From Acidimicrobiaceae bacterium (GTDB lineage Bacteria > Actinomycetota > Acidimicrobiia > Acidimicrobiales > Bog-793): a stretch of DNA of 33,816 bases. Shown here one piece after another: positions 1-33,816 of the stretch (position 1 is the first letter of the stretch; every line of letters starts with the position of its first letter). Below the pieces are notes generated by a model. That model searched no databases, had not been told where the DNA came from, and saw only the letters and a program-made list of their open reading frames with translations. The stretch spans positions 1-33,816 of the forward strand of contig DAHWHN010000084.1 in assembly GCA_027335685.1 (NCBI GenBank), written 5' to 3'. The position numbers and the translations under genes were made by a program.

Positions 1-593
1 AGCACGACGTGCGGGAGGTCGCGCCGAACCTGCTGACGATCTTCGACGACGGCGCCGCACCGGCGAGGGAAGCCGAGTCGCGTGCTCTCGTCGAGCGCAT
101 CGACCCCGCGGACCGCACCGCCACGCTCGTGCGCGCGTACCTTCCCCCTGGTGGCCTCCTCGCCGGTGCGCTCGGCAGCGTCGAGACGCTACCCGGCGGC
201 GACGTCGTCGTCGGGTGGGGCACGGCTCCGGTCTTCACCGAGTACAGCCGCGCCGGCTCGCTGCTCTACGAGGCGAGCCTGCCTGCGGGCGACGACTCCT
301 ACCGGGAGTACCGCGACCCGTGGTCCGCGACGCCGACGACGAGGCCGGCGGTCGTGCTCAGCGGGTCGGGAGCCTCCACCGTCGTCAACGTCAGCTGGAA
401 CGGGGCGACGGCGGTGCGGAGCTGGCGAGTCCTCGGCGGGTCGACCCGGCGGTCCCTCACGACCCGTGCAGTCGCGCCGGACGTCGAGTTCTCGACGTCC
501 ATCGCCGATCCTCGCCCGGGCGCGGTCGTCGCCGTGGAGGCGATCGGCCGCACCGGCGCCGTCCTCGCGCGGTCCGGCCTCGTGCGCGGCTGA
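1..593 (+). CDS. Arylsulfotransferase (ASST)-like protein, C-terminal part
   Basis: The gene is open at the left edge, so only about the last 196 residues are visible. Reading in frame from base 3 gives HDVREV...LTIFDDG, followed by a beta-rich stretch (GSVETLPGGDVVVGWG, then FTEYSRAGSLLYEASLP). This resembles the propeller-like repeats of the bacterial arylsulfotransferase family (Arylsulfotran_2 type), where a His-Asp pair precedes a 'LFDNG'-like strand. The tail after about residue 115 looks like a short immunoglobulin-like beta domain (VVNVSWNGATAVRSWRVLGG), common at the end of these secreted proteins. The signal peptide, if any, lies outside the window. Substrate is unknown; the family is often extracellular or lipid-anchored. 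The call rests on motif resemblance only. It converges on icd. Confidence 0.6.
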   Translation, partial: HDVREVAPNLLTIFDDGAAPAREAESRALVERIDPADRTATLVRAYLPPGGLLAGALGSVETLPGGDVVVGWGTAPVFTEYSRAGSLLYEASLPAGDDSYREYRDPWSATPTTRPAVVLSGSGASTVVNVSWNGATAVRSWRVLGGSTRRSLTTRAVAPDVEFSTSIADPRPGAVVAVEAIGRTGAVLARSGLVRG

Positions 594-630
594 CAGCGGC
601 GTGCCCTGCGGCGCACCGACCAACGGGAGC

Positions 631-650
631 GCCGAGGAGCCGCTCTCGGC
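631..650. terminator. Weak hairpin between convergent genes
   Basis: GCCGAG and CTCGGC form a perfect 6-bp stem with an 8-base loop in the 84-bp gap between the arylsulfotransferase-like gene and icd. There is no T-tract on either side. A bidirectional terminator role is inferred from position only. Confidence 0.3.
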
Positions 651-677
651 CGCGGGTGCGACGGGTCGCCGAGCAGG

Positions 678-2897
678 TCAGCCGAGCAGGGTGAGCGCGT
701 CGTTGAACGTCGCGGAGGGCCGCATCGCCGCCGTCGCCTTGGCCGTGTCGGGGTGGTAGTAGCCGCCGATGTCGGTCGGCGTGCCCTGGGCCGCGGCGAG
801 CTCGTCCACGATGGCCTGCTCGTGCTCGCCGAGAGCGCGCGCGAGCTCGCCGAACGCCTTGGCGAGCTCGGCGTCGGCGTCCTGGGACGCGAGCTCTCGA
901 GCCCAGTACATCGCGAGGTAGAAGTGGCTGCCCCGGTTGTCGAGGGTGCCGACGGCACGGCGTGGCGACCTGTCCTCGAACAGGTACGTGGCCGTCGCGC
1001 GGTCGAGAGTGTCGGCGAGGATCTGCGCCCGGACGTTGCCCGTGCGGTGTGCGAGGTGCTCGAAGCTCGCGGCGAGCGCGAGGAACTCGCCGAGGCTGTC
1101 CCAACGAAGGTGGCCTTGCTCGAGGAGCTGCTGGACGTGCTTCGGGGCCGACCCCCCCGCCCCGGTCTCGAACAGCCCCCCGCCGCTCAGCAGTGGCACG
1201 ATCGACAGCATCTTCGCACTCGTCCCGAGCTCCATGATCGGAAACAGGTCCGTCAGGTAGTCGCGCAGGACGTTGCCGGTCGCCGAGATCGTGTTCTCGC
1301 CGCGCCGGATCCGCTCGAGAGAGAGCGCCGTGGCTCGCTCGGGCGCCATGATCGAGATCTCAAGACCTGTGGTGTCGTGCTCTGCGAGGTAGGCCGTCAC
1401 CTTCGCGATGACGTTCGCGTCGTGCGCGCGCTGCTCGTCGAGCCAGAAGACGACCGGATCGCCGGTTGCGCGGGCGCGGTCCACGGCGAGCTTGACCCAG
1501 TCGCGGATCGGCACGTCCTTCGTCTGGCACATCCGGAAGATGTCTCCGGCCGCCACGGTGTGCTCGAGCAGGACCTCGCCGCCGGTCCCGACGACGCGCA
1601 CCGTGCCGGCGGCGGGGATCTCGAAGGTCTTGTCGTGGCTGCCGTACTCCTCGGCCGCCTGTGCCATCAGGCCGACGTTGGGCACGGACCCGAGGGTCGC
1701 CGGGTCGAACGCGCCGTTGGCGCGGCAGTCGTCGACGACGACCTGGTAGACCCCTGCGTAGCTGCTGTCCGGGATCACGGCGAGGGTGTCCCGCTCCTCG
1801 CCGTCGGGTCCCCACATGTGGCCGGACGCGCGGATCATCGCCGGCATCGACGCATCGACGATGACGTCGCTCGGCACGTGGAGGTTGGTGACACCGCGGT
1901 CCGAGTCGACCATCGCGAGCGCGGGCCCCGCTGCCAGCTCGGCGTCGAACGACGCACGGATCGCCGCGCCGCCGTCGAGGGCATCGAGGCCCGTGAAGAT
2001 CGCGCCGAGCCCGTCGTTCGCCCGTAGCCCTGCGGCTGCGAGCGCCTCCCCGTGCTCGGCGAAGGTCTTCGGGAAGAAGGCACGCACTGCGTGGCCGAAG
2101 ATTATGGGGTCCGAGACCTTCATCATGGTCGCCTTGAGGTGCACCGACAGCAGGAGGTCCTCGGACTTGGCCTGCTCGACCTGGTCTCGCAGGAAGCGCT
2201 GGAGCGCGGCCGCGCGCATGACGGCCGCGTCGACGATCTCGCCCTCGAGGACGGGCACCGCCTCGCGGAGCACGATCGTCCGCCTGTCGTCGGTGACGAG
2301 CTCGATGCGGAGGCTGCCCGCTGCAGCCAGGACGGCCGAGCGCTCGGTGGAGCGGAAGTCGTCCGCGTCCATGTGCGCGACGCGCGTGCGCGACTCCGGG
2401 CTCCACGGGCCCATCCGGTGGGGGTGGGCGCGTGCGTAGCTCTTCACCGAGGCGGGTGCGCGCCGGTCCGAGTTCCCCTGGCGCAGCACGGGGTTGACGG
2501 CGCTGCCGAGGATCTTGTCGTAGCGCGCACGCACGTCGCGCTCGTCCTCACCCTGCGGGTCGTCCGGAAAGTCCGGCACGGGATAGCCCTGGTCCTGTAG
2601 CTCCGCGATCGCGGCCTTCAACTGGGGCACCGATGCGGAGATGTTGGGCAGCTTGATGATGTTCGCCTCGGGGCTCGTCGCGAGGCGGCCCAGCTCGGCG
2701 AGGTCGTCGTCGGCGCGCTGGCCCGGGGCGAGCCGCTCGGGGAAGGCCGCGAGGATCCGTCCGGCGAGGGAGATGTCGCGCGTCTCGACTCGGACCCCGG
2801 CTGTCGCGGCGTAGGCCTGGAGCACGGGCAGGAAGGAGTAGGTCGCGAGGGCCGGAGCCTCGTCCGTGTGGGTGTAGATGATGCTCGATTCGGTCAC
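678..2897 (-). CDS. icd: Isocitrate dehydrogenase (NADP+), monomeric type
   Basis: Oxidative decarboxylation of isocitrate to 2-oxoglutarate with NADPH formation in the TCA cycle; cytoplasmic. The 739-residue length fits the monomeric family (about 740). The ORF track extends to 869 residues, but the conserved N-terminus begins at a GTG (2897-2895) reading (V/M)[20 protein letters not shown]. With that start, the motif [17 protein letters not shown] puts Ser132, Asn135, Arg139 and Arg145 at exactly the substrate-contact numbering known for the Azotobacter enzyme, which strongly supports this start. Other family stretches include [28 protein letters not shown] and [30 protein letters not shown] (quoted in pieces). 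A purine-rich GAGG lies a few bases upstream. It is divergent from the membrane protein at 3109. Identification is near certain. Confidence 0.97.
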
Positions 2898-3092
2898 CGC
2901 TACCTCGCCTCTCGTCGTGCGCCGTCCACCTTGCCAGCTCCGGCGTCGCCGCCGGGCCTGCGCCGCATCCGGGCCTGCCCCGGGCGTCGTCCGCGACGAG
3001 TCGCGTCGGCTGGCGCCGGTCGAGCCTACGTCCCGTCCGGCCGAGCTGGGGCCTGCCGACGCGCACGGCGCCCCGCCCGAGCCCCGCGTGCC

Positions 3093-3098
3093 TAGGAT
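3093..3098 (+). promoter_or_regulatory. -10 box TAGGAT for a probably leaderless mRNA
   Basis: TAGGAT fits the actinobacterial TANNNT -10 consensus and ends 10 bases before the chosen GTG at 3109. That distance would place the transcription start at or next to the start codon. There is no convincing Shine-Dalgarno sequence. Confidence 0.45.
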
Positions 3099-3108
3099 CC
3101 GGACCGAC

Positions 3109-3972
3109 GTGGACGCTTCGGAGCTCGAGCCGGATCCAGCCGGCGTCGGCCTGGCTCGGCCCGGTCGGCGCGTGTGGTCGCGCTGGTTCTCGCGACGGGC
3201 GCTGCTGCTCCACCTCGAGGTCGTGATCGTCGCTCCGGGTTGTGCGGTTGCCGGGTGGTGGCAGGCGACGCGCGCCCTGGCGGGCAACGCCCTCAGCTGG
3301 GTCTACTCGGTGGAGTGGCCGATCTTCGCGCTGCTCGCCATCGCGGGGTGGTGGCACCTGCTCCACGAGGACCCTGCCGCCTATCGTGCCCGTAAGTCCG
3401 GGTCCGACCCCCGGCCCGGTCCGCCGTCCGGCCCGGCGGCAGGCACGGCGGGGGTCGGACCCGGTCGGGCCGGCACGACGAGCGCAGTTCCCGTTGCATC
3501 CGCCTCTGGCGGAGCTGCCCACGCGTCCGCCTCCGGCGGAGCCGGTGTCGTCGAGGCCGAGCCGGGACGCCGGGCGACCGTCGACGGCGCGACCGCGCGG
3601 TTCGCGACGGCGCTTGCCGTCCTCGCGGTCTGCGAGCTGCTGACCGGGATGGCAACCCTCGTCGCCGTCTCGCCCGAGCGCCCGACCGGCTGGTTGCCGC
3701 CGCGGTGGGCGGCGCTGTACGTCGTGCACGGCGCCGTCGGCTTCCCGCTCGCCGTCGGGGCGGTGCTCCTGCTCGTGCGGGTGCGGACAGCGCCACGTCT
3801 TGCCCGGCTGAGCGGCTGGATCGGCGGCGTCGGCGTCGGTGTCGCGGCGACCGGCGGCCTGCTCACCGTCTCGCACCCGGCTCGCCTCGCGGGGATGGCT
3901 CTCATGCTCCTCGGTGCCGTCACCGCGGGCTTCGGCTACCTCTTCCCGACGTTCGAGAAGCTCGGGAGCTGA
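3109..3972 (+). CDS. Conserved-type actinobacterial integral membrane protein, six predicted segments
   Basis: No enzymatic function recognised. From the GTG at 3109 the protein has 287 residues. Hydrophobic segments lie at about 32-51 and 62-85 (the second containing [18 protein letters not shown]), then a low-complexity Gly/Ala/Pro linker (about 90-162, with two ASASGGA repeats), then four segments at about 165-187, 201-223, 234-255 and 259-281. The two blocks could be two modules. The segment around VEWPIF resembles small actinobacterial membrane proteins of unknown role. The ORF track start at 2878 would run into the icd leader and is rejected; GTG 3109 sits just behind a TANNNT box. A GTG at 3172 is the main alternative start. 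It lies 21 bp before the hsp20 CIRCE element. Confidence 0.7.
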
Positions 3973-3993
3973 CCTGGGGCCTGGCGTGGGGTG

Positions 3994-4020
3994 TTGGCAC
4001 TCTCGGTAGGAGAGTGCTAA
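3994..4020 (+). promoter_or_regulatory. CIRCE operator (HrcA binding site)
   Basis: TTGGCACTC, 9 bases, GAGTGCTAA. This matches the CIRCE consensus TTAGCACTC-N9-GAGTGCTAA with one mismatch in the left arm. HrcA repression through CIRCE is established for groES/groEL and some hsp20 genes. The right arm runs into TAATCT (4018-4023), a TANNNT -10 candidate, so bound repressor would cover the core promoter of the Hsp20 gene that follows. No hrcA gene is in this window. Confidence 0.92.
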
Positions 4021-4023
4021 TCT
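4018..4023 (+). promoter_or_regulatory. -10 box TAATCT of hsp20
   Basis: TAATCT overlaps the last three bases of the CIRCE right arm. A start of transcription near 4030 would give a leader of about 60 bases that carries the strong ribosome binding site at 4077-4086. Confidence 0.5.
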
Positions 4024-4076
4024 GCAGACGTCACCAGAAGGCGTGGTGCACATCCTGCGAAGGGCAGGTGTGCGTT

Positions 4077-4086
4077 GGGAGGTGAT
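4077..4086 (+). promoter_or_regulatory. Strong ribosome binding site that fixes the hsp20 start
   Basis: GGGAGGTGAT is almost the full anti-16S complement, one of the strongest in this window. It points to GTG 4091 (or GTG 4088) rather than the ORF-track start at 4043, which lies upstream of it. Confidence 0.75.
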
Positions 4087-4090
4087 TGTG

Positions 4091-4525
4091 GTGGCGTTGG
4101 TGCGTTCCGATCCGTTCCGCGATTTCGACCGCCTCGCTCAGCAGCTTTGGGGCTTCCCCGCCGGCAGCCGGCCCTTGGCGATGCCGATGGATGCCTACCG
4201 CAAGGGCGACGCGTTCTTGATCCAGCTCGACCTGCCCGGTGTCGCACCTGACTCGATCGAGCTGACGGTCGAGGACAACGTCTTGACCGTGAAGGCCGAG
4301 CGACCCTCGCCGTCGGCCGGCGACGGCGTCGAGGCCCTCGTTGCCGAGCGTCTCTTCGGCTCGTTCAGCCGGCAGGTGTTCCTCGGGGACAACCTCGACA
4401 CGACCAAGATCGAGGCCGAGTACGAGGCGGGTGTGCTCACGCTGTCGATACCCGTCGCCGCCCATGCGAAGCCTCGGCGCATCGAGGTGACACATCGGGC
4501 CGACGCGCAGCGGTTGACGGCCTGA
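4091..4525 (+). CDS. Small heat shock protein, Hsp20/alpha-crystallin family
   Basis: ATP-independent holdase chaperone that binds unfolding proteins in the cytoplasm, usually as an oligomer. From GTG 4091 the 144-residue product starts (V/M)ALVRSDPFRDFDRLAQQLWG, the usual N-terminus of actinobacterial Hsp20 proteins. The alpha-crystallin domain covers about residues 37-130, starting MDAYRKGDAFLIQLDLPGV, with SIELTVEDNVLTVKAERP and SFSRQVFLGDNLDTTKIEAEYEAGVLTLSIPV, which contains the conserved A-x-x-x-x-GVL-x-L core. Regulation is visible: a CIRCE operator over the promoter implies HrcA repression and heat induction. It is a single-gene unit facing a convergent methyltransferase. Confidence 0.95.
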   Translation: MALVRSDPFRDFDRLAQQLWGFPAGSRPLAMPMDAYRKGDAFLIQLDLPGVAPDSIELTVEDNVLTVKAERPSPSAGDGVEALVAERLFGSFSRQVFLGDNLDTTKIEAEYEAGVLTLSIPVAAHAKPRRIEVTHRADAQRLTA

Positions 4526-4527
4526 CG

Positions 4528-4543
4528 CCTCGAACGGCCGAGG
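4528..4543. terminator. Small hairpin after hsp20
   Basis: CCTCG-aacggc-CGAGG, a 5-bp stem with a 6-base loop immediately after the hsp20 stop and before the convergent methyltransferase end. No T-tract. Terminator role is a guess from position. Confidence 0.25.
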
Positions 4544-4592
4544 TCTCGGACCAAGGCGGTGCCGGCGGGGCGGTCGCGGCGCACGACAGGTG

Positions 4593-5402
4593 TCAGCGGC
4601 CGCCCCAGCGGCGCAAGGCGGTCTGGCGCACGCCGAAGGTGACGACCGTCCGGCGCGCGTCGCGCAGGAAGGGGGCGAGCGCAGCCTCGACCTCGTCGAG
4701 CTCCTGCTCGCTGTGCGTACCCGACGTCAGGATCTGGTCGCGTCGTGCCGCCAGGTCGAGCATGGACATCGCGGCGACCTGGGCCGCTGTGGGCGTGACG
4801 GTGCGGACCGCTGCGTGCACGACGGCTGTGCCCCGCGGTGGCGCCATGGCGGCGAGGAGCTGGCCGGCGTAGAGCTCCTTACCCTCGGCGCGTCGCGACA
4901 GGGCTGCGACGTCGAGGTAGCCGAGGAAGGCGGGCTCGTCGGTCCGGATCCACTCGAGGTCCTCGAGGACGAGCCAGCCCCGCTCGACGAGCTGGCTGGC
5001 CCAGCGCTCGACGAGGCCGACCGGGTGGCCGAGATCCGCGAGGACCAGCCGGCCGTAGGCGAGCTCGAGAGGTGCCCGCGGCAGCGGCGTCGCCGTCACG
5101 TCGTGGCGGACGAAGCGGGCCGCCGGTACGAGCGAGGCTGCTTCGGCGAGGAAGCCGGCAGAGATGTCTGCACCCGTCACCTCCGCGCTCGTGAACCGCT
5201 CGGCGAGCAGCTTGGTCGAGTGGCCGGGCCCGCAGCCGAGGTCGAGGACCGCCGTCGGGTGGCCGGCAGGCAGGGCGTCGAGCAGAGCCACCGTCGACGG
5301 GGCGAAGATCTGCGCGGCGATCTGGAGGCGGTCGCTCGCTGCTGGGACGATGGCGGGCTCGTCGCCGCGTGGCCGTCGGGGGGTCGTGGTGCGGCGGACC
5401 AT
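4593..5402 (-). CDS. Class I SAM-dependent methyltransferase
   Basis: A 269-residue Rossmann-fold methyltransferase of unknown substrate. Motif I is VLDLGCGPGHSTKLLAERF (about residues 52-70), followed by the acidic motif II in VTGADISAGFL and a motif-III-like stretch LVLADLGHPVGLVERWASQL. The C-terminal third is helical and ends RQTALRRWGGR. It resembles the broad Methyltransf_11/25 group. I chose ATG 5402-5400; an AGGAGAG lies about 13 bases upstream, a little far, so a downstream start is possible. The ORF track carries this frame far upstream into the permease gene, which is a shadow. The gene follows the permease by 50 bp on the same strand and could be cotranscribed with it, but nothing links its function to thiamine. 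Confidence 0.82.
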   Translation of the reverse strand: MVRRTTTPRRPRGDEPAIVPAASDRLQIAAQIFAPSTVALLDALPAGHPTAVLDLGCGPGHSTKLLAERFTSAEVTGADISAGFLAEAASLVPAARFVRHDVTATPLPRAPLELAYGRLVLADLGHPVGLVERWASQLVERGWLVLEDLEWIRTDEPAFLGYLDVAALSRRAEGKELYAGQLLAAMAPPRGTAVVHAAVRTVTPTAAQVAAMSMLDLAARRDQILTSGTHSEQELDEVEAALAPFLRDARRTVVTFGVRQTALRRWGGR

Positions 5403-5452
5403 CGTGTGCGCATCTCTCCTGCGTGCGCTCGTCGAAGCGTCGCCGCGGGAGC

Positions 5453-6895
5453 TTAGCCACGTGCGGCGAAGGTGGCCGCCGAGGCGGGCTCGCCGGTGCC
5501 GGGCTCGGCGATCTCGGCCCGGACGCGCTGCCTGCCGAGCAGCGCGTAGACGCCGGCGGCAACGCCGAAGCCGAGGTAGATGGAGAGGTCGGCGCCTCCG
5601 CTCAGGCGCGAGAGCGGACCGACGAAGGGCCCGGAGTCGGTGAAGGAGAGAGCGGCGCCCATCCCGAGAAGCTGCGCGAGCACCGCGGAGCGGTTCCACC
5701 CGCCCCGACGCCCGTAGATGCCAGCGCTCGGCGAGAACAGCGAGCCGAGGTCGTAGCGACCGCGCCGCAGGGCCGCGTCGGCCAGGTAGACCCCGGCCCA
5801 CGGCGCGAGCCACACCATGATGAGCTGGACGAAGTCGCCGACGAGCACTGTGAACGAGCTCGACAGGATCGCCCAGGTCGTGAGCGCGGCACAGGCGACC
5901 GTGTCGACGACGACGCACTGGGACCTGCGGAGCGGGGCGCCTGCCGCCTGGAGCGAGACGCCGGAGGAGTAGAGGTCGAGCGCGTTGATCGCGAGGAGCT
6001 GGCAGATCGCGACGACGAGGTAGGGCACGGTGAACCAGGACGGGAACGCTCCGGGCAGGCCGCTCACGACCGAGACCGACGACGGGTCGTGGAGGCCAGA
6101 CGCCACGGCCGCGCCGAGGAGCTCCGCGAGGAGCACCGGGACGCCCCCGCCGAGCGCGACCGCTCCGACGACCCGGCGCGCCGGGACGTCGACGGGCAGG
6201 TAGCGCGAGTAGTCGTTCGCGTTCTCCGTCCAGCTCATCGCGCCGCCCGAGAGGACGATCACGGCAGCGATCGTCAGCACCTGCCAGCTGGCGCCGTGCG
6301 CGGCCGCCGCGAGGTGCACCCGCGGCGCGGCGAGGACGGCGAGGGCGACGAAGCTTCCGGCGAACAGCCAACCGAGCACCTTCAGCACGGCGGTGAGCGT
6401 CGCGTGGCCGAACCACGGCAGGACGAGCTGGGCGAGGGCGGCGAGCACGACGAGAGCGCACGTCGCGGGCGTCCCGGGGTCGGCGCCGGCCTCGCGGGCG
6501 AGTGCGAGGCCCGCGAGCACCACGAGCGCGAGGCCGAGCGTCTCGAAGCCGACCTGCGTGAGCCAGTTCAGCGCGGCGAGCGCACGGTTGGGCCGGGGGC
6601 CGAACACGGCGAGCCCGACGCCGAACGCCGTCGTGCCCGTGACCGGTCCCTGGAGGCTCGCGAGACCGGTCACGACCCACGCGAGGTTGCCGGCGACGAT
6701 GACGAGGACGGCTTGGCGAAGGCTGACGCCGAGGCCGACGACGAGAGCGCCGTAGACGACGTACTTGAGGTTGAAGCTCGCCCCGGCCCAGAGCCCGGCG
6801 AGCGCTCGCGCGCTGAGCGGTCGCTCGCTGTCTGGGACGTGGTCGATCCCGCGTCGCTCCACGAGGAACGACGCGTAGCCGCGCTCGCGCTCCAT
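5453..6895 (-). CDS. cytX: NCS1-family permease, probable thiamine-precursor (hydroxymethylpyrimidine) transporter, CytX-like
   Basis: Integral membrane symporter of the nucleobase:cation symporter-1 family; 480 residues with about twelve hydrophobic segments. The stretch SWTENANDYSRYLP (around residues 220-233) matches the W-x-x-x-A/N-DYSRY signature of purine/cytosine permeases, and an early ASFNLKYVVYGALVVGLG segment fits TM1. Family membership alone would suggest cytosine or purine uptake. The TPP riboswitch immediately upstream argues instead for thiamine or its pyrimidine moiety, as in the CytX group. ATG 6895-6893 sits 5 bases after an AGGGAG that is part of the riboswitch. The substrate is therefore inferred from regulation, not from the protein sequence. 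Confidence 0.88.
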   Translation of the reverse strand: MERERGYASFLVERRGIDHVPDSERPLSARALAGLWAGASFNLKYVVYGALVVGLGVSLRQAVLVIVAGNLAWVVTGLASLQGPVTGTTAFGVGLAVFGPRPNRALAALNWLTQVGFETLGLALVVLAGLALAREAGADPGTPATCALVVLAALAQLVLPWFGHATLTAVLKVLGWLFAGSFVALAVLAAPRVHLAAAAHGASWQVLTIAAVIVLSGGAMSWTENANDYSRYLPVDVPARRVVGAVALGGGVPVLLAELLGAAVASGLHDPSSVSVVSGLPGAFPSWFTVPYLVVAICQLLAINALDLYSSGVSLQAAGAPLRRSQCVVVDTVACAALTTWAILSSSFTVLVGDFVQLIMVWLAPWAGVYLADAALRRGRYDLGSLFSPSAGIYGRRGGWNRSAVLAQLLGMGAALSFTDSGPFVGPLSRLSGGADLSIYLGFGVAAGVYALLGRQRVRAEIAEPGTGEPASAATFAARG

Positions 6896-6899
6896 GCCA

Positions 6900-6995
6900 C
6901 TCCCTCCGCCGGCATTACCCGGATCAGGTCGTGCGGTCGGCGCCCGATCTGGCGCCCTCTCAGCCCGGTGATGCCGAGCTCCCGCGTGTGCCGGC
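6900..6995 (-). promoter_or_regulatory. TPP riboswitch (THI element)
   Basis: Read on the minus strand, the RNA carries the conserved TPP aptamer blocks in order: a GGGAGCTCGG-type 5' segment, a short stem-loop (TCGG-catca-CCGG), the invariant GCTGAGA, a variable GGCGCC stem, then ACCTGATCCGGGTAATGC and GCGGAGGGAG. These are the pyrimidine- and pyrophosphate-sensing helices of the aptamer. The 3' strand contains the GGAGGGAG ribosome binding site and ends about five bases before the permease ATG, so TPP binding probably hides the ribosome binding site directly, without a separate expression platform. The 5' edge is within a few bases of the value given. Confidence 0.93.
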
Positions 6996-7005
6996 TGCTG
7001 CCGGC
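6990..7005 (-). terminator. GCCGGC-AGCA-GCCGGC hairpin after the MarR-DUF488 gene
   Basis: A perfect 6-bp GC stem with a tetraloop lies between the MarR-DUF488 stop codon and the riboswitch, overlapping the 5' edge of the latter. It could end transcription of the upstream gene or be an extension of aptamer helix P1. No T-tract is present. Confidence 0.35.
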
Positions 7006-7016
7006 CGGCCCAGACG

Positions 7017-7952
7017 CTACCGCGACGAGGCCGGCCCCGTACGCCCGCGGCCGGCGCGCTCCTGCAGGGCCCCGACCACGACGGCGGCGGGCGAGCGCGC
7101 CGCGTCGGGCGCGCCGGTGACGAGGACAAGGCCTCTCGTCCGGGCGAGCGTGACGAGCCGGTCGAGCTCGGCTCCGTGCGACCCGTGGAGCAGGGCCCGG
7201 TACGCGGCCGCGACCTCGCCGTCGGGCTCGACGACCTCGCCCATCGCGCGCGCGAGCGCACCGGGGGGGGCGAGGCTGGCGAGCCACTCGTCGAACGGCG
7301 CATCGTCGGCCCGGATCCCCGCCGGCCACCGGCGGTCGACGAGGACCCGCCAGGCCGATCCAGCCGGTGGGGCCGCACCGACGTCCCGCACGGTGGCGTC
7401 GAGCGGCCCGCCGGCCACCCGCGTGCCCCCGCCTGTCCCCGGCGAGACCGGCGCATCTCCGACCGACGCATCTCCGACCGGCGCATCTCGGCCTGGCGCT
7501 GCTCGCACGCGTCGGGCCGCCCCGTCCGGCCCCTCCCCGCCGCCCGAAGCCAGGGCATGGCCGCTCGCGCGGAGCCTCCGGATCTCCTCGAGGTGGAGCG
7601 GAGCGAGGCGGGCGAGGGCCTCGTGGCCGGCGGTCCCGAGCGTCACGCGGACGACCCGGTGGTCCTGGGCGTCGCTCTGACGAGCGACGAGGCCCGCCAC
7701 CTCCGCACGCTGGACCAGCTCGACGGCGCTGTGGTGCTTGAGCAGCAAGGTCTCGGCGATGTCGTTGATCGTCGGTCCGGACGCGCCGTCGTGCCCGCGG
7801 ACCACGAGCAGGAGCTGGTGCTGCGCGGGGGTCACGCCGGCCAAGCGCGCCCGGGTCTCGCTCCAGTGCAGGAAGCGCCGGAGCTCCGTGCGCAGCTCGA
7901 GGAGCTCGCGGAACTCCTCCTCGCCGAGATCTGCCGCGTCCGGTTCCGCCAT
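7017..7952 (-). CDS. MarR-family regulator fused to a DUF488 (YeaO-like) domain
   Basis: A 311-residue protein with two recognisable parts. Residues about 10-135 form a MarR winged helix: TPAQHQLLLVVRGH, then TINDIAETLLLKHHSAVELVQRAEVAGLV and the wing RQSDAQDHRVVRVTLG. Residues about 201-300 resemble DUF488 (VLVDRRWPAGIRADDAPFDEWLASLAPP). The usual C-terminal DUF488 'ARDEEHNNA' region is replaced here by APDAARSPAAVV, so its normal site may be altered. A 65-residue low-complexity linker with three 15-bp DNA repeats joins them. ATG 7952 follows a TAGCCT box by 7 bases. It is divergent from the hydrolase at 8007 with a palindrome between them. Cotranscription into the riboswitch/permease downstream is possible. 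Domain 1 is secure, domain 2 fairly so. Confidence 0.85.
   Translation of the reverse strand: MAEPDAADLGEEEFRELLELRTELRRFLHWSETRARLAGVTPAQHQLLLVVRGHDGASGPTINDIAETLLLKHHSAVELVQRAEVAGLVARQSDAQDHRVVRVTLGTAGHEALARLAPLHLEEIRRLRASGHALASGGGEGPDGAARRVRAAPGRDAPVGDASVGDAPVSPGTGGGTRVAGGPLDATVRDVGAAPPAGSAWRVLVDRRWPAGIRADDAPFDEWLASLAPPGALARAMGEVVEPDGEVAAAYRALLHGSHGAELDRLVTLARTRGLVLVTGAPDAARSPAAVVVGALQERAGRGRTGPASSR
7446..7490. repeat. Three tandem 15-bp repeats in the MarR-DUF488 linker
   Basis: GACCGGCGCATCTCC, GACCGACGCATCTCC and GACCGGCGCATCTCG lie head to tail, differing by one base each. On the minus strand they encode the 5-residue units of the GRDAPVGDASVGDAPV linker, so unit number can change without breaking the frame. 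Confidence 0.85.
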
Positions 7953-7959
7953 CGCCCCG

Positions 7960-7965
7960 AGGCTA
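7960..7965 (-). promoter_or_regulatory. -10 box TAGCCT of the MarR-DUF488 gene
   Basis: On the minus strand TAGCCT fits TANNNT and ends 7 bases before the ATG at 7952, so the mRNA is probably leaderless. The palindrome at 7977-8007 would lie over its -35 region. Confidence 0.5.
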
Positions 7966-7976
7966 GGCGACCCCGA

Positions 7977-8007
7977 CCCGTGCGATCCTGGGGCAGAATC
8001 GCACGGG
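7977..8007. promoter_or_regulatory. Perfect inverted repeat, candidate shared operator
   Basis: CCCGTGCGAT, 11 bases, ATCGCACGGG: both 10-base arms match perfectly, with 21 bp between arm centres, i.e. two helical turns. It fills most of the 54-bp gap between a MarR-type regulator and the divergent hydrolase, covers the regulator's -35 area and the hydrolase's CAGAAT -10-like box, and its last base is the G of the hydrolase GTG. MarR-family regulators classically bind such palindromes next to their own gene. The protein-DNA pairing is inferred. Confidence 0.65.
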
Positions 8008-9128
8008 TGCGGCACCTCCGGCGGCTCCTCGTGCTCGTCGCCACCACCTCGGCCACCTTCGCCGCCGCGCGGCTCCTCGTGTCCCGCCAGCTCGTCGAGG
8101 TGCGGCGCCGGCCCCGCTATCCCCACCGTGTCGTCTCGGTCGACCCAGGCCCGGCCGGCGGCACGACCGTGACGCTCGTGCGCGACGTCGCGACCGAGCG
8201 TGCCGGTACCTACGGCCTGGCCTGGCGAGGCGGGCACGCGGTCGTCGGCGAGGTGACGGAGCGGACCCGTCACCGCGTCGTGCGGCCCGTCGTCCGGGTC
8301 GACTCGGGGGAGATCGTCCCGGGACGGGTGGCCTTCGACCACGTCGACGTCGGCGACCCGCGTGCCGCGTTCGGTCTCGAGTTCGAGGAGATCTCCCTCG
8401 AGAGCGACGTCGGCCTCCTACCGGCGTGGGTCGTCCCGGCCCGTGGCGCCGACTGGGTCGTCGTCGTCCACGGCTACGGGGGTCGGCGCCCGAGCGCGCT
8501 GTCGTTCCTCCCGATGCTCCGGCGCCTCGAGCTCAACGCCGTCGTGCCGGCGTACCGCAACGACCCCGACGCCCCGCCGAGCCCGGACGGGCTCTACCAC
8601 CTCGGCGCGACGGAGTGGCGCGACGTCGACGCGGCGATCGCCGCCTGCCTCGAACGCGGCGCCGCGCGCGTCGTGCTCTACGGCTGGTCGATGGGCGGGG
8701 CCATCGTCCTCCAGGCCGCCGCCGCGAGCCCCCACCGGGACGCGATCTCCTGCCTGCTGCTCGACGCTCCCGTCGTCGACTGGCGGGCGGTGCTCCTCCA
8801 CATCGGGCGGCGCCGGCACCTGCCCGACGCCCTCGTCCGCAGCGCGATGCGACGCACCGAGCGGCGGATCGGCGTCGACTTCGACGACCTCGACTGGGTC
8901 CGCCGCTCGGGCGAGATCACGGTGCCGGTCCTCGTGGTCCACGGCGACGGCGACCAGACGGTTCCCGTCGCACGCTCGTCGGACCTCGCGCGCGCTCGCC
9001 CCGACCTCGTGCGGCTTCGGATCGTCGCCGGAGCAGGTCACGTCGGCTCGTGGAACGTCGACCCTTCCGGCTACGAGGGCGCGGTCCGCTCCTTCCTCGA
9101 CGAGGTGGCGGTCCCGGAGCGGAGCTGA
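8007..9128 (+). CDS. Membrane-anchored or exported alpha/beta hydrolase
   Basis: A 373-residue serine hydrolase of unknown substrate. An N-terminal hydrophobic segment (about residues 7-25) suggests a signal anchor. The catalytic domain begins near residue 137: WVVVVHGYGG (oxyanion strand), nucleophile elbow GWSMGG with Ser228, acid in VHGDGDQTVP (Asp316 likely) and His345 in GAGHVGSW. This spacing is normal for the alpha/beta hydrolase fold (esterase, lipase or peptidase-like). Residues 30-135 are a family-unassigned beta-rich region. GTG 8007 is the first sensible start and overlaps the end of the palindrome; there is no Shine-Dalgarno sequence, so a leaderless mRNA is likely. Its divergent MarR neighbour probably regulates it. 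Confidence 0.85.
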   Translation: MRHLRRLLVLVATTSATFAAARLLVSRQLVEVRRRPRYPHRVVSVDPGPAGGTTVTLVRDVATERAGTYGLAWRGGHAVVGEVTERTRHRVVRPVVRVDSGEIVPGRVAFDHVDVGDPRAAFGLEFEEISLESDVGLLPAWVVPARGADWVVVVHGYGGRRPSALSFLPMLRRLELNAVVPAYRNDPDAPPSPDGLYHLGATEWRDVDAAIAACLERGAARVVLYGWSMGGAIVLQAAAASPHRDAISCLLLDAPVVDWRAVLLHIGRRRHLPDALVRSAMRRTERRIGVDFDDLDWVRRSGEITVPVLVVHGDGDQTVPVARSSDLARARPDLVRLRIVAGAGHVGSWNVDPSGYEGAVRSFLDEVAVPERS

Positions 9129-9164
9129 GCGTCGGGGTGCCGCACGCAGCACCGGCTGTGCCGG

Positions 9165-9170
9165 TACCCT
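9165..9170 (+). promoter_or_regulatory. -10 box TACCCT of the LCP gene
   Basis: TACCCT fits TANNNT and ends 8 bases before the ATG at 9179, again placing the mRNA 5' end at or near the start codon. Confidence 0.45.
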
Positions 9171-9178
9171 GGCGGGCC

Positions 9179-10855
9179 ATGCCTGACAGATCGGGCCGGC
9201 TGCGTGCGTGGCGCAACCGCCGGCGAGAGAGGAAGTCCGCACGCAGCGCCGTGCGACGCCGCCTGACGCGGACGGGGATCGCCGTCGTCCTGGTCGTCGT
9301 GATCGTCCTCGGGGGCGGGATCGGCTACGCGATCTACCGCGTCGACTCGATCAAGAGGATCCACGTCCGGGGGCTCCAGCCCGTGGCGTCTAAGGGGCAC
9401 TTCAAGGGGATCGAGGACATCCTCCTCGTCGGATCGACGTCGCGGTGCGCCCTCAAGGTCCAGAACCCCGCGTTCGGGCTCTGCCAGGACGGCGTCAACG
9501 GCATCAATAGCGACGTCGTGATGGTGCTCCGCCTGGACGGCGCGACGCACAAGGTGACGCTGCTCTCCTTTCCCCGCGACACCTTCATCCCGAACGCGCG
9601 CCCGGGTCAGTACAACCGGATCGACTCGGCGCTCGTGTACGGGCCGAGCCAGCTCGTCGCTGCGATCGAAGAGGACTTCGGCGTCCCGATCAACCACTAC
9701 GTCGTGCTCAACTTCGACACCTTCGCGGGCGTCGTCGACGCGCTCGGGGGAGTCAACGTCTACTTTCCCGACCGCCTCTACGACAACTACTCCCAGCTCG
9801 ACATCACCAAGACGGGCTGCCTGCACCTCAACGGCTTCCAGGCACTCGCCCTCGTGCGCGCCCGCCACATGTACTACTGGACCAAGGGCCAGACGATGGA
9901 CGTCGCGGCGATCAAGGCCGGGAACTACGGGGCCTCGGGCGGGGAGTACGACGGCTCGGGCGACATCGGGCGGATCGAGCGTGACCACATCTTCTTGAAG
10001 ATCCTCGCGAGCGAGGTCGCGCACCGGGGCCTCGGCAACCCCGTGACGGACCTCAAGCTGCTCGACGCGGTCGCGCCGCAGCTGGAGGTCGACTCGTCCT
10101 TCGGCGTCGGCGAGATGCTCCACCTCGTGCGCGCCTTCCACGGGATCGACATCGGTGCCTCCCCGGAGACGACGCTGCCGGTGATCGAGGACACCCAGCC
10201 CTACATCTACGAGGGCTACAACTATGGCGACCTCGTGTTCCCGAGCGCTCCGCAGGACCAGGAGGCGATCCAGGCCTTCATGGGCCCGATCCCGGGCGTG
10301 AGCCTGAACCCTGCGTCGGTCTCGGTGTCGGTCCTCGGTGGGATCGGCTCGCCGACGGCGACGACGCGCACGGCAGCGCAGCTCGCGAAGCTCGGCTACC
10401 ACGTCGTCGGCGAGGGCGAGCAGACCCCGGTCGGTCCGATCTCGGAGACGAGCGTCATCTACTCGCCGGGCCACATCGCCGAGGGCCAGCGGGTGCTCGC
10501 CTCGCTGTCGGGAGCGGTCGCGCTCGGCGTCGGCAAGACCTTGGACGGGGCCGACGTCACGGTCGTGACGGGGACGGACTTCCACGTCCACGGCGGCACG
10601 CTCCCGAAGCTCACGGCGTCCACCACCGCCGCCCCCGTCGCGGCCCGAGCCTCGCGCATCACGCTCGCGGCCCTCGTGCGCACCGTCCTCGTCTCGAGCA
10701 GCTCGCCCGGCTACGCGGACAACGGGGTCCTCGCCCCGCCGACGCCGGCGGTCGCGAGCGTCCCGCCCTACGACCCCCGGGCGTGCCCGTCGACGAGCCA
10801 CGCTCCGGCCGGCCACGGGTCGTCGCACGCTCGCCGCACGCGCTCGTCCGGCTGA
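9179..10855 (+). CDS. LCP (LytR-CpsA-Psr) family cell-wall ligase with LytR_C domain
   Basis: LCP proteins transfer lipid-linked glycopolymers (arabinogalactan, teichoic acid-like or capsular material) onto peptidoglycan at the outer face of the membrane. The 558-residue product has an Arg-rich cytoplasmic head (residues 1-32), one TM segment (about 33-52) and an LCP domain from about 77: ILLVGS, INSDVVMVLRLD, LLSFPRDTFIP, the Arg/Asp motif YNRIDSALVYG, then FDTFAGVVDALGGVNVYFP and LNGFQALALVRARH. From about 380 on, VSVSVLGGIGSPTATTRTAAQL and the following VVTGTDF are typical of the LytR C-terminal domain. The tail is Ser/Ala/Pro-rich. ATG 9179 is supported by the -10 box; longer track starts overlap the hydrolase. 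No glycopolymer genes flank it. Confidence 0.93.
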   Translation: MPDRSGRLRAWRNRRRERKSARSAVRRRLTRTGIAVVLVVVIVLGGGIGYAIYRVDSIKRIHVRGLQPVASKGHFKGIEDILLVGSTSRCALKVQNPAFGLCQDGVNGINSDVVMVLRLDGATHKVTLLSFPRDTFIPNARPGQYNRIDSALVYGPSQLVAAIEEDFGVPINHYVVLNFDTFAGVVDALGGVNVYFPDRLYDNYSQLDITKTGCLHLNGFQALALVRARHMYYWTKGQTMDVAAIKAGNYGASGGEYDGSGDIGRIERDHIFLKILASEVAHRGLGNPVTDLKLLDAVAPQLEVDSSFGVGEMLHLVRAFHGIDIGASPETTLPVIEDTQPYIYEGYNYGDLVFPSAPQDQEAIQAFMGPIPGVSLNPASVSVSVLGGIGSPTATTRTAAQLAKLGYHVVGEGEQTPVGPISETSVIYSPGHIAEGQRVLASLSGAVALGVGKTLDGADVTVVTGTDFHVHGGTLPKLTASTTAAPVAARASRITLAALVRTVLVSSSSPGYADNGVLAPPTPAVASVPPYDPRACPSTSHAPAGHGSSHARRTRSSG

Positions 10856-10883
10856 CCCCGGTCCTCGCGGCTGCCGGGCGTCA
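10853..10883. terminator. Hairpin spanning the two convergent stop codons
   Basis: TGAC-CCCGG pairs with CCGGG-c-GTCA around a 12-base loop with one bulge, so both TGA stop codons (LCP gene on plus, phosphatase on minus) sit at the base of the stem. A compact bidirectional terminator is plausible; no T-tract. Confidence 0.35.
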
Positions 10884-11591
10884 GCTCCCGGCGGCGACGA
10901 ACTGCTCGCCGGACAGCACGGGAACGCAGCTGCTCACGTCGAGCTGAGCCGCCCAGTCGGCGTCGCCGAGGTGCCCGACCGAGGCGAGCTGGCGAGCCGA
11001 CGCCGACTCGCGCACGAGGGCGAGCGGCTCGGCCGCGAACCCGGCCTCGGCGACGGTGGCCTCCGGCGAGCGGCTGCCCGGCAGGCCGCGCAGGATCGCC
11101 GCGCTGCCGAGGATGTCCTCGACCGCGGGACGCAGCGTCCCGTCCGCCGCGAGGTCGCCAGCTGCGATGACGCCGACGGGAAACGGTGCCCCGGCGACGT
11201 AGCGGGCGACGGCGCCGGCGTTGCGCAGCGAGCCGGCGACGACGAGCGCCCCGGTGTCCGCGGCGGCGAGGGCGCAGGTGGCGCCGTTGAGCGACGGCAG
11301 CACGACGCGGGCCCCTGCCGGTAGGACCAGCAGCGACTCGGGCGACAGCGACGGTCCCCCGGGCACCGAGCCGTCCGCGACGAAGGTGTCGTGGCGGCTC
11401 GCAGCCGAGCGCGGCATCGGCCACCGTTCGGGCTCGACGACGAGACCGTGGCTGAGGCCGGTCTCGACGGCTGTCGAGAAGCGGAGGATGTCGACGACGA
11501 CGAGGGTCCTGCACGACGGGCCGATGCGTGCCACGCCCGGGGCGCCCCAGTCGAAGCGGATGTCGAAGCCGTCCTGCTGGGCCCAGGTCAT
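10881..11591 (-). CDS. comB: 2-phosphosulfolactate phosphatase-like protein (ComB family)
   Basis: ComB hydrolyses 2-phosphosulfolactate to sulfolactate, a coenzyme M precursor step in archaea; in bacteria without CoM the family may act in sulfolactate metabolism or on another substrate. The 236-residue length fits. Family stretches are VVVDILRFSTAVETGLSHG near the N-terminus (catalytic acid region), VVLPSLNGATCALAAAD, and the metal-site-like region VIAAGDLAADGTLRPAVEDILGSAAIL. ATG 11591 directly follows a CAGACT -10-like box. It is divergent from the malic enzyme (115-bp gap) and convergent with the LCP gene. None of the other CoM or sulfolactate genes is in view, so the physiological substrate is open. 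Confidence 0.85.
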   Translation of the reverse strand: MTWAQQDGFDIRFDWGAPGVARIGPSCRTLVVVDILRFSTAVETGLSHGLVVEPERWPMPRSAASRHDTFVADGSVPGGPSLSPESLLVLPAGARVVLPSLNGATCALAAADTGALVVAGSLRNAGAVARYVAGAPFPVGVIAAGDLAADGTLRPAVEDILGSAAILRGLPGSRSPEATVAEAGFAAEPLALVRESASARQLASVGHLGDADWAAQLDVSSCVPVLSGEQFVAAGS

Positions 11592-11706
11592 CCCGACAGT
11601 CTGGCCCTGCCGTCGCTGCGGCGCCTTCTGCCCAGCTCACGACGTCGGTGGGCGCGCCGGGCCGGTCCTTCTGGCGCTCGTGCCCGCCGTGCGATCCAAT
11701 GGCGCC

Positions 11707-13104
<1,398 letters not shown>

Positions 13105-13112
13105 CGCGAGAC

Positions 13113-13139
13113 GGCCGGACGGGGGGCGTTTCGCCGGCC
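13113..13139. terminator. GC-rich hairpin between convergent genes
   Basis: GGCCGG (13113-13118) pairs with CCGGCC (13134-13139) across a 15-base G-rich spacer that can itself form GGCG-TTT-CGCC. It lies between the malic enzyme stop and the convergent small membrane protein stop. Terminator role inferred. Confidence 0.35.
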
Positions 13140-13149
13140 CGGCCCGGCG

Positions 13150-13548
13150 CTAATGGACCAGGCGGACGACGTCGCCGACCACGAGGGTGACGACGAGAGC
13201 CATGACGAGCAGGTAGATCCCCGATATCTGCCAGCGCAGACGGTGGTTGGCGAGCCAGAAGCGCCGGACGCCGCGGACGTCGAAGAACAGAGCGACGATC
13301 CCGAGCGGCAGCCCGACCCAGGGTCCGACGCTCGCCGCGACGCCGAGCAGGGGGGTGAGGATCGGCAGCACGACGTAGCTGAGCAGGCACCTCGTCGCCG
13401 AGAGCAGGATCGACCCGCTGAACAGCCGCTGCGCGGCCGCCTCGCTCACCGAGCCGCCCGCCTGCGGCACGCACAGCAGCCGGCACATGACCGCGTCGGC
13501 CGAGCGGCGCGGCGCGCCCTGCTCGACGGTAACGGCGACGTCGCTCAT
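13150..13548 (-). CDS. Small membrane protein of unknown function
   Basis: 132 residues from ATG 13548. After a polar head with two cysteines ([12 protein letters not shown]), two long hydrophobic stretches follow: [29 protein letters not shown] (one or two segments) and [12 protein letters not shown], then a basic loop ([15 protein letters not shown]) and a final segment [21 protein letters not shown]. That gives about three to four TM segments. The pattern resembles small conserved actinobacterial membrane proteins without known function. It stands alone between the malic enzyme and the acyl-CoA dehydrogenase (120-bp gap), and nothing nearby indicates a partner. Confidence 0.72.
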
Positions 13549-13668
13549 CGAGAGCCTCCCGGCCGGACCGGGACCGCGCGACCGTGCCGTGTGCCACGAC
13601 GACCGCGGGAGCTGCGCACGCTGCCAAGGCTAGGGCGCACGGCGTTCGACCGCCAGCCGCCCCGCTCC

Positions 13669-14688
13669 TTAGGCCCGGGCGTCCCGCCCGCGCAGCCGTG
13701 CGAGCTGGGCGTCGCGGATGGCAGGAGACTGCCCGAAGACGAGGAGGAACAGGGCTTCGCGTGCGAGGCGCTGTGCGTGGTCGCCGACCGTCACCGCACG
13801 GCCGCCCGAGGCGACGACGAGCTCGGCCGCGGCGTCGAGCGCGAGCGCCGACGCGTCTGCCCGTGCGCCGGGGAGCTCGTCGGGCCCGGCCGCGTCGAGC
13901 AGCGCGCGCGCCGTGTCGACGCGCCCGGCGAGCTCGGAGGAGCCGAGCAGCGCCGCGCACCGAAGCGCGAGCCCGAGGGCGAGTGAGCCGTTCGGGCGCA
14001 GACCCGCACGGTCGCGCGCCTGCCACTCGGCGAAGGGCTCGACGAGGGTGACGCGCTCGGGCCCGACCACCAGCCCGGAGAAGGTGAGCGTGACGGTCGA
14101 GCTCGCGGCGACGGCCGCGAGCGCGAGCGGCGACGCGTCGAGCTCCGGCGAGCGCACGGCGTCGACGAGGCACCAGACGACGTCACCGCCGTCGGTGCGG
14201 GCGGCGACGTGGACGACGTCGACGCGCTCCCAGCCCGTCACCCAGGGGGCGGTGCCGTCGAGCACCCATCCCTCGCCGTCGCGCGACGCGACGAGCAGGG
14301 GCCGGCCCGGCCGGCGCAGGGAGCCGAAGGCGACTCCGGCGCGGCACTCGCCGCTGCAGAGTCGCCGGAGCCATCGCTCGCGCAGCTCGCCGCGTGCGTG
14401 CGCGATCGTGCGGACCGCACCGTGGTGCTGGGCCCACACGAAGGTCGTGGTGAGGCAGCCCCCGGCCAGGGCCTCGACGACGAGGCCGGCGGTCCGGGCG
14501 TCGGCGGCGAGCCCGCCGGCGTCGGGGGGACCGACCAGGCCGTAGAGACCGGACGAGGCGAGCGCGTCGAGCAGGTCGCGCGGGACGACCGCGGAGGCAT
14601 CGGTCGCGAGCGCCGCGGGGAACAGCACCTCGTCCGCGAGGCGCTGTGCCTCTCGCACGATGTCGACCTCGCCGCGCGTCGTCTCCAC
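13669..14688 (-). CDS. Acyl-CoA dehydrogenase-like flavoprotein
   Basis: A 339-residue member of the acyl-CoA dehydrogenase fold (FAD-dependent alpha,beta-desaturation or a related flavin reaction). The N-terminal helical domain reads DLLDALASSGLYGLVGPPDAGG and TTTFVWAQHHGAVRTIAH. The middle beta domain contains WVLDGTAPWVTGWERVDVVHVAART, matching the family's G-x-K/T-x-W-V/I-T stretch with Thr in place of the usual Lys. The C-terminal helical domain begins near NGSLALGLALRCAALLG and is shorter than in classical enzymes (about 380 residues). An active-site Glu is not obvious, so activity is uncertain. I chose GTG 14688; a TAGGTT box on the minus strand (14741-14736) would give a 38-base leader. 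It is divergent from the LacI-aldehyde dehydrogenase ORF. Confidence 0.8.
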   Translation of the reverse strand: METTRGEVDIVREAQRLADEVLFPAALATDASAVVPRDLLDALASSGLYGLVGPPDAGGLAADARTAGLVVEALAGGCLTTTFVWAQHHGAVRTIAHARGELRERWLRRLCSGECRAGVAFGSLRRPGRPLLVASRDGEGWVLDGTAPWVTGWERVDVVHVAARTDGGDVVWCLVDAVRSPELDASPLALAAVAASSTVTLTFSGLVVGPERVTLVEPFAEWQARDRAGLRPNGSLALGLALRCAALLGSSELAGRVDTARALLDAAGPDELPGARADASALALDAAAELVVASGGRAVTVGDHAQRLAREALFLLVFGQSPAIRDAQLARLRGRDARA

Positions 14689-14826
14689 CTGGACCCGTCC
14701 CGTCCCGTCCGCGCCACGTCCGGGCGAACGGCACGAACCTACCGGTTGCCCGGGCGGCCCCGGCCGAGGTGCCGCGCGCTGCCGCGAAGACCGGGGGCCG
14801 ACCAGGTCACGCCGGGCGCGGACCGT

Positions 14827-14832
14827 TACTAT
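14827..14832 (+). promoter_or_regulatory. -10 box TACTAT upstream of the LacI gene
   Basis: TACTAT fits TANNNT well and is AT-rich against a very GC-rich background. It lies in the 196-bp divergent gap shared with the acyl-CoA dehydrogenase. A transcription start near 14839 leaves a leader of about 35-45 bases before GTG 14873 or 14885. No clear LacI operator palindrome was found nearby. Confidence 0.5.
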
Positions 14833-14884
14833 CCCGGCCCGGAGATATGTCGCGTCGCCGATCGCCGAAGGGGTGGGTGAGGCC

Positions 14885-17461
14885 GTGGTCGCGCTCGGGC
14901 TGCGCCCGACGTTGCGGGATGTCGCGAAGCTCGCCGGGGTGCATCCGGCGACGGCGTCGCGCGCGCTCAACGCCGAGACGCGCGCCCTCGTCGCCGCCGA
15001 CACCGTGCGCCGGGTCGAGCAGGCAGCTGCCGCCCTCGACTACAGGCCGGACCGGCTCGCCCGCAGCCTGAAGACGGGGCACTCCACGACCGTCGGCGTC
15101 GTCGTCCCGGACCTCACGAACCCGCTGTTCCCGCCGATCGTGCGCGGCATCGAGGAGGGCATCGAGGCGCGCGGCTACGTCGCGCTCGTCGCGAACACCG
15201 ACAACGACGAGCAGCGCGAGCGCCGCGTCGTCGAGGAGATGCGAGACCGCGCCGTCGACGGCATCGTCTTCGCGACGGCGCGCCGGCACCATCCGCTCCT
15301 CGTCGAGTGCGCGAGCGCCGGCATGCCGCTCGTCTTAGTCAACCGGGTGAGCGACGAGGTCGACCTCGCGTCGGTGTCCGCGGACGACGAGGCGGGCGCA
15401 CGCCTCGCCGTCGAGCACCTCGTCGCGCTGGGCCACCGGCTCATCGGCCACGTGGCAGGACCCCAGCACCTCTCGACCGGGATCGCCCGCCTGCGCGGCT
15501 TCCGCTCGGCGCTCGCGGCGGCCGGGCTCGATCCCGGAGCCGCGCCGGTCGCGTCCAGCCGGTCCTACTCCCCGGTCGAAGGGGCGCGCTGTGCCGCCGA
15601 GCTCCTCGCCCGCGTGCCGCTGCCGACGGCGATCGTCGCGGCGAACGACATGCTCGCGGTCGGGGCGCTGCGCGCGCTGCGTGCCGCCGGGCTCCGGTGC
15701 CCGGGCGACGTGTCCGTCGTCGGCTTCAACGACGTGCCGTTCATGGACCTCCTCGACCCGCCGCTCACGACCGTGCGGCTCCCGCACTACGAGATCGGCC
15801 TCGCCGCCGCGGAGCTGATGCTCGCGCGTATCGACGATCCGGGTCGCCCCCCGGAGGCGGTCGAGCTGCCGGCCCGGCTCGTCGTGCGCTCGTCGTGCGG
15901 CGCACCGCGTTGCCGTAGCCTCGAGCGAGGCGCGCCACGGCATCCGTGGAGCCGGCAAGGCGAGGAGGTCGTGCCGATGTCGTCGAGCGCAGCGGATCTA
16001 CACGGCGAGGTGTTCGCTGCGATGGCCGACCGGGTGCCGACGCGTTGCTTCGTCGGCGGCCGGTGGCGGCCGTCGTCGGATCGCGCCGAGATGCCGGTGT
16101 CCGACCCGGCGACCGGCCGCGTCCTCGTCCAGGTCGCCGACGGCTCCGTCGAGGACGCGACGGCTGCCGTCGACGCCGCGTCGGACGCGCTGCCCGCCTG
16201 GTCGGCGACGCCGCCGCGCGAGCGGAGCGAGATCCTGCGCCGGGCCTTCGAGGCCATGGTCGCCCGCAAGGAGGAGCTGGCGCGCCTCGTCGTGCTCGAG
16301 AACGGCAAGGCGTTCCCCGACGCGCTCGGCGAGGTCACCTACGCGGCCGAGTTCTTCCGCTGGTTCGCCGAAGAGGCGGTCCGCAACGCCGGAGAGGTCG
16401 CCGTCGCCCCGTCGGGCGCGAACAAGATCCTCGTCCTGCGCCAGCCGATCGGCGTCGCGGCCCTCGTGACGCCGTGGAACTTCCCGGCCGCCATGCTCAC
16501 ACGCAAGATCGGGCCCGCCCTCGCGGCGGGCTGCAGCGTGGTCTGCAAGCCGGCGTCGGAGACGCCCCTCACGGCACTGGTGATAGCGGGGATCCTCGAG
16601 GAGGCGGGCGTGCCCGCCGGGGTCGTCAACGTCGTCCCCTCGAGCCGCTCCGGTCCCGTCGTCGCCCGGATGCTCGCCGACGAGCGGGTGCGCAAGCTGT
16701 CCTTCACCGGCTCCACCGAGGTCGGTCGCCTCCTGCTCGCCGCTGCGGCGGACCACGTCGTGAGCTGCTCGATGGAGCTCGGCGGCAACGCGCCGTTCGT
16801 CGTGTTCGACGACGCCGACCTCGACGCCGCCGTCGCCGGCGCGCTGGTCGCGAAGATGCGCAACGGCGGCGAGGCCTGCACGGCCGCGAACCGGTTCTAC
16901 GTCCAGGCCGGCGTGGCGCGCGAGTTCTCCGAGCGCCTGGCGCACGCGATGGCCGAGCTGCGGATGGGCCCGGGCCTGCAGGAGGGCGTCGGGCTCGGAC
17001 CCCTCGTCAACGAGCCGAGCCGGGTGAAGGTGGCCGAGCTCGTCGAGGGGGCGCTCGCGACCGGCGCGCGCGCCGTCGTGGGCGGGGCCGTGCCGGACGG
17101 GCCCGGCTGGTTCTACCCCGCGACGGTGCTCGCGGACGTCGACCCGTCGGCAGCGATCCTCTCGAGCGAGATCTTCGGCCCCGTCGCGCCCGTCGTCGCC
17201 TTCTCCTCCGAGGCCGAGGCGATCGAGATGGCCAACGCGAGCGAGTTCGGCCTCGTGTCGTACTGCTACACCGGCGACCTGGCCAGGGGCCTGCGGGTGG
17301 CCGAGGCGCTCGAGTGCGGCATGGTCGGGTTGAACCGCGGTCTCGTCTCGGACCCGGCTGCACCCTTCGGCGGGACCAAGCAGAGCGGCCTCGGCCGTGA
17401 GGGAGGCCACGAGGGCATGCTCGAGTACCTCGAGCAGAAGTACGTCGCCTGCAGCTGGTAG
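14885..17461 (+). CDS. LacI-family regulator in one reading frame with an aldehyde dehydrogenase (858-residue fusion ORF)
   Basis: The frame is open from the LacI start to the dehydrogenase stop; no stop codon separates them. Residues about 7-30 are a LacI helix-turn-helix (RPTLRDVAKLAGVHPATASR with the ALN hinge start), then a sugar-binding-protein-like effector domain (TVGVVVPDLTNPLFPPIVRG, AIVAANDMLAVGALRAL, VSVVGFNDVPFMDLLDPPLTTV) to about residue 337. A roughly 27-residue Arg-rich stretch (CGAPRCRSLERGAPRHPWSR and on) then leads into the dehydrogenase at residue 365. The stretch looks like translated intergenic DNA: it contains TAGCCT and a strong GAGGAGG before ATG 15977. A stop lost recently, a sequencing error, or a working fusion are all possible. 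Start GTG 14885 is uncertain; GTG 14873 is the alternative. Confidence 0.75.
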   Translation: MVALGLRPTLRDVAKLAGVHPATASRALNAETRALVAADTVRRVEQAAAALDYRPDRLARSLKTGHSTTVGVVVPDLTNPLFPPIVRGIEEGIEARGYVALVANTDNDEQRERRVVEEMRDRAVDGIVFATARRHHPLLVECASAGMPLVLVNRVSDEVDLASVSADDEAGARLAVEHLVALGHRLIGHVAGPQHLSTGIARLRGFRSALAAAGLDPGAAPVASSRSYSPVEGARCAAELLARVPLPTAIVAANDMLAVGALRALRAAGLRCPGDVSVVGFNDVPFMDLLDPPLTTVRLPHYEIGLAAAELMLARIDDPGRPPEAVELPARLVVRSSCGAPRCRSLERGAPRHPWSRQGEEVVPMSSSAADLHGEVFAAMADRVPTRCFVGGRWRPSSDRAEMPVSDPATGRVLVQVADGSVEDATAAVDAASDALPAWSATPPRERSEILRRAFEAMVARKEELARLVVLENGKAFPDALGEVTYAAEFFRWFAEEAVRNAGEVAVAPSGANKILVLRQPIGVAALVTPWNFPAAMLTRKIGPALAAGCSVVCKPASETPLTALVIAGILEEAGVPAGVVNVVPSSRSGPVVARMLADERVRKLSFTGSTEVGRLLLAAAADHVVSCSMELGGNAPFVVFDDADLDAAVAGALVAKMRNGGEACTAANRFYVQAGVAREFSERLAHAMAELRMGPGLQEGVGLGPLVNEPSRVKVAELVEGALATGARAVVGGAVPDGPGWFYPATVLADVDPSAAILSSEIFGPVAPVVAFSSEAEAIEMANASEFGLVSYCYTGDLARGLRVAEALECGMVGLNRGLVSDPAAPFGGTKQSGLGREGGHEGMLEYLEQKYVACSW
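15916..15921 (+). promoter_or_regulatory. Possible -10 box TAGCCT inside the LacI-dehydrogenase junction
   Basis: TAGCCT fits TANNNT and lies 55 bases before the dehydrogenase ATG at 15977. It would allow separate transcription of the enzyme. Its TAG is in another frame, so it does not stop LacI translation. Confidence 0.3.
15977..17461 (+). CDS. Aldehyde dehydrogenase, succinate-semialdehyde dehydrogenase type (own start inside the fusion ORF)
   Basis: NAD(P)-dependent oxidation of an aldehyde, best fit succinate semialdehyde to succinate. From ATG 15977 it has 494 residues, a normal length. It is preceded by GAGGAGG with 8-base spacing, one of the clearest ribosome binding sites here, so it is probably made as a free enzyme even though LacI runs into it. 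Visible motifs are FVGGRWRPSS at the N-terminus, VTPWNFPAAMLTRKIGPALA (catalytic Asn region), FTGSTEVGRLL (cofactor loop), Glu267 in MELGGNAPFVVFDDADLD, catalytic Cys301 in NGGEACTAANRF, and EIFGPVAPV and FGGTKQSGLGREGG at the C-terminus. The Cys context differs from the common GQ-x-C form but occurs in this group. Substrate is inferred. Confidence 0.85.
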   Translation: MSSSAADLHGEVFAAMADRVPTRCFVGGRWRPSSDRAEMPVSDPATGRVLVQVADGSVEDATAAVDAASDALPAWSATPPRERSEILRRAFEAMVARKEELARLVVLENGKAFPDALGEVTYAAEFFRWFAEEAVRNAGEVAVAPSGANKILVLRQPIGVAALVTPWNFPAAMLTRKIGPALAAGCSVVCKPASETPLTALVIAGILEEAGVPAGVVNVVPSSRSGPVVARMLADERVRKLSFTGSTEVGRLLLAAAADHVVSCSMELGGNAPFVVFDDADLDAAVAGALVAKMRNGGEACTAANRFYVQAGVAREFSERLAHAMAELRMGPGLQEGVGLGPLVNEPSRVKVAELVEGALATGARAVVGGAVPDGPGWFYPATVLADVDPSAAILSSEIFGPVAPVVAFSSEAEAIEMANASEFGLVSYCYTGDLARGLRVAEALECGMVGLNRGLVSDPAAPFGGTKQSGLGREGGHEGMLEYLEQKYVACSW

Positions 17462-17478
17462 CCCGGCTTCGTGGTCCG

Positions 17479-18003
17479 TCAGGACTGCGCGAGCCGCTCG
17501 AGCAGGGGAACCGCCGCCTCGAGCGCGGCCCGGTCCCCGTCCTCGAGGTCCGCGAGGACCCGGGCGAGCCAGGCACGGCTGCGTCGGCGGTCCTCGGCGA
17601 TCCGATCCCGGCCCGCCGCCGCGAGCTCGATGACCGACTGCCGCCGGTCGCTCGGGTGGGCGACGCGCGTCGCGAGCCCGAGCTGCTCGAGATGTGCGAT
17701 GACCCGCGTCATCGACGGCGGCTGGACCCGCTCGATCTCCGCGAGCGCCGTGGGCGAGAGCGGCCCGTACTTCGCGAGGCTCGCGAGCGCGGACAGCTGC
17801 GTCAAGGTGAGGGTGTCGTCGCTCTTCTCCGCCCGAAGGCGGCGAGCGAGGCGCATCACGGCGATACGCAGCGAGCTCGTGAGCTGGTCCTCGGAGTCGT
17901 CCTCCGCGCAGTCGCGCACCGCGTGCCCGGGCGGACCGGCCGTGCCCGCGGCGCCCGTGCCGGTCCCTGCGCCCGGTGGCTCCCCGCCCGGTCCGGTCGT
18001 CAC
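17479..18003 (-). CDS. MarR-family transcriptional regulator
   Basis: 174 residues from GTG 18003. After a Gly/Pro/Ala-rich, probably disordered head (about 1-38) comes a MarR core: LTSSLRIAVMRLARRLRAEK, LTLTQLSALASLAKYGPLSP, recognition-helix region LAEIERVQPPSMTRVIAHLEQLGL and wing RVAHPSDRRQSVIELAAAGR, then the dimerisation helices to LLERLAQS. The GTG overlaps the upstream peptidase stop as GTGA, which implies translational coupling and one transcript. No ligand can be read. Internal starts after the disordered head are possible, but the 4-base overlap favours this one. It converges on the aldehyde dehydrogenase with an 17-bp gap. Confidence 0.88.
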   Translation of the reverse strand: MTTGPGGEPPGAGTGTGAAGTAGPPGHAVRDCAEDDSEDQLTSSLRIAVMRLARRLRAEKSDDTLTLTQLSALASLAKYGPLSPTALAEIERVQPPSMTRVIAHLEQLGLATRVAHPSDRRQSVIELAAAGRDRIAEDRRRSRAWLARVLADLEDGDRAALEAAVPLLERLAQS

Positions 18004-19436
18004 GGCAGGGCTCCGAGGACGTGGGCGACACTCGCGGTGACCGCCTCGGCGGTCGGCAGGTGGAGGAACTCGTCGGGGCCGTGGGCGTTGCTCCCCGGCC
18101 CGAGGACGCCGGTCGCGAGGATCTGGGCACCGGGGAAGCGGGTCCCGAGCGTCGCGAGGAACGGGATCGAGCCGCCGAGCCCCATCGAGCGGGGCGGCGC
18201 GCCGAAGCAGGCGAGAGAGGCCTGCTCGAGCGCGTCCGTGAGCCACGGGGCCATCGCCGGAGCGTCCCACCCGTCGCCGGGCGACTCCCAGGTGAGCTGC
18301 ACCCGGGCGCCGTGCGGCGGGTCGGCCGTCACGGCCGCGTCGACGGCGTCCATCGCCCGCCGCGCGCTGCAGCCCGGAGGCAGGCGGATCGAGAGCTTGA
18401 GGGCGGTGTAGGGGCGCAGGACGTTCCCCGCCTCGGCGAGCGTCGGCAGGCCGTCCGCTCCGGTGACGGCGAGGGCCGGCCCCCAGGTGCCGCGCAGGAC
18501 CCGGTCGGCCGGGTCGTCGCCGGCGAGCTGCAACCCGTCGACGGTCGGGAACGTGCCGGCGGCGCCGGCGCCGTACTCGGACCCGAGCAGCTCCGCCTCG
18601 TCGCGCCGGTGGCGCGGGATCTCGGCCTGCAGCTCGTCGAGCAGCATCGCGCCTGTCCGCGCGTCCTCGATCCGGTCGAGCAGGGCACGTGCCACCCGGA
18701 ACGACGAGGGCACGATCCCCCCCGCCGACCCGCTGTGCACGCCCTGTTCGAGCACGTCGACGCGCAGCGTGGCGACGATGTTGCCCCGCAGCGACGTCGT
18801 GACCCAGAGCCGGTCGTAGGTGACGCAGCCCGAGTCGAGGCAGACGACGAGGTCGACCTGGCCGATGCGCGCCGACAGGGCGTCGAGGTAGGAGGCGAGG
18901 TCCGGGCTGCCGCTCTCCTCGCCCGACTCGACGAGCAGCAGGAGGCGGCCGTGCGGCGTGCCCGTCGCCGCGAGCGCGGCGAAGGCCTCGAACGCGGCGA
19001 ACGTCGCGTAGCCGTCGTCGGCCGTGCCGCGGCCGTAGAGCCGGTCGCCCTCGCGCACGGCGCGGAACGGCTCGAGGCCCGTGCGCCACGTCCCGAGCGG
19101 CGGTTGCTTGTCGAGGTGCCCGTAGACGAGGGCGGTCGAGCCCGCCCGTTCCGGGTCCGACGCCGCGACCTCGGCGAACAGCACCGGTGACCGTCCCGCG
19201 AGCTCGACGACCTCGACCGAGGCTCCCGGCACGCTGCGTCTGGCGCACCAGCTCCGAAGCAGCTGCGCGGCGCGCCGGATCTCGCCGCTCTCCTGCCACG
19301 ACGGGTCGAACGCGCTCGAGAGGCAAGCGATCGCCGTGTAGGCGCACAGGTCCGGGAGCACGTCGCGCTCGAAGCTGGCCCGCACGGCGTCGCGCAGCAG
19401 AGCGGCTCTCCCGGCGGTCGTGCTCCATCTGGCCAC
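18000..19436 (-). CDS. M20-family metallopeptidase (dipeptidase-like)
   Basis: Zinc-dependent dipeptidase or amidohydrolase of the M20/ArgE-DapE-carnosinase group; 478 residues, cytoplasmic. Metal and catalytic positions visible in order: YGHLDKQPP (His ligand plus catalytic Asp two residues on), RGTADDGYA (bridging Asp), ESGEESGS (catalytic Glu and Glu ligand), CLDSGC (Asp ligand) and the late GSNAHGPDEF (His ligand). A lid/dimerisation domain lies between (VDVLEQGVHSGSAGG to TALKLSIRLPPG). It looks complete. GTG 19436 follows a TACAAC -10-like box by 7 bases, so the transcript may be leaderless. Its last four bases overlap the MarR gene. The regulator may sense or control peptide use, but that is inference. 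Confidence 0.93.
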   Translation of the reverse strand: MARWSTTAGRAALLRDAVRASFERDVLPDLCAYTAIACLSSAFDPSWQESGEIRRAAQLLRSWCARRSVPGASVEVVELAGRSPVLFAEVAASDPERAGSTALVYGHLDKQPPLGTWRTGLEPFRAVREGDRLYGRGTADDGYATFAAFEAFAALAATGTPHGRLLLLVESGEESGSPDLASYLDALSARIGQVDLVVCLDSGCVTYDRLWVTTSLRGNIVATLRVDVLEQGVHSGSAGGIVPSSFRVARALLDRIEDARTGAMLLDELQAEIPRHRRDEAELLGSEYGAGAAGTFPTVDGLQLAGDDPADRVLRGTWGPALAVTGADGLPTLAEAGNVLRPYTALKLSIRLPPGCSARRAMDAVDAAVTADPPHGARVQLTWESPGDGWDAPAMAPWLTDALEQASLACFGAPPRSMGLGGSIPFLATLGTRFPGAQILATGVLGPGSNAHGPDEFLHLPTAEAVTASVAHVLGALP

Positions 19437-19534
19437 GACGGCAGTTGTAGCGCGCCGGGAGGGCCGGCGTCGCGCACCGGGTGGAGCGGTCGGGCGGACG
19501 AGCACCGGACGGCCCCGTGGGCGAGAATGGTGCC

Positions 19535-20647
19535 ATGACGGCCCGCCCACTTGCTGCAATCGTCCTCGCTGCCGGCGAGGGCACCCGGATGCGCTCGTCC
19601 GTGCCGAAGCCGCTCCACCGGATCTGCGGCCGACCACTCGTCCTCCACGTCATCGACGCGCTCGCGGAGCTCTCCGTCGAGCGGGTCGTCGTCGTCGTCG
19701 GCTACCACTCCGCCGAGGTCACGAAGACGCTCCAGGCCGAGGCGCCGGCGTCGCTGCGGATGGAGTTCGTCGAGCAGTTCCGCCCGCTCGGGACGGGCGA
19801 CGCGTGCGCCGTCGCGTTGACGGGCTTTCCCGAGACCTATGCGGGCGTCGAAGACGGGGACCTCGTCGTGCTGCCGGGTGACGCCCCCCTCGTCCGGCCG
19901 GCCACCCTCGCCGGGCTCGTGCGGGCCCACCGCGACTCCGAGGCGGCGGCGACGCTGCTCACGGCCCGTGTCGACGACCCCACCGGCTACGGCAGGATCG
20001 TCCGCGCAAAGGACGGCGACGTCGCCCGGATCGTCGAGGACGCGGACGCGACGGACGAGGAGCGCCTCATCGACGAGATCGGCACGTCGATCTACTGCTT
20101 CCGCCACAGCGTCCTCGCCCCGGCGCTGCGCCGGCTGTCCCCGGCCAACGCCCAGGGCGAGTACTACCTGACCGACGCCGTCGGCGTGCTGCACTCGGCG
20201 GGGTACCCCGTTGGTTCGGTCGTCGTGCGCGATCCCCACGAGGCGGCTGGCGTGAACGACCGGGCCCAGCTCGCGGCTGCCGAGGCGGAGATGCGAGCGA
20301 GGATCAACGAGCGGTGGATGCGCCGCGGCGTCACGATGACCGACCCGGGCCAGACGTACCTCGACGCGTCGGTCCGGCTCGCCGAGGACGTGACCCTGCT
20401 GCCCGGCGTCGTCCTCGACGGCGCGACGACGGTCGGCCGGGGCGCGGTCGTCGGGCCCGCGAGCAGGCTGTCGGACTGCGAGGTCGGTGCCGGCGCGGTG
20501 GTGAGCTACACGGTGGGGCACCAGGCGGTCGTCGGCGACGGCGCGGCGGTCGGTCCGTTCGCGGTCCTCGAGCCGGGCGCCCGGTTGGCGCCGGGGTCCC
20601 GCACGGGTCCATTCTTCGGTGGCGCCCCCGGCGCGCCAGCCGGCTGA
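19535..20647 (+). CDS. glmU: GlmU uridylyltransferase lacking the acetyltransferase active site
   Basis: GlmU normally makes UDP-GlcNAc in two steps: acetylation of glucosamine-1-phosphate (C-terminal domain) and UTP transfer (N-terminal domain). The N-terminal domain is intact: LAAGEGTRMRSSVPKPLHRI with Lys25 in place, LPGDAPLVRP, PTGYGRIVR, and EYYLTDAVGVL; AAGVNDRAQL marks its end. The left-handed beta helix starts near residue 270 (YLDASVRLAEDVTLLPGVVL) but stops after AVGPFAVLEPGARLAPGS. The protein is 370 residues against the usual 450-495, so the Lys/His catalytic part (E. coli Lys351, His363) is missing and the FARLRPG arginines are replaced (FAVLEPG). Only 46 bp separate its stop from prs, so no lost exon-like remainder exists. 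ATG 19535 follows a GAGAAT -10-like box. Confidence 0.92.
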   Translation: MTARPLAAIVLAAGEGTRMRSSVPKPLHRICGRPLVLHVIDALAELSVERVVVVVGYHSAEVTKTLQAEAPASLRMEFVEQFRPLGTGDACAVALTGFPETYAGVEDGDLVVLPGDAPLVRPATLAGLVRAHRDSEAAATLLTARVDDPTGYGRIVRAKDGDVARIVEDADATDEERLIDEIGTSIYCFRHSVLAPALRRLSPANAQGEYYLTDAVGVLHSAGYPVGSVVVRDPHEAAGVNDRAQLAAAEAEMRARINERWMRRGVTMTDPGQTYLDASVRLAEDVTLLPGVVLDGATTVGRGAVVGPASRLSDCEVGAGAVVSYTVGHQAVVGDGAAVGPFAVLEPGARLAPGSRTGPFFGGAPGAPAG

Positions 20648-20693
20648 CTGCAGGCGCCGGCTGTCGCCGGCCGGCGATCTCGGAGGAGGAGAC

Positions 20694-21665
20694 ATGGAGC
20701 TGGGCCCACGCAAGCGCCTCGAGCTGTTCGCGGGCAGGTCGCACCGCGGGTTGGCCGAGGAGATCGCTGCGCACCTCGGCGTCGAGCTCGGGCAGGCCAA
20801 CCTCCGGGAGTTCGCGGACGGCGAGGTGCACTGCCGCTTCGACGCCTCGATCCGCGGGTCCGACGTCTTCGTCATCCAGACGCACTGTGCCCCGGTGAAC
20901 GACTCGCTCATGGAGCAGTTGATCATGATCGACGCCGCGAAGCGCGCGTCGGCGAGCCGCATCACGGCGGTCTGCCCCTACTACGGGTACTCGCGCCAGG
21001 ACCGCAAGTCCGCGGGGCGCGAGCCGATCACGGCGAAGCTCGTCGCCGACCTGCTCACCGTCGCCGGGGCCCAGCGCGTCGTCGGCGTGGACCTGCACTC
21101 GGGACAGATCCAGGGCTTCTTCGACTTCCCGGTCGACCACCTCACGGCGACACCCGTCCTCGTCGACTACCTGCGGCGCAACGACCCTGCCGACCTCGTC
21201 GTCGTCGCGCCCGACGCCGGGCGCGTCAAGGTCGCCGAGCGGTTCAGCCAGCTGCTCGGCGCCGACCTCGCGTTCGTCAACAAGCGCCGGCCGTTCGGCT
21301 CGGCGAACACCGTCGAGGCTCTCGGCGTGATCGGCGACGTCGCGGGCCGCCGGTGCGTCGTCATCGACGACATGATCGACACCGCCGGCACGATCTGCGC
21401 CGCGGCAGAACGCCTCGTCGAGCAGGGTGCGACCGAGGTCTGGGCGATGGCCACGCATGCCGTGCTCTCCGACCCCGCGCTCGACAGGCTGAAGGCCTCG
21501 CCGATCTCGCGCGTCGTCGTGACGAACACCTTGCCCCTGCCGCGCGAGCGGCTGATCGACAAGATCGAGGTCCTCTCGATCGCACGCATCGTCGCCGACG
21601 CGATCGCCGCGGTGTTCATGGACACCTCGGTGTCGAAGATCTTCGGCGGCCACAACCTCTCGTGA
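20694..21665 (+). CDS. prs: Ribose-phosphate pyrophosphokinase (PRPP synthetase)
   Basis: Makes PRPP from ribose-5-phosphate and ATP for purine, pyrimidine, histidine and NAD synthesis. The 323-residue length is standard. Motifs: FADGEVHCRF near residue 43, CPYYGYSRQDRKSAGREPI (ATP-binding flexible loop), DLHSGQIQGFFDFPVDHL (ribose-phosphate and metal region), the PRPP signature RCVVIDDMIDTAGTI and NTLPLP near the end. ATG 20694 has GGAGGAGGAG just upstream, so translation starts by Shine-Dalgarno pairing, unlike many neighbours. It follows glmU closely, as in other actinobacteria, and the two are probably cotranscribed. Confidence 0.97.
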   Translation: MELGPRKRLELFAGRSHRGLAEEIAAHLGVELGQANLREFADGEVHCRFDASIRGSDVFVIQTHCAPVNDSLMEQLIMIDAAKRASASRITAVCPYYGYSRQDRKSAGREPITAKLVADLLTVAGAQRVVGVDLHSGQIQGFFDFPVDHLTATPVLVDYLRRNDPADLVVVAPDAGRVKVAERFSQLLGADLAFVNKRRPFGSANTVEALGVIGDVAGRRCVVIDDMIDTAGTICAAAERLVEQGATEVWAMATHAVLSDPALDRLKASPISRVVVTNTLPLPRERLIDKIEVLSIARIVADAIAAVFMDTSVSKIFGGHNLS

Positions 21666-21700
21666 CGCAGGTGGCCGCCGGCGCGACTCGCCGCGTCGCC

Positions 21701-21706
21701 TAGACT
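21701..21706 (+). promoter_or_regulatory. -10 box TAGACT of rplY
   Basis: TAGACT fits TANNNT and lies 96 bases before the rplY ATG. This would give a leader of about 85-90 bases rich in GC stems (for example GGGGGC against GCCCCT) and ending in AAGGAG. Confidence 0.45.
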
Positions 21707-21801
21707 CGAACGGCGCGTTCCCGCCGGACGGGGGCGCCGCGCGTCGCGTGGCCCCTGCGGGTCGACGACAGCACCTGAGCCGCCTGAAGGAGCACGTCAC
21801 G

Positions 21802-22419
21802 ATGGCAGAGATCACCCTGGTCGCAGAGGTCCGCACCGAGCGCGGCTCGAGGGCGAGCCGCCGGCTGCTCGCAGACGGGCGGATCCCCGGCGTCGTCTAC
21901 GGCCACGGCGGCGAGCCGGTCGCGGTCGCGGTCAACGCGCGCGCCCTGCGGTCCGCCCTGTCGACCGACGCGGGAGTCAACGCGCTGCTCGACCTCGACG
22001 TCGCAGGGGACCGCCATCTGGCGATCGCGCGCGAGCTCCAGCGGCACCCGGTCCGCCAGACCGTCTCGCACGTCGACTTCCAGGTCGTGGGGCGTGACGA
22101 GGTCGTCTCGGTCGAGGTGGCGGTCAACGTCGTCGGCGAGCCGCTCGGCGTCACCCGTGCGGGCGGCACCGTCGAGCACCTCGTGCTCGCGACCCAGGTC
22201 CGGGCCAAGCCCGCCGACATCCCGAGCGCGCTCGAGGTGGACGTGAGCGACATGGCCATCGGCGACACGATCACGCTCGGCAACCTCGTCGTGCCGCGCG
22301 GCGTCGAGGTCGAGGGCGACCCCGAGACGCCCGTCGTCGTCGCGCACCCGCCGAGGGTCCAGTCGGCCGAGGAGGCCGGCGGCGAGGCGGCTCCCTCCGA
22401 CGCCTCCGCGGAGAGCTGA
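21802..22419 (+). CDS. rplY: 50S ribosomal protein bL25 (CTC/TL5 long form)
   Basis: Binds 5S rRNA in the large subunit; the long form is also known as a general stress protein (CTC). The 205-residue protein has the N-terminal L25 domain (EVRTERGSRASRRLLADGRIPGVVYGHGG, to about residue 92, including HVDFQVV) and the C-terminal TL5-type beta domain (VVSVEVAVNVVGEPLGVTRAGGT to about 180), then an acidic Glu/Ala/Ser tail. ATG 21802 is preceded by AAGGAG with good spacing; the track start at 21748 is upstream of it and rejected. It sits directly before pth, the usual actinobacterial pairing. Confidence 0.96.
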   Translation: MAEITLVAEVRTERGSRASRRLLADGRIPGVVYGHGGEPVAVAVNARALRSALSTDAGVNALLDLDVAGDRHLAIARELQRHPVRQTVSHVDFQVVGRDEVVSVEVAVNVVGEPLGVTRAGGTVEHLVLATQVRAKPADIPSALEVDVSDMAIGDTITLGNLVVPRGVEVEGDPETPVVVAHPPRVQSAEEAGGEAAPSDASAES

Positions 22420-22427
22420 GGGCGGCG

Positions 22428-23042
22428 CTGCTGGCACGCCTCGGCGGTGGGGCTCGGACGGGCGCCGCCGCCGACCTCCTCGCGGTCGGGCTCGGCAACC
22501 CGGGAGCCGAGTACGCGCACACCCGGCACAACGTCGGTGCGGACACGGTCGAGCTGCTCGCCCGCCGCCACGCCGTCGCGCTGCGTGCAGACCGTCGGAC
22601 CACGTCGCGCACGGGCGAGGTCGTGGTCGGCGCGCGCCGGCTCGCGCTCGCCGTGCCCGACACCTATATGAACGAGTCCGGCCTCGCCGTGCGCGCGCTC
22701 ACGCGCCGGTTCTCGATCGAGGACTCGCTCCAGCTCGTCGTCGTCCACGACGAGCTGGACCTCGCCGTCGGCACGGTGCGCGTGAAGCGCGGCGGCGGCA
22801 CGGCCGGCCACAACGGTCTCAAGTCGGTCGACGCGCACCTGCACACCCTCGAGTTCGTCCGCGTCCGGATCGGCATCGGCCGCCCGCCGGGTCGCATGGC
22901 GGGGGCCGACTACGTCCTGCGGCGCCCGGGGCGCGCCGAGGCCGAGGAGGTCGCCGTCGCGCTCGAGCGCGCGGCCGACGCCGTGGAGCTGGTCCTGTCC
23001 GAGGGGGTGGACGCCGCGATGAACGTGTGCAACCGGCGGTGA
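22428..23042 (+). CDS. pth: Peptidyl-tRNA hydrolase, probably from a CTG start
   Basis: Releases tRNA from drop-off peptidyl-tRNA. The family N-terminus VGLGNPGAEYAHTRHNVG lies upstream of the ORF-track start (GTG 22623), which would delete the catalytic His. Reading that frame back, no ATG, GTG or TTG occurs between GTG 22623 and the rplY tail. Candidate starts are CTG 22428 and CTG 22431, with TGAGGG ending 5 bases before the first. CTG 22428 gives 204 residues. Active-site residues are present: Asn in GLGNPG, His in TRHN, Asn in TYMNESG, Asp in VVHDELDL, Asn in GTAGHNGLKS. The stop overlaps the mfd start as GTGA. Gene identity is firm; the start is inferred. Confidence 0.9.
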   Translation: MLARLGGGARTGAAADLLAVGLGNPGAEYAHTRHNVGADTVELLARRHAVALRADRRTTSRTGEVVVGARRLALAVPDTYMNESGLAVRALTRRFSIEDSLQLVVVHDELDLAVGTVRVKRGGGTAGHNGLKSVDAHLHTLEFVRVRIGIGRPPGRMAGADYVLRRPGRAEAEEVAVALERAADAVELVLSEGVDAAMNVCNRR

Positions 23043-26000
23043 GCCTCGCGGCCTTGCCGGGGCTGTTCCGCCAGGACCCGTCGCTCGCCGAGCTCCTCGC
23101 CGTCGACGGCGCGGTCGTCGCCGTGCCGGAGCCGGCGCGCGCGTTCGTCGTCGCAGCTCTTGCCCGGCTCGGCTCGTCGCCGGTCGTCCTCGTCGCGACG
23201 CCGACGGCGACCGAGGCGGAGCATCTCGCGCACGACCTCGCCGCGTTCGTCGGCCCGGGCGGCGTCGAGCTCCTTCCCGCCTGGGAGACGCTCCCGTTCG
23301 AGCGCGTCTCGCCTGCGGTCGAGACGATGGGCAGGCGCCTGCGGGCGCTGTGGCGCCTCGGCGCGCGGGCTGCGAGCACCGGCGCGCCCGACACGACGGT
23401 CGTCGTCGCGTCGGTCAAGGCCCTGCTCCAGCGCCTCGGCGCTGCGAGCGAGGACGTCGCGCCGGTCGTGCTGAGCCCGGGTGACCGGGTCGACGTCGAG
23501 GAGCTGGTCGGCCGCCTCGTCCACGCGGGCTACCGCCGCGAGTACCAGGTCGAGCACCGGGGAGAGGTCGCGGTGCGCGGCGGGATCGTCGACGTCTTCC
23601 CGTCGACCGGCGAGTCGGGGATCCGGGTCGACTGCTTCGGCGACGAGGTGGACCGCCTGACCGAGTTCGACGTCGCCGACCAGAGGTCGGTCCGCGACCT
23701 CGAGGTCGTCGAGATCTTCGGCTGCCGGGAGCTGTCGGTCGGCGCCGAGGTCCGGGAACGGGCCGCTGCCCTCGCGGCGGCGGGGAGCTTCGCCGCCGAG
23801 CAGTTCGCGCGGATCGCGGACGGCGCCGTCTTCGACGGCATGGAGTCGTTCCTGCCGTGGTTGGCCCGCGAGGAGAGCATCTTCACCGATCTGCTCGGCG
23901 CGCAGGACCGCGTCGTGCTCGTCGACCCGCGCCGCATGCGCGACCGGGCGGCGGAGCTCGCGGACGAGGAGGCCGCGCTCGCCGGTGCGCTCGCGACCAC
24001 CTGGGGCGTCGAGGGAGGCGACGCGGAGCTCCCGCGACTGCACGTCGGCTTCGACCGCCTCCTCGCGCGCTCGGCGGCGCGCGTCTCGTCGCTCCCCGCC
24101 ACGGCCGACGGTCCGGGCACGACGGCGGTGCGCGCCGTCGGGTGGCCGACGGCCCTCGGCGACGCCGGGGTCCTCGCGCGCCGCGTCGGCGAGCTCGCGC
24201 GCGCCGGCTGCACGGTCGCAGTCTGCTGCGAGGGCAGCGGGAGCGCCGAGAGGCTCGCCGAGGTGCTCGAGGTCGAAGGAGTCGCCGTCGAGCGGCTCTT
24301 CGGCGGCGGTGTCGAGCAGGCGGACCCCGGCGCCGCCCTGGCGCGCCCGGGCGTCCACGTCGTCGTCCAACCGCTCGACCGCGGCTTCGTCCTCGAAGAC
24401 GCGAAGCTCGCGGTGCTCGCGGAGGGCGACGTCACCGGGCGCCGGCGCCCGCACCGCGCCCCGCGCGCGCGCCAGCGCGCGGTCGAGGGCTTCTTCGACG
24501 ACCTCGCGACCGGCAGCTTCGTCGTCCATCACGTCCACGGCGTCGCGCGCTACGCCGGCATGGTCAAGCGCTCGATCGGCGGCGCCGAACGCGACTACCT
24601 GCTGCTCGAGTACCGCGGCGGGGACAAGCTCTACGTCCCCTCCGACCAGATCGACGCGATCACGCCGTACACCGGAGGCGACCAGCCGTCGCTCAACCGG
24701 CTGAACGGCGGGGAGTGGCAGCGCCAGCGCTCGCGGGTGCGCCGGGCGGTCCAGGAGGTCGCGCAGGAGCTCGTCGTGCTCTACCAGCGCCGCCTCGCCT
24801 CGCCCGGGCACGCGTTCGCACCCGACACGCCCTGGCAGGCGGAGATGGAGCAGGCGTTCCCCTATCCCGAGACGGCGGACCAGCTCCGGGCGATCGCCGA
24901 GGTCAAGGCCGACATGGAGCGGCCGTCGCCGATGGACCGGATCGTCTGCGGCGACGTCGGCTTCGGCAAGACCGAGGTCGCCGTGCGGGCGGTGTTCAAG
25001 GCGGTGCAGGACGGCAAGCAGGCCGCCGTGCTCGTGCCGACGACGCTGCTCGCGCAGCAGCACTTCCAGACCTTCTCCGACCGCTACGCGCCCTACCCCG
25101 TGCGCGTCGAGATGCTCTCGCGCTTCTTGACCCCGGGCGAGGCGCGCTCGGTCGTGGCCGGCCTCGCCGACGGCTCGATCGACGTCGTGGTCGGGACGCA
25201 CCGGCTGCTCGCGGAGGACGTCACGTTCAAGGACCTCGGACTGCTCGTCGTCGACGAGGAGCAGCGCTTCGGGGTGACCCACAAGGAGGCGACGAAGCGC
25301 CTCGCGATCGGCGTGGACGTGCTCACCCTCACGGCGAGCCCCATCCCGCGCACGCTCGAGATGGGCCTGACGGGCATCCGCGACTTCTCCGTGATCGACA
25401 CGCCTCCGGCGGCTCGCCAGCCGATCCTCACCTACGTCGGGGAGGTCGACGACCGCGCCGTCGGGGAGGCGATCCGCCGCGAGCTGCTCCGTGAGGGCCA
25501 GGTCTTCTTCGTCCACAACCGCGTCCAGGACATCGGCGTCGTGGCCCACCGCATCGGTCTGCTCGTGCCCGAGGCGCGCGTCGCGGTGGCGCACGGCCAG
25601 ATGGACGAGGGCTCGCTCGAGCAGGTCGTCCTCGACTTCGCCGAGGGGCGCTACGACGTCCTCGTGTGCACGACGATCATCGAGTCGGGGATCGACATGC
25701 CGACGGTCAACACCCTCGTGGTCGACCGCGCCGACCTGCTCGGGCTCGGCCAGCTCCACCAGCTGCGCGGCCGGGTCGGCCGGGCGGGCCAGCGCGCCTA
25801 CGCGTACCTGTTCCACCCCGCGGACCGCGTGCTGTCCGAGACCGCCTACGAGCGGCTGCGCACCATCGGCGAGCACACCGAGCTCGGGTCCGGCTTCAAG
25901 ATCGCGATGCGCGACCTCGAGATACGCGGCGCGGGGAACCTGCTCGGCAACGACCAGTCCGGGCACATCGCCGCGATGGGCTACGACCTGTACGTCCGGA

Positions 26001-26560
26001 TGGTCGCGGAGGCTGTGGCCGAGCTGAAGGGCGAGCCCGTCCCGGTCCCCGCCGAGGTCAAGCTCGACCTCGCGATCGACGCGCACCTGCCGCCGACCTA
26101 CGTCGAGCGTGAGGACTTGCGCCTCGAGGCGTACCGGCGCCTCGCGGCCGTGCGCGACGAGTCCGAGGTCGCGGACATCGCCGCCGAGTGGCTCGACCGC
26201 TACGGGCCCCCGCCGCCGCAGGCCGAGGCGCTGCTGTCGATCGCCCGGTTGCGCGCCGAGTGCGTCCGGACAGGCGTCCGGGAAGTGAGCGCCGTCGCGC
26301 ACCGGCCGGGCTCGAGCGGGCCCGGCCGTCCCGGCGAGCTCGTCGTGCGCCTCGTCCCGATCAGGCTCCGGGCCTCCGCGACGGTGCGCCTCGCGCGCCT
26401 CGCGCCGCGTGCGCTCGCGAAGGGCGAGGCCGAGCAGCTCGTCGTGCCGATGCGCGCCGGGCCGGACCTCGCGACCCGCCTCGCCGACCTGCTGCGCGAG
26501 CTCGTGCCCGAGCCAGCCGAGACGCGTGCGGGCGCCGGGGGCGCGCCGTCGGGGAGCTAG
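23039..26560 (+). CDS. mfd: Transcription-repair coupling factor Mfd
   Basis: Displaces RNA polymerase stalled at DNA damage and recruits UvrA. From GTG 23039, overlapping the pth stop, it has 1173 residues, a normal length. In order: UvrB-like N-terminal region (LLPAWETLPFERVSP, YRREYQVEHRGEVAVRGGIVDVFPS in pieces), polymerase-interacting CarD/RID-type domain near residue 490 (GSFVVHHVHGVARYAG), helicase motor with Walker A GDVGFGKTEVA near 640, DEEQRFG near 740, TASPIPRTLEMGLTGIRDFS, the second RecA lobe (VCTTIIESGIDMP, QLRGRVGRAGQRAYAY) and a C-terminal TRCF domain from about 1010 (LAIDAHLPPTYVEREDLRLEAYRRL). GTG 23027 is an alternative start. Translational coupling to pth is likely. Confidence 0.97.
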   Translation: MSLAALPGLFRQDPSLAELLAVDGAVVAVPEPARAFVVAALARLGSSPVVLVATPTATEAEHLAHDLAAFVGPGGVELLPAWETLPFERVSPAVETMGRRLRALWRLGARAASTGAPDTTVVVASVKALLQRLGAASEDVAPVVLSPGDRVDVEELVGRLVHAGYRREYQVEHRGEVAVRGGIVDVFPSTGESGIRVDCFGDEVDRLTEFDVADQRSVRDLEVVEIFGCRELSVGAEVRERAAALAAAGSFAAEQFARIADGAVFDGMESFLPWLAREESIFTDLLGAQDRVVLVDPRRMRDRAAELADEEAALAGALATTWGVEGGDAELPRLHVGFDRLLARSAARVSSLPATADGPGTTAVRAVGWPTALGDAGVLARRVGELARAGCTVAVCCEGSGSAERLAEVLEVEGVAVERLFGGGVEQADPGAALARPGVHVVVQPLDRGFVLEDAKLAVLAEGDVTGRRRPHRAPRARQRAVEGFFDDLATGSFVVHHVHGVARYAGMVKRSIGGAERDYLLLEYRGGDKLYVPSDQIDAITPYTGGDQPSLNRLNGGEWQRQRSRVRRAVQEVAQELVVLYQRRLASPGHAFAPDTPWQAEMEQAFPYPETADQLRAIAEVKADMERPSPMDRIVCGDVGFGKTEVAVRAVFKAVQDGKQAAVLVPTTLLAQQHFQTFSDRYAPYPVRVEMLSRFLTPGEARSVVAGLADGSIDVVVGTHRLLAEDVTFKDLGLLVVDEEQRFGVTHKEATKRLAIGVDVLTLTASPIPRTLEMGLTGIRDFSVIDTPPAARQPILTYVGEVDDRAVGEAIRRELLREGQVFFVHNRVQDIGVVAHRIGLLVPEARVAVAHGQMDEGSLEQVVLDFAEGRYDVLVCTTIIESGIDMPTVNTLVVDRADLLGLGQLHQLRGRVGRAGQRAYAYLFHPADRVLSETAYERLRTIGEHTELGSGFKIAMRDLEIRGAGNLLGNDQSGHIAAMGYDLYVRMVAEAVAELKGEPVPVPAEVKLDLAIDAHLPPTYVEREDLRLEAYRRLAAVRDESEVADIAAEWLDRYGPPPPQAEALLSIARLRAECVRTGVREVSAVAHRPGSSGPGRPGELVVRLVPIRLRASATVRLARLAPRALAKGEAEQLVVPMRAGPDLATRLADLLRELVPEPAETRAGAGGAPSGS

Positions 26561-26589
26561 GCGGGTTGGCCCGCCGCGCCGCCGCGCCG

Positions 26590-26595
26590 TAGAGT
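26590..26595 (+). promoter_or_regulatory. -10 box TAGAGT of the foldase gene
   Basis: TAGAGT fits TANNNT and ends 9 bases before GTG 26605, predicting a leaderless or nearly leaderless mRNA in the short gap after mfd. Confidence 0.5.
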
Positions 26596-26604
26596 CAAGA
26601 CTCC

Positions 26605-27663
26605 GTGCGCAAGCTCCTCGTCCCCCTCGCAGGCCTCCTGGCCCTCTCGTTGCTGCTCAGCGCCTGCGACGTGCAGGTGACGCCCGACGCCGCGCGGGTC
26701 GACGGCTACGCGATCTCGGCGTCGACGCTCACCGGCTCGATGCGGGCGATCGCGCAGGATGCCGGCTACCGGTGCGAGGTCCGGGCCGGGTCGCAGGACC
26801 AGATCGCGATCGAGGGGACCGGCGGCTCGACCTACGCGAGCTCGTTCGCCGCCGACGTGCTGACCCAGCTCATCGAGTACCGCGCGCTCCACGACGAGGT
26901 GGCACGGCTCGGGCTGCACGCGGGCGCCTTCGCCCGGCAGGTGGCGGCGGCCCAGCTGCCCCAGGCGCTCAACCCCGCGACGACCTCCGGCTGCACGACG
27001 ACCGGCGCCCAGGTGCTCGCGGACTTCACGAACCCCTACCGCGGGCTGCTCGACCAGTTCGAGGTGGACCAGCTCGTCGTGCTCGCGCACCTCGCCGGGG
27101 TCACCCTCACCCGCGCCGGGATCGAGGCCTACGAGTCGGCGCACAAGTCCGCGGCGACGCTGTCGTGCACGAGCGTCATCGCCGTCGCCTCGGCGTCGGC
27201 CGCCGCGGCCGCGAGGGCGCGCATCGAGGCGGGCGCGAGCTTCGCGTCCGTCGCCCGTACGACGTCGACCGACCCGAGCGCGTCGTCCGGCGGCGCCCTC
27301 GGCTGCGTCTTCGCGAGCCAGTTCACGAGCCCGCTCAATTCGATCGTCGCCTCCCTGCCGGTCGGGCAGGTCTCTCAGCCCGTGGCGTTCGGCAGCGGCT
27401 ACCTGCTCCTGCTCGTGACGAGCCGGCCTCTCGCTCCGGCGACCGAGGTCGCGTCCGCGCTCGTCTCGACCCAGCAGTCGCGCCTGACGGCGCTCATCGC
27501 CACGTTGACCGCGAGCGCCCACGTGAGCGTCGATCCCGCCTTCGGCCAGTGGACGCACGCCGCGACGGGCTGGAGCGTCACGCCGCCGGCAGGGCCGCCC
27601 GATGCGCTGCTGCCCAACCCGACGGCGGTCACGCCCGTCGCAGCTGCGGTGACGCCCGCCTAG
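26605..27663 (+). CDS. Lipoprotein with parvulin-type (PpiC) peptidyl-prolyl isomerase domain, SurA/PrsA-like
   Basis: Probable extracytoplasmic folding factor. The 352-residue product starts with a lipoprotein signal peptide: MRKLL, a hydrophobic core, and lipobox LLSAC with Cys21. Residues about 30-185 resemble the SurA_N-type chaperone region (VDGYAISASTLTGSMRAIAQ, then helices around LTQLIEYRALHDEVARLG). Residues about 195-275 look like a parvulin domain: ARARIEAGASFASVARTTST, GGALGCVFASQF and a closing LPVGQVSQPVAFGSGYLLLLV. The usual catalytic residues are not obvious, so it may be a chaperone only. The tail is Ala/Pro/Thr-rich. Placement between mfd and mazG is common in actinobacteria. 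Confidence 0.85.
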   Translation: MRKLLVPLAGLLALSLLLSACDVQVTPDAARVDGYAISASTLTGSMRAIAQDAGYRCEVRAGSQDQIAIEGTGGSTYASSFAADVLTQLIEYRALHDEVARLGLHAGAFARQVAAAQLPQALNPATTSGCTTTGAQVLADFTNPYRGLLDQFEVDQLVVLAHLAGVTLTRAGIEAYESAHKSAATLSCTSVIAVASASAAAAARARIEAGASFASVARTTSTDPSASSGGALGCVFASQFTSPLNSIVASLPVGQVSQPVAFGSGYLLLLVTSRPLAPATEVASALVSTQQSRLTALIATLTASAHVSVDPAFGQWTHAATGWSVTPPAGPPDALLPNPTAVTPVAAAVTPA

Positions 27664-27691
27664 TGACGGCCGCCGCGGTAACGCCCACCCG

Positions 27692-29155
27692 GTGACGACC
27701 CGTCGTGGGGGGGCCGCGACGTCCCCGCGTGTCGTCGTCGTCGGGCTGGGCCCGGCGGGTCCGGAGCTCATGACCGCTGCAGCGCGTGCCGCGCTCGACA
27801 CGGCGCCGGCCGTGCTCGTCCGGACCCGCCACCATCTCGCGGCCGAGGCTCTCGTCGCCGGGGGGGCACGTGCCCTCGACGGCCACTACGAGTCCGCGCC
27901 GACGTTCGCACAGGCCTACGCGGCGATCGTCGAGGACGTCGTCGCGGCCGCGCACACCTACGGCAGCGTCGCGTACGGCGTGCCGGGCTCTCCTGCCGTG
28001 CTCGAGTCCTCCGTCGCCGCGCTCCGCAGGGACGACCGGGTGTCCGTGCAGGTCGTCCCCGGGATGTCCTTCCTCGACCTCGCCTGGGAGCGGCTCGGGA
28101 TCGACCCGGTCACCGCGCACGTCCGCCTCGTCGACGCCGAGGAGTTCGCGACCGCCGCGGCGGCGGACAGCGGGCCGCTGCTCGTCGCCCAGACGTGGTC
28201 GCGCGCGATCTGCTCGGACGTCAAGCTCGCGGTCGAGAGCGCACCCGATGAGCCCATCGTCGTCCTCCACCACCTCGGCCACGCCGACGAGCGGGTCGAG
28301 GCGATCTACTGGGACGACCTCGACCGCGTGGTCGAGGTCGACCACTTGACCTGCATCTACGTCCCGAGGCTGGCCGAGCCTGTCGGGGCCGAGCTGATCC
28401 GGCTCGTCGACGTGGTCCGGACCTTGCGCGAGCGCTGCCCCTGGGACCGTGAGCAGACCCACTCCTCGCTCGCGCGCCACCTGCTCGAGGAGACCTACGA
28501 GCTGCTCGAGGCCATCGACGAGCTCGGCGACGAGCCCTCGCCCGAGACGGTCGAGCATCTCGAGGAGGAGCTCGGTGACGTCCTCTGCCAGGTCGTCATG
28601 CACGCGTCGATCGCGTCGGAGGCGGGGCTGTTCAACCTCGCCGACGTCGCGCGCGTCCTGCACGACAAGCTCGTCCACCGGCACCCGCACGTCTTCGGCG
28701 AGCCGGGCGGATCGGCGGCAGTGGTCGCGCGTACGGCGGAACAGGTGCTCGGCCGGTGGGAGCAGGCCAAGAGGGAGGAGAAGGGCCGGGCGAGCATCAC
28801 CGACGGGGTCCCTGCCGCCCTGCCTGCCCTGCTGCTCGCGACGAAGCTCGAGCGCAAGGCCGCGTCGGTCGGCCTCGGCTGGGCGAGCACCGGTGCGGCC
28901 GCGGGCAGGCTCGAGAACCTGGCCGGGGAGCTCGCGCGCGGCGACGCGTCGCACGTCGGCGAGCTCCTGCTCGCGGCGGCTCGCATCGCAGCCCAGCTCG
29001 GCGCGGATCCCGAGCAGGAGCTCCGCCGCTCGGCCCAGGCGATGCGGGCGCGCATCGTCGAGACCGAGCAGGCTGCCCTGCGCCGGGGCGCGACGCTCGA
29101 CGGCCTCGCCGCCGCCGAGCGCGTCGCGCTCTTCGAGCAGCTCGGAGATGTGTGA
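27692..29155 (+). CDS. mazG: YabN-like protein: tetrapyrrole-methylase-like domain plus MazG pyrophosphohydrolase
   Basis: MazG hydrolyses (d)NTPs to monophosphates, clearing damaged nucleotides or lowering alarmone effects. The 487-residue protein has the two-part layout of Bacillus YabN: residues about 13-230 resemble SAM-dependent tetrapyrrole methylases (VVVVGLGPAGPELMTAAA, GVPGSPAVLESSV, VVPGMSFLDLAWERLG), and residues about 235-345 are a MazG domain (LRERCPWDREQTHSSLARHL, EETYELLEAID and LEEELGDVLCQVVMHA, which carry the E-x-x-E and D metal ligands). The second helical half runs to about 450. Whether the methylase part is active is unknown in the family. GTG 27692 is 28 bp after the foldase stop. 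Confidence 0.92.
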   Translation: MTTRRGGAATSPRVVVVGLGPAGPELMTAAARAALDTAPAVLVRTRHHLAAEALVAGGARALDGHYESAPTFAQAYAAIVEDVVAAAHTYGSVAYGVPGSPAVLESSVAALRRDDRVSVQVVPGMSFLDLAWERLGIDPVTAHVRLVDAEEFATAAAADSGPLLVAQTWSRAICSDVKLAVESAPDEPIVVLHHLGHADERVEAIYWDDLDRVVEVDHLTCIYVPRLAEPVGAELIRLVDVVRTLRERCPWDREQTHSSLARHLLEETYELLEAIDELGDEPSPETVEHLEEELGDVLCQVVMHASIASEAGLFNLADVARVLHDKLVHRHPHVFGEPGGSAAVVARTAEQVLGRWEQAKREEKGRASITDGVPAALPALLLATKLERKAASVGLGWASTGAAAGRLENLAGELARGDASHVGELLLAAARIAAQLGADPEQELRRSAQAMRARIVETEQAALRRGATLDGLAAAERVALFEQLGDV

Positions 29156-29200
29156 CGCGACGCCGACGGCTGCTGGCACCCCCGCGCAGGCGGCCCTTGC

Positions 29201-30616
<1,416 letters not shown>

Positions 30617-30618
30617 CC

Positions 30619-31059
30619 GTGGAGCTGCGGCGCGCCCGGCTCTCCCTCCTCGCGGCGACGGGGCTCGCGTCGGCGATCCTCGCGTTCGAGGTGCCCTTCG
30701 GCGAGCTCGCCCACCAGCGCGGCGAGCTCGCGACGGCAGCGGGGCAGCTCGCACGGATCCGGTCGCTCGACCAGCAGCTCGCGTCGGACGTGTCCTCGCT
30801 GCGCGAGAGCTCGACGATCGCGGCGATCGCCCACGGGGAGTACGGGCTCGTACGGCCCGGCCAGCAGGCCTACGTCCTGCTCGGCTCCGGTGCAGCGTCG
30901 CGCGGCGCGGCGCCGAGCCTCGTCCAGCACGTCCTCGCGCAGTCGGACCTCGTCGTGCCCTCCGTCGACGCCCTCGCCACGCCGGTCTCCGCCGATTCGT
31001 CGGCCAGCTTGTGGAGCCGGGTCCTCGACCACCTCGCCTTCTGGCGGTGGGCGTTCTGA
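30619..31059 (+). CDS. DivIC/FtsB-like septum formation initiator protein
   Basis: Small bitopic membrane protein of the FtsB/DivIC family, part of the FtsQ-FtsL-FtsB subcomplex of the division machinery. 146 residues from GTG 30619, two bases after the eno stop, so cotranscription is very likely; eno-divIC is a common actinobacterial pair. One TM segment (about 7-24), then a heptad-like coiled coil (about 30-62, ELATAAGQLARIRSLDQQLASDVSSL), then the family signature IAAIAHGEYGLVRPGQQAYVLL (about 68-89). The C-terminal 55 residues are not conserved-looking and end WSRVLDHLAFWRWAF. Confidence 0.87.
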   Translation: MELRRARLSLLAATGLASAILAFEVPFGELAHQRGELATAAGQLARIRSLDQQLASDVSSLRESSTIAAIAHGEYGLVRPGQQAYVLLGSGAASRGAAPSLVQHVLAQSDLVVPSVDALATPVSADSSASLWSRVLDHLAFWRWAF

Positions 31060-31094
31060 CCGTCGCGCCGCCCGGCCTGCGAGGTCGCCGGTGG

Positions 31095-31100
31095 TAGCGT
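31095..31100 (+). promoter_or_regulatory. -10 box TAGCGT of the YbjQ operon
   Basis: TAGCGT fits TANNNT; the ATG at 31123 follows after 22 bases with a GGAG 8 bases upstream, so this would be a short-leader transcript covering the three overlapping genes downstream. Confidence 0.45.
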
Positions 31101-31122
31101 GCGGACGAACGGAGCGACGGCT

Positions 31123-32100
31123 ATGACGACATGGGACGGTACGGGGCTCCCACCCGCGGCGCGGGCCAGGATCGACCGCGCGGCGACGTCCGGGGTCCGG
31201 TCGAGCCTGCTCCCGGTCTCCGGCCATGTCGGCATCGAGAGCTGCGGCTTCGACCCTGTCGGCGAGGTGATGGGCTGCATCGTCGAGTACATCGGCTTCC
31301 AGGGCTACGGAGGCTGCGGTTGGTACACGGGTGGCGGCTACGGCGGCGGTGGCGGCTACGGCGGTGGCGGCTACGGCGGCGGTGGTGCCTACGGCGGCGG
31401 CTATGCGTCGCCGCCGGTCGTGACGAGCGGGGGCAGCTCGTCGTCGAGCTGGGCGGGGTTCGCGCCATACGTGAGCGCGCTGTACCACGGTTGGGACACC
31501 GCCATCGACCGGATGCTCACAGAGGCGAGCGAGCTCGGCGCCGACGGTGTCGTCGGGGTGCGCCTGAGCGAGCAGCACCTCGGAGCGGGCAACCGCGAGT
31601 TCGTCGCGCTCGGCACGGCGGTGCGCTCGACGGGCCAGACGCACGCCGGGTGGCCGTTCTCGACGACGCTGCCCGGCCAGGACGTCGCCAAGCTCGTCCA
31701 CTCGGGGTGGATGCCGGCGTCCATCGCCGTCGGCATCTCGGTCGCGATCCGCCACGACGACTACGCGACGCGCGTCTCCCAGGGGGCGTGGGCACCCAAC
31801 ATGGAGGTGACGGGCTTCAGCGAGCTCGTGACCGCAGTGCGGGCCGACGCCCGGCGCCAGCTCGCGCAGCGCACGGCCCATGTCGGCGCCGACGGAGCGA
31901 TCCTCGACTCGCCGATCGCGCTCTCGGTCCACGAGCTCGAAGCCGGCGAGGGTCACCGTGACCACGTCGCCGAGTCGAGCGTGCTCGCGAGCACCGTGGT
32001 CCGCTTCCACCGCGCGGAGACCCTGCCGCCGGCACCTGTGATGGTCGTGCCGCTGACGGGCAACCGCAACTCGACGACACGACGGAGGGCACGGAGATGA
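31123..32100 (+). CDS. Protein with two YbjQ-like (heavy-metal-binding type) domains and a Gly/Tyr-rich insert
   Basis: 325 residues from ATG 31123. The first YbjQ-like unit starts near residue 28 (LLPVSGHVGIESCGFDPVGEVMGCIVEYIGFQ) and is split by a Gly/Tyr-rich run (about 61-94) before resuming at YVSALYHGWDTAIDRMLTEASELGADGVVGVRL...FVALGTAV. The second unit runs from about 180 (WPFSTTLPGQDVAKLVHSGWMPASIAVGIS) to about 310. The A-x-x-LGADG-V/I-VGVR signature is typical of YbjQ/UPF0145. That family forms oligomers and has been proposed to bind metals, but no role is proven; the short cysteine count here does not by itself support metal binding. It overlaps the next gene as ATGA. Confidence 0.82.
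   Translation: MTTWDGTGLPPAARARIDRAATSGVRSSLLPVSGHVGIESCGFDPVGEVMGCIVEYIGFQGYGGCGWYTGGGYGGGGGYGGGGYGGGGAYGGGYASPPVVTSGGSSSSSWAGFAPYVSALYHGWDTAIDRMLTEASELGADGVVGVRLSEQHLGAGNREFVALGTAVRSTGQTHAGWPFSTTLPGQDVAKLVHSGWMPASIAVGISVAIRHDDYATRVSQGAWAPNMEVTGFSELVTAVRADARRQLAQRTAHVGADGAILDSPIALSVHELEAGEGHRDHVAESSVLASTVVRFHRAETLPPAPVMVVPLTGNRNSTTRRRARR
31303..31404. repeat. Gly/Tyr-rich coding repeat (GGCTACGGCGGCGGT-like units)
   Basis: Degenerate repeats of ggcggctacggcggcggt-like sequence encode GYGGCGWYTGGGYGGGGGYG and on, residues about 61-94 of the first YbjQ protein. The DNA can change length in multiples of three. It is protein coding and not a CRISPR or intergenic repeat. Confidence 0.85.
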
Positions 32101-32915
32101 CCGATGAGCAGCAGGTGGCCCTCGGGATACCCGAGGACGCGATGCGCCGCCTCGCCGAGATGCGGCCCGGATCGCCGAAAGCGCTGTTCACGTCCGACCT
32201 CAGCGTCAACGAGTTCCTGCTCGTGCGGGAGGCGGGCTTCCGCCCGCTCGGGCTCGTGCTCGGCTCGAGCATCTACCACGTCGGCCTCCAGGTCGGCCGT
32301 TGGAGCCAGAACATGGAGCTCGACAAGCTCTCCGAGGCGATGTATCACGCCCGTGACCTCGCGATGACCCGGATGGAGGCCGAGGCCGACGCCCTCGGCG
32401 CGGACGGCATCGTCGGGGTCCGCCTCGAGATCGAGTTCAAGGAGTTCGGCAACGACCTCGCCGAGTTCGTCGCGGTCGGGACGGCGGTGAAGGCCGACGC
32501 TGCCGGCTCCTGGCGCAACGACGAGGGAAAGCCCTTCACCTCCGACCTGTCCGGCCAGGACTTCTGGACCCTCATCCAGGCCGGCTACGCGCCGCTCGGC
32601 ATGGTGATGGGCAGCTGCGTCTACCACATCGCCCACCAGCGTGGCTTCTCCGCGCTCTCGAACGTCGGTCGCAACGTCGAGATCCCGCAGTTCACCGAAG
32701 CGCTCTACGACGCGCGCGAGCTCGCGATGTCGCGCATGCAGGCCGAGGCCGAGGAGCTCCACGCCGAGGGGATCGTCGGGGTGCAGCTGCTCTCGCTCGC
32801 GCACCGCTGGGGTGGGCACACGACCGAGTTCTTCGCCATCGGCACGGCCGTGCGCCCGCTGCGCGCGGACCACACGATCGCAGCACCGCAGCTCGTGCTG
32901 CCGCTCACCGATTGA
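32097..32915 (+). CDS. Second protein with two YbjQ-like domains
   Basis: 272 residues from ATG 32097, overlapping the upstream stop (ATGA), with GGAG directly before it. Two clear tandem units: the first starts near residue 29 (ALFTSDLSVNEFLLVREAGF), continues with LGLVLGSSIYHVGLQ, MEAEADALGADGIVGVRLEIEF and ends FVAVGTAVKA; the second starts near 145 (KPFTSDLSGQDFWTLIQAGYAPLGMVMGSCVYHI), continues MQAEAEELHAEGIVGVQLLSL and ends FFAIGTAVRPL. The two units are closely similar, pointing to internal duplication, and both keep the S-x-YHV/I motif that the first operon protein lacks. Function unknown; the overlap with both neighbours says the three products are made together. Confidence 0.87.
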   Translation: MTDEQQVALGIPEDAMRRLAEMRPGSPKALFTSDLSVNEFLLVREAGFRPLGLVLGSSIYHVGLQVGRWSQNMELDKLSEAMYHARDLAMTRMEAEADALGADGIVGVRLEIEFKEFGNDLAEFVAVGTAVKADAAGSWRNDEGKPFTSDLSGQDFWTLIQAGYAPLGMVMGSCVYHIAHQRGFSALSNVGRNVEIPQFTEALYDARELAMSRMQAEAEELHAEGIVGVQLLSLAHRWGGHTTEFFAIGTAVRPLRADHTIAAPQLVLPLTD

Positions 32916-33409
32916 TGACGTCCGCACCGGGCGGTCCCGGGGAGCCCGCCCTGCCGGGCGACGGGGGCGAGTCGAGAGCGCTCGAGCCGGCCGGCGCAGG
33001 GAGCCTCGGGGCGGAGCCGGAAGGTGTCGACATGCTCGCCGCCGCGCTGCGCGCAGACCGGATGGACCTGGCCAGCTACGAGAGGGTCCTGTTCTCGAGC
33101 CTCGCCGACAGCCTCCCCGCCGGTGTCGTCGAGATCCAGCGGGAGCGGTCGATGGCGGACAGGGTCGCCGGGCGACCGGGCAGGGCGACGGCGATCCGGG
33201 TCCGCCTCGCCGGCGAGAGCCTCGAGATCGCCGAACGCCGCGGCGTGCTCGCTGCCTCGATCGCGCGCGAGGTGCGCGGGGTCACGATCAGCCGCCGGGA
33301 CGTGAGCGTCGCGGAGTGGTCGCACCGCCTCGCCGAGCTGCTCGAGGCGGCAGCAGCCGAGAGCGCGTCGACCCGTGCGGCGCTCGCCCGGCTGCTCGGG
33401 ACGTCGTAG
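32915..33409 (+). CDS. Unrecognised protein, third gene of the YbjQ operon
   Basis: 164 residues from ATG 32915, whose A is the last base of the previous stop (TGATG). I do not recognise the family. Residues about 1-38 are Gly/Pro/Glu-rich and probably disordered. From about 38 the chain looks folded: VDMLAAALRADRMDLASYERVLFSSLADSLPAGVVEIQ, then the basic ERSMADRVAGRPGR, strands TAIRVRLAGESLEIAERRG and REVRGVTISRRDVSVAEWSHRL, and a final Ala-rich helix to ARLLGT. No TM segment, signal peptide or cysteines. The tight coupling to two YbjQ proteins suggests it works with them. The start could be internal (a later GTG or ATG), since the head is low complexity. Confidence 0.75.
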   Translation: MTSAPGGPGEPALPGDGGESRALEPAGAGSLGAEPEGVDMLAAALRADRMDLASYERVLFSSLADSLPAGVVEIQRERSMADRVAGRPGRATAIRVRLAGESLEIAERRGVLAASIAREVRGVTISRRDVSVAEWSHRLAELLEAAAAESASTRAALARLLGTS

Positions 33410-33428
33410 TCCCGGCAGCACCGTGGAC

Positions 33429-33451
33429 GCCTGGCCCGCGGGCGGCCAGGC
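33429..33451. terminator. Strong bidirectional hairpin terminator candidate
   Basis: GCCTGGCC-cgcgggc-GGCCAGGC is a perfect 8-bp stem with a 7-base loop in the 75-bp gap between the convergent YbjQ operon and rpf-like gene. It is the most stable-looking hairpin among the convergent gaps here; no T-tract, as is common in GC-rich actinobacteria. Confidence 0.6.
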
Positions 33452-33484
33452 CCGCGACAGACTGCCCGGGCTCGTCGCGCCGGC

Positions 33485-33816
33485 CTAGAGCCCGATGATC
33501 GCGGAGCACTCGGGCCACGGGCTCCAACCGCTGCGCTCGTAGAGCTTGTACGCGAGCGCATCCTGCAGGGCGGGCGGCGCCGAGCTCGGCAGCCCGGTCC
33601 CGCCGAGGCTTTGCCAGGTCCCCAGCCCGAACTGGTAGGCACCGTAGTAGCCGTTGCCCGTGTCGAGGCTGTAGTCGCCGCTCGACTCGCAGTTCCGGAT
33701 CGCCGCGAAGTCCTGGCTGAGCGTGCCCGGGGGGATCGCGCCCGCAGCCGGCACCCCGGACGGGGCGGGCGGGCCGGCGCTTCCCGGGGGGGCGGTCCCG
33801 CCGGCCGGTCCCGCCG
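33485..33816 (-). CDS. Resuscitation-promoting factor (Rpf)-like transglycosylase, C-terminal part
   Basis: Open at the right edge of the window; the frame continues upstream through a Gly/Pro/Ala-rich linker (TAPPGSAGPPAPSGVPAAG), so GTG 33754 of the ORF track is not a real start. The last 75 residues are an Rpf domain, a lysozyme-like peptidoglycan cleaving fold that helps restart growth: FAAIRNCESSGDYSLDTGNG with the catalytic Glu right after Cys, then YYGAYQFGLGTWQSLGG, DALAYKLYERSGW and the closing PWPECS, whose Cys pairs with the first in known Rpf structures. The product is surely exported, but signal sequence and other domains are outside the window. Confidence 0.92.
   Translation of the reverse strand, partial: AGPAGGTAPPGSAGPPAPSGVPAAGAIPPGTLSQDFAAIRNCESSGDYSLDTGNGYYGAYQFGLGTWQSLGGTGLPSSAPPALQDALAYKLYERSGWSPWPECSAIIGL

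Follow-up and report, generated by a model that had tools for sequence, protein, structure and literature searches.

A LacI-family repressor and an aldehyde dehydrogenase (ALDH) appear to be encoded by one genuine lacI-aldh gene in a genus of uncultured actinobacteria-like bacteria. The gene seems to be fixed in the genus, to have arisen when an operon lost its interior, and to be expected to yield two products with a working LacI part and a working ALDH part; we put the probability of this reading at roughly 0.7. Comparison of genome sequences provides the frame and shows it to be conserved, with both halves under selection, an internal ribosome site present and an operon as its origin.

An uninterrupted frame for LacI and aldehyde dehydrogenase

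The DNA analysed (hereafter referred to as the window) is the whole of contig C153, 33,816 bases, from a draft genome of 2.39 Mb that is 82% complete. Translation of its forward strand from GTG 14885 to TAG 17461 gave an 858-residue protein (89.7 kDa) with a terminal stop only. In this one protein, a complete LacI repressor is connected through a 22-residue linker to an ALDH that is likewise complete and resembles succinate-semialdehyde dehydrogenases (Table 1). The continuous LacI-dehydrogenase frame of 858 residues, which had been proposed from the sequence-only reading, was thus borne out by the translation and by Pfam domains. The LacI helix-turn-helix (HTH) domain PF00356 was matched at residues 9–56 (45.3 bits against a cut-off of 27), the LacI-type effector domain at residues 68–338 (PF00532 and PF13377, E-values of 4e-36 and 4e-41), and the Aldedh domain PF00171 at residues 394–854, where the match extended over positions 1–461 of the 461-position profile (E-value of 1e-156). 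The whole protein departs from the two-domain layout of LacI/GalR proteins, a 494-residue ALDH following in frame after the effector domain. By this domain content, the LacI half belongs to the LacI/GalR family, of which the protein as a whole is no standard member.

Table 1. Features of the fused gene and its surroundings, in window coordinates
Feature	Position	Strand	Remarks
GTTACTATC, candidate -10 promoter element (TACTAT, 14827-14832)	14825..14833	+	about 50 bases before GTG
LacI repressor part, residues 1-342, GTG start	14885..15910	+	Pfam PF00356, PF00532, PF13377
HTH and hinge of LacI part	14909-15052	+	
Effector domain of LacI part	15086-15898	+	
Linker, 22 codons, residues 343-364	15911..15976	+	bounded by ends of separate orthologues
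Out-of-frame TAG	15916..15918	+	TAT in G001 and G002
GAGGAGG Shine-Dalgarno sequence of ALDH	15962..15968	+	8 bases before ATG
ALDH part, 494 aa, 51.2 kDa if begun at ATG 15977	15977..17461	+	PF00171

In the ALDH half, the catalytic residues Asn532, Lys555, Glu631 and Cys665 (fusion numbering) lie in standard motifs and are invariant in the three species of the genus. This half is nearest to succinate-semialdehyde dehydrogenases (SSADHs), its best solved relative being 3jz4; against the curated SSADH model TIGR01780 it scored 549.6 bits, under the cut-off of 646.35. An AlphaFold model built from three sequences was uninformative (mean pLDDT 41), a deeper alignment having been left out of the modelling because its LacI-only rows fell on ALDH columns.

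A frame of this kind might be produced by a one-base sequencing or assembly mistake that conceals the LacI stop at 15916, where a TAG indeed lies out of frame, as the sequence-only reading had pointed out. However, both other species of the genus (G001 and G002) have a single open frame across the two halves, with protein identities of 79% and 78%, respectively, and neither carries that TAG. Because the two congeners share the open frame, we rejected the mistake that had been suspected near 15905–15916; it is refuted for the genus, and we give it almost no weight. Judged by its congeners, the open frame is genuine. The linkers of the window and G001 differ at 22 of 66 bases, that of G002 has one in-frame 3-base gap, and the out-of-frame stops in G001 and G002 occur only past the ATG of the enzyme. 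As the LacI stop is missing in all three species, any ribosome that reaches the end of LacI has to read on into the enzyme, which agrees with the earlier expectation. The three species count as one fixation event, not three, and all of their genomes are drafts. A random 22-codon stretch at 74% GC is open in 72% of cases (P about 0.72), so that the openness of the linker is unremarkable and by itself no sign of selection.

The junction had originally been described as about 27 residues long with a strong ribosome site. Its GAGGAGG and the ATG at 8 bases stood, whereas its length was revised to 22 residues by the ends of the orthologues. The linker starts with TGC after PPR or APR; this codon is one base from TGA, the stop of most orthologues, in which it is found at slightly different places. 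The likeness of TGC to TGA hints at a lost LacI stop.

Separate genes in relatives and the birth of the fusion

Within the family, and likewise in a second family of this order, the same LacI and ALDH are separate genes of one cluster. The two genes are 9.5–11.9 kb apart on the same strand in G012, G227, G203 and G320, and the order of the cluster is LacI, hydrolase, dehydrogenase, ABC transporter, M24 protein, E1 alpha/beta and ALDH. The first gene inside the cluster, which runs on the opposite strand, encodes an FrsA-like hydrolase; some genomes have another, unassigned gene there. It is followed by the gene of a beta-hydroxyacid dehydrogenase and by those of a branched-chain-type ABC transporter, which has a substrate-binding protein, two permeases and two ATPases. 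The M24 protein and the E1 alpha and beta subunits end the interior, an M24 gene being missing from this place in G012, and several family members have an aldo/keto reductase gene 3′ of ALDH. Loci with the LacI-linked operon are L072 (G012:C7), L197 (G227:C29), L198 (G203:C26), L201 (G320:C6), L077, L080 and L081. We know of no LacI-linked catabolic operon of such make-up in the literature. Much the same set of LacI, ABC transporter, M24, E1 and SSADH is carried as separate genes by a plasmid of Streptomyces sp. YIM 121038. The separate cluster of related Actinomycetota links the same regulator and enzyme families as the fusion, but with other cluster genes intervening between them. At the L084 locus of another family member (G003:C5:1-5965), LacI and the operon are missing and a divergent acyl-CoA dehydrogenase gene stands directly before ALDH; by its gene content, this is a second kind of breakdown of that cluster.

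TGCAATCGATTG-like palindromes, which have the usual form of a LacI operator, lay upstream of this operon in all four relatives' genomes that were scanned, and so did the operator-like TGCAATCGNTTG. A TGCAATCGATTGCA-like operator accompanies the conserved LacI-linked operon of relatives. Since operator-like palindromes occur at the operon, the ancestral LacI presumably controlled it.

The window and G012 have outer neighbours in common, namely malE before LacI and MarR-M20-GlmU after ALDH. These neighbours are kept in the window and G001, where all the genes between LacI and ALDH are gone, together with the aldo/keto reductase gene; the G002 contig starts only a little 5′ of LacI. Neither the substrate-binding protein nor the M24 protein was found in any of the three genomes of the genus, absence from drafts not being absolute. 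The simplest history appears to be that the operon interior was lost and that the LacI stop was lost then or concurrently. In the ancestor, LacI and ALDH would have been the separate ends of a single catabolic operon, presumably repressed by LacI via TGCAATCGATTGCA-like operators. A loss of about 10–12 kb in the ancestor of the genus would have brought the 3′ end of LacI to the ribosome site of ALDH, and loss of the LacI stop would have placed LacI and ALDH in a shared frame.

The ribosome site itself is informative about this history. The separate ALDH genes of G012 and G021 are preceded by GAGGAGG with a spacing identical to that in the fusion; in G012, the E1 beta stop and the ALDH ATG overlap (ATGA), and GAGGAGG with the 8-base spacing is present. 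Because this sequence and its spacing already stand before separate ALDH genes, the internal ribosome site predates the fusion. A relic of the E1 beta peptide in the linker was also considered, but it lacked significance (P about 0.3 or worse). Only the DNA around the ribosome site resembles the ancestral E1-ALDH junction (P of 0.001–0.04 for the window sequence).

Selection on the two halves and expected products

We estimated dN/dS by Nei-Gojobori counts, the high dS making the ratios rough. The HTH had a ratio of about 0.09 (0.04 between G001 and G002) and was the most constrained segment, while the ratio was near 0.2 for the LacI core and likewise for ALDH. In the linker, dN exceeded dS, and amino-acid identity was 36–38%. 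The 15-base block that holds GAGGAGG was 93% identical to G001, as compared with 59% for the remaining linker. By these measures, purifying selection acts on both halves, most strongly on the DNA-binding domain, but not on the linker; apart from the ribosome-site block, the linker is retained only as an open joint. The recognition helix, VHPATASRALN, is the same as in operon-linked LacI orthologues and in most of the separate orthologues.

The GTG start of LacI is conserved in all three species, and upstream of it the candidate promoter element GTTACTATC is identical in the three, inside an otherwise poorly conserved region. The internal ALDH ribosome-binding site, which had been recognised in the window alone, proved to be conserved in the genus; its ATG (15977–15979) is codon 365 of the fused frame. 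Two products, the fusion and the free enzyme, are probably made. The first would be the LacI-ALDH protein of 858 residues and ~90 kDa, started at GTG 14885, and the second a free ALDH of 494 residues and ~51 kDa, started at 15977, the internal site inherited from the ancestor. The LacI half would be bound to DNA as a dimer, the simplest site being its own promoter, and would be released upon effector binding; the ALDH half would be an active, oligomeric enzyme, and its oligomer interface could let free ALDH subunits assemble with the fusion. Expression of both products, autoregulation and mixed oligomers are inferred, as would be a working repressor half and any communication between enzyme and repressor.

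As the HTH is under the strongest constraint, the LacI half presumably binds DNA, for which its own promoter is the simplest candidate. An ancestral-type operator was not found near the fusion gene or its promoter, and operator sites with two mismatches were no commoner than control across the three genomes of the genus. The missing operator, like the missing target operon genes, would be expected if the LacI half were a decaying leftover, useless with the operon gone, and ALDH alone mattered. Yet the most constrained segment is the HTH, the recognition helix is unchanged, and the frame is undamaged in three species; decay of the LacI half is therefore a decidedly doubtful proposition.

A real fused gene is also compatible with a neutral joining, which is a reading of the purpose of the fusion: two genes would have become fused with each half doing its own job, DNA binding and catalysis being unlinked. 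The fusion would be tolerated and the enzyme made mostly from the internal start, consistent with the ancestral ribosome site that ALDH keeps. The unconserved linker, with dN above dS, fits this reading, and at such GC 22 linker codons would be expected to stay open by chance. Against it, a LacI stop has not re-arisen in any of the three species despite the change of a third of the linker bases (window versus G001), but this counterpoint is weak, because chance alone would often keep the linker open. We consider that a neutral joining has somewhat less than an even chance of being correct.

Alternatively, the occupancy of ALDH by its substrate or NAD(P) might alter the DNA binding of LacI, making the protein a strict trigger enzyme, by analogy with PutA, in which redox state has this effect. 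In favour of this, both halves are intact and selected, and the ancestral regulator and enzyme belong to one pathway. The unconserved linker speaks against a tuned interface, and the structure prediction was uninformative; we regard a strict trigger enzyme as unlikely. It is similarly improbable that the protein is a LacI-based trigger enzyme that would repress its own gene and oxidise an aldehyde of the same pathway, its hold on DNA being set by the substrate or NAD(P) state of ALDH and by dilution with free ALDH from the internal start.

Rarity of the fusion and its likeness to known proteins

Among the genomes compared, the fusion is confined to the one genus. Other LacI-ALDH fusions were found neither in 35 genomes of the family (32 of them outside the genus) nor in samples of the order (397 genomes), the class (395 genomes, with the LacI half as query) and the phylum (397 genomes), nor among the 80 best GTDB contigs. 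These genome searches were keyed to the present LacI and ALDH and would miss fusions from unrelated subfamilies. In three plasmid records, most of the query matched at a single place; the one examined, from Paenibacillus, contained separate genes. No LacI-ALDH fusion was found in the literature searched. The impression from the sequence-only reading that a LacI fusion of this kind was unfamiliar held in the sampled genomes and the searched literature alike. In a more distant bacterium, related ALDH and LacI genes are adjacent in that order and unfused (L132; JAHEJW010000016.1, 2989-5566), and on a GTDB contig (L139) ALDH and LacI are convergent.

Trifunctional PutA combines, in one polypeptide, a ribbon-helix-helix DNA-binding domain, a proline dehydrogenase and an ALDH-superfamily domain. 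The present protein resembles it in that DNA-binding and enzyme domains are joined, with the ALDH superfamily represented among the latter. Pfam detected in the fusion neither a ribbon-helix-helix domain (the LacI HTH alone was found) nor a proline dehydrogenase. Unlike PutA, the fusion contains all of LacI, including the effector domain that belongs to it, and an internal start at which free enzyme can be made. PutA acts as a repressor of its own pathway genes and as a dehydrogenase (PMC6978683). The fusion is not a PutA member and, by analogy, may work like PutA. MocR proteins (GntR-aminotransferase) also have a DNA-binding domain joined to an enzyme-fold domain (PMC5320631). In MocR, the enzyme-like domain is the sensor, whereas in the fusion LacI keeps its own sensor and ALDH keeps its catalytic residues. 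Repressor-enzyme proteins are known already, as exemplified by PutA, and none built on LacI was found.

The LacI family has a rigid structure of two characteristic domains, as described in a study of 1,281 LacI regulons (PMC4052901). The fusion is like LacI/GalR repressors in its complete HTH, hinge and periplasmic-binding-protein-like domain and in having the recognition helix of separate orthologues; it differs from these two-domain proteins in the whole enzyme that follows the effector domain. Here, a LacI protein of this rigidly built family has gained a whole enzyme and kept it through species divergence. The series from complete operon through broken operon to fused remnant offers a concrete route by which the regulator of an operon could turn into a regulator-enzyme protein. 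This route, consisting of the loss of an operon interior and of a stop, would be a testable case for how PutA-like proteins may begin.

Elsewhere in the window, a reverse-strand gene (7017–7994) has a MarR domain (residues 53–113) and an inactive-clade DUF488 domain (residues 207–318) in one frame, with a 59% identical match in G001. Two overlapping forward-strand genes (31099–32100 and 32097–32915) encode YbjQ_1 (putative heavy-metal-binding) domains, the first having a glycine/tyrosine-rich segment and the second two YbjQ_1 stretches.
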